From the NCBI RefSeq assembly GCF_013116745.1, contig NZ_JABFOE010000003.1:186001-250000 (forward strand): a stretch of DNA of 64,000 nucleotides, read 5' to 3'. The notes under the pieces are model-generated. The model ran no database searches and was not told the origin of the DNA. It saw nothing but the letters and a program-made list of their open reading frames with translations. Origin of the DNA: Arthrobacter sp. 260 (GTDB taxonomy: Bacteria > Actinomycetota > Actinomycetes > Actinomycetales > Micrococcaceae). The position numbers and the translations under genes were made by a program. The number at the start of each line of letters is the position of its first letter. Position 1 is the stretch's first letter. Below are positions 1-64,000 of the stretch, piece after piece.

Positions 1-819
1 GGTGGTGGCCGTCCCCGCCGACTTGGCCGCGTCGGTGGTTTCCTCCACTGCCTCTCCGGCTTTGGCGGCTGCGCGATCGGCGGCTTCCTTGATGTCGGCT
101 ACAACATCCTTGGCCTCCTTGGCACGCTCAGCTTCGCCGGTGGGCTTGGTGTCCACCTTGACGGGGGTCTTCCAAGGATCCTCAACGGGCTTGGATGCAC
201 GCCAAACGGCTACACCGGCAGTGATCGCTGCGGCGATGATGCCGAAGATCAGCCAGCCCTTGCTGCCACTCTTCTGACGCTTCTTCAGGTCGCGGGAAGC
301 CTTCATGGCTGCCGCAGCGGCAGCCTTCTGGGCCTTCTTGACAGCCTTCTTGTCACCGGTCACCCGGGTGACCGCGCGATTCACTGGCTCCGGGATGGTT
401 GCACCGGACAGTGAGCGGGACACTGAGTCCGCCGCGTCACCCAACTTGTGGGACAGCGTGGGCAGGTAGTCGCCAACAACCTTGTCCCGCGCATTGTTGA
501 TGGCAGGGGCGGCCCGATCCAGAGTCTTCTGGATGTGCGGCGTGGTGCTGTCCACCACGTGCGAAATGCGTGGGGCGACTTTGTCCAGTCCGTCCTGAAT
601 ACGGGGGGTGACGGTCGAGATGCCATCGGAAATTCCGTGGGCGGCTCGCTGCACTCCGTGCTGGATTGCAGGTGAGGCCGATCCGTAGCCTTTTTCGATA
701 CGCGGTGCCACCCAGTTGTAGGCGGCATCCACTCGTGGTGCTGCCCAGTCCCGCGCGGCTTCGGCACTCGTTGCGACGGTCTTTTCGATGTCGCGTGTCA
801 TACGTTTGTTTTTCTTCAC
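1..819 (-). CDS. Hypothetical membrane protein with tandem 11-residue repeats (3' end beyond the window)
   Basis: Unrecognised family. The reading frame is open from a GTG at 819 to the window edge (273 codons, no stop), so the C-terminus is missing. GTG is preferred because GGGAGG lies 5 nt upstream; an in-frame ATG at 801 has no such site. Residues about 28-115 form eight tandem 11-residue units, most starting P-[RAH]-[IV], such as PRIQDGLDKVA and PRISHVVDSTT. A Lys/Ala-rich stretch follows, then one membrane helix (WLIFGIIAAAITAGVAVW) and a charged, Ala/Glu/Lys-rich tail. The layout suggests an amphipathic helical domain lying on a membrane or other surface, anchored by one helix. It is divergent from ppiA. 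Codon use is like the neighbours. The function is not known to me. Confidence 0.85.
   Translation of the reverse strand, partial: MKKNKRMTRDIEKTVATSAEAARDWAAPRVDAAYNWVAPRIEKGYGSASPAIQHGVQRAAHGISDGISTVTPRIQDGLDKVAPRISHVVDSTTPHIQKTLDRAAPAINNARDKVVGDYLPTLSHKLGDAADSVSRSLSGATIPEPVNRAVTRVTGDKKAVKKAQKAAAAAAMKASRDLKKRQKSGSKGWLIFGIIAAAITAGVAVWRASKPVEDPWKTPVKVDTKPTGEAERAKEAKDVVADIKEAADRAAAKAGEAVEETTDAAKSAGTATT
475..738 (-). repeat. Eight tandem 33-bp (11-residue) coding repeats
   Basis: Within the edge-truncated gene, eight consecutive 11-residue units begin PRV, PRI, PAI, HGI, PRI, PRI, PHI and PAI. Proline recurs at position 1 and Ile/Val at position 3 in seven of eight units. The repeats are diverged at DNA level, so this is an old protein repeat and not a recent tandem duplication. 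Confidence 0.75.
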
Positions 820-972
820 ATCTGCCTCCCGGGGATAGTGACTGTTGACTGTCAGCCTACGTGTTATCGCTATGCCGTGCTATTCGTTGCCTGGATTCCC
901 GCTTATTTTTCACTGTGCGCGGAACACTTCATTCTCAGCTCTTTACCAGGGGGTGCATGAAAGAATGGGGAC

Positions 973-1515
973 ATGACAGCTATTGCAACAGCACAGGCAA
1001 CTATCCATACCAACCTCGGCGATATCAAGGTAAACCTTTTTGGGAATCACGCCCCGAAGACCGTGCAGAACTTCACCGGTCTCGCCACGGGAGACAAGTC
1101 CTGGACTCACCCCAAGACCGGTGAGGAATCCACCAAGCCGCTGTACGACGGCACCATCTTCCACCGCGTCATCAAGGACTTCATGATCCAGGGTGGCGAC
1201 CCATTGGGTCAGGGAATTGGCGGACCAGGCTACCAGTTTGACGACGAAATCAACCCCGACCTTGACTTCACGGCACCCTACAAACTGGCCATGGCCAACG
1301 CGGGAATCCAGGGTGGTCGCGGTACCAACGGATCGCAGTTCTTCATCACCTCCGTACCCACCACGTGGCTGCAGGGCAAGCACACCATCTTCGGTGACGT
1401 CACCGATGAAGCGTCGAAGGCGCTCGTGGAGCAGCTCAATGCGATTCCCACTGACTCCCGGGACAAGCCACTCGAAGATGTTGTCATCAACTCGATCACG
1501 GTAGAGCAGCTCTAA
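973..1515 (+). CDS. ppiA: Peptidyl-prolyl cis-trans isomerase, cyclophilin type
   Basis: A 180-residue single-domain cyclophilin with no signal peptide, so cytoplasmic; it catalyses cis-trans isomerisation of Xaa-Pro bonds. The family core is visible: FHRVIKDFMIQGGD (residues about 55-68, with the catalytic Arg in FHRV), then the NGSQFFIT active-site strand and the W...HTIFG segment near the C-terminus. Length is normal for the actinobacterial PpiA family. The gene lies 7 nt before the rhomboid gene, so the two are probably co-transcribed. A GGGGAC sequence abuts the ATG, but no well-spaced Shine-Dalgarno site is visible. The same gene sits near dnaA/gyrA in mycobacteria and Arthrobacter. Confidence 0.95.
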   Translation: MTAIATAQATIHTNLGDIKVNLFGNHAPKTVQNFTGLATGDKSWTHPKTGEESTKPLYDGTIFHRVIKDFMIQGGDPLGQGIGGPGYQFDDEINPDLDFTAPYKLAMANAGIQGGRGTNGSQFFITSVPTTWLQGKHTIFGDVTDEASKALVEQLNAIPTDSRDKPLEDVVINSITVEQL

Positions 1516-1522
1516 AGCCCAC

Positions 1523-2392
1523 ATGACATACGGAATCCCGGCGGATCAGCCGCAACAGGAAGTCCCCGTGTGCCCCCGACACGCAGACCGCGTCAGCTAC
1601 GTCCGCTGCCAGCGGTGTGGCAGGCCAGCGTGTCCGGAGTGCCAGCGGCCGGCTGCCGTCGGGATTCAGTGTGTCGATTGCGTGAAGGAAAGCGCACGCA
1701 ACGCCCCCACTCCACGAACTATCTTCGGCGGGGTGGCCCGGCAGGGGAAACCCATCCTCACCTTCTCCATCATTGGCACCTGCGCGGTGTTATTCCTGCT
1801 GCAGAATCTCATCCCCGGATTGACCGGGGCACTGGCTTACGCGCCCGCCTATACCTCTGAGTTCATTCCCCCCGAGCCCTGGCGGATGCTGACGGCCGCA
1901 TTCCTTCACTCCACCGGTTTCCTGCTGCACATAGCCTTCAACATGTACGCACTGTGGATTATGGGCCAGGCTCTCGAGCCCCTGTTGGGTCGTGGCCGGT
2001 TCCTGGCGCTCTATCTCCTCGCCGCCTTCGGCGGCTCTGTAGCCGTCCTGCTGCTTTCGAATCCCCTCCAGTCGGTGGTGGGAGCCTCCGGAGCTGTGTT
2101 CGGACTGTTCGGCGCCATGCTGGTGGTGCAGCGCCGGAGGGGCGGCGATGTGCGCCAACTGGTGGTTCTGATTGCCATCAACGGCGTCCTCGGCTTCGTG
2201 GTACCGGGAATCTCCTGGCAGGCCCACCTCGGAGGGCTCCTGACCGGTGCTGCCGCCGCCGCGATCATCGCCTACGCCCCGAAGGGAAGCAACCGGGCGC
2301 TGATCCACTGGGGCGGTCTGGCAGGACTTGCTCTCATCCTGGTGGCCCTGACCGTCCTTGGTGCCACCCTGGTCGAGCTACCCCTTCGCTGA
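1523..2392 (+). CDS. Rhomboid-family intramembrane serine protease with N-terminal zinc-ribbon-like segment
   Basis: A 289-residue polytopic membrane protein. Residues 17-53 hold a Cys/His-rich segment (CPRH, CQRC, CPEC, CVDC) likely to bind zinc in the cytoplasm, as is common in actinobacterial rhomboids. Six hydrophobic segments follow. Catalytic features are present: H136 and N140 in the HIAFN motif, the nucleophile S189 in GASGAVFG, and H235 in the AHLGG helix. It should cleave membrane-spanning substrates within the bilayer; the substrate is unknown. The gene follows ppiA by 7 nt without an obvious Shine-Dalgarno sequence, so translation may be coupled. It is immediately followed by the DnaA-box cluster. 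Confidence 0.93.
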   Translation: MTYGIPADQPQQEVPVCPRHADRVSYVRCQRCGRPACPECQRPAAVGIQCVDCVKESARNAPTPRTIFGGVARQGKPILTFSIIGTCAVLFLLQNLIPGLTGALAYAPAYTSEFIPPEPWRMLTAAFLHSTGFLLHIAFNMYALWIMGQALEPLLGRGRFLALYLLAAFGGSVAVLLLSNPLQSVVGASGAVFGLFGAMLVVQRRRGGDVRQLVVLIAINGVLGFVVPGISWQAHLGGLLTGAAAAAIIAYAPKGSNRALIHWGGLAGLALILVALTVLGATLVELPLR

Positions 2393-2395
2393 ACG

Positions 2396-2525
2396 TTGTC
2401 CACAGGGTTTATCAACAGCGGGGATAACTTACACACATGTAATTCCACAGCTGTGGATAAGCATGGGCCCGGATCTTAAGGGAACGGAGAGCTAAATCCC
2501 CAAAGTTACCCACACCTGTGGATAA
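2396..2525. promoter_or_regulatory. Cluster of DnaA boxes between the rhomboid gene and crgA
   Basis: Two perfect TTATCCACA boxes lie on the minus strand (2452-2460 and 2517-2525) and one TTGTCCACA, the form favoured in high-GC Actinobacteria, lies on the plus strand at 2396-2404. Two one-mismatch copies are TTATCAACA at 2409-2417 and TTACCCACA at 2506-2514. This gives five DnaA-type 9-mers in 130 bp of non-coding DNA. There is no dnaA or dnaN here, so this is not the usual oriC. A DnaA titration or reactivation site, or DnaA control of neighbouring genes, is an inference. Confidence 0.7.
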
Positions 2526-2584
2526 CTTAGTGCACAACGTGTGTACGAAGCATGGGGTCAGCAATCTGAGGGTTGGGAGCTCAT

Positions 2585-2653
2585 AAAAAAGCGCCCGCCG
2601 TGGCCGTGGGAGAGAAGGCCAGCTGGCCACTCTCCGACGGCCACGGCGGGCGC
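2585..2653 (-). terminator. Rho-independent terminator of crgA
   Basis: An inverted repeat with 17-bp perfect outer arms (2591-2607 and 2637-2653) and an inner GGAGAG/CTCTCC extension is followed on the minus strand by six T residues (2585-2590). It lies 16 bp past the crgA stop codon. Confidence 0.9.
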
Positions 2654-2669
2654 GATCACTAGCGGAGGG

Positions 2670-2915
2670 TCAGCGCCACCGGGTGGTCATCAGGAACCCG
2701 ACAATGGCCAAGCCAAAACCAATCAGGATATTCCACGAGTCGATCGAGGGGATGGGAAACCGGGCCTCGGAGACGTAGTAGACAATGATCCAGAGGAGGC
2801 CCAGGATCATCAGCCCAAACATCACCGGCTTGTACCAAACCGGGTTCGGCTTCGGTTCGGTGGAGGCGGGGGTCTTGGACTGGGTCGGCTTCTTGCGGGA
2901 CTTCGACTCGGGCAC
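2670..2915 (-). CDS. crgA: Cell division protein CrgA
   Basis: An 81-residue protein with a basic, Ser/Thr/Lys/Pro-rich N-terminus (about 30 residues) and two transmembrane helices (roughly 32-48 and 61-76) joined by a loop containing SEARFPIPSIDSW. This is the CrgA layout: a small membrane protein that in mycobacteria and Streptomyces interacts with FtsZ, FtsI and FtsQ and helps assemble the septal machinery. It is encoded alone, with its own terminator. The start is an ATG preceded by AGGAGG at a good distance. In related genomes a DUF881 protein and/or a sortase gene separates crgA from pabA; none is present here. Confidence 0.95.
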   Translation of the reverse strand: MPESKSRKKPTQSKTPASTEPKPNPVWYKPVMFGLMILGLLWIIVYYVSEARFPIPSIDSWNILIGFGLAIVGFLMTTRWR

Positions 2916-3185
2916 TGGTCCTCCTAGATGGGTGAAGCCAAAGCAGCTTCGCCATGGTGTTTACCCTCACAAGGGCTCGGCAGTCGGTGATTACACACGC
3001 TATCCTGAAAAAAAGGATCAATGTCATCAGCACGGTGGAAGCCTAATTCTAACCAATGAACCGGTCGCAGGGTGCCGTAGCCTCCATGATCGTCGGTGGC
3101 AGGTACCCGTCGCGAACACGGTAAATGCTGGGAGCACCGGTCCTACCGCTTTCGATAGTTCAACGATTGGCAGTCCACGAGCCTT

Positions 3186-3830
3186 ATGTCCAAAACCACC
3201 CGCATTCTGGTTATCGACAACTACGACAGTTTTGTCTACACCCTGGTCGGCTACCTCCAGGAACTGGGCGCCGAGACAACAGTGGTGAGGAACGACGACG
3301 TCACGCTGGCTGAGGCGATTGCTCTCGCCGAAGTGCGCGACGGCGTACTGATCTCCCCAGGCCCCGGAACGCCGGCTGATGCCGGGATCTGCGTCGACAT
3401 GATCAGGTGGTGTGGTGCGAACTCCCTGCCCATGCTCGGCGTCTGTCTAGGGCACCAGGCCCTCGCTGAAGCCTTTGGGGGGACGGTCACCCACGCCCCG
3501 GAGTTGATGCACGGCAAGACCTCGCTTGTGGAGCACGATTCCGGCAGCATCTTCACCGGCCTGCCGTCGCCACTGACGGCCACCCGTTACCACTCGCTGG
3601 CTGCGGTGAGCGAGGTGGTGCCGCCGGAGCTGGTGGTGACTGCCCGCACGGCTAGCGGGATCATCATGGGCCTGGAACACCGGACTGCCCCGTTGTGCGG
3701 CGTTCAGTTCCACCCCGAGTCCGTCCTCACCGAGGGGGGCTACCGGATGCTGGGGAACTGGCTCGAGTCCCTAGGGCTGGCCGGTGCAGCCGAGAAGTCT
3801 TCAACCCTGAGCCCGCTCATCTCCAAGTAG
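3186..3830 (+). CDS. pabA: Aminodeoxychorismate / anthranilate synthase component II (glutamine amidotransferase)
   Basis: A 214-residue class I glutamine amidotransferase. It releases ammonia from glutamine for a chorismate-using partner (PabB in folate or TrpE in tryptophan synthesis). The nucleophile C87 is in GVCLGHQ, and the His/Glu of the triad are in FHPES (H176, E178). The oxyanion strand PGPGTP is at about 58-63. Its position beside pknB matches the Mycobacterium and Arthrobacter gene usually annotated as trpG or pabA; without the partner gene the choice between the pathways cannot be made from sequence. It is convergent with pknB, with a gap of only 10 bp and no hairpin. Confidence 0.93.
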   Translation: MSKTTRILVIDNYDSFVYTLVGYLQELGAETTVVRNDDVTLAEAIALAEVRDGVLISPGPGTPADAGICVDMIRWCGANSLPMLGVCLGHQALAEAFGGTVTHAPELMHGKTSLVEHDSGSIFTGLPSPLTATRYHSLAAVSEVVPPELVVTARTASGIIMGLEHRTAPLCGVQFHPESVLTEGGYRMLGNWLESLGLAGAAEKSSTLSPLISK

Positions 3831-3840
3831 TCAGAACCGC

Positions 3841-5700
3841 TCAGGGTTCCTCAGGTGCTTCCGAGGGGGTTTCACTGGCTGATGAAGTGGGTTCAGGGTC
3901 GCTTGAAGGCTCCTCTTCCGGGGCAGGTTCAACCGCCACGGTCAGAACTATTTCAGTACCTGGTGGGACGGTCGATTCAGGGTCGGCGCTCTGGTCAGTC
4001 ACAATATTCGGTTCGACCACGGCGTTCTCCACTTCCTCAACCCTGACGGTCAGGCCGCGGACCGGATCCTCCAGCAGGGCTGTTGCCTCCTCGATGGGCA
4101 GCTCGATCACCCGCGGTACTTCCACCACCCCCGTCGAGAGGATCAGGTCCACCTCCGAACCGACCGGTACTGATTCACCGACGGCAGGGCTGGTAGAGAT
4201 CACCCGGCCGGCGGGGACCGTTGCGCTGTTCTCCTCGGTGACTTCTCCCCCGCTGAGATCTGCCGACGAGAGCGCGTCGCGGGCAGATGATTCTGTCATT
4301 CCGGTGATGGCCTCGGGGATCACCGCCTCGGAGGGACCTTCGGAGATGGTCACATTGACCGTGGAGCCCGGCTCGATCTCGGCACCAGCCCCGGGATCGG
4401 AATCGATCACTAATCCCGGATCGACAGTGTCGCTGAAATCCTCTTCGAACTGCGGGCGAAGGTCGGCGGCAAAGATGGCATTCGCCGCCTCGTCCTGGGT
4501 CATTCCCTCGACGGTCGGCACCTCCTGCAGCACCGGACCCTCGGGTTGGGTATTCAGGAGATTGAACAGCACAAATGCTCCACCAGCGAGAACCAATGCC
4601 ACGATGATGAAGAAGGTGGTGGTCCACGCGCGGCGGGTGGCACGCCGACGATCCTCGTCGTCATCGTTCGGATCTTCGAAGGTTCGCGGCATAGGCAGCG
4701 GAGGCTGCTCGTCGGTGACGGGCCCAGAGCTCATGGACCCCCCGGCCAGGACCTTTGCCATGGCGCGGGTCTGTGGACCCTCGTCGTCAGTCGCCGCGGG
4801 CAGGGTTGAAAAGGCCTCGGTTGCGCGCTCCTGGGAGGAGGCAAGGATAACTCCGCGCCGTGCTTCCTGCAGCGCGGTGCGGAATGCGACTGCGTCCTGG
4901 AAACGGTCCTGGCGGTCCTTCTCCAGGGCCCGTTTCAACACTGCGTCCAGCGCCGGCGACACCTCCGGATTGAACTGGCTCGCGGGTTTTGGCTCCTCCC
5001 GGACATGCTGGTAGGCCACCGACACGGGGCTGTCGCCGATGAAGGGTGGGCGGGCGGTGAACAGCTCGTACATCAGGCAACCGGCAGAGTAGAGGTCACT
5101 GCGCGCGTCGACTGTCTCTCCTCTCGCCTGCTCAGGTGAGAGGTACTGGGCGGTCCCGATCACTGCCTGGGTCTGGGTCATCGTGGCGGCGGAATCGGCG
5201 ATGGCCCGGGCGATGCCGAAGTCCATCACTTTGACGTTGCCCTCAGGGGTGATCATCACGTTGGCGGGCTTGATGTCGCGGTGCACAATTCCCGCCTTGT
5301 GGCTGTATTCCAGCGCTGACAGGACCCCCACCATGTGTTCAGCAGATTCCTCGAGGGAGAGTTCACCGGCCCGGATCAGGTCACGAAGGGTGCGCCCGGC
5401 CACGTACTCCATCACGATGAACGGCACCCGGACATCGTCAATGGAACGCCCAACGATGTCTTCCTCGCCGGTGTCGTAGACCGAAACGATCGTTGGGTGG
5501 TTCAGAGCGGCAACAGCCTGTGCCTCACGGCGGAACCGCGACTGGAACAGGGGGTCTCTGGCCAGGTCCCGGCGGAGCACCTTGATGGCGACCGACCGGC
5601 CCAACCGGATGTCACGGCCGAGGTGGACATCAGCCATGCCGCCACGGCCGATGAGCTCACCTACTTCGTAACGTCCGTTGAGGACCCTGTCAGTGGTCAC
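3841..5700 (-). CDS. pknB: Serine/threonine protein kinase PknB with three PASTA domains
   Basis: Membrane-bound sensor kinase controlling cell-wall growth and division. With the GTG start at 5700 it is 619 residues. The ATP-binding Lys is K40, as in M. tuberculosis PknB, which supports this start over the ATG at 5721; the GTG also has GGAAGG 7 nt upstream while the ATG has none. Kinase motifs: GRGGMADV loop, HRDIKPAN (catalytic D142), DFG (D160), and an activation loop TMTQTQAVIGT. A charged juxtamembrane linker precedes a single helix at about 359-383. Three extracellular PASTA repeats follow (about 393-590), which bind muropeptides/lipid II in homologues, and an acidic Pro/Ser/Glu tail ends the protein. 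It is the last gene of the fha-pstP-rodA-pbpA-pknA-pknB operon, 40 bp after pknA. Confidence 0.95.
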   Translation of the reverse strand: MTTDRVLNGRYEVGELIGRGGMADVHLGRDIRLGRSVAIKVLRRDLARDPLFQSRFRREAQAVAALNHPTIVSVYDTGEEDIVGRSIDDVRVPFIVMEYVAGRTLRDLIRAGELSLEESAEHMVGVLSALEYSHKAGIVHRDIKPANVMITPEGNVKVMDFGIARAIADSAATMTQTQAVIGTAQYLSPEQARGETVDARSDLYSAGCLMYELFTARPPFIGDSPVSVAYQHVREEPKPASQFNPEVSPALDAVLKRALEKDRQDRFQDAVAFRTALQEARRGVILASSQERATEAFSTLPAATDDEGPQTRAMAKVLAGGSMSSGPVTDEQPPLPMPRTFEDPNDDDEDRRRATRRAWTTTFFIIVALVLAGGAFVLFNLLNTQPEGPVLQEVPTVEGMTQDEAANAIFAADLRPQFEEDFSDTVDPGLVIDSDPGAGAEIEPGSTVNVTISEGPSEAVIPEAITGMTESSARDALSSADLSGGEVTEENSATVPAGRVISTSPAVGESVPVGSEVDLILSTGVVEVPRVIELPIEEATALLEDPVRGLTVRVEEVENAVVEPNIVTDQSADPESTVPPGTEIVLTVAVEPAPEEEPSSDPEPTSSASETPSEAPEEP

Positions 5701-5740
5701 GTGGTTGCCTTCCGCCTGCATCTTAGGTGTGAGGGAAGCG

Positions 5741-7504
5741 CTACGGCGCTTCGGTGGTGGGTGGGGGGCTGGTGGCGGTGGGTACCTCCGCCGCCGGAGG
5801 CGTTGTCACCTCGGGCGGACCGGAGGACACCACATAACTGACCGCGCTCCCCGGCTCCACTTCCGAACCTTCGCCGGGGTCGACGCTGAGAACCGTTCCC
5901 GCTGGCTCCTCGGACTCCTGTTCACCGGTTCGTGTTCCGCTGAGCCCAGCTTCAGTGAGGGCATCGACCACCTGTTGCTCGGTTGCCCCAACCAACCGCG
6001 GAGGTACCGCCACGGTTTCGGGAGCTTCGGGGCCGATCGACGCAGTGACAGTAACGCTATCGCCGGGCCTCAAAGATCCGACGGGCGCCACGGTGATCAC
6101 AATGCCTTCCTCGACAGTGTCAGAATTTTCTTCCTCCACGACTGGTTCAAGACCTCGGGACCGAAGATCTGCAACCACTACATCAACTGAACGCCCCACA
6201 AACTCGACAGCGCTGATGACGATTTCCGGGGCCTCAGTGGTTTCAACAGGCTCGGTGGTCGGCTCTTCTGACGGGGTCTCCGATTCGGTTTCCGTCGCGG
6301 ACGCGCTGGTGGAGGGACTGGCGGAAGTTGTTGTTGCCGGGGGGACGGTTGGATCGTCGTCGGCGCCGGTGAGGACTGGCCAGAGAAAGAACAGCCCTAC
6401 AGCCAGGCCCACCAGCAGGAACAGGAGTACCAGAGGTATCAGCCACGGACTGCGTCCACGGGATTCCTGGGCTGGCTCGCCCCGGTCGATCTCCTCTTCC
6501 TGCCATTCGCGGGATGCACCTACGGCCCCTGCACCGGCTGCGGCACCGACGATGGGCATTGACGAGGTCGACGTCGGGACCACCCGGGTGGCCGACGTCG
6601 CCGGAGCGGGGACTGGCGCGGTGATGGGGCCAGTGTTGCCACCGAAGAGCAGCATCCCGGGAACGGCGGCCTCCGCCGCGCGGATATCGTTCCTTCGGAT
6701 GGCTGCGACCGCTTGAGCCAGGAGCTCGGCATCTGCTGGACGGTCGGCCGGGTCCTTGGCCAGCATGGAGGCAATGAGTGCCCGAACCGGCCGCGGAATG
6801 GTTTCCGGGAGGGGCGGTGGGGCGTCGTTGACCTGGGCCAGGGCGATCGCGATCTGCGATTCTCCGGAGAATGGGCGCCGGCCAGCAAGAAGTTCATACC
6901 CAATCACACCGAGCGCATAGATATCACTTGATCCGGTGGCCGCCTGTCCGGTGGCCTGCTCAGGAGCAAGGTACTGGGCTGTCCCCATCACCTGCCCGGT
7001 CGCGGTCAGCGGCACTTGGTCTGCCAGTCGTGCGATACCAAAGTCGGTGATCTTGACCCGTCCGTCCGGAAGGATGAGCAGGTTGCCCGGCTTCACATCG
7101 CGGTGCACCAGTCCCTGGCGGTGGGCAACCGACAAAGCTGTCGCCGTTTGACCGACGATCGACAGGGTGCGGTCCGGTGAGAGGATCTGTTCGCGTTCGA
7201 TGATGGTGGACAGCGGCTGGCCAGGAACCAGCTCCATCACGAGGTAGGCGGAACCGCCTTCCTCGCCGTAGTCGAAGACATTGGCAATTCCATCGTGGTT
7301 GAGCAGCGCAGTGTGACGTGCTTCGGCGCGGAAGCGGTCAAGGAAGTTGGGGTCACCCGTATATTCCTCCTTGAGAATCTTTATGGCAACCTCGCGGCCC
7401 AGGACCTGGTCCATTGCCTTCCAGACCTCGCCCATTCCGCCAATGGCGATCCTGTCGGTCAGCTTAAACCGACCGCCTAAGGTGATACCTGATGTAGGTC
7501 TCAC
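5741..7504 (-). CDS. pknA: Serine/threonine protein kinase PknA-like, with two PASTA domains
   Basis: A 587-residue membrane kinase. ATP-binding K42, HRDVKPGN (catalytic D136) and DFG (D154) are all intact, and the activation loop has [15 protein letters not shown]. After an Ala/Pro/Ser-rich linker there is one membrane helix at about 350-375, a Thr/Ser/Glu-rich spacer, and two PASTA repeats to about residue 570, followed by a Pro/Thr tail. M. tuberculosis PknA has no PASTA domains, so this is a distinct architecture. The GTG start overlaps the pbpA stop (GTGA, 4 bp), indicating translational coupling. It is expected to phosphorylate division and wall-synthesis proteins together with PknB. 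Confidence 0.93.
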
Positions 7505-8943
7505 TTATTCAACACCGCCTCAATCAATTGCTTTCCGCTTGGACTTGTTAGTTGGCCACCCGTGGCGATGTCAACGTTCTGCATCACGATCGACACGACT
7601 ACCTCCGGGTTGTCAGCAGGAGCGAACCCGGTGAACCAGGCGTTATCTCCCTGCCCCGACACTTCGGCCGTACCAGTTTTTCCCGCCACCTCGACACCGG
7701 GAATTGCGGCAGCCCGTGCGGTGCCGTTGTTGACGACATTGACCATCCAGTCTGTGAGCTGGTTGGAAGTGTCAACGCTCATCGATTCGCTCATCACCTC
7801 CGGCTCGGGGGCACTGATCCGTTCGAGGTCGGGGGCACGCAGGGCCTTGATCAGGTTCGGTTTCATCAGGACCCCGTCGTTGGCGATTGCCGCATTTACC
7901 ATTGCCATTTGGAGTGGGGTGACCCGGACGTCGAACTGGCCGATGGCCGACTGGGCGAGCTCGGGCTCGGAGGGTGCTTCAGGGAACTGGCTTGCCTCGA
8001 CCCGGACTGGGATACCGAAGGTTTCGCCGAAACCGAAATCCTGCGCCTGCTCCAGGACTGCCTCGGCGCCAAGGTCCCACGCGATCTGTGCGAAGGGAGT
8101 GTTGCACGACTGTTCCAGAGCGAACTCGAGATTGGCGGTTGTCTGGGACGCACATCCACCGTTGACGAAGTTGGGGAGGCCCACGTCGGTGCCGGGGAGG
8201 TCCAGGACTGCAGGGTTGGGGATAACCGATTCGTCGTCGAAATCTCCGGACTCCAGCGCGGCCGCGGCAACCACCAGCTTGAAGACTGACCCCGGCGCCA
8301 CCAGGGATTCGGTGGCCGGATTGAAGTAAGGGGAGAGCCCGGGAACGGAGGATAGTTCCTCAAGGTTTTGCAACACAATTGACGTGTCGTGTCCGGCCAG
8401 GAGATTCGGGTCGTAGGAGGGTTTGGACACCATAGCGAGAATGTTGCCTGTTGCGGGCTCCATCACAACGATTGATCCCTGCTGGCCATCCGGAATCAGG
8501 TCCCAGGCGAGCTGCTGGATTTCCGGGTCGATGGTGAGTTCGACCGAGGCCCCCTGGACCTGTGCCCCCGAGAAGAGTTGGACGATACGGTCGTAGAACA
8601 GCTCATCGCTGGTACCTGACAGCTCGTCCGCCATCACGCTTTCCAGATGGGTGGCGCCGTTGGCCAGCGAATAGAAGCCGGTGAGGTGCGCGTAGAGGTT
8701 CGGCTCGTTGTAGACGCGTTGGTAGTTGAACTCGTCGTTGGAAGGGACGGATTCTGCGATGGCGCGCCCGTCCACCAGGATTGACCCGCGGTTCTTTCCG
8801 AAGTCCTGCAGCAGGGAGCGGTTGTTCCAGTCGTTGTCGCTCAGTGCCTCGGCTTCGAAGAACTGGACAAAGGTGAGGGACCCGAGGACCAGGGTGAACA
8901 TGGCAAGTGCTACCAGCCACGCGCTTCTTATTGCCTGGTTCAT
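7501..8943 (-). CDS. pbpA: Penicillin-binding protein A, class B transpeptidase
   Basis: A 480-residue D,D-transpeptidase that cross-links peptidoglycan outside the membrane. It has a single N-terminal signal-anchor helix (about 7-27), a short dimerisation region and a transpeptidase domain. Catalytic motifs are complete: S219-V-F-K222, S279-C-N281 and K422-T-G-T. Length matches actinobacterial PbpA (about 490). Its start overlaps the rodA stop by 4 bp and its stop overlaps the pknA start. It is the natural partner of the upstream SEDS glycosyltransferase. Confidence 0.95.
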
Positions 8944-10343
8944 GGGGAGACCTCCCTGGACTGGCGGGTGAGCGACCCGGTGCGGAAATCCTGGGCGTCA
9001 GGGAAGGAATCCTTCATCGGTCCAGTGACCGCCGGACGGCGAGCCGATTCAGAGATGAGAAGCAGGATGGCGACGATAATCCAGTTGGCGAGCAGCGATG
9101 AGCCGCCCGCTGACATGAACGGTGTGGTGAGACCGGTCAGGGGTATCAGGCGGGTCACGCCGCCCATCACGACGAAGCACTGAAGAGCGATGGTGAACGA
9201 CAGCCCGCACGCCAACAGTTTGCCAAAGCCGTCCCGGGTACCCAGCGCGGTGCGGATGCCACGGGAGACCAGGAGAACGAAAAGCATGATGATGCCAAAA
9301 AGTCCGATCAGGCCGAGTTCCTCACCGAGGGCAGCGATGATCATGTCGCTGTTGGCGTAGATCACCAGATCGGGCCGCCCCTCACCGAGACCTGTCCCAA
9401 AGAGTCCACCGTTGGCCAGTCCGAAGAGCCCCTGGACCACCTGGAAGCTACTTCCCGCTTCCCGGTTGAAGACCTCCGGGTCGAAGGCGTTGATCCAGCT
9501 ATCGATGCGCAGCGAAACGTGGCTGAACAACTGGATCGCGGCGAACCCGCCGGCAATGATCATCAGCAAACCAATGAGGATCCAGCTAAACCGGCTGGTG
9601 GCCACGTAGATCATCACCATGAACAGGCCGAAGAACAGCACCGACGACCCCAGGTCGCGTTGGAAGATCAGGACTCCGATGCTGACCAGCCATGCGACAA
9701 CCATTGGGGCTAGGTCCTTGAACCGCGGCAATTGCAGCGGGCCGACTTTTTTCCCGGCCAGCAGGATCAGATCCCTATTGGTCGATAGATAACCGGCGAA
9801 GAATATGGCAAGGGTAATCTTCGCGATCTCCCCAGGCTGGAACGTTCCGAAACCCACATTAATCCAGATGCGTGCGCCGTTAATCTCCAGGCCCAGAGGC
9901 GTCAGGGGAAGCAGGAGAAGGACGGCGCTGGCAATCAGTGAGATGTAGGTAAACCGGCGGAGAACCCGGTGGTTCTTGAAGACCAGCAGGACCGCGATCG
10001 ATGCTGCCATGGCAACCGATGTCCAGAGGAACTGGCTTTCGGCGACGGTCGTGTCATTGGCCAAATCGATCCGGTAGATCATGGCAAGCCCTATACCGTT
10101 CAGGGCGATCACGATCGGAAGTATTACCGGGTCGGCATATTTTGCCCTGAATCGCAACACCAGGTGGAAGATCAGGGCTAGGCCAGCGAGGACGCCGCTC
10201 TGGGTCCAAAATGCCGAGTCCAGCGGGTTGTCCTTGTCCAGGCCAACGATGAGGTTTGCGCTGATGGCCACCCCCAGGGCTACCACCAGGAGGAGCGCTT
10301 CAATGTTGCGCCGGGACTTGGGAACGGTCAGGACGTCACTCAT
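8940..10343 (-). CDS. rodA: SEDS-family peptidoglycan glycosyltransferase RodA/FtsW
   Basis: A 467-residue polytopic membrane protein (about 10-12 helices) that polymerises lipid II into glycan strands. SEDS signatures are present: NGARIWI and PGEIAK in the central region, QRDLGSS with the catalytic Asp in the large loop, GLGEG, and the C-terminal TTPFMSAGGSS. It is translationally coupled on both sides (4-bp overlaps with pstP and pbpA). The adjacent cognate class B PBP supports a RodA-PbpA pair for elongation or septation, under control of the kinases in the same operon. Confidence 0.95.
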   Translation of the reverse strand: MSDVLTVPKSRRNIEALLLVVALGVAISANLIVGLDKDNPLDSAFWTQSGVLAGLALIFHLVLRFRAKYADPVILPIVIALNGIGLAMIYRIDLANDTTVAESQFLWTSVAMAASIAVLLVFKNHRVLRRFTYISLIASAVLLLLPLTPLGLEINGARIWINVGFGTFQPGEIAKITLAIFFAGYLSTNRDLILLAGKKVGPLQLPRFKDLAPMVVAWLVSIGVLIFQRDLGSSVLFFGLFMVMIYVATSRFSWILIGLLMIIAGGFAAIQLFSHVSLRIDSWINAFDPEVFNREAGSSFQVVQGLFGLANGGLFGTGLGEGRPDLVIYANSDMIIAALGEELGLIGLFGIIMLFVLLVSRGIRTALGTRDGFGKLLACGLSFTIALQCFVVMGGVTRLIPLTGLTTPFMSAGGSSLLANWIIVAILLLISESARRPAVTGPMKDSFPDAQDFRTGSLTRQSREVSP

Positions 10344-11902
10344 GAGGTCTCATCTCGGCAGTCCTGTGTATCACCCTGGGCGGCCTCTGCACTGCTTTCG
10401 GGGCTGGGGGTGCTGCGGGTTGGTTCGTCGGAAGGGTCCGTGGAACGGGTGGGGGAAGCGGAAGGCTCGAGGGATGAGTCAGCTGAGGGCGAATCCGATG
10501 GGTCATCGGAGGATGAGGGCGAGGCCGACGGGGATGGCGATGGTGATTCGGGTGGGCAGGCCACGGCACGCAGGTCACCGCGGAGATCTTCGACAATGCG
10601 CTGGGCGTGCTCAAGGTCGGTGGCAGGAAGTGAACTCGCCACCCGGGCGCGCTGGTACTCGGGGAGGTTCGAGACGGGGATGTCTGTCTCCTGATCGAGG
10701 TGGCTCAGGCGCACCGGACCGATAGTCTGCGACACGCCATTGAAAATGGCGACGTTGTCCTCGTACTCGGCAACGTAATACCGGGTCTGGGTCCAGGCGT
10801 AACCGAACCAGAGCACCGCAACAAGAATGAGAGACATCAGGCCCAGGAAGGCAGGGATGAGCCAACGCTTGCGCATCCCCGAGGACTCATCGGCGTCGTC
10901 CTCTGGAACTTCGCTGTCGGCACGGTGGGTGAGCATCATGGCGGCGCGGCGCTCGGTAGTGCGTTGCGTGACAATCGGAATCTGACCGGTTTCGGTGGCC
11001 AGGGCCGCTGATCCGACGAGCATGTGGGGTCTGGTGGAAAGGTCCTGACGGATGACGTCGGCGCGGATGGCGGTGCCTGGCGAGGGATCGAGCGGAGTGG
11101 AATCGTCCTTCTCTCCCGCTGCTTCCTTGGCTGGTGGGATTGTGGTGAGCGCGGCGGTGCGGAGGTCCTCCGGGGTGGTTTCGGCGATCTCGACGACGGC
11201 GATCGTGACGTTGTCGGGGGAACCGCCGGCGAGGGTCAACTCGACGAGGGTATTGACACAGTCTTGGAGGTCAGCCGTTTCACGAACGATGCGTTCGATC
11301 AGGGTGTCGTTGAGCACGGCGTTCAAACCGTCAGAGCACAGGAGCCATCGCTCACCCGCCGTGACCTCGAAGGACTGAAGGTCCAGTTCAGGACTTGCGT
11401 CGACGTCCCCCAGGACCCGCATCAGCACGTTTTTGTGGGGGTGAACGTCTGCTTCCTCAGGCCGGAGCCGTCCTTCGTCGATGAGGCGCTGCACAAACGT
11501 GTGATCGACGCTGATCTGCTCAAACACGTCATCCTTGAGCCGGTAGGCCCGTGAATCCCCGATATGTGCGAACTCCAGGCGGTCACCGTTGAGCAGCAGG
11601 GCTGTCACAGTGGTTCCCATTCCTGCCAGCTGCGGGTTGACGCTGACCAACTCGGAGAGAAGCGAATTGGCGGTCTGGATTTCGTCAGCGAGCTGATTTG
11701 CTGCTTCGCCCTCGTCATAGTCTTTCCGGTCCAGGTGAACCAGGTCCAGGACCGTCGACGCAGAAGCGATGTTCCCGCCTGCGTGACCGCCCATGCCGTC
11801 TGCCACCACCGCCAGGTATCTTCCGACATAGGCGGAGTCATCATTCTTGGCGCGGACCATACCGACGTCTGAGCGTGCAGCGAAACGCATGATGTAGGCC
11901 AA
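10340..11902 (-). CDS. pstP: PP2C-family Ser/Thr phosphatase PstP
   Basis: A 520-residue membrane phosphatase that reverses phosphorylation by PknA/PknB. The N-terminal PP2C domain (1-240) has all metal-binding motifs: ARSDVGMVR with the N-D-D segment, VADGMGGHAG, GDSRAYRL, CSDGLNAV and GGSPDNVT. A 90-residue linker, one helix (WLIPAFLGLMSLILVAVLWF) and an extracellular domain follow, ending in a strongly low-complexity Ser/Pro/Asp tail of about 80 residues. The start at 11902 is a TTG 2 bp after fhaB with GAGG upstream; an ATG at 11890 is the alternative. Homologues have residues ahead of that ATG, which favours the upstream start. Confidence 0.93.
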   Translation of the reverse strand: MAYIMRFAARSDVGMVRAKNDDSAYVGRYLAVVADGMGGHAGGNIASASTVLDLVHLDRKDYDEGEAANQLADEIQTANSLLSELVSVNPQLAGMGTTVTALLLNGDRLEFAHIGDSRAYRLKDDVFEQISVDHTFVQRLIDEGRLRPEEADVHPHKNVLMRVLGDVDASPELDLQSFEVTAGERWLLCSDGLNAVLNDTLIERIVRETADLQDCVNTLVELTLAGGSPDNVTIAVVEIAETTPEDLRTAALTTIPPAKEAAGEKDDSTPLDPSPGTAIRADVIRQDLSTRPHMLVGSAALATETGQIPIVTQRTTERRAAMMLTHRADSEVPEDDADESSGMRKRWLIPAFLGLMSLILVAVLWFGYAWTQTRYYVAEYEDNVAIFNGVSQTIGPVRLSHLDQETDIPVSNLPEYQRARVASSLPATDLEHAQRIVEDLRGDLRAVACPPESPSPSPSASPSSSDDPSDSPSADSSLEPSASPTRSTDPSDEPTRSTPSPESSAEAAQGDTQDCRDETS

Positions 11903-11904
11903 CG

Positions 11905-12390
11905 CTATGACCTCAATTCAATGACCGTCTTACCGATCCGGACAGGAACGCCCAGATCAACAGGCAACGCGCGGGTCAGTTGGCTGCCCGCGAGGAAAGT
12001 GCCGTTGGTGGACCCGAGGTCCTCGATGAACCACCGGCTCCCCTGGGGGAAGAGGCGTGCGTGGCGGCCGGAGGCGTAGTCGTCCTCCAGGACGAGGGTG
12101 GCCTCCTGGGCGCGGCCGAGCAGGATGGGACTCGATGCCAGTTGAAGTGTGGTTCCCTGCAACGGACCCTCCGTCACCACGAGTGTCCTCGCGGTGGTGC
12201 GGGGCGGTGCTTCCTCGACCAGCTCCGGGTGCTTTCGCACCTGTCGTGCCGAGGGCGTGCCGAGGCGGTTACGACTACCCACGACCAGATCTCGTCGGAG
12301 CGCGCTCACGACGCTGATGACCAGGATCCAGATCAATACGAGGAAGCCGTACCGCAGCACCGTGAGGGTCAGTTCACTCAGGTCACTCAT
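11905..12390 (-). CDS. fhaB: FHA-domain protein FhaB (FipA)
   Basis: A 161-residue protein with one N-terminal membrane helix (about 9-29) and a C-terminal FHA domain (about 85-155) that recognises phosphothreonine. FHA signatures are LGRAQEATLVL, SGRHARLF and the DLGSTNGTFL turn. It is the substrate and adaptor of PknA/PknB in related bacteria, linking kinase signalling to cell division. It lies 2 bp from both fhaA and pstP, so it is part of the same operon. Confidence 0.93.
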   Translation of the reverse strand: MSDLSELTLTVLRYGFLVLIWILVISVVSALRRDLVVGSRNRLGTPSARQVRKHPELVEEAPPRTTARTLVVTEGPLQGTTLQLASSPILLGRAQEATLVLEDDYASGRHARLFPQGSRWFIEDLGSTNGTFLAGSQLTRALPVDLGVPVRIGKTVIELRS

Positions 12391-12392
12391 TC

Positions 12393-13118
12393 CTAACGGC
12401 CACCATTCGGCACTGGGATGAGGCGGAAGGTCATCCGGGTGCGGCCCATGGTGATGATCGACCCATCCGACAGGTCAGCCTCCCCATGGACGCGCTGCCC
12501 ATTCACGAAGCTGCCGTTGGTCGATCCGAGATCGACGGCCCGGGTGCTTCCACCGTGAGTGCGGATCTCGAGGTGCTTCCTTGACACGCCGGTATCGTCG
12601 ACCAGGATGTCGGCTTCCGACGAGCGGCCCAGAATGATCGATCCGGCGTTGAGCGAATACCGCTGCCCGTCGAGGTCGAGCACTGGCTGAAGCCGCGTCG
12701 GTTGACGGGTGGGGGCGTTGGGGGTGGTCGGACGCCGGGGACCCGCCTGCTTCTCAGTCGCCGAATCCACTTCAAACACGCCGGCCTTCAGTTCCACGTC
12801 GCGGGTAAAGGACACCTTGACTGGGCCACGCAGGGTGTAGCCCTGGCTGTTGACGTGTTTGATCACGACGTCGCACAGTTCTTCAGCGAGCGTGGCGCCC
12901 CATTCCTGGGCCAGCGCAAAGTCCGACTCCGACAGGCGGGCAGTGAACACATTCGGGGCAAGTGTGCGCCCCTCAGCGAGGGTAATGGATTTGTTGTCCA
13001 GCTCCCGGCGCAGTGCGCTGGCGATCTCGACCGGTTGTACCTGGGACCGTGACCCAGTGGAGAAGGCGCCACGGACCATCTTTTCCAACCCGCGTTCGAC
13101 GTTGTCCAAAATACCCAT
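12393..13118 (-). CDS. fhaA: FhaA: DUF3662 and FHA-domain protein
   Basis: A 241-residue soluble protein. Residues 1-120 form the DUF3662 domain (MGILDNVERGLEKMVRGAF start; VEIASALRREL), then a Pro/Arg linker and an FHA domain (about 155-235) with LGRSSEADI, SRKHLEI and DLGSTNGSFVNGQ. In mycobacteria FhaA binds the phosphorylated pseudokinase domain of MviN/MurJ and slows wall synthesis. The start is the internal ATG at 13118, which has AGGAGG at the right distance and matches homologues; an upstream in-frame start would add 17 unrelated residues. This is the first gene of the operon running to pknB. Confidence 0.93.
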   Translation of the reverse strand: MGILDNVERGLEKMVRGAFSTGSRSQVQPVEIASALRRELDNKSITLAEGRTLAPNVFTARLSESDFALAQEWGATLAEELCDVVIKHVNSQGYTLRGPVKVSFTRDVELKAGVFEVDSATEKQAGPRRPTTPNAPTRQPTRLQPVLDLDGQRYSLNAGSIILGRSSEADILVDDTGVSRKHLEIRTHGGSTRAVDLGSTNGSFVNGQRVHGEADLSDGSIITMGRTRMTFRLIPVPNGGR

Positions 13119-13438
13119 CTGCTGCCTCCTCACCGTTCGACTGGCTGGTTGGTCGTTCCACCAACCCACAGCCCAAGTTTGTGTGCGAAGGCATGGTCAA
13201 CGTACGACATGATCAGTTCGATACTACTGGGGACCTCTGGAAAAGGCCTTAACCGGCGATTTCTGCCGGGAACTATGTGATAACGATTCTTCTACCCGTG
13301 ACACTGTCCCACTCCACATAGCCGGCACCTACTGAGCTTTGACCAGTCGTTTAGGTTATTTCACTGATGCTCCGTTATGCTTATTTCTGCTGTTCGTGGA
13401 GCTCTTCAAGGTAGTTGTGAAGAGTCCAGAGTGGTTGC
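13119..13438. other. Intergenic region between fhaA and tRNA-Leu
   Basis: This 320-bp stretch holds no convincing gene. It should contain the promoter of the fhaA-pknB operon (minus) and of tRNA-Leu (plus). A TTGACC at 13335-13340 is a candidate -35 box for the tRNA, but no clean -10 partner is evident. Short ORFs here look fortuitous. Confidence 0.5.
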
Positions 13439-13521
13439 GCGCGAGTGGCGGAACGGCAGACGCGCTGGCTTCAGGTGCCAGTATCCGAAAGGGTGTGGGG
13501 GTTCAAATCCCCCCTCGCGCA
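13439..13521 (+). tRNA. tRNA-Leu (anticodon CAG)
   Basis: An 83-nt class II tRNA. The 7-bp acceptor stem GCGCGAG/CTCGCGC closes on discriminator A at 13521. A D-arm, a CAG anticodon in the TTCAGGT loop, a long variable arm and a GTTCAAATC T-loop are visible. CCA is not encoded. A terminator follows within 6 nt. Confidence 0.95.
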
Positions 13522-13526
13522 CGGTA

Positions 13527-13554
13527 AGACCCCCGGTTATCCGGGGGTCTTTTT
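13527..13554 (+). terminator. Rho-independent terminator of tRNA-Leu
   Basis: A 10-bp perfect stem AGACCCCCGG/CCGGGGGTCT with a TTAT loop is followed by TTTT, directly behind the tRNA. Confidence 0.93.
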
Positions 13555-13574
13555 CGTTAAACGCCGGCTGGCTC

Positions 13575-14362
13575 CTAATCGTTGACATCCTGGGGGAACA
13601 CACTCTCCGGATACTCTTTCCAGGTTTCGCCTCTGCGCTGCACAGGTTGACCTGCCAGGTTGTCTCCCCGCCTGTAGGCGCGGCCCGCCGCCCCCGGAAG
13701 CCTCACGGGCACCGTCCAAGTGTTCAGCGCACGTGCACGTTGAAAGTGGGCAACGAGTTGGTGGGCATCCAGAATTTCCGGACCCGCCAGATCCGGCACT
13801 CGTTGCGAAGGTTCGCCCAGCGCACGGGCCACGAGTTCCTGGGCGACTGTCTCTGCTGAGACCGGTTCGAGTCGCAGTCCGCTCGGTACTGGAATCAAAG
13901 GAGACTTGGTCAGAACCCCCAGAGCGCCACGGACGAAATCGTGTACCTGCGCAACGCGGATGATCGTGTACGGAACACCCGACGTTTTGACAGCTTCTTC
14001 TGCTGCGAGTTTCGTCCTGAAATAGTTGATCGGCATGATGTCGGCGCCGATCACCGAGATCAAAATCAGATGACGGACGTCGGTGGTCAAGGCAGCGCTG
14101 ACAAGGTGCCCGGCAGCCAGGTCATCACCCTTGGCGCCACCGGCTAGGTGAATCACCACGGGCGCGTTGCTCAGAGCTGCCTGCAGGCCGATCCCGCGAA
14201 CCGTATCGCCGAGCAGGTGGGTGACCCCAGCGGAGTGGGCAGCACCCGCCGGCTGAGGGTTTGCACCTGGTGTCCACTATCCGAGAGTTTCCTGACCACC
14301 CGGCGTCCAAGAGTACCTGTGCCTCCGGTGACCAGAACTGGTCCGCTTGTGGTGTCAAACAT
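13575..14362 (-). pseudogene. NmrA-like NAD(P)-binding protein, frameshifted
   Basis: An atypical short-chain dehydrogenase / NmrA-type NAD(P)-binding protein broken into two frames. The first part, from ATG 14362 (good GGAG site upstream), reads SGPVLVTGGTGTLGRR with an intact dinucleotide-binding GGTGTLG turn. It leaves frame near 14230-14245 and would end at 14171. The continuation in another frame gives GVTHLLGD and then VIHLAGGAKGD, and runs to the stop at 13575. One base missing (or two added) accounts for it. The protein would be about 260 residues, normal for the family. Either a real inactivating mutation or a sequencing error; the rest of the gene shows no decay. It follows tRNA-Leu and its function is unknown. 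Confidence 0.8.
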
Positions 14363-14466
14363 GATCGCTCCTCTCCAAGTGGTCGGGTTGGTCCCGTCAT
14401 AGACGTGACGTTTCGACGAGAGAAAATGTGACATGGGGGTGAGGTTTAGGTTGCCCCACGGTTGGC

Positions 14467-17400
14467 CTACTGGAAATCCCGTGATTTGGTGGTTGCTTTC
14501 ATGGTGAGGCCCTCAAACTTGTCAGCCACAATATTCACCACACCCTCTGAAGACCTTTCCAGCATGCCCCGTACCAGTACACCACTGGACTCCCTGGCGA
14601 TACGCCGATACCTCTGCCACACCCCGACCGAACAGATAACATTCACCAGTCCTGTTTCATCCTCAAGGTTCATGAAGGTGATACCACTTGCTGTAGCGGG
14701 TCGTTGCCGGTGTGTGACCACACCTCCTACCTCGACCCTTCGCCCTGATTCGGCACTAATGAGGTCCTCTGCTGTGAGGACACCCCGTTTCGTCAGCGTT
14801 GATCTGAGGTGGCGAACCGGATGGTCATCCGGGGTGATGCCGGTCGACCATAGGTCGGATGCGACTCGGTCAGCGGCTGTCAGATCAGGGAACAGCGGCG
14901 GTTGGATGTAAACGGTTGTTCCCTTTAACTGACCAGCCCGTTCTGTCGATGCAGGGCCTGCGTTCCAGAGGGCCTCCCGTTCTGTTAACCCCATTGATTC
15001 AAATGCTCCGGCAGCAGCCAGAGCTTCGAGCTGGGAGGCATTGAGTTCAGTGCGGCGTGCCAGATCGGCCATGTCGGTGAACACTCCGTTGGTCTGTCTT
15101 TCGTTGACAATCAGTTCAGCGATCCTGGTCCCGATCGACTGGACGCTATCAAGACCCAACCGCACGGCGAAGTTGCCATCCCGGCGATGATGCGTGGAAT
15201 CGAAGGGAACTTTTCTGTTAAATGGACCGACCGGGGGTTGCTTCTGGTGGAGGCAGGAGTCAATACCCGTGGGGGATCCGCCGGGTTCACCCGTGCCCGG
15301 TACTGGCTCAAGGTCAGCATGTACCCCTGAGTGCAGGAGATCTGGCCGGAGGACTGTCACCCCGTGACGGCGTGCATCAGCCACCAGAGTTTGCGGTGAG
15401 TAAAAGCCCATGGGTTGTGCACGCAGTAAAGAGGCAAGGAATGCTCCCGGATAGTGCAGTCGCAACCAAGCGCTGGCATACACCAGAAGAGCGAAGCTAA
15501 TTGAATGGCTTTCAGCAAACCCGAAATTCGCAAAAGCCTGAATCTTCAGGTAAATCGAATCCGCTGTCTCCCCGGTGATCCCATTGGATGCCATCCCGGC
15601 GTAAAGCTTGTCCCGCAGCGTATCGATGCGCTCCAGACCACGTTTGGACCCCATCGCCCTGCGCAATTGATCAGCGTCAGCACCGGAACAGTTTCCGACC
15701 ACCATTGCCATCTGCATGAGTTGTTCCTGGAACAACGGAACACCAAGTGTTCGTTCAAGTACCGGCTCCAGCTTGGGATGGAGATACGTGACCTCCTCCT
15801 CTCCGAGTTTCCGCTTGATATACGGATGCACGGCACCACCCTGGATGGGTCCTGGCCGCACCAACGCCACCTCAATGACCAGGTCGTAAAATTCCCTGGG
15901 TTGGAGTCGGGGAAGCATTCCCATCTGGGCACGGCTTTCCACCTGGAACACACCGATGGAGTCAGCGAAGCAGAGCATGTCATAGACACCCTGCTCTTCC
16001 TTGGGGAGGCTGTGCAGGTCCCACTTTTCACCGAAGTGTTTCTCAGCCAAATCGAAGTTGTATTGGATGGCGGCAAGGATTCCCAACCCCAACAGATCAA
16101 ATTTCACCAGGCCCATCCACGCGCAATCATCCTTATCCCACTGCAGAACTGTTCGACCCTCCATCCGTCCATGCTCGATGGGGCATACTTCACCGACTGG
16201 CCTGTCAGTGAGTACCATCCCCCCTGAATGGATACCCAGATGGCGTGGGAATTTCAGGACACTTTGTGCCAGCTGGACTACAGTGTCGGGAATGTCATGG
16301 TCCTGGCTTGAGACCAGTGCTCCCCAACGTTCCACCTGTTTGGACCAGGCGTCCTGCTGTCCTGGACTATGGCCGAGGGCTTTGGCCATGTCACGAACGG
16401 CAAATTTGGGACGATAAGTGATGACATTGGCAACCTGGGCAGCATTGAACCTCCCGTACTTGTTATAGACATACTGGATAACTTCTTCGCGGCGATCGGA
16501 ATCAAAATCGACATCAATGTCTGGCTCCTCATCGCGCATGCTGGACAGGAAGCGTTCAAACGGAAGGTTGTACAGAATCGAATCGACTGCCGTGATCTCC
16601 AACAGGTAACAAACTGCCGAGTTCGCAGCCGATCCCCGACCCTGGCACAGGATCCCCCGGTTCCGGGCGAAATGGACCAGGTCATGAACGATCAGGAAGT
16701 AACCGGGAAAATTCTTGTCCTCAATGACGCGGAGTTCCTTTTCGATCCGGTCCTCGACGTCCCTCCGCCCGGGATACAGCTTCTCTGCACCTTGCCACAC
16801 CAACTTCCTTAGGTAGCTCATCTGGGTGTGGCCGTCAGGGAGGGCAAGGTTGGGCAACCCGGGTTTGACGCTCCGCAGCCGGAAGGCCAGGTCATCAGCC
16901 AGGTCGACTGTTCGTTCAACTGCCCCGGGAAAGGCGGCGAACCTGGCAGCCATTTCTGCACCGCTCCGCAGATGAGCAGCCCCGGCAGCGGGTAGCCAAC
17001 CGTCCATCGCATCAAGGCTTCTTCTGGCTCGTACAGCAGCCAGCGCAGTGGCGAGCCGGTGCTGGGCAGGGGATGCATAGTGCACATTGTTGGTGGCAAT
17101 AGCTGGAAGCTTCAGCCGCTCAGCAACGGCAGCCAACTCATCATTCAAAGCACTGTCCAACGGGTTTCCCTGATCAATGAGTTCAACGGCTACGTTGTCT
17201 TTGCCGAATAGGTCAACCAGGTGTCCAACAGCTGCCTCCGCACCGCGCCTCCCATCTCGGACGAGGGCCTGGCGGACGGTGCCTTTTCGGCAGCCCGTAA
17301 GGATCATCCAACTGTTCGCTGCATGTTCAGCCAATGAGCGATAACTGTAGGTCGGCTTTCCTTTCTCCGCGCTATTGCCCAGCTGTGCAGTGGTGATGGC

Positions 17401-17883
17401 TCCAGCCAGATTGCGGTACCCCTGCGCACCACGGGCAAGAATAAGCAGATGGCTACCTTCCGGGTCAGGTACCCCGTTTTGTGGTTTCGGCAGATCAAGT
17501 GAGAGCTCAGCCCCAAATACGGTGGATAACTGGGGGTATTTTTCGGCAGCTTCCGCCAGGTGAACCACACCATAGAATCCGTCATGGTCGGTTAATGCGA
17601 GCCCATGCAGCCGCAACCGGTGCGCCTCCTCTACCAACTGTTCAGGGCTTGAGGCGCCGTCGAGGAAGCTGAAGTTTGAATGAACGTGCAACTCTGCATA
17701 AGGGACCACTGGACCCGTAGGTTCCGGTTCGGTCAGTTGAGGTGGCAAATAAGGTTGACGTTTGTGGGACCATGCTGGGCTGTCACCACCGTCGGCTCCG
17801 GTGGGAGGGGCGCCGGGGCGGCTACGGTCTGAAAGAGTACGTTCGAACTCCGACCACGAAATGGGGGGATTACTAAATCCCAT
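14467..17883 (-). CDS. dnaE2: Error-prone DNA polymerase III alpha subunit DnaE2
   Basis: A 1138-residue family C DNA polymerase for translesion synthesis and SOS mutagenesis. It has an N-terminal PHP domain (HVHSNFSFLDGA at about 66), a polymerase core with the catalytic acidic cluster EEPDIDVDF, a helix-hairpin-helix region (ARRTELNASQLEALAAAG) and a C-terminal OB fold (VEVGGVVTHRQRPATA). Length matches DnaE2 (about 1080-1150). It is the last gene of the imuA'-imuB-dnaE2 cassette, 35 bp after imuB, under the LexA box at 20295-20310. In mycobacteria DnaE2 is the catalytic subunit and ImuB docks it on the beta clamp. Confidence 0.95.
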   Translation of the reverse strand: MGFSNPPISWSEFERTLSDRSRPGAPPTGADGGDSPAWSHKRQPYLPPQLTEPEPTGPVVPYAELHVHSNFSFLDGASSPEQLVEEAHRLRLHGLALTDHDGFYGVVHLAEAAEKYPQLSTVFGAELSLDLPKPQNGVPDPEGSHLLILARGAQGYRNLAGAITTAQLGNSAEKGKPTYSYRSLAEHAANSWMILTGCRKGTVRQALVRDGRRGAEAAVGHLVDLFGKDNVAVELIDQGNPLDSALNDELAAVAERLKLPAIATNNVHYASPAQHRLATALAAVRARRSLDAMDGWLPAAGAAHLRSGAEMAARFAAFPGAVERTVDLADDLAFRLRSVKPGLPNLALPDGHTQMSYLRKLVWQGAEKLYPGRRDVEDRIEKELRVIEDKNFPGYFLIVHDLVHFARNRGILCQGRGSAANSAVCYLLEITAVDSILYNLPFERFLSSMRDEEPDIDVDFDSDRREEVIQYVYNKYGRFNAAQVANVITYRPKFAVRDMAKALGHSPGQQDAWSKQVERWGALVSSQDHDIPDTVVQLAQSVLKFPRHLGIHSGGMVLTDRPVGEVCPIEHGRMEGRTVLQWDKDDCAWMGLVKFDLLGLGILAAIQYNFDLAEKHFGEKWDLHSLPKEEQGVYDMLCFADSIGVFQVESRAQMGMLPRLQPREFYDLVIEVALVRPGPIQGGAVHPYIKRKLGEEEVTYLHPKLEPVLERTLGVPLFQEQLMQMAMVVGNCSGADADQLRRAMGSKRGLERIDTLRDKLYAGMASNGITGETADSIYLKIQAFANFGFAESHSISFALLVYASAWLRLHYPGAFLASLLRAQPMGFYSPQTLVADARRHGVTVLRPDLLHSGVHADLEPVPGTGEPGGSPTGIDSCLHQKQPPVGPFNRKVPFDSTHHRRDGNFAVRLGLDSVQSIGTRIAELIVNERQTNGVFTDMADLARRTELNASQLEALAAAGAFESMGLTEREALWNAGPASTERAGQLKGTTVYIQPPLFPDLTAADRVASDLWSTGITPDDHPVRHLRSTLTKRGVLTAEDLISAESGRRVEVGGVVTHRQRPATASGITFMNLEDETGLVNVICSVGVWQRYRRIARESSGVLVRGMLERSSEGVVNIVADKFEGLTMKATTKSRDFQ

Positions 17884-17918
17884 GGCCCCCCCTGATCATT
17901 CTGGTAGTGGCTGCTGGA

Positions 17919-19523
17919 CTAGTCATAACTGGCTTCTGCCCACCATTGGTGATCCTCCAGCAGCAGCAACCAGGCTGCCCCCGTGGCATCGACCAGCTGG
18001 AATCGATTGAGTGTTCGGCCTGAAGAGTCCCACCAGCGTTCAGTGACAGGCCAGGGACCAGCCCAATGATGAACAGTCATCCTTACTGTCGCACCGGGGG
18101 GAGAGAATTCACTGGGTACAGTTATGAGCATTCCCCGGGAGTCAACGTCAACTGAACCTCCCTGAGTATCCAGAACCTGTACCTGTTGGGGCTCATCGAA
18201 GACCGTGGCTGGAGCGGGGCCAGGAATTCTTCCAGGCCAGGGCTGGCTTTTCTCCATCGCTGTCAGAGGATTACCGGCTGGTGAATCCCCCCAGGGGATA
18301 AACACCCTGCGGTCCTTGAGCATCCGACCACCGGCAATCGAAGCTGTCAGAACCGCCCCATGACCCAACATGCTTTGGACCCGGGCAAGACCATGATGAA
18401 TGCTTTCATCCGGCCCGGTACCCCAAAGTCCATCGGCATGATCCCCGAGATCCTCAACGGTCTCGGGAATGGTGTGAACCCGGGTAATCCCCGAGTGCAA
18501 CCCATGCTCAATCAAGCCTCCACCCTGCAGTTGCCACCGCACGCGATCAAGGACGTCGTCGGCATCGAACCAGCGTGGATGCCGCCACAGACGGTCCGAA
18601 ACCTCACCCGATTCCGAATGCAACACCACCCTCAAAACGGTGCAGACGAGACCTGTTTCACGAAGCCTTTCCACAAAGCGGTCAGCGGCAGTCCTGAAAG
18701 CAAAAGCCAGCTGGTCTATCCGTACCAAAGCCGGTTCGAAGTCAACTGCAACATCCAATTCCGGCGGGGGAGTTCGCGCCACCACACTGCGGTGGTCAAG
18801 GCCGCATGCTTTCCGGTGGGCAAGGGCACCTTCGATTCCGAACCGGTTACGCACATCTGTTGCATCAAGGGCAGCAAATTCACCGAGCGTTCTGATTCCT
18901 AGACGCTTCAACAGCACAGTGAGCCTTGGTTCCTCCAACACCTCCAGCGGGAAAGAACCCAGAAACTGGGCAGATCCTCCTGCTGGGACCACCCAGATGG
19001 GATCCTGCTCCACCCCCACCAGCACTTCGGTGGCACGGGCGGCGTGTTCCGCAGCGAACGGTGAATCAGCGATACCGATCCTGGCAGCGGTAAGGCCCAG
19101 GGCAGTCAGGGTGGCGATGAGTGCAGCAGCAGCAAGTGACTCCCCACCGTAGTATCTGCTGGGGCCCTGGGTTTGGATGGCGCATAACCCCGGCCTCACC
19201 AACTGGACTCCCGGCATGATCTGCTCTATAGCGGTTACCACTGGTTCGAAGACCCGTTCATCAAGATCAGGATCATAATGTTTGACGGTCAATGCAGGGC
19301 ACCGCGCCTGCGCCTCACGGACCCTCAGGCCCCGCCTTACGCCGTCCAGGCGGGCTGCCGGAGAACAGGCGAAAACTTCCCCCTTATCGATGAGGGCAAG
19401 CGGGGCGTTCTCTGGAATGGCGAGATCACGCAGAATTGCCGTGATCGGCCAGTCCGGGCACCACAGCATCATGGTTCTGGTGGCACTTCGTCCAGGGGCC
19501 AGGATAGGTGCACGCGAACCCAT
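17919..19523 (-). CDS. imuB: ImuB: inactive Y-family polymerase adaptor of the mutasome
   Basis: A 534-residue Y-family-like protein. The usual catalytic motifs are replaced: the first palm motif reads LWCPDWP and the position of the S-[IV]-D-E-A motif reads LCAIQTQG, so both metal-binding Asp/Glu sites are missing, as expected for ImuB. The helix-hairpin-helix segment (KRLGIRTLGEFAAL) and little-finger region remain. In mycobacteria ImuB is a hub that binds the beta clamp, ImuA' and DnaE2. It overlaps imuA' by 1 bp (TGATG) and is followed by dnaE2. Confidence 0.92.
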   Translation of the reverse strand: MGSRAPILAPGRSATRTMMLWCPDWPITAILRDLAIPENAPLALIDKGEVFACSPAARLDGVRRGLRVREAQARCPALTVKHYDPDLDERVFEPVVTAIEQIMPGVQLVRPGLCAIQTQGPSRYYGGESLAAAALIATLTALGLTAARIGIADSPFAAEHAARATEVLVGVEQDPIWVVPAGGSAQFLGSFPLEVLEEPRLTVLLKRLGIRTLGEFAALDATDVRNRFGIEGALAHRKACGLDHRSVVARTPPPELDVAVDFEPALVRIDQLAFAFRTAADRFVERLRETGLVCTVLRVVLHSESGEVSDRLWRHPRWFDADDVLDRVRWQLQGGGLIEHGLHSGITRVHTIPETVEDLGDHADGLWGTGPDESIHHGLARVQSMLGHGAVLTASIAGGRMLKDRRVFIPWGDSPAGNPLTAMEKSQPWPGRIPGPAPATVFDEPQQVQVLDTQGGSVDVDSRGMLITVPSEFSPPGATVRMTVHHWAGPWPVTERWWDSSGRTLNRFQLVDATGAAWLLLLEDHQWWAEASYD

Positions 19524-20284
19524 CAGGCACTCACCATTGTTGGGACAAAGCGGTGGGTATCCCTAAAGTTGTCAGCACCGTCCAGTTGGGGCCACCCGCC
19601 ATGCTTCAGTTCGGCCAACGAAAGGTCGGTGCTGCGTGAACGACCATTGTTTGCCGTGGCGGTGATTCTGAACTGACGGGTCTGAAGGTGGCCCGATCCC
19701 GTGCCCAGGCCTCCCCACCTGTTGTCGGAAACGCTGAGCACAGCCTCGCTTTGAGGCCAGGACCCGATGCTGATAAGAGCTGCACCACGTTGCCTCAGCC
19801 TGGCTTTGAGCCGGGCAGCATCCGATCCAGTGATGGTGGCCGGTGCCCTGGTCAGAATGATCGACACTACATCCACCATTGCTGCTGTCACGGTGAGCCA
19901 CTGGCTATCCACGTGGGGAATGAGGATGAGCCGTTCAAGTTCGATACCCAGATGGGCTGCGGCCTCAACACTGAAATCGGGGATTCCAATCACACTGCAC
20001 CACGCACCAGATCCGGAGGGGCCGGCAAGGAGAGCCATCGCCAGAGTGGAGGAGTTCTCCACCGAGTAGGTGCCTCCTGCCATCAAGCCACCACCGGGAA
20101 GGATCCGGCCAAGTGCGGGAACAGTAGGCAATCTCCGGGAGCCCAGTCTGCTGCCTTGCATCTGGTTGATCTTCTCCTGCAACAAAGAATGATTGCCTTG
20201 AGACTCGGCTGGATCGGTGGAGAACAGGTCCTGACCCATGGGGTAACCCGGCGTGTTAGCGGGGCGGGTGGCTACAGAACTCAC
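19523..20284 (-). CDS. imuA': ImuA': RecA-like mutasome accessory protein
   Basis: A 253-residue protein with a reduced RecA-like fold, the first gene of the mutagenesis cassette. It shows LGRILPGGGLMAGGTYSVE, corresponding to a degenerate Walker A region, and a VSIILTRAPATIT strand. The start is a GTG at 20284 with no spaced Shine-Dalgarno site; a -10 element ends 5 nt upstream, so the transcript is probably leaderless. ImuA' binds ImuB and is needed for DnaE2-dependent mutagenesis in mycobacteria. Regulation by LexA is inferred from the box in its promoter. Confidence 0.9.
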   Translation of the reverse strand: MSSVATRPANTPGYPMGQDLFSTDPAESQGNHSLLQEKINQMQGSRLGSRRLPTVPALGRILPGGGLMAGGTYSVENSSTLAMALLAGPSGSGAWCSVIGIPDFSVEAAAHLGIELERLILIPHVDSQWLTVTAAMVDVVSIILTRAPATITGSDAARLKARLRQRGAALISIGSWPQSEAVLSVSDNRWGGLGTGSGHLQTRQFRITATANNGRSRSTDLSLAELKHGGWPQLDGADNFRDTHRFVPTMVSA

Positions 20285-20289
20285 CCTTT

Positions 20290-20319
20290 AATATTCGAAT
20301 ATATGTTCGATTAAGTCAA
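20290..20319 (-). promoter_or_regulatory. imuA'-imuB-dnaE2 promoter with LexA (SOS) box
   Basis: The 16-mer TCGAATATATGTTCGA (20295-20310) fits the actinobacterial LexA consensus CGAAC-N4-GTTCG with one mismatch in one half-site. It fills the spacer between TTGACT (-35, 20314-20319, minus) and AATATT (-10, 20290-20295), which are 18 bp apart. LexA binding would exclude RNA polymerase. The box lies 75 bp from the divergent SRAP gene and may serve it too. Confidence 0.85.
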
Positions 20320-20385
20320 TCGGTTTCAGCAGCCTCTACGCCGGTCAAAATGTTGCTTGTCGCTACCCCGGAGTACCCTATCCTC

Positions 20386-21099
20386 ATGTGCGGACGTTTT
20401 GTGGTGGCAGGATCGGACCAGGATCTGATCGACCTGTTTGACGTCGACTTCGTCGACAAGTTTCTTCCGGTTCCTTCCTACAATGTGGCACCTACTGACA
20501 CCGTGCGGATTCTGCTGGAGAGGCTCGATGAGGCAGCTGGTGACCCTATCAGGCGGCTCACCACTGCACGGTGGGGATTGGTGCCCTCCTGGATGAAGGA
20601 TCCCAAGAAAGGCCCTCCCCTGATAAACGCCCGTGCAGAGACCATCCTCGAAAAACCTTCCTTCCGCACCGCGGCTTCCCGACGACGCGGTATCGTCATG
20701 GCCAACGGCTACTACGAGTGGGAAAAGGGCCCAGAGGGCAAGATCCCCACCTATCTACACGGTGAAACAGATGACATGCTTGCCTTCGCTGCACTCTACG
20801 AATACTGGCCGGATCCAGCACTACCTGAGGACCACCCCGAGAAGTGGCTGCGCAGCTGCACCATCATCACCACCACGGCCAGCGATACCCTGGGGCACAT
20901 CCATGATCGAACACCGCTGATCCTGCCGGCCGAGCTTTACTCCGATTGGCTGGACCCCAAGCTGACCGCAGGTGCTGATGTCCAAGGCCTGATGGATGCC
21001 ATCCCGGAACCCAGGCTGGTACCCAGAGTTGTCGGCAAAGCTGTCGGATCGGTTCGCAACAACGGTCCCCAGCTGATCGAACCGATCCACACCGCATGA
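20386..21099 (+). CDS. SRAP-domain (HMCES/YedK) protein, abasic-site DNA crosslinking
   Basis: A 237-residue SRAP domain protein. It begins Met-Cys-Gly-Arg-Phe; Cys2 becomes the N-terminal nucleophile that forms a thiazolidine crosslink with abasic sites in single-stranded DNA and protects them from cleavage. The ATG at 20386 is required by this chemistry; an upstream in-frame start would bury the Cys. Other active-site residues are visible: N81 in NARAET, E111 in NGYYEWEK and H173 in IHDRTP. It is divergent from the SOS mutasome, with a LexA box between them, consistent with a DNA-damage role. It overlaps the downstream GT2 gene by 4 bp. Confidence 0.95.
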   Translation: MCGRFVVAGSDQDLIDLFDVDFVDKFLPVPSYNVAPTDTVRILLERLDEAAGDPIRRLTTARWGLVPSWMKDPKKGPPLINARAETILEKPSFRTAASRRRGIVMANGYYEWEKGPEGKIPTYLHGETDDMLAFAALYEYWPDPALPEDHPEKWLRSCTIITTTASDTLGHIHDRTPLILPAELYSDWLDPKLTAGADVQGLMDAIPEPRLVPRVVGKAVGSVRNNGPQLIEPIHTA

Positions 21100-21977
21100 C
21101 AACTCCCTCACAGGATTTTTCGGTCCTGGTCATCAGTTCCCACCGCGATCAACACCTCACAAATCTTGTCTACGGTCTGAACCGCTCAACCCTGAAGCCC
21201 ACCGAACTGGTGATCGTCTACATGGACCAACCAAACCCGGCGACGATCGAGTCGTCGATCCCGGTCCGGGTGGTGCACATCTCTCCCACCGGCAGCTCTA
21301 CCCTTCCCCTCGCCGCCGCCCGTAACGCTGCGGCGCAGGCTGCTTCGACAGATACACTCATTTTCCTTGACGTGGATTGCATTCCTGCCAGTACCCTGTG
21401 CGAAACCCTGCTGAGGGACCTACACAGTGTCGGTGGCCTGGTCATGGCACAGCCCAGATACCTTGGCCCTGCCGGCTTCCCCCCAGCCGAGGGCGACGAC
21501 GGTCTGATGAGGGCATCGATTCCCCACCACGCACGCACCTCGCTGGCGCCGCCAGGGGGTGAGCCGCCGGCCGCAACCGACCGGTATGAGCTTTTCTGGT
21601 CTCTCGGGTTTGCCGTAACAGCAGCGGATTTTGAACTGATCGGCGGGTTTGATGAGTCCTTCACCGGTTACGGCGGCGAGGACACTGATTTTTCCTTCAC
21701 TGCGCGGAACAAAGGTGTGCGGCTGTCGTTTTCCTCAGCCACCATGTTCCACCAGCACCACGGGGTCTCCCGGCCACCCCTGCAGCATTTTGCCGATATC
21801 GTTGCAAATTCACAGGTATTCAATGAAAAGTGGGGGAGGTGGCCCATGACTGGCTGGCTGGCAGCCTTCACGGACCGTGGGTACCTCAGGTGGATGGACG
21901 AGGCACCCACAATCGAAGTGATCCGCCACCCTACTCCCGGAGAAGTGGCTGCGGCGCGGGTGGATGCTCCGTATTAG
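21096..21977 (+). CDS. Family 2 glycosyltransferase
   Basis: A 293-residue GT-A fold transferase with no membrane helix. It has an N-terminal nucleotide-binding region (FSVLVISSHRD), the metal-binding DVDC motif (about residue 90, a DxD type) and a C-terminal galactosyltransferase-like block (GGFDESFTGYGGEDTDFSF) with the EDxD acidic motif. Donor and acceptor cannot be told from sequence. The start overlaps the SRAP stop (ATGA). It is convergent with the next glycosyltransferase by 4 bp. With the two minus-strand genes it forms a small glycosylation cluster, probably for a cell-surface or storage glycan. Confidence 0.85.
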   Translation: MTTPSQDFSVLVISSHRDQHLTNLVYGLNRSTLKPTELVIVYMDQPNPATIESSIPVRVVHISPTGSSTLPLAAARNAAAQAASTDTLIFLDVDCIPASTLCETLLRDLHSVGGLVMAQPRYLGPAGFPPAEGDDGLMRASIPHHARTSLAPPGGEPPAATDRYELFWSLGFAVTAADFELIGGFDESFTGYGGEDTDFSFTARNKGVRLSFSSATMFHQHHGVSRPPLQHFADIVANSQVFNEKWGRWPMTGWLAAFTDRGYLRWMDEAPTIEVIRHPTPGEVAAARVDAPY

Positions 21978-23062
21978 GAGCCAGCCGCAGCAGCCCGGGA
22001 AACCAGGTCGAGGAACGAGTCCCTGAAGCTGTCACTGCTGACAAACAGCTCCCGCTTCAACGCTTCTGGATCAGTCGCCGCTGCCTGCTGGAGAAGCTCA
22101 GGCCAGGCTGCGCCGGACCACGATTCAGCCATCGGAATGCCTGCGGTGTCTCGCAGTGCCCGTGCGAAGGCTGCCTGCTCGGCGAAGGGGCGCTCCTCCG
22201 GGACCAGAATGGTTGGGCGCCCAGCAGACGCCGCTGCAGCGACCGCGTGGTAACCGGCCGAGGTGATGATGATGTCCGCGCGTGCAAGCTCTGGCCGAGG
22301 ATCGGCGAGAACACCCAGCAGCCGCACATTTGCCGGCAGATTGGCTGATCCAGTGCTCAGACCCACCACATTCCACTGCCAGTCGGGGCAGGATCGGGCA
22401 GCTTCGGCAAGCTCAGTGGCACTCACGCCGTTGCCTCCAAGGCTGGTTTGTACGGTGATCACCTTCCCGCCATTATGGTCCTTCGCCGCTCCGGGCTCTC
22501 CGGTGGGAGCGAGCATCCCCAAATAGGTGGTCCGGTGCCCAAACCTTTCCAGATAGGCGGGATCCTCGAGCTCCCGTGGGTAATAGGCGAAGAGGCCGGT
22601 CGCGGAAGCGTAAGCCGCTTCGTGGGCAGGATCCCAGCGGTCGCCCGGCATGCGCCGGTAGAGCACAGGGTAGCCACTGAGCCGGGCGAAGACTGCTGCC
22701 TCAGCAGAGACATCAATGACTACTACCTGGGGATCGAAATCCTGCCACGCCGCCTGCAACTCGGCGAACCGTTGCCGGATGGCGGGGTTGGTAGGCGTGT
22801 AGTGCAGAAACTGGTCCCCGGGCACGGGGTAGGGGGCGCCGTCGGGCCAGGTATCGGCAGTGAGGTGCGCGAACTTGGTCTGGGGGATACCGGACAATCC
22901 GTCAGGCTCGGTGGATCCGGTGACCAGAAGGTTGACTGCTTGCAGGCGTGCGATGTTCATCGCATGCCGCAGGTGCCCTGACCCGTGGTGATGGGCGTAG
23001 TAGGCGACCCGGGGCCTTGGCGTTTCGGGATTCACCGGAGGGGGTGCCACAGGGAAATTCAA
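21974..23062 (-). CDS. GT-B fold glycosyltransferase (MurG / GT1-like)
   Basis: A 362-residue protein. Near the N-terminus HHHGSGHLRHAMNIAR resembles the GxGH-x-R acceptor loop of MurG/GT28 and related GT-B enzymes. The C-terminal half has a donor-binding domain with ITSAGYHAVAAAASAGRP and a following E/Q-containing loop (PEERPFAEQ). There is no signal peptide or clear membrane helix, so it is cytoplasmic. The start at 23062 is TTG with GAGG 5 nt upstream. It lies 14 bp after the GT4 gene and is probably in the same operon. Substrates are unknown. Confidence 0.75.
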   Translation of the reverse strand: MNFPVAPPPVNPETPRPRVAYYAHHHGSGHLRHAMNIARLQAVNLLVTGSTEPDGLSGIPQTKFAHLTADTWPDGAPYPVPGDQFLHYTPTNPAIRQRFAELQAAWQDFDPQVVVIDVSAEAAVFARLSGYPVLYRRMPGDRWDPAHEAAYASATGLFAYYPRELEDPAYLERFGHRTTYLGMLAPTGEPGAAKDHNGGKVITVQTSLGGNGVSATELAEAARSCPDWQWNVVGLSTGSANLPANVRLLGVLADPRPELARADIIITSAGYHAVAAAASAGRPTILVPEERPFAEQAAFARALRDTAGIPMAESWSGAAWPELLQQAAATDPEALKRELFVSSDSFRDSFLDLVSRAAAAGS

Positions 23063-23076
23063 TCCGGCCTCACCAC

Positions 23077-24186
23077 CTAGGACGCCACCATGTCGGCGTC
23101 GTCGAGGACGCCCGAGCCCACCAGGTCGCCGAGGTGCTGTTCATACCGGGTCATCATCGTTTCCACGGAGAACCGCGCGGCGGATGCACGTACCTGGCGG
23201 TTGTCGAGGGTGCGGGACTGTACTACGGCGCGGGCCAGGTCGGCTGCCGAGAACCCTGCTGCGACCACACCACCCCGATCGTCAATGATCTCGCCCATCG
23301 CACCGCAGGGCAGGGCGGCAACGGGGGTGCCGCAAGCCATGGCTTCGACGGTGGTCAGTCCAAAGGGTTCGGCCCATAGTGGTGAAGCGATAAATACCGT
23401 ACCGGACCCCAGAAACGCGGCAAGCTGGCTATGGTCCAAATGGCCCACATGCTCGACCGACTCACTCAACAGCGGCGCAATGGTCCGGTTGAAGTAGTCC
23501 TGGTCACTGATGGGTCCGGCGAACCGGATGCGCATCCCGGCAAGGGCAGCCGCCTCGATGGCTACGTGCAGACCCTTTTCCGGAGTAATCCGGCCAGCCC
23601 AGACGGCAACGCTCGGGTGGCGGTCCGCTGCCGCATCCGTACCCCATTCCTCCAGGCGGATTCCATTGTGGACCACATCGATGTCGCGAAGGTGGTGCCG
23701 CCACTGCCGGGCGTTGGCCGCGGAGACGCTCACTACCCGGTGCGCCGACTGCCGATTGTGGGTCTGGGCATCGAGCGCTGCGGTCACGCGTGGCAGGGGT
23801 GGAGTATGCAGAATGGTGAGCATCGGGTGGGCCGGTGGCGTGAGATGAGGCAGGGCGCTGAGCGAATTGTTGATGACGACGTCGAATGTGCCCTCGTTGA
23901 TTAATTGCAATGTTCTGTTCTGGGCCTCGTCCAGGAGACGGGTCTGGGCTTCCCTGGCCGGCCCCTCGGGATACCTGGTGAAGCTGAAGCCTGCGTCCAG
24001 CACGGACATCAGGCGGGCTGATGTGCGGCTGCCGCCCTTGGCGAACAGCGTGACAGTGTGTCCGCGTGCCGACAATTCCTCAGCCAGCAGCGCAGTATGC
24101 ATTTCCAGCCCACCGGGGAAGGGGCTGGCGATGGGATGGTGCAGGTGGGCCATGACGGCAATGTTCAACGGTTGAGCAAGCAGCAT
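23077..24186 (-). CDS. Family 4 glycosyltransferase
   Basis: A 369-residue GT-B glycosyltransferase. It has an N-terminal PGGLEMHTALLAEELSARGH motif and the C-terminal EPFGLTTVEAMACG signature (E-x7-E) that binds the nucleotide-sugar donor; KGLHVAIEAA lies between. The ATG at 24186 has no Shine-Dalgarno sequence and a -10-like CATACT 7 nt upstream, suggesting a leaderless message. First gene of a two-gene glycosyltransferase operon. Donor, acceptor and product are not predictable here. Confidence 0.85.
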   Translation of the reverse strand: MLLAQPLNIAVMAHLHHPIASPFPGGLEMHTALLAEELSARGHTVTLFAKGGSRTSARLMSVLDAGFSFTRYPEGPAREAQTRLLDEAQNRTLQLINEGTFDVVINNSLSALPHLTPPAHPMLTILHTPPLPRVTAALDAQTHNRQSAHRVVSVSAANARQWRHHLRDIDVVHNGIRLEEWGTDAAADRHPSVAVWAGRITPEKGLHVAIEAAALAGMRIRFAGPISDQDYFNRTIAPLLSESVEHVGHLDHSQLAAFLGSGTVFIASPLWAEPFGLTTVEAMACGTPVAALPCGAMGEIIDDRGGVVAAGFSAADLARAVVQSRTLDNRQVRASAARFSVETMMTRYEQHLGDLVGSGVLDDADMVAS

Positions 24187-24193
24187 AATGGTA

Positions 24194-24221
24194 AGTATGC
24201 TTCATTTCCGTGAAATGTCGA
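24194..24221 (-). promoter_or_regulatory. Putative promoter of the GT4 gene with an embedded palindrome
   Basis: On the minus strand TCGACA (24216-24221) and CATACT (24194-24199) are 16 bp apart, 7 nt before the ATG. The perfect palindrome CATTTCCGTGAAATG (24203-24217) occupies the spacer and could be a repressor site. Confidence 0.5.
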
Positions 24222-24241
24222 CCCGGTGTGGCGCTTACCAC

Positions 24242-24628
24242 TTAATTTTTGGGGTTCTCCGAGTGCAGCTTCTTGGCAATGAGATCCTGTTTCCGGACCG
24301 CCGCGTGAGTTGACCGCTCAGCGACCAACCACTTGGGTGGTTCCGCCAGCAGGGTGGTGATGTCAGCCGTCGTCAGCGCCTCGGTAACCCCGCCCCGCGC
24401 CAGTCCGCTGATGGAAATGCCGAGCTTCTGGGCTACCACCGGGCGGGGGTGGGGGCCGTTGCGGCGCAGCTCCGCGAGCCATTCCGGCGGGTTCTGCTGC
24501 AGCTGATTGAATTCCGCTCGGGTGACCTCGCTGTCCTGGAAATCCTGGGGTGCGGCTGGCAGGTAGATTCCCAGTTTCTTCGCCGCGGTGGCGGGTTTCA
24601 TGGTCTGGGTGCTTTTAGCGGGGGTCAT
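24242..24628 (-). CDS. Conserved small protein, DUF5997-like
   Basis: A 128-residue soluble basic protein that resembles my memory of the actinobacterial DUF5997 family: MKPATAAKKLGIYLPAAP at the start, PPEWLAELRRNGPHPRP in the middle, then KLGISISGLARGGV and PPKWLVAE. Two similar halves are visible (each with K-LGI, an acidic T-x-A-x-I/F stretch and PP-[EK]-WL), which suggests an internal duplication of a helix-turn-helix-like unit. The start overlaps the monooxygenase stop by 4 bp, so they are co-transcribed. No function is known to me; the family assignment is from memory. Confidence 0.65.
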   Translation of the reverse strand: MTPAKSTQTMKPATAAKKLGIYLPAAPQDFQDSEVTRAEFNQLQQNPPEWLAELRRNGPHPRPVVAQKLGISISGLARGGVTEALTTADITTLLAEPPKWLVAERSTHAAVRKQDLIAKKLHSENPKN

Positions 24629-26547
24629 CCCTTAACCCTAGCTCCCCCGGCTGCCTCCGGACTGCTCTCCGCACGCATTCCGGCGAAGAACGCGGCCAGC
24701 TCAGCGTGAGCATCCAGCGGTAGCACGTGCGCCACGTACTGGTCTGGCCGGACGACAACGATGGCGCCACCGCGGTCCACCCCGCGCAGCTCGAAAATGT
24801 CGGCGGCTGGATCGCTTCCGAAGACCTTTTCCAGGTAGTCCAGTTGGAAGGGACCCACCTGGGGTTTGAACACCGCAGGGACGGCATTGATGTCGATGCT
24901 CTGATGGTCCTGCTGATAGATCACCCTGACATCGAACCACGCGTCGTCGTCCAGTCCCACAGGGGTTGCGGTGAGTGGGGATTCGGGCGAGGTGCCAAGC
25001 CAATCAGCCAACGTGGCCACTTTCGACGGTGTTCCCGGCAGGGGCTGGTCGGCAAATACGTAGATTCTCCAGCGTCCGTCGGCGGTCGCCTGATGGCCCA
25101 GGTGCAGAGGATTGGTATCGCAGACACGGACCACCGGTGCAGACTTGAACCGCTTGCCGATCGGAAACCCTGCCGCGAGCTCCTGGTGAACGCGTGCGCC
25201 CACGATCAGGGAAGGCGTGTATTCGGTCATGAAGCCAGCAGGAAACTCCATGGTGGAGGTGTAAAAGTTCTCCAGCTCGGCCGGATCCTCAAACTCCTTA
25301 GGTTTCCTGGCCATCAGTGAGGACCACTGCTTGTCGAAGTCGATTAGATTCTTCGCCACGACCTGACGTTCGGCGGAGTAGGTGGACAACAGGCTTTCGG
25401 GACTGCGTCCTTCCAGGACATGCCCGAGTTTCCAGGCAATGTTGAACCCATCCTGCATCGAAACGTTCATACCCTGACCAGCCTTGGCACTGTGGGTGTG
25501 GCAGGCGTCCCCCGTGATGAAGACCCGTGGGGTACGGGTACCGATCTCTTCCGGGAGGACATCGTCGAACCGGTCCGTGAGCCGGTGGCCCACCTCGTAC
25601 ACGCTGTGCCACGCGATGTTGCGGACGTCCAGGGTGTAGGGGTGGAGGATCATGTTGGCCTTTGCGATGATCTCTTCCACTGTGGTGCTGCGGATCCCGC
25701 TCTTTGTGTGAGCATCGACGTCACCCAGGTCAACGTACATCCGGAACAGGTGACCGCCCTCCCGCGGAATGAGGAGGATACTCCCACCTGAGCCGGACTG
25801 GATGGCGCACTTCAGCCGGATATCGGGGAAGTCGGTCGCCGCCAGCACATCCATCACCCCCCACGCATGGTTCGCGGCGTCTCCGGCGAGGGTACAGCCG
25901 ATCGCGGCGCGGACCTTGCTGCGGGCACCGTCGGCACCGATCACATACTTGGCCCGCACCGTCTGTTCGGTCCCCGCAAGCGGGCCTGCACTGTGGGTCA
26001 GGGTGACGACAACCGGGTAGTCGCCGTCGTCGGAGACGGTGAGGCCGGTAAATTCCAGGCCATAATCGGGCCTCATCCGGGCGGGGGAGTTGGCCATGAA
26101 TTCAGCGAAATAGTCCAGGACGCGGGCCTGGTTGACGATCAGGTGAGGAAATTCGCTCACGCCGGCAGGGTCATCCAGTGGTCGCGCGGTCCTGACAATA
26201 CGCGTTGGATCCGCTGGGTCCGGCTTCCAGAACGCCATCTCGGTGATCCGGTATGCCTCGGCGGTAATCCGTTCGGCGAACCCAAATGCCTGGAATGTTT
26301 CGACACTGCGTGCCTGGATACCGTCTGCCTGACCGATGGCGAGCCTGCCCGGCCGACGTTCGACGATGCGAGTGGTGATGCCCGGGAATTGGGACAGTTG
26401 GGCGGCGGCGAGCATGCCTGCCGGCCCGGTGCCAACGATCAGGACGTCCACCTGGCTGGGCAGCTCCTCTGGTCGGTTGACACCTGATCCGGCGGCTGCC
26501 TGGATGCGGGGGTCTCCTGATACGTAGCCGTGATGGTGGAAGTGCAC
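24625..26547 (-). CDS. FAD-dependent aromatic hydroxylase (phenol 2-monooxygenase / MobA-like)
   Basis: A 640-residue class A flavoprotein monooxygenase. It shows the dinucleotide-binding GTGPAGM motif, the central GADGARSKVR motif that contacts FAD and NADPH, and the GDACHTHSAKAGQGMN motif that binds the FAD ribityl chain. The C-terminal 170 residues form the thioredoxin-like dimerisation domain of phenol hydroxylase and 3-hydroxybenzoate 4-hydroxylase. It should hydroxylate a phenolic acid ortho to its hydroxyl group. Being divergent from a homoprotocatechuate meta-cleavage operon, it probably makes that compound from 3- or 4-hydroxyphenylacetate; the substrate is inferred. Start is GTG with AAGGA 6-7 nt upstream. 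Confidence 0.88.
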   Translation of the reverse strand: MHFHHHGYVSGDPRIQAAAGSGVNRPEELPSQVDVLIVGTGPAGMLAAAQLSQFPGITTRIVERRPGRLAIGQADGIQARSVETFQAFGFAERITAEAYRITEMAFWKPDPADPTRIVRTARPLDDPAGVSEFPHLIVNQARVLDYFAEFMANSPARMRPDYGLEFTGLTVSDDGDYPVVVTLTHSAGPLAGTEQTVRAKYVIGADGARSKVRAAIGCTLAGDAANHAWGVMDVLAATDFPDIRLKCAIQSGSGGSILLIPREGGHLFRMYVDLGDVDAHTKSGIRSTTVEEIIAKANMILHPYTLDVRNIAWHSVYEVGHRLTDRFDDVLPEEIGTRTPRVFITGDACHTHSAKAGQGMNVSMQDGFNIAWKLGHVLEGRSPESLLSTYSAERQVVAKNLIDFDKQWSSLMARKPKEFEDPAELENFYTSTMEFPAGFMTEYTPSLIVGARVHQELAAGFPIGKRFKSAPVVRVCDTNPLHLGHQATADGRWRIYVFADQPLPGTPSKVATLADWLGTSPESPLTATPVGLDDDAWFDVRVIYQQDHQSIDINAVPAVFKPQVGPFQLDYLEKVFGSDPAADIFELRGVDRGGAIVVVRPDQYVAHVLPLDAHAELAAFFAGMRAESSPEAAGGARVKG

Positions 26548-26568
26548 GGGCTGTCCTTACTCACATCT

Positions 26569-26579
26569 TTGTGACACAA
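26569..26579. promoter_or_regulatory. Inverted repeat upstream of the flavin monooxygenase
   Basis: TTGTGACACAA is a perfect 11-bp palindrome (central A) about 21 bp before the GTG of the monooxygenase. A second TTGTGA half lies at 26581-26586. It may be an operator; no regulator can be assigned. Confidence 0.35.
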
Positions 26580-26695
26580 CTTGTGAATTTGCAGATCGAT
26601 GTTCTCTATTTGAACGGCTGATCCAATAATCGAATGACGCTCAAACTGTATGACGAATATAACGCAGGTCACAATAACCCGGAGGCGCCGGGTGG

Positions 26696-26738
26696 TTGAC
26701 GTGCCCCACGTCACACACGCTAGGATATCGTATACGAT
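26696..26738 (+). promoter_or_regulatory. hpa operon promoter with GntR-type operator
   Basis: TTGACG (26696-26701) and TAGGAT (26721-26726) form a promoter with a slightly long 19-bp spacer. Immediately downstream, over the expected transcription start, is the perfect palindrome ATCGTATACGAT (26727-26738), typical of FadR-subfamily GntR operators with a GTATAC core. The operon encodes such a regulator, so autoregulation is likely. Confidence 0.75.
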
Positions 26739-26775
26739 TTCGAACAATCTGCCGGATGAGAAGGAGAACGCTGCA

Positions 26776-28269
26776 ATGGGAACCGCCTCCCAGACCACAG
26801 CATTGACCAGCGAGTTGCTTGCACGTACCCGCAAGGTCATTGCCGTCCATCTCAACTACCCCAGCCGGGCTGCCCAGCGTGGACGCACTCCCCTGCAACC
26901 CTCCTATTTCCTGAAGCCCCCAACGTCGCTTGCGCTCGGATCAGTCCAGACCCCAGGAGTGGTTGAGCGTCCTTTGGGTTGTGAACTGCTCGGGTTCGAA
27001 GGCGAGATAGCCCTCATCATCGGGACCAGGGCGCGGCGTGTCGCCCCCGAAGACGCCTGGAGCCATGTCGCGTGGGTCACCGCCAGCAACGACCTCGGCG
27101 TCTATGACCTTCGCTACGCCGACAAGGGATCAAATGTCCGCTCCAAAGGGGGCGACGGGTTCACTCCGGTAGGCCCTCTCCTGATCCCGGCAGACGCCGT
27201 CGACCCCGCGTCGCTGCGGATCCGCACCTGGCACAACGACCACCTGGTCCAGGACGACACCACGGCCGACCTTCTCTTCCCGTTTGCCCGGCTGATTGCC
27301 GACCTGTCCCAGCTCCTCACGCTTGAGGAGGGCGACATGATCCTCACCGGGACACCCGCGGGCGCTTCGGTGGCCCACCCTGACGACCTGGTTGACGTCG
27401 AGGTCACCGCGGGAAGCTATAGCAGTGGACGCCTGAGGACCCAGGTGGTGGAAGGATCGACGCCGTTGGCGGACTTCGGTGCTGGCCCCAAACCCGATGA
27501 CACCCAGCGCGAGGAAGCCTACGGATCGCGTGATGCGGCAGGACTGGCACCGCTGAAAGGGGCGCTGTCGCCGGACCTGCTGAAGAAACTGGAAAGCGTT
27601 GCCACTGCCACCCTTTCTTCCCAGCTGCGCAGACGGGGTTTGAACAACGTCAGCATCGACGGACTGCAGGCCACCAGGCCCGACCGGCGCGTGGTCGGTC
27701 TCGCGCGCACCCTGCGCTTCGTGCCCAACCGGGAGGATCTGTTCACCACTCACGGCGGTGGCTTCAACGCACAGAAGCGGGCCATTGACTCGGTCAATGA
27801 GGGCGAAATCCTCGTGATGGAGGCACGCGGGGAGAAGGGCACTGGGACAGTCGGCGACATCCTCGCCATGCGGGCCCAGGTGCGCGGGGCAGCAGCAATC
27901 ATCACCGACGGCGGTGTCCGGGATTACTCGGCGGTGGCTGATCTCGAGATGCCCACCTACTTCGCCAACCCTCACCCGGCGGTCCTCGGCCGGCGCCATG
28001 TCCCGTGGGATACCGACATCACGATCGCGTGCGGAGGGGCGACCGTTCAGCCCGGCGACATCATCGTCGCCGACGCGGACGGCATCCTGGTGATCCCCCC
28101 GGCCCTGGCAGAGGAACTGGTGGAGGACTGCATCTTGCAGGAGCAGGAGGAGACCTTCATTCTCGAAATGGTGAAACAGGGAAACGGCGTGGACGGGCTC
28201 TACCCGATGAACGCCGACTGGAAGGCGAAGTACGCGCAGTGGGTTGCCACAGGAACCCCAGGTGACTGA
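26776..28269 (+). CDS. hpaG: HpaG-type fumarylacetoacetate hydrolase domain fused to an RraA-like domain
   Basis: A 497-residue two-domain protein of homoprotocatechuate catabolism. Residues about 15-235 are an FAH-family domain (FKPP-like YFLKPPTS, GCELLGFEGEIALIIG with the metal-binding E-x-E, and the EEGDMILTGTPAG signature), fitting the decarboxylase/isomerase HpaG. Residues about 255-480 are RraA-like (GDILAMRAQVRGAA, then ITDGGVRD), a fold that also includes class II oxaloacetate and HMG aldolases. E. coli HpaG instead is two fused FAH domains. The ATG at 26776 has AAGGAG 9 nt upstream. The stop overlaps the GntR gene. Confidence 0.85.
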   Translation: MGTASQTTALTSELLARTRKVIAVHLNYPSRAAQRGRTPLQPSYFLKPPTSLALGSVQTPGVVERPLGCELLGFEGEIALIIGTRARRVAPEDAWSHVAWVTASNDLGVYDLRYADKGSNVRSKGGDGFTPVGPLLIPADAVDPASLRIRTWHNDHLVQDDTTADLLFPFARLIADLSQLLTLEEGDMILTGTPAGASVAHPDDLVDVEVTAGSYSSGRLRTQVVEGSTPLADFGAGPKPDDTQREEAYGSRDAAGLAPLKGALSPDLLKKLESVATATLSSQLRRRGLNNVSIDGLQATRPDRRVVGLARTLRFVPNREDLFTTHGGGFNAQKRAIDSVNEGEILVMEARGEKGTGTVGDILAMRAQVRGAAAIITDGGVRDYSAVADLEMPTYFANPHPAVLGRRHVPWDTDITIACGGATVQPGDIIVADADGILVIPPALAEELVEDCILQEQEETFILEMVKQGNGVDGLYPMNADWKAKYAQWVATGTPGD

Positions 28270-28990
28270 CGCCGTCGTCGCGCGGCGGCCCGGGATCCTG
28301 ACTAATGATGAGACCGCGCCGGGTAGCAAGTCCGAGCGGGCCTACACAGCGATCAAGGCGCAGATTATCCGGGGCACGTACACCCCCGGATACCGGTTGG
28401 TGCTCGCCAAGATCGCCGGGGAGCTGGGGTTCAGCGTGGTTCCCGTGCGGGAGGCCATCCGGCGTCTCGAAGCCGAGGGATTGGTGTCGTTTGAACGCAA
28501 CGTCGGAGCCACCGTCGCGGGAATCGATCCGACCGAGTACCTCTACACGATGCAGACCCTGAGCATCATCGAGGGCGCGGCCACGGCCCTGTCCGCACCA
28601 CTGATTGATGCGGTGGAGATAGCCCGCGCCCGCGCTGTCAATGAGGAAATGCGCCAGTGCCTGGAGAACTTCGATCCAGTCCGCTTCACCGCACTCAACC
28701 AGGAGTTTCACGGCATCCTGTTTGAGCACTGCCCGAATCCGCACATCCTCGATCTGGTGCGCCGGGGGTGGATCCGGCTGGCAACGCTGCGGTCCTCAAC
28801 CTTCCGGTTTGTCCCCGAACGGGCCCAGGAATCGGTCCAGGAACATTCCGCCCTGCTCCAGCTGATCGAATCATCCGCCGACGCCGACACGATCGAACGT
28901 TTCGCTCGCCGCCACCGCTCCACCACCCTCGATGCCTACCTCGCGCAGGCAACGCACCCCGCCACAGAACAGCAGTCAGGAAAACCATGA
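28262..28990 (+). CDS. GntR-family transcriptional regulator (FadR/FCD subfamily)
   Basis: A 242-residue regulator. The N-terminal winged helix (KIAGELGFSVVPVREAIRRLEAEG...) carries the PVREAIRRLE recognition helix of the GntR family, and the all-helical C-terminal FCD domain shows the metal/effector-binding pattern (QEFHGILFEH, and a final His-rich helix RRHRS). The GTG at 28262 overlaps the hpaG stop and has AGGAA upstream; a TTG at 28244 is the alternative. It lies inside the operon it most likely controls through the palindrome at 26727-26738; the effector would be homoprotocatechuate or a ring-cleavage product (inference). Confidence 0.9.
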   Translation: MTDAVVARRPGILTNDETAPGSKSERAYTAIKAQIIRGTYTPGYRLVLAKIAGELGFSVVPVREAIRRLEAEGLVSFERNVGATVAGIDPTEYLYTMQTLSIIEGAATALSAPLIDAVEIARARAVNEEMRQCLENFDPVRFTALNQEFHGILFEHCPNPHILDLVRRGWIRLATLRSSTFRFVPERAQESVQEHSALLQLIESSADADTIERFARRHRSTTLDAYLAQATHPATEQQSGKP

Positions 28991-30525
28991 CCTCCACTGT
29001 CCCCGCCTCCACCCATTACATCCCCGAGAACCTGCCCAGCCACCTCCAGCACTACATCAACGGGCACTTCGTTGATTCTGTCGGCGGCGGGACCTTCGAC
29101 GTGCTGGATCCGGTGTCCAACACCAACTACGCCACCGCGGCCGCAGGCCAACAGGAAGACATTGACCTCGCCGTCGCCGCAGCCCGGGAAGCGTTCGTCA
29201 ACGGCCCGTGGCCCCAGATGAAACCCCGTGAGCGCGCCAGGATCCTCAACCGGATTGCCGACGCCGTCGAGGCCCAGGAGGTTCGGCTGGCAGACCTTGA
29301 GAGCTTCGACACCGGCCTTCCCATCACGCAGGCCAAGGGCCAGGCCCTGCGCGCGGCCGAGAACTTCAGGTTCTTCGCCGACCTGATCGTTGCCCAGTTC
29401 GACGACGCCATGAAGGTCCCCGGTTCCCAGATCAACTACGTGAACCGGAAACCCATTGGCGTGGCCGGGCTAATTACGCCGTGGAACACCCCGTTCATGC
29501 TGGAATCCTGGAAACTGGCCCCGGCCCTTGCCACCGGCAACACGGTGGTGCTCAAACCCGCCGAGTTCACCCCGCTCTCCGCCTCCCTGTGGGCCCAGAT
29601 CTTCAAGGACGCCGGACTACCTGACGGGGTCTTCAACCTGGTCAACGGCCTGGGCGAGGAGGCGGGGGACGCGCTGGTCAAACACGCCGACGTGCCGTTG
29701 ATCTCCTTCACCGGCGAGACCACCACCGGTCAGACGATTTTCCGTAACGCTGCCGCCCACCTCAAGGGCCTCTCAATGGAACTCGGGGGGAAGTCACCCT
29801 GCGTGGTGTTCGCCGACGCAGACCTGGACGCGGCTATCGACTCAGCGCTCTTCGGCGTCTTCTCGCTCAACGGTGAACGGTGCACCGCCGGGTCGCGGAT
29901 CCTCGTGGAACGGGCCATCTATGACGACTTCTGTGACAGGTATGCGGCGCGCGCGAAGGCGATCGTCGTCGGAGACCCGCATGATCCGAAGACCGAGGTG
30001 GGAGCGCTGGTCCACCCCGAGCACTTTGACAAGGTTGCCTCCTACGTCGAGATCGGGAAGTCTGAGGGTCGGTTGCTGGCAGGTGGCGGGCGTCCGGAGC
30101 ACCTGCCGGAAGGCAACTACATTGCTCCGACGGTGTTCGCCGACGTCGCACCCAACGCCCGGATCTTCCAGGAGGAAATCTTCGGCCCGGTCGTGTCGAT
30201 CACCCCCTTCGAGGACGACGACGAAGCCCTCGCGCTGGCCAACAACACGAAATACGGGCTTGCTGCCTACATCTGGACGCAGAACCTGACCCGTGCCCAC
30301 ACCTTCTCCCACAACATGCAGGCGGGAATGGTGTGGCTCAACAGCCACAACGTCCGCGACCTCCGCACCCCCTTCGGCGGGGTGAAGGCGTCAGGACTGG
30401 GCCACGAGGGAGGCTACCGCTCGATCGACTTCTACACCGACCAGCAGGCGGTCCACATCAGTCTCGGTGCCGTCCACACCCCGAAGTTCGGCAGCATCGC
30501 CGACCCGTCCGCAGTGCGGCGATAA
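28987..30525 (+). CDS. hpaE: 5-carboxymethyl-2-hydroxymuconate semialdehyde dehydrogenase
   Basis: A 512-residue NAD-dependent aldehyde dehydrogenase. It shows PWNTPFMLESWKLAPALATGN (cofactor binding), LELGGKSP-type MELGGKSP with the catalytic Glu, and NGERCTAGSR with the nucleophilic Cys. It oxidises the semialdehyde produced by HpaD ring cleavage to 5-carboxymethyl-2-hydroxymuconate. The assignment to HpaE rests on the surrounding genes plus high family resemblance. The ATG overlaps the GntR stop (ATGA) and has AGGAA upstream. Confidence 0.92.
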   Translation: MTSTVPASTHYIPENLPSHLQHYINGHFVDSVGGGTFDVLDPVSNTNYATAAAGQQEDIDLAVAAAREAFVNGPWPQMKPRERARILNRIADAVEAQEVRLADLESFDTGLPITQAKGQALRAAENFRFFADLIVAQFDDAMKVPGSQINYVNRKPIGVAGLITPWNTPFMLESWKLAPALATGNTVVLKPAEFTPLSASLWAQIFKDAGLPDGVFNLVNGLGEEAGDALVKHADVPLISFTGETTTGQTIFRNAAAHLKGLSMELGGKSPCVVFADADLDAAIDSALFGVFSLNGERCTAGSRILVERAIYDDFCDRYAARAKAIVVGDPHDPKTEVGALVHPEHFDKVASYVEIGKSEGRLLAGGGRPEHLPEGNYIAPTVFADVAPNARIFQEEIFGPVVSITPFEDDDEALALANNTKYGLAAYIWTQNLTRAHTFSHNMQAGMVWLNSHNVRDLRTPFGGVKASGLGHEGGYRSIDFYTDQQAVHISLGAVHTPKFGSIADPSAVRR

Positions 30526-30571
30526 CTCGCTGCCCGCTGCCAGAGACACTGCTCAAAGAAGAGAGTTCATG

Positions 30572-31660
30572 ATGACCAACTTCGTTCCCACGCCCACCGT
30601 CCCGGCACCCGACATTGTCAGGTGCGCCTACATGGAAATTGTTGTCACCGACCTGGTGCGCTCCCGGGGGTTTTACGTCGACGTCCTCGGGCTTCACGTC
30701 ACCGAGGAAGACGAAACCACCATCTACCTGCGCTCGCTGGAGGAGTTCATTCACCACAACCTGGTGCTTCGCCAGGGGCCGGTGGCAGCCGTCGCCGCCT
30801 TCGCCTACCGGGTCAAATCCCCGGCCGAGGTGGACGCCGCAGAGGCGTACTACACGGAACTCGGGTGCCGGGTTGAACGCCGGAGGGAAGGTTTCACCAA
30901 GGGCGTCGGCGACTCGGTCCGGGTTGAGGACCCGCTGGGCTTCCCCTACGAGTTCTTCTACGACGTCGAACACGTGGAACGGCTCACCCAGCGCTACGAT
31001 TTGTACTCGGCGGGTGAGCTGGTGCGCCTGGACCATTTCAACCAGGTCACCCCCGATGTGCCCCGCGGACGCAAATACCTTGAGGACCTAGGCTTCCGTG
31101 TGTCGGAGGATATCCAGGATTCCGACGGCGTCAGCTACGCCGTCTGGATGCACCGCAAGCAGACAGTCCACGACACCGCGCTCACGGGTGGGAACGGACC
31201 GCGAATGCACCACGTTGCGTTCGCCACCCACGAAAAGCACAACATCATCCAGATCTGCGACAAGATGGGGGCCCTTCGCATCTCGGACCGGATTGAACGC
31301 GGACCCGGTCGGCACGGTGTATCCAACGCCTTCTACCTCTACATCCTCGACCCGGACGGGCACCGCATCGAGATCTACACGCAGGACTATTACACGGGTG
31401 ACCCGGACAACCCGACGGTCACCTGGGATGTCCACGACAACCAGCGCCGCGACTGGTGGGGCAACGCGGTTGTCCCCTCCTGGTACAGCGAGGCATCACT
31501 GGTACTGGACCTCGACGGGAACCCCCAGCCTGTCGTCGTCCGCGAGGAAAAAAGCGAAATGGCTGTCACCGTAGGCGCAGACGGGTTCTCCTACACTCGC
31601 AAGGACGCCGATGACGCTGACGGCGAGCAGCGGGGTTTCAAATTGGGAGCGCAGCTGTAG
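30572..31660 (+). CDS. hpaD: Homoprotocatechuate (3,4-dihydroxyphenylacetate) 2,3-dioxygenase
   Basis: A 362-residue extradiol dioxygenase of the vicinal oxygen chelate fold that opens the ring of 3,4-dihydroxyphenylacetate. Starting at the second of two adjacent ATGs, the metal ligands fall at H155 (LDHFNQ), H214 (MHHVAF) and E267 (RIEIYT), and second-shell H200, R243 and Y257 are in place. These are exactly the residue numbers of the structurally studied Brevibacterium fuscum enzyme. The Arthrobacter globiformis homologue (MndD) uses Mn(II) and the B. fuscum one Fe(II); the metal here cannot be read from sequence. It lies 46 bp after hpaE. Confidence 0.95.
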   Translation: MTNFVPTPTVPAPDIVRCAYMEIVVTDLVRSRGFYVDVLGLHVTEEDETTIYLRSLEEFIHHNLVLRQGPVAAVAAFAYRVKSPAEVDAAEAYYTELGCRVERRREGFTKGVGDSVRVEDPLGFPYEFFYDVEHVERLTQRYDLYSAGELVRLDHFNQVTPDVPRGRKYLEDLGFRVSEDIQDSDGVSYAVWMHRKQTVHDTALTGGNGPRMHHVAFATHEKHNIIQICDKMGALRISDRIERGPGRHGVSNAFYLYILDPDGHRIEIYTQDYYTGDPDNPTVTWDVHDNQRRDWWGNAVVPSWYSEASLVLDLDGNPQPVVVREEKSEMAVTVGADGFSYTRKDADDADGEQRGFKLGAQL

Positions 31661-31662
31661 CC

Positions 31663-32448
31663 ATGCTGGATGCCAGAACAATCGAAGCCATTGCCGACGA
31701 GTTGGTGGAGGCAGGACGCAGCCGTACCCCGGTTCCCCGCCTCACCACCCGGTATCCCGGCATGACCGTCGACGACGCCTACGCCGTCCAACGACTGTGG
31801 CGCCAGCGCAACGAGGACGCCGGGCGGACCCTCGTGGGACGCAAGATCGGTCTTACCTCCAAAGCCATGCAGGCCGCCACCGGCATCACCGAACCCGACT
31901 ACGGCGCCATCTTTGATGACATGGTGCTGGACACCGGCTGCTCGGTGGACTGGGGCCGGTACACCCACCCCCGGGTTGAGGTGGAGCTCGCGTTCGTTCT
32001 GAAGAGTGACCTGGCCGGTCCGGGCTGCACCATCTTCGATGTCCTCAACGCCACCGACTACGTGGTCCCCGCTCTCGAAATCCTGGACTCCCGGATCGAG
32101 ATGGAGGGGAGAACCATCGTGGACACCATCTCCGACAACGCGGCAATGGGTGCCATGGTGGTCGGTGGCCGTCCGGTGAAGCCCGACGCCGTTGATCTCC
32201 GCTGGATCGCGGCGATCCTGTACAAGAACCAGACGGTCGAGGAGACCGGCGTCGCCGCCGGAGTGCTCGACCATCCCGCGGCCGGCGTCCACTGGTTGGC
32301 CAACAAGATTGCCGCGCACGGCGACAGCATGAAAGCGGGGGACATCATCCTCGCGGGGTCCTTTACCCGACCGCTGTGGGTCAACAGAGGCGACACCATC
32401 CACGCCGACTACGGACCACTGGGAGCAGTGACATGCCACTTCCACTAG
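31663..32448 (+). CDS. hpaH: 2-oxo-hept-4-ene-1,7-dioate hydratase
   Basis: A 261-residue enzyme of the hydratase/decarboxylase branch of the FAH superfamily (MhpD/HpaH). It shows GRKIGLTSKAMQ near residue 50, the metal-binding VEVELAFVLKSDL (E-x-E), and the C-terminal GDIILAGSFTRP motif. It adds water to the dienoate product of HpaG. It starts 2 bp after hpaD and its 3' end overlaps hpaI by 16 bp, so translation is coupled. Confidence 0.93.
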   Translation: MLDARTIEAIADELVEAGRSRTPVPRLTTRYPGMTVDDAYAVQRLWRQRNEDAGRTLVGRKIGLTSKAMQAATGITEPDYGAIFDDMVLDTGCSVDWGRYTHPRVEVELAFVLKSDLAGPGCTIFDVLNATDYVVPALEILDSRIEMEGRTIVDTISDNAAMGAMVVGGRPVKPDAVDLRWIAAILYKNQTVEETGVAAGVLDHPAAGVHWLANKIAAHGDSMKAGDIILAGSFTRPLWVNRGDTIHADYGPLGAVTCHFH

Positions 32449-33236
32449 CCGCCACTTTCCGCGCTGGCCTCGCGGTGGCCGACCGGCCACTGGCAGGGAT
32501 GTGGGTGTGCTCCGGAAGCCCCCTGGTCGCCGAACTCTGCGCTGGCGCCGGCCTGGACTGGCTCCTCATCGATGCCGAACACAGCCCGAATGGCCTCGAA
32601 TCCATCCTCGCCCAACTGCAGGCCGTCCACGGCTACCCGGTCCATGCGATGGTGCGACCCCCGGTGAACGAGACTGTGCTGATCAAGCAGTACCTGGATC
32701 TTGGAGTGCAGAACCTGTTGATTCCGATGGTCAACTCGGTGGCCGACGCCGAAGCGGCCGTAGCAGCGACCCGCTACCCGCCCGCCGGGGTGCGTGGTGT
32801 CGGATCAGCCTTGGCCCGGGCCTCCCGCTGGAACAGGGTACCCGGTTATCTGGGCGACGCCGCGGAAACCATCAGCGTAACCGTGCAGATTGAATCCAGC
32901 GCCGCCGTCGACGCGGTGGAGTCAATACTTGGAGTGGACGGCGTGGATGCCATCTTTATTGGGCCCTCCGACCTGGCCGCGTCAATGGGCGTGCTCGGCC
33001 AGCAGGAACACCCCCTCGTGCGCGCCGCCGTCGAACGGTGCCTTGCGGCGGCGGCAAAAGCCGGCAAGCCGGCGGGCGTGAACGCCTTCAATCACCACAC
33101 CGCGCGCCACTATCTGGACAGTGGTGCCAGTTTCATCCTGGTCGGAGCCGATGTCGCGGTGTTGGCTCGGGGTTCGGAAGCGCTGGCAGCGCAGTTTATC
33201 CCCGTATCCGACGGCGATTCCCCCGCAAGCTACTAA
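32433..33236 (+). CDS. hpaI: 4-hydroxy-2-oxoheptane-1,7-dioate aldolase
   Basis: A 267-residue class II pyruvate aldolase of the HpcH/HpaI family; it splits the last pathway intermediate into pyruvate and succinic semialdehyde. Signature residues are visible: the catalytic His in IDAEHSPNG, the metal-binding Glu in VQIESSAAVDA and Asp in FIGPSDLAASMG. The ATG at 32433 lies inside the end of hpaH; an upstream in-frame start would add non-homologous sequence. It is the last catabolic gene of the operon. Confidence 0.94.
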   Translation: MPLPLAATFRAGLAVADRPLAGMWVCSGSPLVAELCAGAGLDWLLIDAEHSPNGLESILAQLQAVHGYPVHAMVRPPVNETVLIKQYLDLGVQNLLIPMVNSVADAEAAVAATRYPPAGVRGVGSALARASRWNRVPGYLGDAAETISVTVQIESSAAVDAVESILGVDGVDAIFIGPSDLAASMGVLGQQEHPLVRAAVERCLAAAAKAGKPAGVNAFNHHTARHYLDSGASFILVGADVAVLARGSEALAAQFIPVSDGDSPASY

Positions 33237-33261
33237 CCACCGGGTGAGCTAGGGTGAGCAG

Positions 33262-34002
33262 ATGTCCGAGCCCCAGTCCAGTGTCCTCACCGTCGGTTTC
33301 GTTCCAGGTGTGACCCCCGGCAAATGGGTCAGCCGGTGGCGCGACAGGCACCCTGGGAAGCCACTGGAAACCCTCGAATATGACGCTGCCAGCCAGCAGT
33401 CGGCGCTGCGGGATGGTTCGGTTGCCCTCGGCTTTGTCCGCCTTCCGGTGGACCGCGAGGGGCTCAGCGTGATCCCGCTCTACGAGGAGCAACCGGTGGT
33501 GGTGGCAGGCAAAGACCACGAGCTCTCACTGTTCGACGAGGTTCCCCTCGCCGAACTTGCCGCCGAAAACATCCTCGACGTCCTCGCTCACGGTGGAGCA
33601 AAGGCTGCTATCGAACTGGCGGCAACCGGCGCCGGCGTCGTGATTGTGCCAATGTCGCTTGCCCGGCTCTATGCCCGCAGGGATGCTGTCTATCGGCCAG
33701 TCCTGGACGTACCGGTCACCACCATCGCCGTTGCCTGGCTTGCCGAGAACACCACCGAGGATATCGAGGAGTTCATCGGTATTGTCCGGGGACGCACCGA
33801 GCGCAGCTCGCGGCAGCCATCGGCGAAAGAACCGGCGAAGAAAGAAAAGAAGGCGCAGAAAACGGCCAGCAAAAAACAGGCGTCGGTGCGGGTGCAATCG
33901 TCTTCGCCGAAAGCCGGGGGGTCCAGAAAGTCGCCGACCGGGGCCAAGAAACAGAACCCGCGCGGGCGGAAACCCGGCGCCGGTGGGCGTGGTCGCCGCT
34001 AG
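33262..34002 (+). CDS. LysR-type substrate-binding domain without HTH, with a lysine-rich tail
   Basis: A 246-residue protein. Residues 8-175 resemble the periplasmic-binding-like effector domain of LysR regulators (TVGFVPGVTPGKW, GFVRLPVD, IPLYEEQPVVVAGKDH), but there is no N-terminal helix-turn-helix. From about residue 180 the sequence becomes a disordered Lys/Ser/Arg/Ala tail of roughly 65 residues, like histone-H1-type nucleic-acid-binding tails. It lies 25 bp after hpaI, with AGGG upstream of the ATG, so it may be transcribed with the hpa genes. It could be a ligand-responsive DNA-binding protein using the tail, or a partner of another regulator; function unknown. Confidence 0.8.
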   Translation: MSEPQSSVLTVGFVPGVTPGKWVSRWRDRHPGKPLETLEYDAASQQSALRDGSVALGFVRLPVDREGLSVIPLYEEQPVVVAGKDHELSLFDEVPLAELAAENILDVLAHGGAKAAIELAATGAGVVIVPMSLARLYARRDAVYRPVLDVPVTTIAVAWLAENTTEDIEEFIGIVRGRTERSSRQPSAKEPAKKEKKAQKTASKKQASVRVQSSSPKAGGSRKSPTGAKKQNPRGRKPGAGGRGRR

Positions 34003-34142
34003 GCATCAGTCCCCGTCACCTGCAGGCCGGCCATTGCTGTGTACCAACTGCGTTGCGTCTTCACCCAAACGACCTTTCCGGCGAGTTGGTGGGGGAGGAT
34101 TAGGTGGGGAATTGCCGGGTGTCGCTTGGGAAAGGAAAGATC

Positions 34143-34982
34143 ATGAGTCAAGGTAGCGTGCTTCAGCGCAACAACGTGACCGAGCTGGGGTGCGCGGACG
34201 GACCGGTGGTGGTGTTTGCTCACGGGTTCGGAACCGACCAGGGCATGTGGAGCAAGATCCTGCCGTATTTCGTTGGCAAATACCGCGTCATCCTCTTCGA
34301 CCATGTGGGCGCTGGTGGGTCGGACCTGAAGGCCTACGATTCGATCAAATACAGCGATCTCCTGGGCTACGTCAACGACCTCCTGGAGATCTTTGAGGAA
34401 CTCGACCTTCGCAACGTCACACTCGTTGGGCACAGCATCAGCGCGATGCTGGCCGTCACGGTGGCTGCTGGACCCAGCGAACGTCTCGACAGGGTGGTTT
34501 TGCTGGCGGCATCCCCCAGCTACATGGACCGGCCCGAGGACGGGTATGTTGGCGGGTTCTCCCAGGAGGATCTGGAGGAACTCTTTGAGTCGCTGGACGC
34601 CAACTATGTGGTGTGGGCCAGCAGGATGGCACCGGTATTCATGAACGCGCCTCACGATCCAGGACTCGGCATGGAGCTGGAGCAGAGGTTCCACAAGACG
34701 AATCCACTGATAGCTGGCGAGTTTGCCAGGGTTTCTTTCCTCACGGATGTCAGGCATCTGCTCGGCCAGGTGAAGGTTCCGACGCTGATCATGCAGTGCG
34801 CCGACGACGTGGTGGTGCCGCCGCACATCGGCAGGTACCTGGTCGATCACATTCCGCACAGCACCCTAGTGAATATGAAGGCGAAGGGCCACTTCCCGCA
34901 GTCCAGTGCCTCCGAGGAGACGGCTACCACCATGCTGAACTTCCTGGAGCAGGTCAGCCCAGAACCTGTGCCGGTCGGGTGA
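34143..34982 (+). CDS. rsbQ: RsbQ-type alpha/beta hydrolase (stress-signalling / small-ligand receptor family)
   Basis: A 279-residue alpha/beta hydrolase of the RsbQ/D14/KAI2 family. It begins with the family hallmark of a short NNV segment and FAHGFGTDQGMW, followed by the nucleophile Ser in VGHSISAM, the Asp in CADDVVVP and the His in KGHFPQ. In Bacillus RsbQ activates the PAS-containing phosphatase RsbP in energy stress. Here the gene is translationally coupled (4-bp overlap) to a PAS-GGDEF-EAL protein. The ATG at 34143 has AAGGAAAG upstream; an earlier in-frame start is rejected because it lacks one. Confidence 0.93.
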   Translation: MSQGSVLQRNNVTELGCADGPVVVFAHGFGTDQGMWSKILPYFVGKYRVILFDHVGAGGSDLKAYDSIKYSDLLGYVNDLLEIFEELDLRNVTLVGHSISAMLAVTVAAGPSERLDRVVLLAASPSYMDRPEDGYVGGFSQEDLEELFESLDANYVVWASRMAPVFMNAPHDPGLGMELEQRFHKTNPLIAGEFARVSFLTDVRHLLGQVKVPTLIMQCADDVVVPPHIGRYLVDHIPHSTLVNMKAKGHFPQSSASEETATTMLNFLEQVSPEPVPVG

Positions 34983-36763
34983 AACCGGTAGATTTCGAGC
35001 GGTTCTTCCACGCTGCGCCGGCTGGCTACGTGGTGACCGCTACCGACGGAACCATCGTCGAGGTCAACGAAACGTTCAGCGAATGGGTGGGGACGGACCG
35101 TGCCAGTCTCCTGGGAAGCAGCTTCCTCCGGATTCTGCCGGTGGGGGAGCGGATCATGTACGGCACCCATGCCATGGCCCAGTTGGACGAGGTGGGTTCC
35201 CTGGCGGAACTCTCCACCGAACTGCTGGGAGTCAACCGCACCCGCATTCCGGTGCTGCTGTCGATTGCCCGCCAGCCTGCGGCGGAGGGGCGCCCAGCGA
35301 CCGACTGGATTGTCGCGTCACGGGCCACAGAACGGCGCCTGCATGAACGGGAACTCGTCGCAGCGCTCAGGGGCCTACAGGAGGCGGAGAGCGCACGGAA
35401 CCGGCTTCTGGACGAGGCAAGGCAACAGGCCCTGCACGATCCACTCACCGGGCTCGCCAACCGGGCCCTGCTCCAGCGGAGCATTCGAGACGCCCTCATG
35501 GTGGCCGCGAGTACGGGAGAGAAGGTGGGGCTGCTCTTTTGCGACGTGAACAGGTTCAAGCGAATCAACGACAGCCTGGGACACACTGCCGGCGATGAAG
35601 TCCTGCGCCACGTCGCCGCCTGCCTCATAGCCGCTGCGGGATTCGGAAACATCGTCGCCCGCTACAGCGGTGACGAATTTGTGGTTCTGGTACCTGCCGT
35701 CAATGCTGCCAACGAGCTGGACGTCATCGAGGACCGGATCCGCCTGGCCCTGGCCCCTCCCGCGAAAATCCTGGGTCGCGATGTCACAGTTGACGTTGCG
35801 GTGGGATCCGCGCGTGCAGATCCAGAGCAGCATGGCAGCGAGGAAACGCTGCTGTCCCTTGCCACACAACTCATCGACGACGCCGACGCCGCCATGTATC
35901 GGTCCAAAGCCCGGTCGCGGGGAAAGCCGCTGGAGCGTATCCACCTGCCCGAACGCATCCGCCTGGAAACCGACCTCAGGGGAGCTGCCGGGCGGGGCGA
36001 GTTGACCGTCCACTATCAGCCGCAGTTCGACGCCGAAACCGGCACCATCGTCGGTGCGGAGGCGCTGGTGCGCTGGCAGCACCCCGAGTTGGGCCTGCTC
36101 ACCCCGGTGGCCTTCATCGACATTGCCGAGGAAAGCGACCTCATCGAGGAGGTCGGAGAGTTCGTCCTCGTCTCAGCGTGCAGCTTCGGCGCGCAACTCC
36201 GACGGGAGGGGCATGCCATCGAAATGTCGGTCAACGTATCAGCAAACCAGCTCACCAATCCGCGGTTTGAACCCTTCATCGGCGCGACCCTCGGGAACAC
36301 TGACTTTCCGGGAGACGCGCTCACCCTGGAAATCACCGAATCCCGGGTTATTTCCGAGGCGGTGATCCACAACGGAGCACTGGAGAATATCCGCAAGCTC
36401 GGCGTCGGCCTCTCAGTTGATGACTTTGGCACCGGCTACTCCTCCCTGTACCAACTCCGCCACCTCCCCGTGACCGAGGTGAAAATCGATCGATCGTTCA
36501 TCAGCAGCCTCTCCGATGAGGGCTCCCTGGCCTTCATCGCAGGGATTGTCAGCCTGGGGCATGGCCTTGGTCTACGCGTCGTCGCCGAGGGCGTGGAACG
36601 GCCCGGTCAGCTGACCGTTCTTCGTGGCACGGGCTGCGATCGGCTGCAGGGCTATTATCTGGGGCGGCCAGTGGAGGAGTTGGAGTTCCGTGGGCTGCTG
36701 GCCACTTCCCCGTCCCACGGCCAAACTGGGTGGCCTTCCGCCGACGGGCGGCACAGCAGCTAG
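34979..36763 (+). CDS. PAS-GGDEF-EAL c-di-GMP signalling protein coupled to RsbQ
   Basis: A 594-residue soluble protein. A PAS domain (about 5-97) is followed by a coiled coil (about 115-150), a diguanylate cyclase domain with motif SGDEF at 230-234 (first Gly replaced by Ser, often still active) and an EAL phosphodiesterase domain from about 325. The EAL core looks complete: EALVRW (361-366), the Asn of VSANQL, the Glu of ITES, DDFGTGYSS, KIDRSF, AEGVE and QGYYLG. It may therefore make or break c-di-GMP. The GTG start overlaps the rsbQ stop (GTGA), so it most likely takes the place of RsbP as the RsbQ output. Confidence 0.93.
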   Translation: MKPVDFERFFHAAPAGYVVTATDGTIVEVNETFSEWVGTDRASLLGSSFLRILPVGERIMYGTHAMAQLDEVGSLAELSTELLGVNRTRIPVLLSIARQPAAEGRPATDWIVASRATERRLHERELVAALRGLQEAESARNRLLDEARQQALHDPLTGLANRALLQRSIRDALMVAASTGEKVGLLFCDVNRFKRINDSLGHTAGDEVLRHVAACLIAAAGFGNIVARYSGDEFVVLVPAVNAANELDVIEDRIRLALAPPAKILGRDVTVDVAVGSARADPEQHGSEETLLSLATQLIDDADAAMYRSKARSRGKPLERIHLPERIRLETDLRGAAGRGELTVHYQPQFDAETGTIVGAEALVRWQHPELGLLTPVAFIDIAEESDLIEEVGEFVLVSACSFGAQLRREGHAIEMSVNVSANQLTNPRFEPFIGATLGNTDFPGDALTLEITESRVISEAVIHNGALENIRKLGVGLSVDDFGTGYSSLYQLRHLPVTEVKIDRSFISSLSDEGSLAFIAGIVSLGHGLGLRVVAEGVERPGQLTVLRGTGCDRLQGYYLGRPVEELEFRGLLATSPSHGQTGWPSADGRHSS

Positions 36764-38118
36764 ATCCCGCCCCGTACCGTCCGAATAATCTCCGCGTAGC
36801 GGTAGAACGACTCCCGCGGAACGCGCGCCAGCGTCGAGGGTTCCAGGCGCACCAAACCGAACCTCTTGGTGTACCCCTCCTGCCACTCCCAGTTGTCCAG
36901 CAGGGTCCAGTGAAAGTAGCCCCTGACATCGACGCCAGCGGTGATCGCGTCCCCGATCGCTGCCAGGTGCTGCTCCAGAAACTCAATCCGGCGGGTGTCA
37001 TGCAGCACCCCCCTCGCATTCCCCGTTCCGCCTTGCGGTCCATCGTTGTAGGCACACCCGTTCTCGGTGATGTACACCGGCGGGAGCTGGGGGTAGGAGG
37101 CTCGTAGCTGCTCCAGGATGGCGGGCAGGCCCGCCGGGAGAACAGGCCACCCGAAGTCGGTGACCGGGACGCCGTCGTACGGTTTCGGCACGAAAGGGAC
37201 CGGGTAAAAGGGAGGAGCAGCGCCCACCCTGGTGGGGAAATAATAGTTGACCCCATAAAAATCCAGCGGCGAGGAAATAATCTCCATGTCGCCCGGCCGG
37301 ATCACCTCGAAGGAAATCCCGGCCACCGACTGCAGCTCGGGTGGGTAGGTGCCCGCCAGTACCGGACCCGCGAACTGACCGTTGTGATAGTGGTCGTAGA
37401 GCACCGCGAGGCGTGAGTCCCGCTCGGAGTCGGTCGCTGGTTCGACCGGGGAATGGTTGTTCACGATCCCCACGGGGGTGGAGAGCGTTTCGCGAAGAAT
37501 CCGCACCGCGGTCCCGTGCGCCAGCAGCAGGTGATGGGCGACCAGGAATGCGCTGCCCAGCAACATCAGCCCTGGCGCAGCGTGACCGATCGCGTGACCC
37601 ACACCCGCGTGGACCACGGGTTCGTTGATGGTCATCCACGCCGCGACCTTTCCGCCATACTCGTCCCGAAGAATCCGCGTGTAGTCAGCGAACGCAGCGA
37701 CGGTGTCACGGTTCTGCCAACCCCCGGCGTCCTGAAGCGCCAGTGGCAGATCCCAGTGGTAAATGGTGACCCACGGTTGGATGCCCCTCTCCAGCAGTGA
37801 ATCCAGCAGCCGGTGATAAAAGGCAACCCCTTCGGGGTTTGCGGGCCCGCGCCCGGAGGGTTGAATGCGGGGCCAGGCAATGGACATCCGGTAGGCCTGC
37901 ACGCCGAGTTCCTCAAGCAGGCCAAAGTCTTCCGCATACCTGTGGAAATGGTCGCAGGCTACCGCTGGGCTTGATCCGTCAAGGATGTTCCGGTGGCCGC
38001 TCGCATAGGCGTCCCAGATACTGTCACCCCGCCCGCCCGCATGGGCCCCGCCCTCGATCTGGGCGGCGGCGGTCGCAGTGCCGAACACGAACCCGGGAGG
38101 CAACCCGAAGAGGTTCAT
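36760..38118 (-). CDS. Family 1 glycoside hydrolase, beta-glucosidase
   Basis: A 452-residue TIM-barrel beta-glycosidase without signal peptide. The acid/base Glu is in TINEPVVHAGVG and the nucleophile Glu is in YITENGCAYND. The N-terminal GFVFGTATAAAQIEG and the C-terminal WTLLDNWEWQEGYTKRFGLV are classic GH1 blocks. It probably hydrolyses imported beta-glucosides. Unlike the second GH1 gene in this window (49727-51187), it has no transporter beside it. Its end overlaps the PAS-GGDEF-EAL gene tail-to-tail by 4 bp. Confidence 0.94.
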   Translation of the reverse strand: MNLFGLPPGFVFGTATAAAQIEGGAHAGGRGDSIWDAYASGHRNILDGSSPAVACDHFHRYAEDFGLLEELGVQAYRMSIAWPRIQPSGRGPANPEGVAFYHRLLDSLLERGIQPWVTIYHWDLPLALQDAGGWQNRDTVAAFADYTRILRDEYGGKVAAWMTINEPVVHAGVGHAIGHAAPGLMLLGSAFLVAHHLLLAHGTAVRILRETLSTPVGIVNNHSPVEPATDSERDSRLAVLYDHYHNGQFAGPVLAGTYPPELQSVAGISFEVIRPGDMEIISSPLDFYGVNYYFPTRVGAAPPFYPVPFVPKPYDGVPVTDFGWPVLPAGLPAILEQLRASYPQLPPVYITENGCAYNDGPQGGTGNARGVLHDTRRIEFLEQHLAAIGDAITAGVDVRGYFHWTLLDNWEWQEGYTKRFGLVRLEPSTLARVPRESFYRYAEIIRTVRGGI

Positions 38119-38250
38119 GGGCCTCCTTCCCCGGCGCTCAGCAGTATTCCTTCACCTAAAACCTCGCGGCCCGCTTTCGTCAATGGCTGTACACCGGTTC
38201 GTTCACCACTGGGGCGTCCCACAGCCCAGCCGACAGGTAGTGTGCTGAAT

Positions 38251-39150
38251 ATGCGGAGTAAACCCACCACCGGGACTGATGTCCCACCGGCCAATGGCAG
38301 GTTGCCAGGGAACCAATCGGGGCCGGTTGACCTTCGGCTCGCCAACCCGGCGCAGGTTAGTCCTACGGGGTTGCTCAAACCCGGGTGGGGGTTGTGGCAG
38401 GCCGGAGCCGGCCTGGTCCTCGTCCTGGCGCTGCCGCTGGGGGCCACCCTAGCCCTGTCCACGATGCTTCCCTTCGGACCGGAACTGGTTTTCGTTTCGC
38501 TCTGCTTCACCTGGCTGGTGTTGCTGGGAAGCAGTCTGGCGGCCTCGCGTGCGTGGGGATTCGGCTCATTGGCCAAGGATTTTGGCCTCCGGTTCAAATG
38601 GATCGACCTGGCGATCGGGTTGGGCGTCGGCATAGCGGCCCGCTTGGTCCTGGCTCTGGTGCAGGTGGTGATCACACTGCTGTGGCCGCTGGAAGAGGGT
38701 GAGGTCCTGCAGGGCAACGCGGAACTTTTCCTGACCGGGGACGATGGCTGGATCTTCGTGAACGCTGTGCTGGGAGGGGCCCTGATTGCACCGTTCCTTG
38801 AAGAACTGTTCAATCGGGGTCTGGTCCTTCGCGCGGTGCAGAACGCCTGGTGGGTAAAGGGATCGGCAAGGGGCAGGGTCTCGGCAGCCACTGAACGGCG
38901 GTCTCTGACCACCGCGACAGTAGTGGCCATCCTGGTCAGCTCACTCGCCTTCGGCCTCCTCCACACGGGCGCAGTCGGCGACCTGCGTTCCTCGGTCTAC
39001 CTTCTGGTGGGAACTTTCACCGTAGGGGTCATTTGCGGCATTCTGACGGTCTGGACCGGACGGCTGGGTCCGGCCATTATGACCCACATCGTCTTCAACG
39101 GCTCGGCCATCGGACTGCTCCTCATGCTTCCCCCCGAACTGCTCACCTAG
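38251..39150 (+). CDS. CPBP-family intramembrane glutamic endopeptidase
   Basis: A 299-residue protein with a Pro/Asn-rich cytoplasmic N-terminus (about 45 residues) and about seven membrane helices. The three CPBP (Abi, formerly CAAX) motifs are present: EELFNRG (E-E-x3-R), FGLLHTG (F-x3-H) and HIVFN (H-x3-N). Such enzymes cleave membrane-associated peptides; in other Gram-positives they give bacteriocin immunity or process signals. The substrate is unknown. The ATG at 38251 was chosen because it begins the conserved length; no strong ribosome-binding site is seen. It is divergent from the beta-glucosidase gene. Confidence 0.88.
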   Translation: MRSKPTTGTDVPPANGRLPGNQSGPVDLRLANPAQVSPTGLLKPGWGLWQAGAGLVLVLALPLGATLALSTMLPFGPELVFVSLCFTWLVLLGSSLAASRAWGFGSLAKDFGLRFKWIDLAIGLGVGIAARLVLALVQVVITLLWPLEEGEVLQGNAELFLTGDDGWIFVNAVLGGALIAPFLEELFNRGLVLRAVQNAWWVKGSARGRVSAATERRSLTTATVVAILVSSLAFGLLHTGAVGDLRSSVYLLVGTFTVGVICGILTVWTGRLGPAIMTHIVFNGSAIGLLLMLPPELLT

Positions 39151-39211
39151 CGTCGGACCACCACTGAACAAACCCAGTACGCACGCCACCACCACGACAG
39201 GGATCCAGTAT

Positions 39212-40021
39212 ATGCATTCTAAGGAATATTCAAGTCTTCTGGTTGCTCACCAGGAAGCGATCGTCACCGTCACCCTCAATCGGCCCGCGGCGCTCAATGC
39301 GCTCTCGTCCGAGGTGATCGACGAACTGGATCATGTTCTCGATATCCTCGCTGCGGTGAACACCGTTGGGAAGTGGCCCTTCCGCGGGATGATTATCACC
39401 GGCGCGGGGGAGAAGGCGTTTGCTGCTGGTGCCGATATCCGCGAAATGACTGATATGAGCCCGGACCAGGCCTGGGCGTACAGCACCAGAATGCAGTCAC
39501 TGACACTGAAGCTGGAGTCGCTGCACGTGCCGGTGATCGCAGCAGTGAACGGATTCGCACTGGGCGGGGGCTGCGAGCTAGCCATGGCCTGCGACTTCAT
39601 TTACGCGACCACCCGGGCAGCCTTTGGTCAACCGGAAGTGAGCCTGGGCCTGGTGCCCGGCTTTGGGGGTTCCGTCAGGATGCAGCAGCGGGTGGGGCCC
39701 GCTCGTGCCCGCGAGTTGCTCTACACGGGTCAACTGATCAAAGCAGACGAAGCGCACCGGGTGGGACTGGTCAATGCCCTCTTCGATAGCCAGGAGGAGC
39801 TGCTGGGCGGCGCCCGAAGCACCCTCCTGAGGATTGCCGGACAGTCTCCGACAGCGGTCGCGGCAGTGAAGTCGACCATGCGCCAGGTTGAGGGCCACGA
39901 CACCGCCCGTGGTCTGGAGATTGAGGCTGGGGCCTTCAGGGAGGCTTTCAGGACCGCGGACATGCAGGAAGGCACCCGGGCATTCTTGGCCAAGGAAAAA
40001 CCCGCCTTCCCCGGTCGCTGA
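39212..40021 (+). CDS. Enoyl-CoA hydratase / isomerase family protein
   Basis: A 269-residue crotonase-fold enzyme. The two oxyanion-hole segments are AFAAGADIREM (about 70-80) and NGFALGGGCELAMACD (about 111-126), and the catalytic Glu is likely in QPEVSLGLVPGFGG. It hydrates enoyl-CoA in beta-oxidation or a related CoA pathway; specificity is not predictable. It has AGGGAT before the ATG. No beta-oxidation partner is adjacent. The terminator of the convergent dps gene overlaps its stop codon. Confidence 0.88.
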   Translation: MHSKEYSSLLVAHQEAIVTVTLNRPAALNALSSEVIDELDHVLDILAAVNTVGKWPFRGMIITGAGEKAFAAGADIREMTDMSPDQAWAYSTRMQSLTLKLESLHVPVIAAVNGFALGGGCELAMACDFIYATTRAAFGQPEVSLGLVPGFGGSVRMQQRVGPARARELLYTGQLIKADEAHRVGLVNALFDSQEELLGGARSTLLRIAGQSPTAVAAVKSTMRQVEGHDTARGLEIEAGAFREAFRTADMQEGTRAFLAKEKPAFPGR

Positions 40022-40035
40022 CAGGGGAAAGCGGG
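39995..40035 (-). terminator. Rho-independent terminator of dps
   Basis: The inverted repeat CCCGCCTTCCCC (40001-40012) / GGGGAAAGCGGG (40024-40035) is followed on the minus strand by TTTTTCC. It lies 10 bp past the dps stop and covers the end of the convergent enoyl-CoA hydratase gene. Confidence 0.85.
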
Positions 40036-40045
40036 CTGCCGGTGA

Positions 40046-40525
40046 CTAGGCCTTCGCGGGTTTGGTCACGGTGGCGGTGGGCTCCATGTTCTCGGCGTCC
40101 ACCATCCACGCATACTGCTCCAGCTTCTCGATGAAACCGTGCAGGATGTCCGCGGTGGTGGGGTCCTCCTCGTCGATCTGGTCATGCACACCGCGCATGG
40201 TGGCCACGGCGCCCTCCAGCATGGCGACCACCATCGTCACGGTGTCGGCCGTGGACACCAGCCCGGCGGGGAACTGATTGAGGGTGGTGCCCTTCGCGAC
40301 TGACGCGCTACGTCCATCGGGCACAGCGTGGAGCGCGCGCATCCGTTCGGCGATCTGGTCCGCGAAGAGGCGGGCATCGTCGATGATCTCATCCAGCTGC
40401 AGGTGCATGTCGCGGAAGTTCTTCCCGACGACGTTCCAGTGCGCCTGCTTGCCCTGGAGGTGAAGCTCAATGAGCTCGACCAGTACGGCCTGCATGTTGT
40501 CAGTCAGTGTCTTTGACGCCTTCAT
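40046..40525 (-). CDS. dps: Dps-family DNA-protecting / ferritin-like protein
   Basis: A 159-residue four-helix protein forming 12-mer cages that oxidise and store iron and shield DNA. The inter-subunit ferroxidase motif is visible in QAHWNVVGKNFRDMHLQLDEIIDD (His of AHWN; His, Asp and Glu further on). Length is normal. A strong AGGAGG precedes the ATG. It is divergent from an SRPBCC gene, with 173 bp between them, and has its own terminator, so it is monocistronic. Confidence 0.94.
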   Translation of the reverse strand: MKASKTLTDNMQAVLVELIELHLQGKQAHWNVVGKNFRDMHLQLDEIIDDARLFADQIAERMRALHAVPDGRSASVAKGTTLNQFPAGLVSTADTVTMVVAMLEGAVATMRGVHDQIDEEDPTTADILHGFIEKLEQYAWMVDAENMEPTATVTKPAKA

Positions 40526-40619
40526 GGGTATCCTCCTGTGTATAGAACCTGCCCTCTCCAGCAGCTAGTAAAGCACCGGATGCGAGGGGTGGATCAATCT
40601 TCACCCTAGACCTCGGTTG

Positions 40620-40649
40620 TTGTTGAAATCCAGCGGCAAGGAATACAAT
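40620..40649 (+). promoter_or_regulatory. Putative promoter of the SRPBCC gene
   Basis: TTGTTG (40620-40625) and TACAAT (40644-40649) are 18 bp apart, about 50 bp before the start codon, in an AT-rich stretch unusual for this window. Confidence 0.5.
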
Positions 40650-40698
40650 CAGTTTACTTAGTAGTTCATTTGTTGTGGAACTTACAGGAGGAACCAAT

Positions 40699-41265
40699 AT
40701 GACGACAGTCCAGGAATCCATTGACGTGGCAGTGCCAGTGAATACTGCCTACAACCAGTGGACACAGTTTGAAACGTTCCCCCAGTTCATGGGCGGGGTG
40801 GAATCGATCACCCAGACGTCAGAGACCCGCAACCATTGGGTCACCAAGATCGGGGGAGTGGAGCGCGAGTTCGACACCGAGATCACAGAACAGCACCCCG
40901 ACGAACGCATCGCCTGGAAGAGTGTCGACGGAAAGTCCCACGCAGGTGTGGTTACCTTCCACCGGATCGACGACACCACCTCACGCGTTGCCGTGCAGCT
41001 GGATTGGCACCCGGAGACGTTCACCGAAAAGGTAGGCTCGGCAGTCAACGCCGACAACCGGCAGGTGAAGTCCGATCTCCAGCGCTTCAAGGAGTTCATC
41101 GAAAGCAACAACGCTGAAACCGGGGCATGGCGGGGCGACATTGATGCGCCACCGTCAGGCACCACGGCGGGGACCGGCGCAGCGGCCGGGTCAGCGGACC
41201 TCAGCGATCCCTCACTGGACGATCCCGAGTCGGGCGGCCCGCGCGCAACTGTCGCGCCGAGCTAA
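40699..41265 (+). CDS. SRPBCC-family protein (polyketide cyclase / dehydrase-like)
   Basis: A 188-residue protein. Residues 1-145 form a START/SRPBCC helix-grip fold (TTVQESIDVAVPVNTAYNQWT, FPQFMGGVESI, RIAWKSVDGK, SRVAVQLDW), followed by a disordered Gly/Thr/Ser/Asp tail. Members bind hydrophobic ligands; many actinobacterial ones have stress-related expression, but this protein's role is unknown. It has a perfect GGAGG 8 nt before the ATG at 40699, which is better supported than an ATG 24 bp upstream. It is divergent from dps and followed by a terminator. Confidence 0.88.
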   Translation: MTTVQESIDVAVPVNTAYNQWTQFETFPQFMGGVESITQTSETRNHWVTKIGGVEREFDTEITEQHPDERIAWKSVDGKSHAGVVTFHRIDDTTSRVAVQLDWHPETFTEKVGSAVNADNRQVKSDLQRFKEFIESNNAETGAWRGDIDAPPSGTTAGTGAAAGSADLSDPSLDDPESGGPRATVAPS

Positions 41266-41301
41266 CCCGCCTGCGGGCATGACCGCCCGCAAGCCGTCAT
41301 C

Positions 41302-41346
41302 AAATCGGCCGGATCCTCCCCTACGGGATGGGTCCGGCCGATTTTT
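41302..41346 (+). terminator. Rho-independent terminator after the SRPBCC gene
   Basis: The stem AAATCGGCCGGATCC / GGTCCGGCCGATTT (41302-41316 and 41331-41344) is followed by a T-run on the plus strand. It is also placed to end pstS transcription from the other side (AAA on that side), so it may be bidirectional. Confidence 0.88.
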
Positions 41347-41368
41347 GGTTAGGCCAGCTGATGAAAGC

Positions 41369-42493
41369 CTAGGATGGGTCCCGCTGGGTGATGCTCTGGA
41401 TCGCGTCGGTGGCCCGTTCGGAGAGTCGGGCGGAGATCGGTGCGTTTTGCGCGGACTCCGCTGCAGCGGCTTGGCCTTCAGGACTGACCACATAGGTACC
41501 GAACTCCTTGATGAGTTCAACAGTGGTCTCGTCAGGGTAGGACGAACAGTAGATGTGATAGGACACCAGGATCAGCGGGTACACCCCGGCCTCGGTGGTG
41601 GTCCGGTCCAGATTCAAGGCAATGTCGTTCTCAGCCCGCCCGTCCACGGGTGTTGCAATGTCGAGGGCCGCCGCAGCGGCCTCGGTGCTGACCGGGACGT
41701 ACTCGTCGCCCACCAGGAGGTTGGCACGGCCAAGCGGGGGGCCAACTGCGGAATCGTCGGCATAGGTTACCGCACCCTCGGTGCCGGACACCGTGCTGAC
41801 AACCCCTGCGTTGCCCTTGGAGTTCTCGTTTCCCAGCTCGCTGGGCCAGGTGCCGTCCGCTTCGGAAGTCCAGAGATCGGGCACCACTGCGTGCAGGTAA
41901 TCGGTGAAGTTCTCGGTGGTTCCCGAATCGTCAGACCGGCTGACCGGCGTGATCCGCAGGTCGGGCAGGTCGACGTCGGGGTTTTGGTCAGCGATCGCCG
42001 GATCATCCCAGGAGGTGATCTCGCCCAGGAAGATGCCGGCGATGGTCTGCGCATCCAGGTCGAGTTCGGTGATACCGGGAAGGTTGAAAGCGATGCTGAT
42101 GGGTGCCACATAGGTGGGGATGTTGAACGCCCCGTCCGGCCCGCAGGCCTCCTTGGACTCCTCCAGCTCCTCGTCGTTGAGATAGGCATCTGACCCGGCA
42201 AACTGCACGGCATCCGCGAGCAGCGCACCGCGGCCCGCCCCCGAACCGTCAGGCGAGTACTGGAGCTGAACCTGTGAATGAAGGGTTCCGAACCCGGAAA
42301 TCCAACCGTCCATCGCGGGCCCCTGCGCCGATGAGCCAGCTCCGGTGATCGTGCCCCGAAGGTCGGAGTTGGCGCGTAGCGCGGCAGCTTCCTGCTCCGG
42401 GCCCAACGGGTAGTCAGAGCCGCACGCCGTAAGTGACAGCCCGAGAAGGGCGGCGATGAGCAGGGGGAGGCGACGCGTGGGGTGGGACAGCAC
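41369..42493 (-). CDS. pstS: Phosphate ABC transporter substrate-binding lipoprotein PstS
   Basis: A 374-residue lipoprotein. The signal peptide ends in a lipobox (LSLTAC, Cys about residue 24). The mature domain has the phosphate-binding loops TGAGSSAQGPAM, FAGSDAYL and SRSDDSGTTENF, the latter close to the canonical S-D-x-S-G-T. It captures phosphate outside the membrane for PstCAB. The start is GTG 42493: it gives a normal signal peptide and sits just downstream of a PHO box and -10 element, which implies a leaderless mRNA. An ATG at 42547 would put the PHO box inside the gene. No pstC, pstA or pstB is adjacent, so this is an orphan. Confidence 0.93.
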   Translation of the reverse strand: MLSHPTRRLPLLIAALLGLSLTACGSDYPLGPEQEAAALRANSDLRGTITGAGSSAQGPAMDGWISGFGTLHSQVQLQYSPDGSGAGRGALLADAVQFAGSDAYLNDEELEESKEACGPDGAFNIPTYVAPISIAFNLPGITELDLDAQTIAGIFLGEITSWDDPAIADQNPDVDLPDLRITPVSRSDDSGTTENFTDYLHAVVPDLWTSEADGTWPSELGNENSKGNAGVVSTVSGTEGAVTYADDSAVGPPLGRANLLVGDEYVPVSTEAAAAALDIATPVDGRAENDIALNLDRTTTEAGVYPLILVSYHIYCSSYPDETTVELIKEFGTYVVSPEGQAAAAESAQNAPISARLSERATDAIQSITQRDPS

Positions 42494-42495
42494 GT

Positions 42496-42526
42496 TATTT
42501 ACGATACAGGTGAACAGTAGGTGAAC
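42496..42526 (-). promoter_or_regulatory. PHO box and promoter of pstS
   Basis: Two 11-bp direct repeats, GTTCACCTACT (42516-42526) and GTTCACCTGTA (42505-42515) on the minus strand, match the PhoP-binding PHO box of Actinobacteria. A TAAATAA element (about 42496-42502) follows as the -10, placing the transcription start at or next to the GTG at 42493. Phosphate-starvation control by PhoR/PhoP is inferred from this match. Confidence 0.85.
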
Positions 42527-42543
42527 GAATTTCCGCCGGAGTG

Positions 42544-44043
42544 TCATCCACCCCTGGTGAGGTCCCGGGTGGCAGGGCCTTCCAGAAGGGTGCCCTCGGC
42601 CGTGAAGCGCGATCCGTGAAGAGGGCAGTCCCAGGACCGTTCGGCGTCGTTCCAGCCCAGGACTCCGCCAAGATGGGGGCACACGGCCGAGACGCGGTGC
42701 GTGACGCCGTCCACCACGCAGACCCCCTCGGGACGGGCACCGGTGCGGACCACCACTCCCTGGCCCTCCGGTGGGTTGACAGTCGAGGTTCGCGCGAGTG
42801 ACCCCAACCACCCGTTGATCAGTTCGAGCCCGGCACCAGCATTGGACTTCACGGTGCTGAGGGCGTCCTGGGGGGCGACCCTGGTGGCGTACAACTTGCG
42901 GGCCCACGGCATGTGGCCGCCGAGGATCTCCGCCGACAGGGCGAGGGCAGCGGCCACTGCGTTGGTCAGACCCCACTTGTTGTAACCGGTGGCCGTATAG
43001 ATGTTGTGGCGACTCAGGGGCAGCCTGCCCACGTAGGGAACCGCGGAGGCCGGTTCGTAGTCCTGAGCGGACCAGTGATGGACCGGGTGTACCGAGCCGA
43101 AGTGTTGCTGGGTCCACCGGACCAAGTCATCGACGAGGCCCTGCGTGTGGGTTTGGCGGCCCACCCGGTGCCCATTACCGCCGGTGATCAGGTACTTCCG
43201 GCTGTTGACCACGCTGGTGCGCAGGGAGCGGGTGGGCGGGTCGACTGACAGGTACATCCCGTCCAGTTCCAACGGTGAACCCTCCTCGGCGGTGAAGGCA
43301 ACAGCATAGGACCTTTGCGGGGTGAGAACCGAGAAGTGCCCGCCCCGGTCGAGAATCGGGGTGCCGGTCGCAAGGATCAGATGTTCGGCCATCACTGGCC
43401 CCCTGGCCGTGTTCACCCGGATCTTGTCACCTTTCAGCTTGCCGGTGGTGATCCCTTCAACCCGGACACCTTCGATCAGCGCTCCGCCGTGGGAGCGCAG
43501 GTCAGCAACAAGGCCAGCCAGCACCTGCAGGGGATGAAACTGCGCCTGCCCTGCAAGTCGGAGCGAACTGGTCACCGCAAAGGGCAGGGAGGATTCGTTG
43601 CCGAGCGTCGGTGACAGTCCCGCTGCTCGACAGGCATCAAGCTCCGCGGCCAGGACGGTGGCGCCGGTGGCGGTGACCGAGTAGTTCACCGCATCGGCGG
43701 TATCGAACGGGATTCCGTGCTCACGGCAGAACCGCAGCAACCAGGACTGGCCCTCCAGGTTGCCGGTGACGTAATGGCGCGCTGTCTCGGCACCGTGATG
43801 CCGGATGATGGTGGAAAGCTGGGTCCCTTGCAGGAGCGACACCTTTCCCGTGGTGTTGCCGGTAGTGACATCGCCTGCACGACGCGCTTCCAGGACGGCG
43901 ACCCGTTGCCCGGAGCGCGCCAACAGAAGCGCGGTACTGATTCCGGTGATGCCCGCACCCACCACCACCGAGTCATAGCTGGCGCCGGGGGTGAAAGGAT
44001 CGGCCGGAACCGGGGGCCGGCTCGCCTGCCACAGGGATGTCAT
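42544..44043 (-). CDS. FAD-dependent oxidoreductase with C-terminal Rieske domain
   Basis: A 499-residue protein. The N-terminal 375 residues are a D-amino-acid-oxidase-type FAD domain (VVVGAGITGISTALLLARSG near residue 25; GNTTGKVSLLQG). Residues about 420-495 form a Rieske [2Fe-2S] domain with CPHLGG and CPLHGS providing the two Cys-His ligand pairs. The fusion is a known but poorly characterised family in bacteria. It is presumably cytoplasmic; its substrate is unknown. It ends just before the pstS promoter region. Confidence 0.92.
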   Translation of the reverse strand: MTSLWQASRPPVPADPFTPGASYDSVVVGAGITGISTALLLARSGQRVAVLEARRAGDVTTGNTTGKVSLLQGTQLSTIIRHHGAETARHYVTGNLEGQSWLLRFCREHGIPFDTADAVNYSVTATGATVLAAELDACRAAGLSPTLGNESSLPFAVTSSLRLAGQAQFHPLQVLAGLVADLRSHGGALIEGVRVEGITTGKLKGDKIRVNTARGPVMAEHLILATGTPILDRGGHFSVLTPQRSYAVAFTAEEGSPLELDGMYLSVDPPTRSLRTSVVNSRKYLITGGNGHRVGRQTHTQGLVDDLVRWTQQHFGSVHPVHHWSAQDYEPASAVPYVGRLPLSRHNIYTATGYNKWGLTNAVAAALALSAEILGGHMPWARKLYATRVAPQDALSTVKSNAGAGLELINGWLGSLARTSTVNPPEGQGVVVRTGARPEGVCVVDGVTHRVSAVCPHLGGVLGWNDAERSWDCPLHGSRFTAEGTLLEGPATRDLTRGG

Positions 44044-44160
44044 GGGGTACCTTCCGCCGTTGGAGTCTGGGACCTAAGCCCACTCCCAAATCCCCGTCCC
44101 GTCAAGGAATTCCAGGTATAGCCGGGTTGCCGCGGTGAGCAGAGACGAGATGGAGTAAGT

Positions 44161-45228
44161 ATGCTGATTATTGTGCCGCCGACGGAAGAGGACGATGTGA
44201 CGGAACCGAAGCGGTCAGTACTCTTGGACGCCGGGTCAAAGACCCAGGATGCGCTCTACGACCAGGGAACCGCTGCTGCGGGTTCGGTCGCTGGGGCCCT
44301 TGCTCTTGCCGCCGAGCTAGGAAGATCAGCCCCTTTGCCCGGGACTGGATCGACTCTTCAGCTCTGGGAAACACTGGCAACCCTCGCCGCCGCCGACCTG
44401 ACTGTCGCACGTACCGTTGAACCCCACCTGGATGCTCTCGCCATCCTGGCCCAGGCTGGCCAGCCGGCCACTGAGGGAACCTGGGGGGTGTTTGCTGCCG
44501 AGGGACCAGGAACCCGCCTTGAGGCACACCCGCACGATCACCAGGGCTGGCTTTTGACCGGACGGAAACCCTGGTGCTCGCTCGCCGGCAGGCTCGACCA
44601 TGCGGTCGTTACGGCGCATCTGCCCGGCGGTGGACGGCGTGCTTTCGCCGTGGCCCTCGGCCAGCCGGGAGTTACCCCTGTCACGGGCACCTGGGTGAGC
44701 AGAGGTTTGAGCGCAGTCGACAGTGGGCCAATCGATTTCGACCAGGCCGTGGCCACGCCGGTGGGTGACGACTCGTGGTACCTGGTGCGTGACGGTTTCG
44801 CCTGGGGCGGGCTCGGCGTCGCCGCCTGTTGGTATGGCGGCGCGGTGGGGGTGGCGCGGCGCCTGTTGCGCTCGATCGGTGACCGGGCACCGGACCAGCT
44901 TGCCCTGATGCACCTGGGCGAGGTGGATCGTCAACTGCACGCCGCCCGGGTTTCGCTCGCCACTGCCGCGGACGCCATCGACGCGGGCAGGGCCAGCGGC
45001 GACGCCGGCGCGCTCCTCGCCGCGCGGGTACGAAGCATTGTGGCTGACGCTGCAGAGGCAATCCTTACGACGGTAGGCCACGCTCTGGGGCCAGCACCCC
45101 TGGTTCTTGAGGAGGAGCATGCTCGCCGGGTCGCCGACCTGCAGGTCTACCTGAGGCAGCATCACGCCGAGCGGGATGCCGTCTCCCTGGGGCAACGGCT
45201 CATGGGAACGGGGGAAGGCCAGTGGTGA
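44161..45228 (+). CDS. Acyl-CoA dehydrogenase-like protein
   Basis: A 355-residue protein resembling the acyl-CoA dehydrogenase fold: a helical N-terminus, a beta domain with GWLLTGRKPWCSLAGRLDHAVVTA, and a C-terminal helical bundle (VAACWYGGAVGVARRLLR ... LHLGEVDRQLHAARVSL type). It is shorter than typical (about 380) and I cannot place the usual catalytic Glu, so it may have a non-canonical role. The ATG at 44161 has GGAG 5 nt upstream; a GTG at 44197 is an alternative. The stop overlaps the next gene by 7 bp. It is the first gene of a three-gene operon with PIG-L/methyltransferase and GT2 genes. Confidence 0.75.
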   Translation: MLIIVPPTEEDDVTEPKRSVLLDAGSKTQDALYDQGTAAAGSVAGALALAAELGRSAPLPGTGSTLQLWETLATLAAADLTVARTVEPHLDALAILAQAGQPATEGTWGVFAAEGPGTRLEAHPHDHQGWLLTGRKPWCSLAGRLDHAVVTAHLPGGGRRAFAVALGQPGVTPVTGTWVSRGLSAVDSGPIDFDQAVATPVGDDSWYLVRDGFAWGGLGVAACWYGGAVGVARRLLRSIGDRAPDQLALMHLGEVDRQLHAARVSLATAADAIDAGRASGDAGALLAARVRSIVADAAEAILTTVGHALGPAPLVLEEEHARRVADLQVYLRQHHAERDAVSLGQRLMGTGEGQW

Positions 45229-46583
45229 GCTTCACGCACGACGACGGCGGTACACCGGAACATCGCTGGAGCCAGGACTGGCGCAGCGACGCACGGCTCA
45301 GTGTCGAGTCTCTGTTCGACGGCCGCTTGCCGGAGCGGGTGATCGTCGTCGCAGCGCACCCGGACGACGAGACGCTCGGCGCTGCGGGGCTGGTGCGGCG
45401 CCTGGCGCACGCCGGAGTTGTTACCGACATCGTGGTCGCCACCAACGGCGAGGCCTCCCACCCGCACTCGCCGACGCACACTCCCGTTCAGTTGGGGGGC
45501 GTACGGCGCCGCGAACTTGAGGACGCCGTCGAGATGCTCGCACCTTCCGCGCGGGTACGCTTCCTTGGCCTCCCGGACGGATCGCTGGCAGCCGACGAAC
45601 TGGTGGGGCTGCTCCGCCAGGAGATTGACTCCGGCGGACGAACCGGTGAGCGCACGCTGCTGGTGGCACCGTGGCGTGGGGACGGGCATGGTGACCACGA
45701 AGCTGCCGGACATGCCGCAGCCCAGCTCGCCGCCGAACTGAACCTGCCGCTGCTGGAATACCCGGTGTGGCTCTGGCATTGGGCAACCCCGGACTCGCCG
45801 GAGGTGCCCTGGGATCAGCTCGCGGTGCTGGACCTGGCCGGCGACGAACAAACGCTCAAACAGTCGGCGCTGCTCATGCATGCCAGCCAGACCGCGCCGC
45901 TTTCCGAGGAGCCGGGCGACGAAGCGCTGTTGGCCCCCGGTTTCCTGGAGCACTTCACCCGCGGGTTCGAGACCTTCATTCCCACGCCCTCATCGGGAGT
46001 CTTCGAGCGCCTCCATGCGGCCTCGGAAGACCCATGGGGACTGCAGGACCGCTTCTACGAACGCCGAAAGCGGTCGGTCGCCCTGGCGCTGCTCCCGCGG
46101 GAACGCTTCGTTGCAACCCTTGAACTGGGGTGTTCGATCGGAGTGCTGTCAGCCGAACTCGCGGCGCGCAGCGACTCCCTGCTCGCCCTGGACATCAGCC
46201 CGACCGCGGTGGCCGCCACTCATCGCCGGCTCGCCGACTTCCCGCGGGCGGAGGCTCGTGTGGCGTCAATTCCGCAGGACTGGCCGGCGGGCCAGTTCGA
46301 CCTTGTGGTGATCTCCGAGGTGGGGTACTTCCTGACCCGCACGCAACTGCTCGACGTCGTCGCCCGCGTCGTCGACTCCCTGGCGCCCGACGGCGTGGTC
46401 CTGCTCTGTCACTGGCGTCACCCGGTGGACGGTTGGGAACTCGACGGCGACACTGTGCACGAACTCTTCCGCAGCTCCGCACCGCTGGCGGTGTTCGCCG
46501 AGCACAGCGAGGAGGACTTCCGCATCGACCTCCTGGTGCACCCTCCCGCAGTGTCTGTGGCGCGGTCCACGGGGGTGCTGTGA
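45222..46583 (+). CDS. Fusion of PIG-L/LmbE deacetylase and NodS-like SAM methyltransferase
   Basis: A 453-residue two-domain protein. Residues about 35-220 are a PIG-L (LmbE) zinc deacetylase with VAAHPDDETLGA and the HGDHEAAGH motif. From about 245 the C-terminal part is a class I SAM-dependent methyltransferase (ELGCSIGVLSAELA, LALDISPTAV, then VISEVGYFL), similar to NodS-type N-methyltransferases. N-deacetylation of an amino sugar followed by N-methylation is a natural pairing, as in Nod-factor chemistry, but the real substrate is unknown. The start is GTG overlapping the upstream gene; the stop overlaps the GT2 start. Confidence 0.85.
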   Translation: MVSFTHDDGGTPEHRWSQDWRSDARLSVESLFDGRLPERVIVVAAHPDDETLGAAGLVRRLAHAGVVTDIVVATNGEASHPHSPTHTPVQLGGVRRRELEDAVEMLAPSARVRFLGLPDGSLAADELVGLLRQEIDSGGRTGERTLLVAPWRGDGHGDHEAAGHAAAQLAAELNLPLLEYPVWLWHWATPDSPEVPWDQLAVLDLAGDEQTLKQSALLMHASQTAPLSEEPGDEALLAPGFLEHFTRGFETFIPTPSSGVFERLHAASEDPWGLQDRFYERRKRSVALALLPRERFVATLELGCSIGVLSAELAARSDSLLALDISPTAVAATHRRLADFPRAEARVASIPQDWPAGQFDLVVISEVGYFLTRTQLLDVVARVVDSLAPDGVVLLCHWRHPVDGWELDGDTVHELFRSSAPLAVFAEHSEEDFRIDLLVHPPAVSVARSTGVL

Positions 46584-47305
46584 GCGGGCTGCAGCTACCC
46601 GGCGCGGTGACCGTCGTCGTCCCCGCCCGGAATGAGGAGGAAAGCCTCCCCCCGTGTCTCGCGGCGATTACGACTGCCGCACAGGTGCTGGCCGCCACCT
46701 ACCCGAGTATCGACCTTACTGTGACAGTGGTGCTGGACGGATGCACCGACGGGTCGGCAGGGGTGGTTGCTGACTACCCATTGGCCCAGTCGCTGGAGGT
46801 CGATTTTGCCTCGGTGGGGCTGGCTCGCCGCGCGGGTATTGGCTACGCCCTCTCCCGGTTGGCCCGACCCATGGAGGAGGTTTGGGTGGCCAACACTGAC
46901 GCGGATACCGTGGTGCCCGCGGACTGGCTGGTCGAACAATGCCGGCTCGCGGGGCAGGGTGTGCAGCTGGTGTTGGGCACCGTGGTGCCCGACCCGGTGG
47001 GCCTCGACTCGGAGCGCGCCCGCGCCTGGCATCAGGCACATCCGCTCGACGACGGGCACTCGTACGTCCATGGAGCGAATCTGGGTTTCCGTGCCGACGG
47101 CTATCTGGCGGTTGGGGAATTCGCTGCACTCCAGGTCCATGAGGACGCGGACCTCACGGACCGGTTGAAGGCGCATGGCATCACCTGGGCTGCGGTCGAC
47201 AGCATCAGGGCCACCACGTCGGCAAGGATGCTGGGTCGCACACCGGGCGGGTTTGCCGGTTACCTCCGGGAACTACCCCTGACTGGTCGTGGGGCCGCGG
47301 GTTAG
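46580..47305 (+). CDS. Family 2 glycosyltransferase (third gene of the PIG-L cluster)
   Basis: A 241-residue GT-A glycosyltransferase. VTVVVPARNEEESL opens the nucleotide-binding domain, VLDGCTDGSAG gives the second strand, and NTDADT carries the DxD metal motif; H-E-D-A-D near the end may be the catalytic base region. The start is GTG overlapping the upstream stop (GTGA). With the deacetylase-methyltransferase and acyl-CoA-dehydrogenase-like genes it forms one coupled operon that probably makes a modified glycoside. It is convergent with the next small gene by 4 bp. Confidence 0.85.
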   Translation: MSGLQLPGAVTVVVPARNEEESLPPCLAAITTAAQVLAATYPSIDLTVTVVLDGCTDGSAGVVADYPLAQSLEVDFASVGLARRAGIGYALSRLARPMEEVWVANTDADTVVPADWLVEQCRLAGQGVQLVLGTVVPDPVGLDSERARAWHQAHPLDDGHSYVHGANLGFRADGYLAVGEFAALQVHEDADLTDRLKAHGITWAAVDSIRATTSARMLGRTPGGFAGYLRELPLTGRGAAG

Positions 47306-47520
47306 CCAGCCCGTTTGAGCCGGTACCCGTCGTCGCAGTGAATCAGCCGGCGTCCGCCGCCATTATCGAGCTGAATCCACAGGACCGAGGCGTCATCGGT
47401 GCGCATTTCCACTGCACCGGCCACCGGGCCGTCACTGCGGTGGGTGAAGGCGACCTGCTGCCCACGGCGCAGAGTCGACCAATCCACAACGTCCTCTCGT
47501 AAATGCGATGAGCTGTCCAC
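47302..47520 (-). CDS. Small hypothetical protein
   Basis: A 72-residue soluble protein of no family I recognise. It reads as a small beta-rich domain (WSTLRRGQQVAFTHRSDGPV ... GGGRRLIHCDDGY). The GTG at 47520 is preferred because AAAGGA lies 5 nt upstream; a longer in-frame start at 47634 would overlap the SDR gene. Gene prediction rests on frame, codon use and ribosome-binding site only. Confidence 0.55.
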   Translation of the reverse strand: MDSSSHLREDVVDWSTLRRGQQVAFTHRSDGPVAGAVEMRTDDASVLWIQLDNGGGRRLIHCDDGYRLKRAG

Positions 47521-47618
47521 GGGGGTCCTTTCGGTACGGGAGGTGATTCCCTCAACGTACTGATCCCGCCTGAACGGCAGGTGAATTCCCCCTGGGAGTC
47601 CGGGGTAGGCCCGAGCCG

Positions 47619-48416
47619 CTAGACCGTGCGCCACTTCCCACTGGTGAGGTGCGAACCTGCCTGCGGGCCCATCTGCAGCATGCCCCCGTCGACAACCCAG
47701 GACGCCCCGTTTACATAGCTGGACGCGGGGGAGGCCAGGAACGCAATCACTGCAGCGACTTCCTCGGAAGCTCCGGGGCGGCCCAGCGGAATGCCCGGGC
47801 GGTCGATCTCGTGAGGGTCGTCGTCCTCGGCATCGTTCATCGCCGTTGAGATCTCACCGGGAAGCACAGCGTTAGCGGTGATTCCCTGATCGCCCAACTC
47901 CAAGGCGATGGTCTTGATCAGCCCGCCGAGGCCGTGCTTCGACGCATCATAGGCTGCGGAGCCGACGCGGGGCTGCTCCTGGTGCACGCTGGTGACGGCG
48001 ATAATCCTGCCGCCGTTCCCTGCCGAAATCATCTGTGCCGCGGCGCGCTGGATGCAGACGAACGCACCGTCGAGGTTCGCGGCGAGGGTGCCACGCCATT
48101 CGTCGTAGCTGGTCTCCATGAAGGGGGTCCCCCCGTTGACGCCCGCATTGTTGACGAACACATCGAGTCCGCCGAGTTCGCTGATCATCTTCTCGACCAC
48201 ATCTCCGCAGGCGGGAGCGTCAGTGGTGTCCAACTGGGAGACCACTGCCTTCTGTCCAAACTCGCGGACTAGACGCGCGGTCTCGTTGGCGCCGTCTTCA
48301 TCGGAGTGCCAGGTAATTCCGACGTCGCACCCTGCCTCGGCGAGGGCGAGGGCGGTGGCCCGGCCGATGCCGGAATCGGAACCGGTGACTATTGCTGTGC
48401 TGGGTGTGTATGCCAT
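47619..48416 (-). CDS. Short-chain dehydrogenase/reductase
   Basis: A 265-residue classical SDR. The cofactor-binding TGSDSGIGR lies at residues 11-19, NNAG at about 88-91, the catalytic Ser in TSVHQEQ and the Tyr-x3-Lys in YDASK. The C-terminal WVVDGGM is typical. It catalyses an NAD(P)-dependent alcohol/ketone interconversion; substrate unknown. It stands alone on the minus strand, between the PIG-L cluster and tRNA-Val. Confidence 0.9.
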   Translation of the reverse strand: MAYTPSTAIVTGSDSGIGRATALALAEAGCDVGITWHSDEDGANETARLVREFGQKAVVSQLDTTDAPACGDVVEKMISELGGLDVFVNNAGVNGGTPFMETSYDEWRGTLAANLDGAFVCIQRAAAQMISAGNGGRIIAVTSVHQEQPRVGSAAYDASKHGLGGLIKTIALELGDQGITANAVLPGEISTAMNDAEDDDPHEIDRPGIPLGRPGASEEVAAVIAFLASPASSYVNGASWVVDGGMLQMGPQAGSHLTSGKWRTV

Positions 48417-48474
48417 GGTCCCTATCCTTCCGAGGATTCAACAGGGAAAGCAAGCCTGCTGACCTTGCCGGGAC

Positions 48475-48508
48475 ACAAAACCGGCCCAACGCTGAGGCGT
48501 TGGGCCGG
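48475..48508 (-). terminator. Rho-independent terminator of tRNA-Val
   Basis: A 12-bp perfect stem CCGGCCCAACGC / GCGTTGGGCCGG with a 4-nt loop is followed by TTTTG on the minus strand, just behind the tRNA. Confidence 0.9.
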
Positions 48509-48511
48509 TGG

Positions 48512-48588
48512 TGGTGCCTGCGCGGGGCCTTGATCCCCGGGCCTTCCGCGTGTGAAGCGGATGCTCTACCAGACTGAGCTACACAGGC
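48512..48588 (-). tRNA. tRNA-Val (anticodon CAC)
   Basis: A 77-nt tRNA with CCA encoded. The acceptor stem GCCTGTG/CGCAGGC (one G-U pair), D-arm, anticodon stem TCCGC/GCGGA with loop TTCACAC (anticodon CAC) and T-stem CGGGG/CCCCG are all paired. The T-loop reads ATCAAGG rather than TTCRANT. Confidence 0.92.
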
Positions 48589-48667
48589 GGGTGTGACTCC
48601 CTGCAACTACAGGAGGACAGTTGTTAGTTTAGGCCATACTCGGGCCACAGGAAATTCGCCGGTCCTG

Positions 48668-49687
48668 CTACACGGAATCGCGGATGACGAGGGAGGTGGG
48701 AAGCATCGTCACCCGGTCGGTCGGGATTCCCTCGATCAGGTTCACCAGGGTCTCAGCCATCTTCTTGCCCAACTCGATGATCGGATGGTGCACGGTGGTC
48801 AACGCTGGTGTCACCGAGGTGGCGAAGGAATCGTCGTCGAAACCGACGACGGCGATATCCTCGGGGATGCGCAGACCCCTCCCCTGAATCGCGGTGTACG
48901 CTCCCGCGGCCATCTGGTCGTTACCCGCAAAGACGGCGTCCAGGGGGCCGCCGCGGTCCAGCAGGCGCTGCATCGCGCGGGTCCCGGACACCTGGGTGAA
49001 GTCACCGGTCTCCACCAGGGACTCCCCGAGTCCAGCCTCCTGGACAGCGGCCCGCCAGCCGGCGAGCCGGTCGATACCGGGCGGCATGTCCTGGGGCCCG
49101 GCGATCGTCGCTACATGCACCCGCCCGGAGTCGGTGAGTTGGCGGGTGGCGTTGTAGGCGGCCTGCTCGTTGTCGACCTCGACGTAGTAGCTCTCCCTGC
49201 CGCCCACCAGCGGGCGTCCAGCGAACACCATCGGCAGTGACCCCGAGAGGTGCGTCCAGGAGTGGTCCCCGCTGTGGTGGGAGACCACCAGGACGCCGTC
49301 GACGTTGCCGCCGAGCAGGAAACTGCGGGTCTTCTCCGGCTTCGATTCGGACGAGATCACCATGTTGAGGGTGTAGTCGGTGTCGGTCAGGTACATGGCG
49401 ATGCCCTCCACCACCGAGGCGAAGAACGGGTCGGCGAAGACCTTCGACGTCGACTCGGGGACGATCAGGGTTACCGTGTTCGCCCGGCGCTTGGCGAGGG
49501 AACGGGCGGCACGGTTCGGCGTGTAGTCCAGCGCGAGGATCGCCTTTTTCACCGATTGCGCAAGCTCAGGGTCGACGCTTGGGGAGCCGTTGACAACGCG
49601 GGATACCGTGGCCCGTGAAACCCCGGCCAGCGCCGCCACCATTTCCAGGGTGGCGACCGGCCGGGGTCCGCTTGTGTCCTGCGTCAT
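48668..49687 (-). CDS. LacI-family transcriptional regulator (CebR-like)
   Basis: A 339-residue repressor. The N-terminal HTH is ATLEMVAALAGVSRATVSRVVNG with the hinge helix YTPNRAARSLA; the remainder is a periplasmic-binding-like sugar-sensing domain (VVGFDDDSFATSV, FAGNDQMAAGA). It is the last gene of a sugar uptake and beta-glucosidase operon on the same strand, 39 bp after the glucosidase. The gene order and the operator type (AGAGAGCGCTCTCT) resemble the Streptomyces cebR-cebEFG-bglC system, so cellobiose or another beta-glucoside is the likely inducer (inference). Confidence 0.92.
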   Translation of the reverse strand: MTQDTSGPRPVATLEMVAALAGVSRATVSRVVNGSPSVDPELAQSVKKAILALDYTPNRAARSLAKRRANTVTLIVPESTSKVFADPFFASVVEGIAMYLTDTDYTLNMVISSESKPEKTRSFLLGGNVDGVLVVSHHSGDHSWTHLSGSLPMVFAGRPLVGGRESYYVEVDNEQAAYNATRQLTDSGRVHVATIAGPQDMPPGIDRLAGWRAAVQEAGLGESLVETGDFTQVSGTRAMQRLLDRGGPLDAVFAGNDQMAAGAYTAIQGRGLRIPEDIAVVGFDDDSFATSVTPALTTVHHPIIELGKKMAETLVNLIEGIPTDRVTMLPTSLVIRDSV

Positions 49688-49726
49688 TGTCTTCTCCGAG
49701 GTCTCGAACGTACTGCTGAGACTACT

Positions 49727-51187
49727 TTAAGCTCCTGTCGGGGAGAGCGACGCTGTCCGGGCACCGGAAATGACACGAGCGTACGCGAGCCCACTGTCTT
49801 TGACTGTCCGCTCGAACGAGTCGTAGTCCACCCGCACTATCCCGAATCGCTTGCCGTACCCCCAGGACCATTCGAAGTTGTCCAGGAGAGACCACACGAA
49901 GTAGCCGCGGACGTCCGCGCCCTTGTCGAGTGCTTCGCCGACGGCGGCGATGTGATCGAGGATGAAGCGCGTGCGCTCCTCGTCGTGAACCATCCCGTCG
50001 CTGCTGACGTCGTCGTCGTACGCGGCACCGTTCTCGGTGACGTACAACGGGGGCAGCGTCGGGTACTCGTCGCCCAGCCGGAGGAGGAGGTCGCGCAGCC
50101 CATCCGGGTTGACCTCCCAGTCCATTGCGGTCCGAGGCAGCCCGCGGCTCGGGAACGCGATGTCCTCCGAACCGATCCAGCAGGACGACGTCGGCCGGGT
50201 GGCGCCCCCGGAATGACCGTCGCCCCCCTCGGTGTTCGGGTGTCCGCTGATCAGGTCGTCGTGATAATGGTTGACGCCCAGGAAATCGAGGGGGGTGCCG
50301 ATCACATCGAGATCACCCGGCTGGATCACCTCCCGGATGCCGAACTGTTCAAGGTCCGCGAGGGTGTCCTCCGGGTAGGCGCCGCGAAGAATCGGGTCCA
50401 GGAAGATCCGGTTCTGGAGGGAGTCGAACCTGCGGGCCGCGTCGAGGTCCACCGGGTCGGCGGGATCGCGGGGAATCGAGTTGCTCAGGTTGAGCGTGAT
50501 CCCAAGATGCTGGGCCCCCCGGTCCCGGAGTTCGTTAACTGCCAGGCCGTGCGCCAGGTGCTGGTGATGAATGGCTGCCACCGCTGCGCGTGGATCCTGT
50601 CGACCGGGCGCGTGAACGCCAGCGGCATAGCCCAGCAGGGACGAGCAGAAGGGTTCGTTGAAGGTGGTCCAGTGCTGCACCCGGTCTCCGAGTGCTGAAT
50701 AGACGTCATTGGCGTAGTCAACGAACCGCAACGCCGTATCCCGGTTCGCCCAGCCCCCCTTCTCCTCAAGCGCCTGCGGGAGGTCCCAGTGGTAAAGGGT
50801 CAGCCAGGGCAGGATCCCGGCCTCCAGGAGGTTGTCGACGAGACGGGAGTAGAAGTCCAGTCCTTCGGTGTTGGGCCCGCGACCGCCGGGACGCACCCGC
50901 GCCCAGCTGGTCGAGAACCGGTAGGAGCCAAGCCCCAGTTCCTTCATGAGCGCTACATCCTCGGGCATCCGGTGATAGTGCTGCACCGCATCCTCGGGGG
51001 TGTCCCCGTGGGCGACCGCACCCGGTACCCGGGCGAAAGCGTCCCAGACGGAGTCCTCCTTCCCGCCCTCGTGGCCTGCGCCCTCCACCTGGGCAGCGGC
51101 GGTGGCTGAACCCCACAGGAAGCCCTGCGGCCAGTGGCGGGCGGGGTCGGCGCCGGTGGCACCGTGGTGTGTTGCATTCAATGGCAT
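49727..51187 (-). CDS. Family 1 glycoside hydrolase, beta-glucosidase of the sugar uptake operon
   Basis: A 486-residue GH1 enzyme without signal peptide. Acid/base Glu in TFNEPFCSSLLGYAAG and nucleophile Glu in YVTENGAAYDD; the WSLLDNFEWSWGYGKRFGIV block is intact. It should hydrolyse imported cellobiose or cello-oligosaccharides inside the cell. The start overlaps the malG-type stop by 1 bp (TAATG), so translation is coupled to the transporter genes. It is similar in layout but not the same gene as the GH1 at 36760-38118. Confidence 0.94.
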   Translation of the reverse strand: MPLNATHHGATGADPARHWPQGFLWGSATAAAQVEGAGHEGGKEDSVWDAFARVPGAVAHGDTPEDAVQHYHRMPEDVALMKELGLGSYRFSTSWARVRPGGRGPNTEGLDFYSRLVDNLLEAGILPWLTLYHWDLPQALEEKGGWANRDTALRFVDYANDVYSALGDRVQHWTTFNEPFCSSLLGYAAGVHAPGRQDPRAAVAAIHHQHLAHGLAVNELRDRGAQHLGITLNLSNSIPRDPADPVDLDAARRFDSLQNRIFLDPILRGAYPEDTLADLEQFGIREVIQPGDLDVIGTPLDFLGVNHYHDDLISGHPNTEGGDGHSGGATRPTSSCWIGSEDIAFPSRGLPRTAMDWEVNPDGLRDLLLRLGDEYPTLPPLYVTENGAAYDDDVSSDGMVHDEERTRFILDHIAAVGEALDKGADVRGYFVWSLLDNFEWSWGYGKRFGIVRVDYDSFERTVKDSGLAYARVISGARTASLSPTGA

Positions 51188-52086
51188 TAGCCCTTCACTG
51201 CTCCTTGCATGATTCCGGAAATGAGTTGACGGCCCGCGACGGCGAACAGCACCAGCAGCGGAAGTGTTGCCAGTACAGCGCCAGCGAGAACAATCGAGTA
51301 GTCGACGTAGCGTGCCGACTGCAGTTGGCTGAGTGCCGTCTGCAGGGTGGGGTTGCCGGCGTCGAGCACCAGTAGCGGCCAGAGGAAGTCAGTCCACGCG
51401 GTCATGAATGTGAACAATCCGAGGATAGCCATCGCTGGCCGTGCCGCGGGGAGAGCGACATGAAAGAAGGTGGAAATCATTGAGGCTCCGTCCATTCGGG
51501 CGGATTCAATGAGTTCATCGGGGATGACATCCACCAGATACTGGCGCATGAAAAAGACTCCAAACGCGGTGACCAGGGTGGGGATGACGACGGCGCCGAT
51601 CTCACCCGTCCACCCGAGGGTGCGCATCAGCATGAACAGCGGAATGATGCCGAGCTGCGTAGGAATGGCCATCGTCGCCACGACGGCGACCATCAGGCCG
51701 GTGCGTCCCTTGAATTTGAGTTTCGCGAACGAGTAACCGGCGAGGGTGGAAAACCCCACCACCGAGACAGTGATGATGCTCGAAATCAGTACGCTGTTCC
51801 CGAGCGCGAGCCAGAAGGGAATCGTGTCGAATACTTCGCCGACATTCGTCCAGAAGTTACCGCCCGGGAGAAGCGGGGGCCAGGTCTGTCCCAGGGCCTC
51901 GTTGGAACGGCTCCCGATGATTACCGACCACCAAAGGGGGTAGGCCGAGGCCAGGAAGAAGGCGATCAGGAGTCCATAGGTGAGAAAACCCGGCCGGCGA
52001 CCATTCCCGAACAGTGCCTTGCGTGTGGCTAGCGACCGCGGCGTCGACGGCTTACTTGCCGCGGGGCGGGTCTGGGTGACAGTCAT
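51187..52086 (-). CDS. ABC sugar transporter permease (MalG-type)
   Basis: A 299-residue inner-membrane permease with six helices. The EAA loop before the fifth helix reads ESARMDGASMISTFFHVALPAARPA, the motif that contacts the ATPase. It forms the channel with the MalF-type subunit (52083-53189), and together they import the sugar bound by the lipoprotein at 53251-54567. The start overlaps the malF-type stop by 4 bp. Confidence 0.93.
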   Translation of the reverse strand: MTVTQTRPAASKPSTPRSLATRKALFGNGRRPGFLTYGLLIAFFLASAYPLWWSVIIGSRSNEALGQTWPPLLPGGNFWTNVGEVFDTIPFWLALGNSVLISSIITVSVVGFSTLAGYSFAKLKFKGRTGLMVAVVATMAIPTQLGIIPLFMLMRTLGWTGEIGAVVIPTLVTAFGVFFMRQYLVDVIPDELIESARMDGASMISTFFHVALPAARPAMAILGLFTFMTAWTDFLWPLLVLDAGNPTLQTALSQLQSARYVDYSIVLAGAVLATLPLLVLFAVAGRQLISGIMQGAVKG

Positions 52087-53189
52087 CGTCCACTCCTTGT
52101 AGTTGGTCCCGCCAGTGGCTCCCCGGCAGTATCAGCCGAGGGTGCCGGTGGCTGCGCGCCGACGGCGGGGAGGACTGCCGCAGGGGCGACAGGTCGCTTT
52201 CGGCGGCGCGCCCGCCGGTTTCCACCACGGTCATCGCCACTGGTGGCGATCCTTCGCGAGATGAGCCAGTTGATCACACCGAAGAGCACGATGATCAGGA
52301 AAAGGATCCACGCGATCGTGGCAGCCTTCCCGAAGTTCTGGCGCTGGAACGCCATTTCCCAGAGGTAGAGCACAGTGGTCTGGAACTGCTTTGCCGTCCC
52401 GCCTGCGGTCCGGGGGTCAAAGAGCCGAGGCTCAGTGAAGATCTGGAGTCCGCCGATGGTCGCGGTAATGACCACGAAGATCATGGTGGGCCGGATGCTT
52501 GGCAGGGTGATGCTGAAGAATCGCCGGAATGGCCCGGCGCCGTCGATGGCCGCCGATTCGTAGATGTCCCGGGGCACTGCCTGCATCGCGGCGAGCAGGA
52601 TCAGCGCGTTGTATCCGGTCCACCGCCAGTTCACCATGGTGGCGATAGCAATGTGGCTGGGGAGGGTCTCGTTCTTCCACATGATCGGGTCGACGCCGAA
52701 GCTTGCGAGAATGTTGTTGATCAACCCGTACTGCTCGCCGAACATGTTAGCGAAAATCATTGCCACGGCCACCGGGGTGACCACGTAGGGCAGGAGGATG
52801 CTCATCCGCCAGAATGTCCTGGCCCGCAGGTTCTGGTCCAGTACGGCAGCGATGGAGATAGCCACCACGAGCTGCGGGATGGTGGAGAGTAGGAAAATGC
52901 TCATGGTGTTGAACAGGGAGTTCCAGAAGAAGCGGTCCTGGAAGACTTCCTGGAAGTTTTGCAGGCCCACAAACTCGCCCTGTCCCCTGAGCAGGTGCCA
53001 GTCGAACAGCGAGACGAAGAAGGTGTAGCCCAGGGGAAACAGTCCCACCAATGCGAACAGGATGAAGAACGGGGCGATGTAGAGGTAGGGGGAAACCTTC
53101 AGGTCGAAAACGCTGAGGCGTTGCCGGAAGGTGACTGCGGGTTTCGTCGCGGCCTTGCCGGCCGCCGGGCGGTTCAATGTCGTGGTCAT
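52083..53189 (-). CDS. ABC sugar transporter permease (MalF-type) with long C-terminal tail
   Basis: A 368-residue permease. Six helices are followed by the EAA loop YESAAIDGAGPFRRFFSITLPSIRP. After the last helix (WILFLIIVLFGVINWLI) the protein continues for about 60 residues of Arg/Pro/Ala-rich cytoplasmic tail (from RRIATSGDDRGG onward), which is not usual for MalF-type permeases. A frameshift near the end could also explain the tail. It is coupled to the malG-type gene by a 4-bp overlap. Confidence 0.9.
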   Translation of the reverse strand: MTTTLNRPAAGKAATKPAVTFRQRLSVFDLKVSPYLYIAPFFILFALVGLFPLGYTFFVSLFDWHLLRGQGEFVGLQNFQEVFQDRFFWNSLFNTMSIFLLSTIPQLVVAISIAAVLDQNLRARTFWRMSILLPYVVTPVAVAMIFANMFGEQYGLINNILASFGVDPIMWKNETLPSHIAIATMVNWRWTGYNALILLAAMQAVPRDIYESAAIDGAGPFRRFFSITLPSIRPTMIFVVITATIGGLQIFTEPRLFDPRTAGGTAKQFQTTVLYLWEMAFQRQNFGKAATIAWILFLIIVLFGVINWLISRRIATSGDDRGGNRRARRRKRPVAPAAVLPAVGAQPPAPSADTAGEPLAGPTTRSGR

Positions 53190-53207
53190 GATGATTTCAG
53201 ACTCCCT

Positions 53208-53238
53208 GCGGGGCCCCCGGTTCTCCCGGAGGCCCCGC
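53208..53238 (-). other. Intercistronic hairpin between the binding-protein and permease genes
   Basis: GCGGGGCC/GGCCCCGC (8 bp, perfect) with an inner CCGG/CCGG step lies in the 61-bp gap. No T-run follows. Such hairpins often protect the binding-protein transcript and set a higher level than for the permeases. Confidence 0.6.
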
Positions 53239-53250
53239 GGCCGGGTGCTG

Positions 53251-54567
53251 CTAGTTGTTGACGACCTGGTCGTTGAGGAGGGTCAGTGCTTCTTCCCAGG
53301 CCTCGTCTGCCGTGCCCTCACCTGTGTCGAGGAGCTTCACCGCGGGTGCGAACACGTTCTCCTGGATCACCGAGTCGTAGGGACCCTTGAACTGGGCGAC
53401 AACGCCTTCGGCGCGGGACTCGAAGATGGCGCCGTAGGGAGCGTCGTTGAACAGCTCATTGGGGACGGCCGCTTCCACGATTTCCGCCTGCGCCTCAAGG
53501 GTGCTCGGGAAGTTGTTCGCTGCTGCGGACTGCTTGACCTGCTGCTCAGGAGCGGTCAGCCATGCGGCCAGCTTGGCTGCCTCAACGGGGTGCTCAGAGC
53601 TCTGGGGAACGGAGAGGAAAGCTCCACCCCAGTTCGAGGCCCCGCCGGGGAAGACGTCTGCAACGTCCCACCCGCTCTCGGGACCGCCGCCGGCTGACTC
53701 AAGTTGTTCCTTGATGGTGCCGAGCATCCAGGCCGGGCAGACGTGAACGGCGAAGGAGCCGTCCACAAAGGCCTGACCGTTGCCCCAGTCGAACTGGGTC
53801 TGGTTGGCCGACAGGCCATCCAGGGTTCCACTGGCCAGGAGATCGAACTGGGCGCGCATCGCCTCGTTGCCCTCGACGTTCAGCTCGCCGTCGGCCGTGT
53901 AGTAGCCCTCCTCCATCTGGTTGACCATCGAGTTCCAGACGAAGCTGGACTGGTCGTACCAGGCCTTGCCGGTGTCTTCGTGGTACTGGCGGCCCAGATC
54001 GAAGTAGGTTTCCCAGGTGGCCTCGTCGCCGCCGAACAGCTCGGCGACTTCCTCGCGGTCGGTCGGCAGGCCGGCCTCCTCGAAGAGGGTGCGGTTGAAG
54101 CAGAGGGCCTGGGGTCCAATGTCGGTGCCGTACCCGATCACCCGTCCCTCGGGGTCGGTGCCCTGCTCGAACTTCCAGTCCACCCAGTTGTCCTTGATGT
54201 CCGCAGCGCCGTATTCGTTGAGGTCGACGAACTGATCCGACACCTCCATGATGGAGCCGAGCCACCCTTCCTCGACGGCAACAACATCGCTGAGACCTGA
54301 TCCCGCCGCAAGCTTGGTGAAGGCGTCGGTGCGGGCATTGGCGCTGCCGTCAATATTCGTTGCCTCGATGGTGACGCCGGGGTTCTGGTCCTCGTACTCG
54401 GCGTAGAGGTCGTCGTAGCCGAACTGTCCGAAGGTGGTGACGGTCAAGGCAACGGGATTGTCGGCGCTGGCTGGCTCACCGTTCCCGCCGCCGCAGCCCG
54501 ACGCCACGAACGCAAGGGATGCGACGCTGGCGAGGGCGGTGATTTTCCTGAGTCGCGAGTATTCCAC
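53251..54567 (-). CDS. Extracellular solute-binding lipoprotein of a sugar ABC transporter
   Basis: A 438-residue family 1 solute-binding protein. The signal peptide ends in a lipobox (FVASGC, Cys about residue 25) followed by a Gly/Glu/Ser linker. The binding domain shows TVTTFGQFGYDDL and WAN-type aromatic residues expected for sugars. The GTG at 54567 has AAAGGAG 5 nt upstream; a GTG at 54573 would overlap that site. First gene of the operon, behind a LacI-controlled promoter. No ATPase is encoded nearby, so a shared ATPase such as MsiK must energise it (inference from the Streptomyces system). Confidence 0.93.
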   Translation of the reverse strand: MEYSRLRKITALASVASLAFVASGCGGGNGEPASADNPVALTVTTFGQFGYDDLYAEYEDQNPGVTIEATNIDGSANARTDAFTKLAAGSGLSDVVAVEEGWLGSIMEVSDQFVDLNEYGAADIKDNWVDWKFEQGTDPEGRVIGYGTDIGPQALCFNRTLFEEAGLPTDREEVAELFGGDEATWETYFDLGRQYHEDTGKAWYDQSSFVWNSMVNQMEEGYYTADGELNVEGNEAMRAQFDLLASGTLDGLSANQTQFDWGNGQAFVDGSFAVHVCPAWMLGTIKEQLESAGGGPESGWDVADVFPGGASNWGGAFLSVPQSSEHPVEAAKLAAWLTAPEQQVKQSAAANNFPSTLEAQAEIVEAAVPNELFNDAPYGAIFESRAEGVVAQFKGPYDSVIQENVFAPAVKLLDTGEGTADEAWEEALTLLNDQVVNN

Positions 54568-54610
54568 GATCACTCCTTTGTGTGTGTGAGCGACATACGC
54601 CGACTAGGCG

Positions 54611-54679
54611 AGAGAGCGCTCTCTGAGGTGTGAATCCACTGTATGTGCGGAATGTCACATCGTCAAGAGAGCGCTCTCT
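54611..54679 (-). promoter_or_regulatory. Promoter flanked by two identical LacI-type operators
   Basis: The palindrome AGAGAGCGCTCTCT occurs twice, at 54611-54624 and 54666-54679, centres 55 bp apart. Between them, on the minus strand, are TTGACG (54661-54666) and TACAGT (54638-54643) with an ideal 17-bp spacer. One operator abuts the -35 box and the other lies just past the expected start site. The sequence resembles the CebR operator TGGGAGCGCTCCCA. Confidence 0.9.
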
Positions 54680-54928
54680 CGAGTTTGAAGGTTGCGGGGC
54701 CGTGCAAGGTTCCCCACATTCTCGGCCCCGGGGTGCGCGTCGGAGTGGAACACGCCGTCAAACCGAGCCCTCAGCGGCCAGAACCTGGGGAAACTTGCAC
54801 ACGGCGGCGTCTAAAACCGGCGGCGTCTCGAAGAAGGGGTCTAAAAATGGCGTGGAAATTCCGCCCCTTGACTGTGGCGTCCCGGCTACTCGGGACAGTG
54901 AGGGGACAGTGACCTGGTTACGCGACTG
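54680..54928. other. Intergenic region upstream of the sugar operon
   Basis: With the promoter region this is a 360-bp gap without a convincing gene. It holds CGGCGGCGTCT twice (54802-54812 and 54818-54828, 16-bp period) and the weak hairpin GTCCCG/CGGGAC at 54879-54896 downstream of the 54929 gene. No T-run terminator and no RNA gene were recognised. Confidence 0.5.
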
Positions 54929-55198
54929 TTAGCGTGTGGCCAGCCAGCCGAGGGTGAGACCGCCCATGGTCCGGCGGAATCCGCTCTCGCCGCGGGTTAG
55001 CTCCAGTACTGCCCACAGGCAGAGGCACACCCGGCTGAGGGTTCGCAGCAGCACCCGGTTTTCCTCGCGCAGGGCCATCCGGGAAGCGAGCCCGAAAAGT
55101 GTCCAGCCGAGTACGGGAGCGTTGGGGGCCTGCGCGATGGTCTGTTCTCCACGCGCATTGGTGAAGAAGCTGGGGAGGGATGATCCGGTGTGTGCCAC
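54929..55198 (-). CDS. Small hypothetical protein downstream of ku
   Basis: An 89-residue protein of unknown function with two weakly hydrophobic stretches (VLGWTLFGLA and VCLCLWAVLEL) and a TMGGLTLGWLA end, so possibly membrane-associated. It starts with GTG overlapping the ku stop by 1 bp (TAGTG), so it is translated with ku. The coupling to ku suggests, without proof, a link to DNA repair. Confidence 0.65.
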   Translation of the reverse strand: MAHTGSSLPSFFTNARGEQTIAQAPNAPVLGWTLFGLASRMALREENRVLLRTLSRVCLCLWAVLELTRGESGFRRTMGGLTLGWLATR

Positions 55199-56058
55199 TA
55201 GGCGCCCTTTGCCTTGGATTTGGATGGTGCCTTTTTCGACTCGGTTGTTTTCGAGTCCGACGTGCCCTTTTTCTCGCGATTCTTCTCCACGCTGCGCCGT
55301 AGCGCCTCCATCAGGTCGAGGACCTTCCCGCCGCCGTCGTCGTCACCGGACTCTCCGAAGGTCTCCTCCGTGTCGAGGGCTTCTCCCTTCTCAAGCTTCG
55401 CCTCGATCAGGGTCCGGAGCTGAACCTGGTACTCGTCGGTGAAGTTCTCGGGGTCGAAGTCGGTCGAGAAGGACTCCACCAGCGCGGCGGACATCTCCCT
55501 CTCCTTCGCCGAAATCCGGACCCGCTCGTCAAGGGAGGGGAACTTGGCGTCCCGCACCTCGTCATCCCACAACAGCGACTGCAGCATCAGCACATCGCCG
55601 CGGACCCGCAGTGCACCGAGCCGGCTCTTCTGCCGCAGCGTGAACTGCACAATCGCTGTGCGGTCCGTCTCCTCAAGGGTCCTGCGCAGCAGGACGTACG
55701 CCTTGGTCGATGTCGAATCCGGTTCCAGGAAGTAGGAGCGGTCCAGCATGATCGGGTCGATCTGGTCGCTCGGCACAAACTCGACGACGCCGATTTCCCG
55801 GCTCTTCTCGACGGGGAGCGTCGCAAAGTCCTCCTCGGTGAGCACCACGGTGCGCTCGCCGTCGTCGTACGCCTTATCGATGTTCTTGTACTCGACTACC
55901 TCGCCGCAGATCTCGCAGCGGCGCTGGTAGCGGATCCGGCCGCCGTCCTTGTCGTGGACCTGATGGAGACTAATGTCGTGGTCCTCGGTGGCGCTGTAGA
56001 CCTTGACCGGCACGTTGACCAGCCCAAACGCAACTGCGCCCTTCCAAATGGCTCTCAT
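55198..56058 (-). CDS. ku: Ku protein for non-homologous end joining
   Basis: A 286-residue bacterial Ku. It begins MRAIWKGAVAFGLVNVPVKVYSA, the conserved start; the frame continues upstream but without homology. The central Ku core includes CEICGEVV (zinc-ribbon-like), GVVEFVPSDQIDPIMLDRSYFLEPD and the C-terminal LIEAKLEKGEAL helix. The last 40 residues are Lys/Ser rich, as in Ku proteins that use a basic tail for extra DNA contacts. Ku encircles double-strand ends and recruits LigD, encoded 630 bp away on the opposite strand. Confidence 0.95.
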   Translation of the reverse strand: MRAIWKGAVAFGLVNVPVKVYSATEDHDISLHQVHDKDGGRIRYQRRCEICGEVVEYKNIDKAYDDGERTVVLTEEDFATLPVEKSREIGVVEFVPSDQIDPIMLDRSYFLEPDSTSTKAYVLLRRTLEETDRTAIVQFTLRQKSRLGALRVRGDVLMLQSLLWDDEVRDAKFPSLDERVRISAKEREMSAALVESFSTDFDPENFTDEYQVQLRTLIEAKLEKGEALDTEETFGESGDDDGGGKVLDLMEALRRSVEKNREKKGTSDSKTTESKKAPSKSKAKGA

Positions 56059-56091
56059 GTAACTAGTGAACCAGTGTTTGGGTTCCGCGGA

Positions 56092-56097
56092 TACGAT
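56092..56097 (+). promoter_or_regulatory. Putative -10 element of a leaderless SRPBCC gene
   Basis: TACGAT ends 6 nt before the GTG at 56104, within the 45-bp gap between ku and this gene. No Shine-Dalgarno sequence is present. Confidence 0.4.
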
Positions 56098-56103
56098 GAA
56101 TTG

Positions 56104-56595
56104 GTGAATCCTGAAAAAGCTGAGCCCCTGGTTGCCAAGACGTCGGTGGACGGCAAGCCCGCCCTGTGGTTTGAGATGCGGTACGACTTCCCCGCGTCGG
56201 TGCTCTGGAAGCACCTGACCGATCCGCGGAAGCTGAAGTACTGGTTCCCGTGCGAAATGGACCTGCTGCCACGGAAGGGCGCCGAAGTGACGTTCACCTT
56301 CCCCGGGGAGCGTCCCACCAAGGGCAAGGTCCTCGAGGCGGAGAAGCCGCAGCTCCTCACCTTCACCTGGGACCGCGAGGTGTTGACCTGGACGCTTGAG
56401 GACGACGGCGACAACGGTAGCCGGCTGACCCTCACCAACACCCTCCAGGACCCGGACACTGCGGCAAATGTGGCGGCAGGCTGGCGGTTCACGTTGATCG
56501 GCCTCGACGATCTGCTGAACGAGCGCGCCCTGGGCCAGAACCCGGCCGACTGGGAACGGTACGTGGCGCTCTACCGCGAGCAGTTCACCGACTAA
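56104..56595 (+). CDS. SRPBCC / AHSA1-like domain protein
   Basis: A 163-residue SRPBCC-fold protein (AHSA1/Hsp90-activator-like): ALWFEMRYDFPASVLWKHLTDP, KLKYWFPCEMD, AEVTFTFPGE and the C-terminal helix LIGLDDLLNERAL. The GTG at 56104 is chosen because longer in-frame starts read into the ku coding region; translation is probably leaderless. It is divergent from ku with a shared 45-bp spacer and precedes ligD on the same strand by 91 bp. Function unknown, though such genes often sit near ligD. Confidence 0.85.
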   Translation: MNPEKAEPLVAKTSVDGKPALWFEMRYDFPASVLWKHLTDPRKLKYWFPCEMDLLPRKGAEVTFTFPGERPTKGKVLEAEKPQLLTFTWDREVLTWTLEDDGDNGSRLTLTNTLQDPDTAANVAAGWRFTLIGLDDLLNERALGQNPADWERYVALYREQFTD

Positions 56596-56686
56596 CGCCC
56601 CGCCGCAGAAGCGGTCAGGGGGCTGGACACCCCGGCCTGAACGGACGCGTGTGGAGTTTGCACCGCTTCCGGACAAGACTGGACCC

Positions 56687-59167
56687 ATGGGTTCGAGCAA
56701 AGGCCAGCAGCAACAGACTGTCACAGTGGACGGTCGGCGCCTCCGGCTGACCAGCCTGGACCGCGTGATCTACCCCGACACCGCTACCACCAAGGCCGAT
56801 GTCCTCGCCTACTACGCGGCCATCGCCGACTACCTGATCCCGCACGCCCGGGACCGGGCAGTCACCCGCAAACGCTGGGTCAATGGTGTGGGGACGAAGG
56901 AGAATCCCGGTCAGGTGTTCTTTCAGAAGAACCTGGACCAGTCCGCCCCCGATTGGGTGCAGCGCCACCGAATTTCGCACTCCGACCATGTCAACGTGTA
57001 TCCACTGGTCAACGACCTGGCCACCCTGACCTGGTTGGGACAGATTTCTGCACTGGAGATCCATGTGCCGCAGTGGAGGTTTGGTCCAGGCGGGGAGATC
57101 AGCAACCCCGACCGCATGGTGCTCGACCTCGATCCGGGCGAGGGAGTCAGCCTTGCCGAATGCGCGGAGGTTGCCCGCCACGCCCGCTCAATCCTGCAGG
57201 ATATGGGCCTGAATCCGTACCCAGTCACCAGCGGGTCGAAGGGCATTCACCTGTACGCGGCGCTGGATGGGTCGCAGACCTCCGACGAGGTGTCGACCGT
57301 CGCCCACGAACTGGCCCGGGCGCTTGAGGCCGACCATCCAGACAGTGTGGTCAGCGACATGAAGAAGTCACTCCGCGGCGGCAAGGTCCTGGTCGACTGG
57401 AGCCAGAACAACCGGAACAAGACCACTGTGGCGCCCTACTCCCTGCGTGGGAAGCTCCTTCCGACAGTCGCCGCACCCCGTACCTGGGCGGAAATGGCGG
57501 AACCAGGGCTCGCGCAGATCGACTACCGCCAGATGATGCACCGGGTGCTGGAACTGGGTGACCTGCTGGCTGGATTGGACGGGACACCCTCCGGGACTGG
57601 CGGCGGCCCGGAAACAGGTGAGGATCAGGCAGCGATGGGAGCACCTCCTGCCAATCCCGCCGACCGGTTGAATACGTACCGCTCCATGCGCGACGGCGCG
57701 AAGACCCCGGAGCCGATCCCCGCCGAGGTCGGCGACTCCGGTGGCAACCGGTTCGTCATCCAGGAACACCACGCCCGCCGGCTGCACTATGACTTCCGGC
57801 TGGAGCGCGACGGCGTCCTCGTTTCCTGGGCTGTGCCCAAAGGTCCGCCGGATACCCCGAACAGGAATCACCTCGCTGTTCAGACCGAGGATCACCCACT
57901 GGAATACGCCTCGTTCGAGGGCACCATTCCCAAGGGGGAGTATGGTGCCGGAGAGATGTACATCTGGGACTCCGGCACGTACGAGGCCGAGAAGTGGCGG
58001 GAGGGCAAGGAAGTCATCTGCACCATTCAGGGGCGCGACGACGGCGGGCTGGCCCGGAGCGGCAGCCCGGTGCGGCGGTACGCGCTCATCCACACCGGGG
58101 GAGGCGACGGATCAGGTGAAAGGAACTGGCTGATGCACCTGATGAAGGACCAGGGCGATGGCGGTAGCGCGGCAAACCACCCGATCGACGGCATGGCGAC
58201 CCCGCCTGACCTGACGCCGATGCTGGCTACCCCCGGCAGTGCGGCGGACGTCACCTCCGACCAGGAGTGGGCTTTCGAAATGAAGTGGGACGGCGTGCGG
58301 GCAATCGCCACCGTGACACCGGACGGGGTGCACCTGACCAGCCGGAACGGCAACGACATGACAGCCCTGTATCCCGAACTCGCAGACCTGGGTGACTACG
58401 TCAACGCCGAGAACGCGGTGCTGGATGGCGAAATTGTCGCCCTGAACCGGTCCGGCCGCCCCGATTTCGGGCTCCTGCAGAACCGGTTCAACCTCACCAA
58501 GGCCTCCGAGATTGAGGCTGCCCGCCGGAAAGCCCCGGTGCACTTCATGCTGTTCGACCTGCTCTACCTTGACGGTAACTCCCTGCTACAGCTCCAGTAC
58601 GACCAGCGCCGCGAGATTCTCGAACAGGCAGTGGACAGCCCGGCGGATGGTCACGTCCAGGTGCCGCCAGCCCTCGACGCCACCCTTGAGGAAGCTGTCG
58701 CAGCAAGCAAGGAGCTCGGCCTTGAAGGCGTGATGGCCAAACTCACGCACGGCAGCTACGCCGCCGGACGGCGCTCGCGGGGCTGGATCAAGATCAAGCA
58801 GCAGCTCACCCAGGAGGTGGTGGTGGTCGGCTGGCGTCCTGGCAAGGGCAGCCGGGCGCACAAGGTGGGTTCACTGCTGGTCGCCGTGCCCGACGGCGTC
58901 GACCTGAAGTATGTGGGGCGGGTCGGATCCGGGCTGGCCGAACGCGATCTCGCCGAAATCGGCTCCCGCCTCCGGAAGATGTCCCGGAAAACCGCCCCGC
59001 TGGCCGATGTACCGGCCGCCGACGCCTCGGATGCGCACTGGGTGCGCCCCGCACTGGTGGGGGAGGTCCAGTTCAGTGAACGCACCGACGGCGGGAAACT
59101 CCGCCACCCCGTCTGGCGCGGCTGGCGACCCGACAAACGGCCGTCCGACGTCGTCGTCGAACTGTAG
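56687..59167 (+). CDS. ligD: Multifunctional DNA ligase D (polymerase-phosphoesterase-ligase order)
   Basis: An 826-residue ATP-dependent ligase of bacterial NHEJ with the mycobacterial domain order. The polymerase/primase (AEP) domain is at about 15-290, with LDLDP (D147, D149) and TSGSKGIHLY. The 3'-phosphoesterase domain is at about 345-480, with FVIQEHHARRLHYDFRLE and HPLEYASFEG. The ligase domain is at about 510-810, with the nucleophile K533 in EMKWDGVR and the OB-fold motif at the end. Pseudomonas LigD has the opposite order. The ATG at 56687 is preferred to a GTG at 56651, which adds 12 residues not typical of the family; neither has a clear Shine-Dalgarno site. Confidence 0.95.
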   Translation: MGSSKGQQQQTVTVDGRRLRLTSLDRVIYPDTATTKADVLAYYAAIADYLIPHARDRAVTRKRWVNGVGTKENPGQVFFQKNLDQSAPDWVQRHRISHSDHVNVYPLVNDLATLTWLGQISALEIHVPQWRFGPGGEISNPDRMVLDLDPGEGVSLAECAEVARHARSILQDMGLNPYPVTSGSKGIHLYAALDGSQTSDEVSTVAHELARALEADHPDSVVSDMKKSLRGGKVLVDWSQNNRNKTTVAPYSLRGKLLPTVAAPRTWAEMAEPGLAQIDYRQMMHRVLELGDLLAGLDGTPSGTGGGPETGEDQAAMGAPPANPADRLNTYRSMRDGAKTPEPIPAEVGDSGGNRFVIQEHHARRLHYDFRLERDGVLVSWAVPKGPPDTPNRNHLAVQTEDHPLEYASFEGTIPKGEYGAGEMYIWDSGTYEAEKWREGKEVICTIQGRDDGGLARSGSPVRRYALIHTGGGDGSGERNWLMHLMKDQGDGGSAANHPIDGMATPPDLTPMLATPGSAADVTSDQEWAFEMKWDGVRAIATVTPDGVHLTSRNGNDMTALYPELADLGDYVNAENAVLDGEIVALNRSGRPDFGLLQNRFNLTKASEIEAARRKAPVHFMLFDLLYLDGNSLLQLQYDQRREILEQAVDSPADGHVQVPPALDATLEEAVAASKELGLEGVMAKLTHGSYAAGRRSRGWIKIKQQLTQEVVVVGWRPGKGSRAHKVGSLLVAVPDGVDLKYVGRVGSGLAERDLAEIGSRLRKMSRKTAPLADVPAADASDAHWVRPALVGEVQFSERTDGGKLRHPVWRGWRPDKRPSDVVVEL

Positions 59168-59233
59168 CCTGGCAGAACCTCATAGACTGCACCCCATGGT
59201 GTCCAAGACCAACAACATCAAAGGAGAACCACA

Positions 59234-59698
59234 ATGAGTGAGAAATCCATCGCCGCAACCCGAGTCATCGACGCGTCAGCGGCCGCGATCTTCAACGTCC
59301 TGTCCAACCCCGAGCGGCATGCGCAGATAGACGGCTCGGGCATGGTGCAGTCAGACGACAAGTCGGATCGGATCACCGCCGTCGGCCAGGTATTCACCAT
59401 GAACCAGCACTGGGACAAGATGGGCGGCGACTACAAAACGGACAACCATGTGGTGGGCTACGACCACAACAAGCTGCTCGCGTGGAAGACGGCCGAAGCT
59501 GGCACCGAGCCAGCGGGATGGCAGTGGGTGTGGGAGCTGACCCCGCAGGGTCCTGACTCCACCGAAGTGGCCCTGACCTACGACTGGGCAGCCGTCACCG
59601 ACACCAAGGTGCTCAAGATGGTGTCCTTCCCGGCGGTTTCCGCCCACGACCTGGAGTCCTCGTTGAACAACCTTGCTGCTGCGGTGTCGGAGGCATAA
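59234..59698 (+). CDS. SRPBCC-family protein downstream of ligD
   Basis: A 154-residue helix-grip fold protein (KSIAATRVIDASAAAIFNVL, HWDKMGGDYKTDNHVVGYD, LAWKTAEAG, PQGPDSTEVALTYDWA). It has a strong AAAGGAGA before the ATG. It lies 66 bp after ligD and is followed by a long perfect hairpin. Such proteins bind hydrophobic ligands; its role is unknown, and it is distinct in sequence from the other two SRPBCC genes in this window. Confidence 0.87.
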   Translation: MSEKSIAATRVIDASAAAIFNVLSNPERHAQIDGSGMVQSDDKSDRITAVGQVFTMNQHWDKMGGDYKTDNHVVGYDHNKLLAWKTAEAGTEPAGWQWVWELTPQGPDSTEVALTYDWAAVTDTKVLKMVSFPAVSAHDLESSLNNLAAAVSEA

Positions 59699-59712
59699 CT
59701 TCGGTGTAACGA

Positions 59713-59759
59713 TTCCGTCGGGCGGCGACTATCCAGGCGATAGTCGCCGCCCGACGGAA
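59713..59759. terminator. Long perfect hairpin, atypical terminator
   Basis: A 20-bp perfect stem (59713-59732 and 59740-59759, beginning TTCCGTCGGGCGGC) with a 7-nt loop CCAGGCG lies 15 bp after the SRPBCC stop. No T-run follows on either strand, so if it is a terminator it is of the U-tract-free type. Confidence 0.65.
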
Positions 59760-59956
59760 GTTGTCGACCCCTGGGATGCATTACCGGACAGGAGCGGGTC
59801 GTGTACCGTCCATAGGGTGGCGCCCGACACATTCCGGGCGGTGGGGGACCGCACGGGTACTTCAGCGACCAACCAGTTCCGCTTCGGTGGGAGGGTTTTG
59901 TCGTATCGGAGATTTCCGGCCACTCATCCTTATCGAATCCCACAGAAGGGGCTGTA

Positions 59957-61429
59957 GTGGACCTCAGTCAATTTATCGGTCTCGGCATCATACTTGCCGT
60001 CCTGGTGGTGGTGGCAATCATCGCCGCCGTCATCGCGCGTCTCGCCTTACGAATCGCCAGCCCGTCCGAAGCGCTGATCATCACCGGCAAAGGTAGCCAG
60101 GAAAGCCAGCGCGTGGTCTTCGGCCGTACATTTATCAACCCGTTCAGCCAGAAGGCGTTTTCGATCTCCCTGGCCTCCCGCCAGGTGACCCTCCAAATTG
60201 AGGGCATCTCCAAGAACGGCATCAAGCTGCGCCTGACCGGCGTCGCCCAGATCAAGGTCGGAGGCGACGAGGAAGCGGTCCGCCGGGCTGCCCAGCGTTT
60301 CCTCAACCAGCAGGAACAGATCGACCACTACACCCAGGAAACCCTCTCCGGTTCGCTGCGCTCCATAGTGGGTACGTTGACGGTGGACTCCATCATCAAG
60401 GACCGTGCGTCCTTCGCCAAGAGTGTGAAGGAAGAAGCCGAGCACTCGATGCACAACCAGGGCCTGGAGATCGACACCTTCCAGATTCAGTCGGTTGACG
60501 ACGATTCCAGCTACCTGAAGAACCTTGGCCGGCCGGAAGCCGCGCTCGCCGAGAAGCAGGCAAAGATCGCCGAAGCGAACGCGGCCCAGGAAGCCGCCGA
60601 GGCGGCAGCGATCGCCGACGAGCAGGTGGCCCTCGCGGAACAGCGACTCGCCCTCCGCCGCGCCGAGCTTAAGGAAGCAGCGGACGCACGGCAAGCCCAG
60701 GCCGACGCCGCGGGCCCTCTGGCCGCCGCCGAGCAGCGTCAGTCGATCCTGGTCAAGGAACAGCAGGTTGCCTCCCGGCAGTCCGAGCTGCGCGAACGTG
60801 AACTCGACATCGAGATCCGCAAGCCTGCCGACGCCGAGAAGTACCGCGTCGAACAGGAAGCCGCGGGTAAGCTCGAGCAGCGCAAGCGCCAGTCCGAGGC
60901 CGACCAGGTCGAGGCCGAAGTGGCCCTGACCAAGCGCCGTCTCAGCGCCGAAGGCGACAAGGTCACCGCCGAAGCAGAAGCGGCAGCCAACACCGCCCGC
61001 GGTAACGCGGCAGCTTCGGTCACCCGCGCCAACGGTGCAGCGGAGGCTGAGATCATCGCGCTCCGCGGTCAGGCCGAGGCCGACGTCGTCCGCCAGAAGG
61101 GCATTGCGCAGGCTGAGGGAATCGAAGCGCAGGCCAAGGCTTACGAGCAGTTCAACGAGGCGGCAATCCTCAACAAGGTGATGGAGATCCTGCCGGAGAT
61201 TGCCCGGGAAATCGCTGCGCCAATGGCAGGGATCGACAACATGACTGTCATCTCGAACGACGGTGCCACCCAGCTGAGCAAGAACGTCACCGGTGGGTTG
61301 CAGCAGACCTTCCAGCTGCTCAAGGACACTACCGGGCTGGATGCCGTCGAAATGCTCAAGAACTGGGGAGCGAAGGACGGCGGGGCCTCCACAACGGCGG
61401 CGCCCTCCGAGAATACCCACCCCGTCTGA
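59957..61429 (+). CDS. Flotillin-like SPFH-domain protein
   Basis: A 490-residue membrane scaffold. An N-terminal helix (LGIILAVLVVVAIIAAVIARLAL) is followed by an SPFH/band 7 domain (about 35-200), then a long Ala/Glu/Gln/Lys-rich coiled coil (about 205-400) with the EAEA-type repeats of flotillins, and a C-terminal helical segment. Flotillins organise membrane microdomains. The start is GTG with AAGGGG upstream. It is convergent with the caspase-fusion gene, 9 bp apart, with no terminator between them. Confidence 0.92.
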   Translation: MDLSQFIGLGIILAVLVVVAIIAAVIARLALRIASPSEALIITGKGSQESQRVVFGRTFINPFSQKAFSISLASRQVTLQIEGISKNGIKLRLTGVAQIKVGGDEEAVRRAAQRFLNQQEQIDHYTQETLSGSLRSIVGTLTVDSIIKDRASFAKSVKEEAEHSMHNQGLEIDTFQIQSVDDDSSYLKNLGRPEAALAEKQAKIAEANAAQEAAEAAAIADEQVALAEQRLALRRAELKEAADARQAQADAAGPLAAAEQRQSILVKEQQVASRQSELRERELDIEIRKPADAEKYRVEQEAAGKLEQRKRQSEADQVEAEVALTKRRLSAEGDKVTAEAEAAANTARGNAAASVTRANGAAEAEIIALRGQAEADVVRQKGIAQAEGIEAQAKAYEQFNEAAILNKVMEILPEIAREIAAPMAGIDNMTVISNDGATQLSKNVTGGLQQTFQLLKDTTGLDAVEMLKNWGAKDGGASTTAAPSENTHPV

Positions 61430-61438
61430 TAGGTAGGA

Positions 61439-63547
61439 TCACCGATCGATGAAGTCGGCCGTCGCCCGGAGGAACGATGCCGCTGCACGGGCACGTGCAG
61501 CGGCATCCTCTGCGGCGGCGGTCGGAGCGCTTGCAGCCGCCTCTACCGGGCGCTGGCCGTCCAGGGTGGGTGCCGGTGCGGTCAGGGGTGCCAGGAACGT
61601 CCTGGCCGAGGCTGCCGCTGGACCGTAGGAGTATGGGTTCTGCCGTGGCTGGTGCGAGAACGACTCCAGCACCTTGGTCAGGAAATCACCGTTGGTCACC
61701 CTCAGGGCGCTGGGAGCCACCAGCAGGCTAGCCGCAACGGTGAAGTCTCCGTGTCCGCCGGTCTCATAGGCCACCTCGTCCGGCCTGCAGGCACTGAAAA
61801 GCAGTTCGCGGGCATTGGCTCGCGGACCACCGTTCACAGGGGTTCCACGCCGCAACCTGAAATTTGCCGTGGTTGTCTCATCGGGCACCAGGAACCGGGC
61901 GCGCCGGCCATGGTCGGCGGCCCGCTCGGCGCCGTCGGCCACTGTCGAGCTCAAGGACGGCAGCAGCCGGGTGCCGTCGCCGGAATGGCAGGAATCGAAG
62001 AAGGCGGTCAGGTTGACCCCCTCAGGCAGTAGATCGAAGATCTCCCCGAGGTCATCGTCGATGATCAGGTTCCCGTCCTGGAAGTCCACTGGACACAGGG
62101 CCTCGTCGTGGAGCTTCTCGGCGTTTCCCTCTTCCTTTTCGTCGCCATCCAGATCGTCGACATACGTTCCGTGCCCCGCATACTGCACCACCAGGACGTC
62201 CCCTGCGGCGCTGTGGCTGACCAGGTCAAAAATTCCCTGCAGTATGTTGACCCGGGTCGCCTGCGCATCGAGGAGGGTGGTCACTTCGAAGCCCACCGAC
62301 TCCAACTGGCTGCCCCAGGCCTGTGCGTCGGCCACGCAGCCGAAGAGCTCGCTTCCCGGCGGGTACGCGTTGATCCCGATGCACAGCGCCCGACGGGCAT
62401 TACCCCGCGCCAGCTCGGCGGTGGGGGCGGCATTGACCAACGGCTCGTCAAGGGTCCGGGCGGCGCCGAAGGGTTTCGGCTTTTTGCCGGTCACCCGGCG
62501 GGCGACGCTCTCCATGGTGGCGGCATCATCGTCAAACCCGCCGTGCGATGTGGCGGTGCTGCGATGTGTTTCCGGACCGCTTCGGGTGACCGACCAGATC
62601 ACCTCTGCCTTGGCCGTGTCCCCCTCGACGCCGAAGAACTTCCGTAGCTCCGGGTCGGTGTTAACGCATTCCTGGAGTCCGAGGATGGGTGTGAATTCTT
62701 CTTTTTCGAAGGACGCCCGAACCAGGTACAACAGGGACTTGCCGTAGAGGACGCCGCCGACGGTATCGTCCAGTTCAGTCTGCTGCTTCATGGTGAACAT
62801 GGCCAGGGACTTGATGCCCTTCCCCACCTCGGGTACCAGCCGCGCCTTGAACGTGTCAGTGCGGACTGCTGGGGCCAACAGGTTCAGTGACGTGAATTCC
62901 GGCAGGCCAGCCCGCAACGCGGCCGGCACGAAATAGGAATGGAAGATGGACCCGGCGCTGTGCCCGACGGCGTGCACGGTGGTCTTTGGATTCGCGGCCA
63001 CGTATTTCCCGAGGGCCTGTGCCACGTACAGCGCCCCACCACCGGCGGCCGATGCGACCTCGGCGAAGCGCTTCATTTCACCCCAGATCCGTTCGCCGCC
63101 GGCAGCTCGTGCAGTGAGTTCGACAGCCCTGTCTTTCAGGTCACCCACCACGCCGCGGGCGCCGGGAAGGGCGCCGAAGAGGGCGTCGAGGAATCCGGTC
63201 TCCCAGACGAAGAAGATCGGGTACACGCCGTTCGCTGTCCACCACTCGCGCTGCCGGTGCGCGGACCGCAGTCCTGACGACTCGCTGACCAGCCCGCCGT
63301 GCGCGTAGATCACGATCGGCACCCCGGTCCTGGCTGCGGCGAAAGCCGGCAGATGCTGCTCAAAGATGGCATCGACGTCCGCGGCAGTGGTGCTGATCTC
63401 GCCCCCGGAGGAGAACTTTCCGCGGCTCAGGTTCACAACATGCGGCTTCAGCAAAGCGAGCTGTTCAGCACTCAGGCCCGACCCTCGCGCAGCGGCGACA
63501 GACGCAGCAGATTCCGCAGTGGTGGACTCCATCGTCCTGGGCTCCAT
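61439..63547 (-). CDS. Fusion of an alpha/beta hydrolase to a caspase-type (C14) peptidase
   Basis: A 702-residue two-domain protein with no signal peptide. Residues about 75-330 resemble a serine hydrolase: oxyanion segment YAHGG (81-85) and nucleophile elbow GHSAGS with S197. Residues about 385-640 are a caspase/metacaspase-type domain: NARRALCIGINAYPPG opens it, the catalytic His is H459 in YAGHGTYVDDLDGDE, and the catalytic Cys is C520 in FFDSCHSGD. The tail is Ala/Thr-rich. The start at 63547 has GAGGAG 5 nt upstream. It may act in regulated proteolysis, stress or defence; that is inference. It is divergent from the gene at 63761. Confidence 0.88.
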   Translation of the reverse strand: MEPRTMESTTAESAASVAAARGSGLSAEQLALLKPHVVNLSRGKFSSGGEISTTAADVDAIFEQHLPAFAAARTGVPIVIYAHGGLVSESSGLRSAHRQREWWTANGVYPIFFVWETGFLDALFGALPGARGVVGDLKDRAVELTARAAGGERIWGEMKRFAEVASAAGGGALYVAQALGKYVAANPKTTVHAVGHSAGSIFHSYFVPAALRAGLPEFTSLNLLAPAVRTDTFKARLVPEVGKGIKSLAMFTMKQQTELDDTVGGVLYGKSLLYLVRASFEKEEFTPILGLQECVNTDPELRKFFGVEGDTAKAEVIWSVTRSGPETHRSTATSHGGFDDDAATMESVARRVTGKKPKPFGAARTLDEPLVNAAPTAELARGNARRALCIGINAYPPGSELFGCVADAQAWGSQLESVGFEVTTLLDAQATRVNILQGIFDLVSHSAAGDVLVVQYAGHGTYVDDLDGDEKEEGNAEKLHDEALCPVDFQDGNLIIDDDLGEIFDLLPEGVNLTAFFDSCHSGDGTRLLPSLSSTVADGAERAADHGRRARFLVPDETTTANFRLRRGTPVNGGPRANARELLFSACRPDEVAYETGGHGDFTVAASLLVAPSALRVTNGDFLTKVLESFSHQPRQNPYSYGPAAASARTFLAPLTAPAPTLDGQRPVEAAASAPTAAAEDAAARARAAASFLRATADFIDR

Positions 63548-63653
63548 GGCTACTCCTCGGTGAGAACTGTCGGCTGGTACTGCCACTACGCCCGGCGCGG
63601 TGGCTGCCAGTATCAGTCCGAGCCTGTTACTGGGGCGTTACTGGGGGTTTGCC

Positions 63654-63682
63654 TTGACGCTGCGTTTGCCGCGCGGGATATT
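63654..63682 (+). promoter_or_regulatory. Putative promoter of the gene at the right edge
   Basis: TTGACG (63654-63659) and GATATT (63677-63682) are 17 bp apart, leaving an untranslated leader of about 70 nt before the ATG at 63761. Confidence 0.5.
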
Positions 63683-63760
63683 TCTCCTACCTGTTCGACG
63701 GGTCGCCGGGGACCGCAGGGAATCCCGCGGGCCGACGGCGGGTGATAGGGAGGGAACCAG

Positions 63761-64000
63761 ATGGCAGGCGTGATGCTCGGTCCCGGCAGTCACACGGGGG
63801 AGTTGCGCCCCCTCACGATCCTGGCCGAGGGTCCTTTCACTGTGGGCCCGGATGGTCCGATGACGACGACGCTGCGGGTGCCAGTGGAGCGCATCGGTGG
63901 CGGACCGCGGGGTGCACGGTTCGACGTCGTCGTCCGCGGCCAACGGGGTAAGCCGCTTGACCTGCTGCTTGGGGATGAGACCGACCCGTGGATGCTGATG
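63761..64000 (+). CDS. Unknown protein, N-terminal 80 residues only (cut by window edge)
   Basis: Open from the ATG at 63761 to the end of the window without a stop. GGAGGG precedes the ATG at a good distance. The visible part starts MAGVMLGPGSHTGELR and contains an Arg/Gly-rich stretch (VERIGGGPRGARFDVVVRGQ) followed by LDLLLGDETDPWMLM. I do not recognise a family. Its divergent position from the hydrolase-caspase fusion gene, with only 213 bp between the two starts, suggests they could be functionally linked. Confidence 0.75.
   Translation, partial: MAGVMLGPGSHTGELRPLTILAEGPFTVGPDGPMTTTLRVPVERIGGGPRGARFDVVVRGQRGKPLDLLLGDETDPWMLM

Follow-up and report, generated by a model that had tools for sequence, protein, structure and literature searches.

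The window analysed here is the whole stretch of 64,000 nucleotides from the soil bacterium Arthrobacter sp. 260, near the end of which (61439..63547, minus strand) a gene encodes a hydrolase-metacaspase fusion protein of 702 aa, termed HC in the following. Its α/β-hydrolase-type domain (residues 33-352; 62492..63451, minus strand) contains a predicted triad of S197 (62957-62959), D261 (62765-62767), and H335 (62543-62545), roles that conservation and topology suggest. Between it and the metacaspase domain lies a linker (residues 353-384; 62396..62491) that evolves fast and contains basic residues. The metacaspase domain (residues 385-640; 61628..62395) carries the dyad H459 (62171-62173) and C520 (61988-61990) together with the predicted acidic S1 residues D407 and D518. 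The C-terminal tail (61442..61627) ends in a helix (677-700) that the structure model predicted with low confidence; all these features lie on the minus strand. The open reading frame is real. Compared with three close relatives, both domains are under purifying selection and the linker between them is looser. Purifying selection also acts on the two other genes of the cassette, F1 and Casp2. F1, separated from HC by a divergent intergenic region (63548..63760), occupies 63761..64000 on the plus strand, runs past the window end to L003:7414, and encodes a gluzincin-type zinc protease of 550 aa with the motif HEVTH and later E, D, and H. Casp2, the third gene, encodes a stand-alone type-2 metacaspase. 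By eye, the intergenic region contains a promoter-like sequence of the vegetative type towards F1 (TTGACG at 63654-63659, 17 bases, GATATT at 63677-63682), which is found at equal spacing in L004 and L005. Just upstream of it lies a direct repeat (GTTACTG twice, 63626-63643, 11 bases from start to start), whose spacing, again judged by eye, is the same in L004 and, with one mismatch, in L005. Near the cassette (window 55198-59167), reading of the open reading frames also pointed to genes resembling those for Ku and LigD of non-homologous end joining.

Both domains that the first-pass annotation had assigned to HC are present with intact catalytic residues, and those it had named (S197, H459, and C520) are the correct ones. 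The Peptidase_C14 caspase fold is secure, as judged by Pfam, a sequence search of the PDB, and the structure model; the matches listed by a fold search via the HC model were filled by caspases. In aligned relatives, H459 is kept in 32 of 33 caspase domains and C520 in all of them, as are D407 and D518 (33/33), from which specificity for Arg or Lys is predicted. Structure prediction also bore out the strand order of the hydrolase, with the nucleophile elbow and the Ser-Asp-His triad following strands 5, 7, and 8, but the loops bearing Asp and His were modelled with a pLDDT below 50. Ser and His are retained in all 49 hydrolase copies aligned and Asp in 48, irrespective of whether the hydrolase stands alone or is fused to a papain-like domain. 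The hydrolase domain of HC has no Pfam match, and the hydrolase profile reached gastric lipase only at an E value of 0.85. Each of seven hydrolase Pfams was weakly matched by 1-3 of 34 members (best E 0.0023), and one papain-linked copy matched Abhydrolase_3 at E 2.8e-4, below the cut-off. This hydrolase family has no model of its own and escapes Pfam-based annotation; that the HC hydrolase is a lipase is inferred from its elbow.

HC is an accessory gene, not the housekeeping gene that would have spoken against the earlier interpretation. The full hydrolase-caspase was found in 4 of 38 genomes of the genus, and the comparison of gene neighbourhoods proposed at that time revealed a site that is empty or differently filled in congeners. 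In the window and three relatives, the cassette HC-F1-Casp2 sits in the interval between flotillin and RelA/SpoT. The interval from an AHSA1-type gene to RelA/SpoT contains other genes or none in 14 congeners, and the flotillin-RelA/SpoT interval of 7 further congeners is without a match to HC, F1, or Casp2. The idea that flotillin is a meaningful partner had to be abandoned: 36 of the 38 genomes carry it, mostly elsewhere in the genome, and in congener G004 it lies about 20 bases from RelA/SpoT with no cassette between them. One observation speaks for flotillin, namely, that G293, from another family, has a divergent flotillin (42%) one gene from HC. RelA/SpoT was rejected as a partner as well, since all 38 genomes of the genus have it. 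The RelA/SpoT-domain protein adjoining the cassette (L003:8377-9483, minus strand) matches the PADLOC candidate PDC-S33 at E 2e-9. For the cassette itself, PADLOC returned only the generic caspase model for HC and Casp2, and none for F1.

The overall distribution is patchy. Among 295 relatives, 31 matched HC at E ≤ 1e-40, some by the hydrolase part alone. Matches were found in 5 of 396 genomes across the phylum (the window's own included) and in 12 of 299 in the phylum of Nitrosomonas (Nitrosomonas included). Short peptide patterns taken from HC identified seven loci in the species-genome collection: two from Arthrobacter and one each from Agromyces, Nitrosomonas, a Desulfobulbaceae MAG, a Luteitalea MAG, and Marinobacterium. 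An origin from phages or plasmids was considered and rejected. The hydrolase domain was unmatched in 50,697 phage records, and none of the 10 stretches that matched a pattern in a scan of viral contigs encodes a relative. One of the 79 plasmid records matching the query did so over at least 80% of its length; this is a cyanobacterial plasmid (Kovacikia), which carries a full relative. Several others among the plasmid matches listed are annotated C1 peptidases of rhizobial and burkholderial plasmids, the hydrolase part of which matches.

The proteases joined to this hydrolase vary. In a tree of 49 hydrolases, 17 are fused to a type-1 caspase, 7 to a type-2 caspase, 12 to a papain-like domain, and 13 are unfused; many rows are close relatives, so the counts are not independent events, and the hydrolase genes of L046 (G196) and L061 (G138) were missed by the simple custom gene caller and are outside the 49. 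The papain assignment stems from Pfam in 10 rows (L106 below and L103 at the cut-off) and from alignment in L066 and L067. By eye, Cys, His, and Asn are kept in 11 of the 12, the twelfth (L067) being cut by a contig end. The 33 caspase rows fall into two clades, type-1 and type-2, parted by a branch with a support of 100. Fusions to the hydrolase occur in each clade, and the stand-alone Casp2 proteins encoded beside F1 belong to type-2. These were quick trees with SH-aLRT support only, from which no row was dropped by length limits; the caspase tree carries a long-branch warning (L010 and L008) and leaves out the separate caspases, below the cut-off, that are encoded next to two unfused hydrolases (L101 and L113). 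Judging from the caspase tree, the hydrolase was joined to both caspase lineages, or one caspase replaced the other.

Peptidoglycan-cutting domains precede this core in some bacteria. Amidase_2 is N-terminal to the hydrolase-caspase in six proteins (L006, L007, L009, L010, L104, and L105) and, by reading, in that of Kovacikia; the zinc-ligand pattern is kept in all six, as judged by eye. For this pattern, as for the papain-like Cys, His, and Asn, we take the meaning known from other proteins to apply here. An N-acetylmuramidase domain precedes the papain-hydrolase of L106, as do PG-binding and GH19-like matches in L110 (GH19-like below the cut-off). HC itself has no wall-cutting domain according to a Pfam search. 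The gene following the amidase-hydrolase-caspase gene of L104 (L104:10744-12120) encodes a T6SS Tle1-like phospholipase, and upstream a multi-domain kinase and two response regulators are encoded.

In L043-L045, three genomes from a single genus, the hydrolase-caspase has as its neighbour a gene whose product groups with a CHAT/DUF7363 protein; Pfam was run on L044 alone, and only a short piece was called in L043. In Agromyces (L008), a protein of 1927 aa combines the hydrolase-caspase module with DUF7363 and CHAT, and the catalytic His of its caspase is replaced by Gln. Its gene is preceded by one that is AAA/MoxR-like, one for caspase-VMAP-C, and one for another α/β hydrolase, which is the order published for VMAP ternary systems and puts it in the position of the vWA effector; the MoxR model scored below the cut-off, and vWA is named from gene order and an N-terminal motif only. 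Some stand-alone hydrolases adjoin ordinary genes (acyl-CoA dehydrogenase, YdcZ exporter), which would suit a milder role. Four genomes that share a genus (L060, L062, L063, and L064) have such a gene (L060:7790-9984) starting at the end of the preceding one, a YdcZ-type exporter according to Pfam on L060 only. Papain-hydrolase fusions have as neighbours members of a protein family with hydrophobic segments (F21, about 340-400 aa; no Pfam above the cut-off in the one member tested), which also occurs at a distance of three genes from a stand-alone hydrolase (L065, L066, L067, L058, and L059).

F1 has no Pfam family match, and its structure model reached a pLDDT of 39.2. A weak alignment to thermolysin (E 0.35) covers its active site, with HExxH, ExxxD, and a His further on. 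H176, E177, H180, E204, D208, and H280 are invariant in 16 of 16 sequences, the role of H280 being a putative one. When the 295 genomes were scanned for F1, 19 had matches, 17 of them full-length and two remote (G196 and G227). The full-length F1 genes lie beside a hydrolase-caspase in 12 cases, beside a stand-alone caspase in four, and beside neither in one. F1 is present in 16 of the 31 genomes with a hydrolase match versus 3 of the 264 without (Fisher p 2e-15, inflated by relatedness). In Nitrosomonas, the Desulfobulbaceae MAG, the Luteitalea MAG, Marinobacterium, and the cyanobacterial plasmid, F1 is the next gene after the fusion, in the same orientation, and the first four of these genomes contain exactly one F1, beside the hydrolase-caspase; the Agromyces genome, the fifth examined, has none. 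The pair HC-F1 recurs in five phyla. The F1 gene of the Kovacikia plasmid (L115:9522-11445) reads as two overlapping frames and may be broken or contain a sequencing error. The true partner of HC is F1, on the side opposite to flotillin.

The best reading of HC is that of an effector or a proteolytically gated enzyme. Within the accessory cassette of HC, F1, and Casp2, the hydrolase may act on the envelope as a protease-controlled output leading to growth arrest or lysis, a proposal that we prefer but hold tentatively. The cassette as a whole may be a protease-controlled switch for self-destruction or defence. HC would be synthesized as a latent cytosolic protein. A signal, perceived by F1, Casp2, or the metacaspase itself, would trigger cleavage after Arg or Lys, e.g., in the basic, fast-evolving linker, and the hydrolase, presumably a lipase or esterase with the cell envelope as its target, would be freed or activated to cause growth arrest or lysis. 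That the intact hydrolase is constant while the attached protease varies favours the hydrolase as the output and proteolysis as the control. Release by cleavage is suggested by the basic linker, by an S1 pocket of the Arg/Lys type, and by the adjacency of F1 and caspase, and the versions with peptidoglycan amidase or muramidase would fit an output that dismantles the envelope.

A more far-reaching extension, which has to be called doubtful, is a widespread, undescribed death or defence relay. A single unnamed α/β-hydrolase family would supply the lytic output shared by several unrelated proteases (papain-like ones, two metacaspase lineages, and perhaps CHAT), with a dedicated thermolysin-like zinc protease upstream or downstream and peptidoglycan-cutting domains added in some bacteria. 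A cascade from CHAT to caspase operates in type III CRISPR. The position of the Agromyces module, with its His-to-Gln caspase, in a vWA effector slot counts for the preferred reading of the cassette given above, as do, weakly, the linkers, which are non-empty in 21 of 24 fused proteins and contain at least one K or R in all 21. Counting against that preferred reading, F1-Casp2 is far from the hydrolase-caspase in two of the three g7 genomes, and the F1 of the third (G166) has no caspase gene as a neighbour. The remote F1-like genes of G196 and G227 adjoin no caspase either, and no F1 is found next to the hydrolase-caspase in L104, L105, L042, and L008. Furthermore, a signal-less amidase in the cytosol would need help to reach the wall, and phage relatives of the hydrolase were absent from the records searched.

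Other explanations compete with this reading. The cassette could belong to ordinary physiology as a regulated module for processing or turnover, serving lipid or envelope maintenance or stress adaptation with no part in death or defence. The purifying selection on all three genes, the vegetative-type promoter-like sequence before F1, and the stand-alone hydrolases beside metabolic genes would agree with this; the scattered occurrence (4 of 38 congeners and, across the phylum, 5 of 396 genomes), the swapping of partners, and the homology with part of a conflict locus argue against it and make it unlikely. A bacteriolytic weapon or scavenging enzyme directed at other cells, i.e., a multi-enzyme protein released by lysis, injection, or a signal-less route to cut the wall, lipid, and protein of neighbours, is rather unlikely. 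The wall-cutting domains joined to the same protease-hydrolase core and the Tle1-like gene in L104 would suit it, and a lipase-amidase-caspase protein was termed a seemingly destructive weapon in a survey (Asplund-Samuelsson et al, 2012; PMC3501461). However, by hydropathy, HC, F1, and the amidase fusions L006 and L007 have no strongly hydrophobic segment, no secretion or immunity gene was found among the small sample of neighbours scanned with Pfam, and the window's HC has no wall domain.

Two further alternatives assign other roles to the domains. It is improbable that the protease is the effector and the hydrolase its regulator, which would bind a lipid or acyl signal. A single chain with two enzymatic domains is compatible with either direction, but Ser, His, and Asp are kept even in copies without an attached protease, and the VMAP-type copy (L008) has lost the caspase His. 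Less probable still is a sensory wall-cutting domain that binds peptidoglycan fragments and turns on protease and hydrolase, as in peptidoglycan-recognition immunity: the N-terminal position of Amidase_2, shared by the muramidase and PG-binding domains of two papain versions, would be suitable for a sensor, but the amidase retains the zinc-ligand pattern that we take to mark a working enzyme, and HC would need another sensor. If the hydrolase is indeed the lytic output of proteolytic switches, many bacterial caspases would share one testable effector, and HC, F1, and Casp2 would form a small, defined cassette for reconstituting a relay of caspase and zinc protease.

In the literature searched, which included few subscription papers, no description was found of the hydrolase family, of its exchange between caspase and papain, or of the link between F1 and caspase. 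What is already known, from the sections considered of two papers, is the association of caspases with α/β hydrolases in conflict systems (Kaur et al, 2020; PMC7159879) and with amidases (PMC3501461). The former pairs were published for VMAP-MoxR-vWA ternary systems, so that the earlier description of a lipase/esterase-like domain as an uncommon partner was only partly right. The window resembles these systems in having a caspase beside an α/β hydrolase, and L008 holds HC's own module in the vWA position of the published gene order; it differs in that hydrolase and caspase form one chain and the partner is F1, and VMAP, MoxR, and vWA were absent from the six window neighbours scanned, adjacent genes included. 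A common family with the separate VMAP-associated hydrolase of L008 was rejected (hhalign probability 0.8%, no sequence support). A constant partner gene is also a property of the two-gene EACC1-caspase systems (PMC7159879), but HC has no NCBIfam match and Casp2 scored 33.7 bits against the EACC1-type cut-off of 140. The four Amidase_2-metacaspase proteins listed in the 2012 survey resemble the six amidase fusions, in which, however, a hydrolase without a Pfam model lies between amidase and caspase; neither this hydrolase nor F1 is mentioned in the sections of the survey considered. F1 shares HExxH, ExxxD, and the later His with thermolysin-like gluzincins (M4), from which it differs by its long unique flanks and its lack of a Pfam family. 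HC has the fold, the His-Cys dyad, and the acidic S1 residues of metacaspases and orthocaspases; unlike these, it has a serine-hydrolase domain in the same chain and a zinc protease as its partner.
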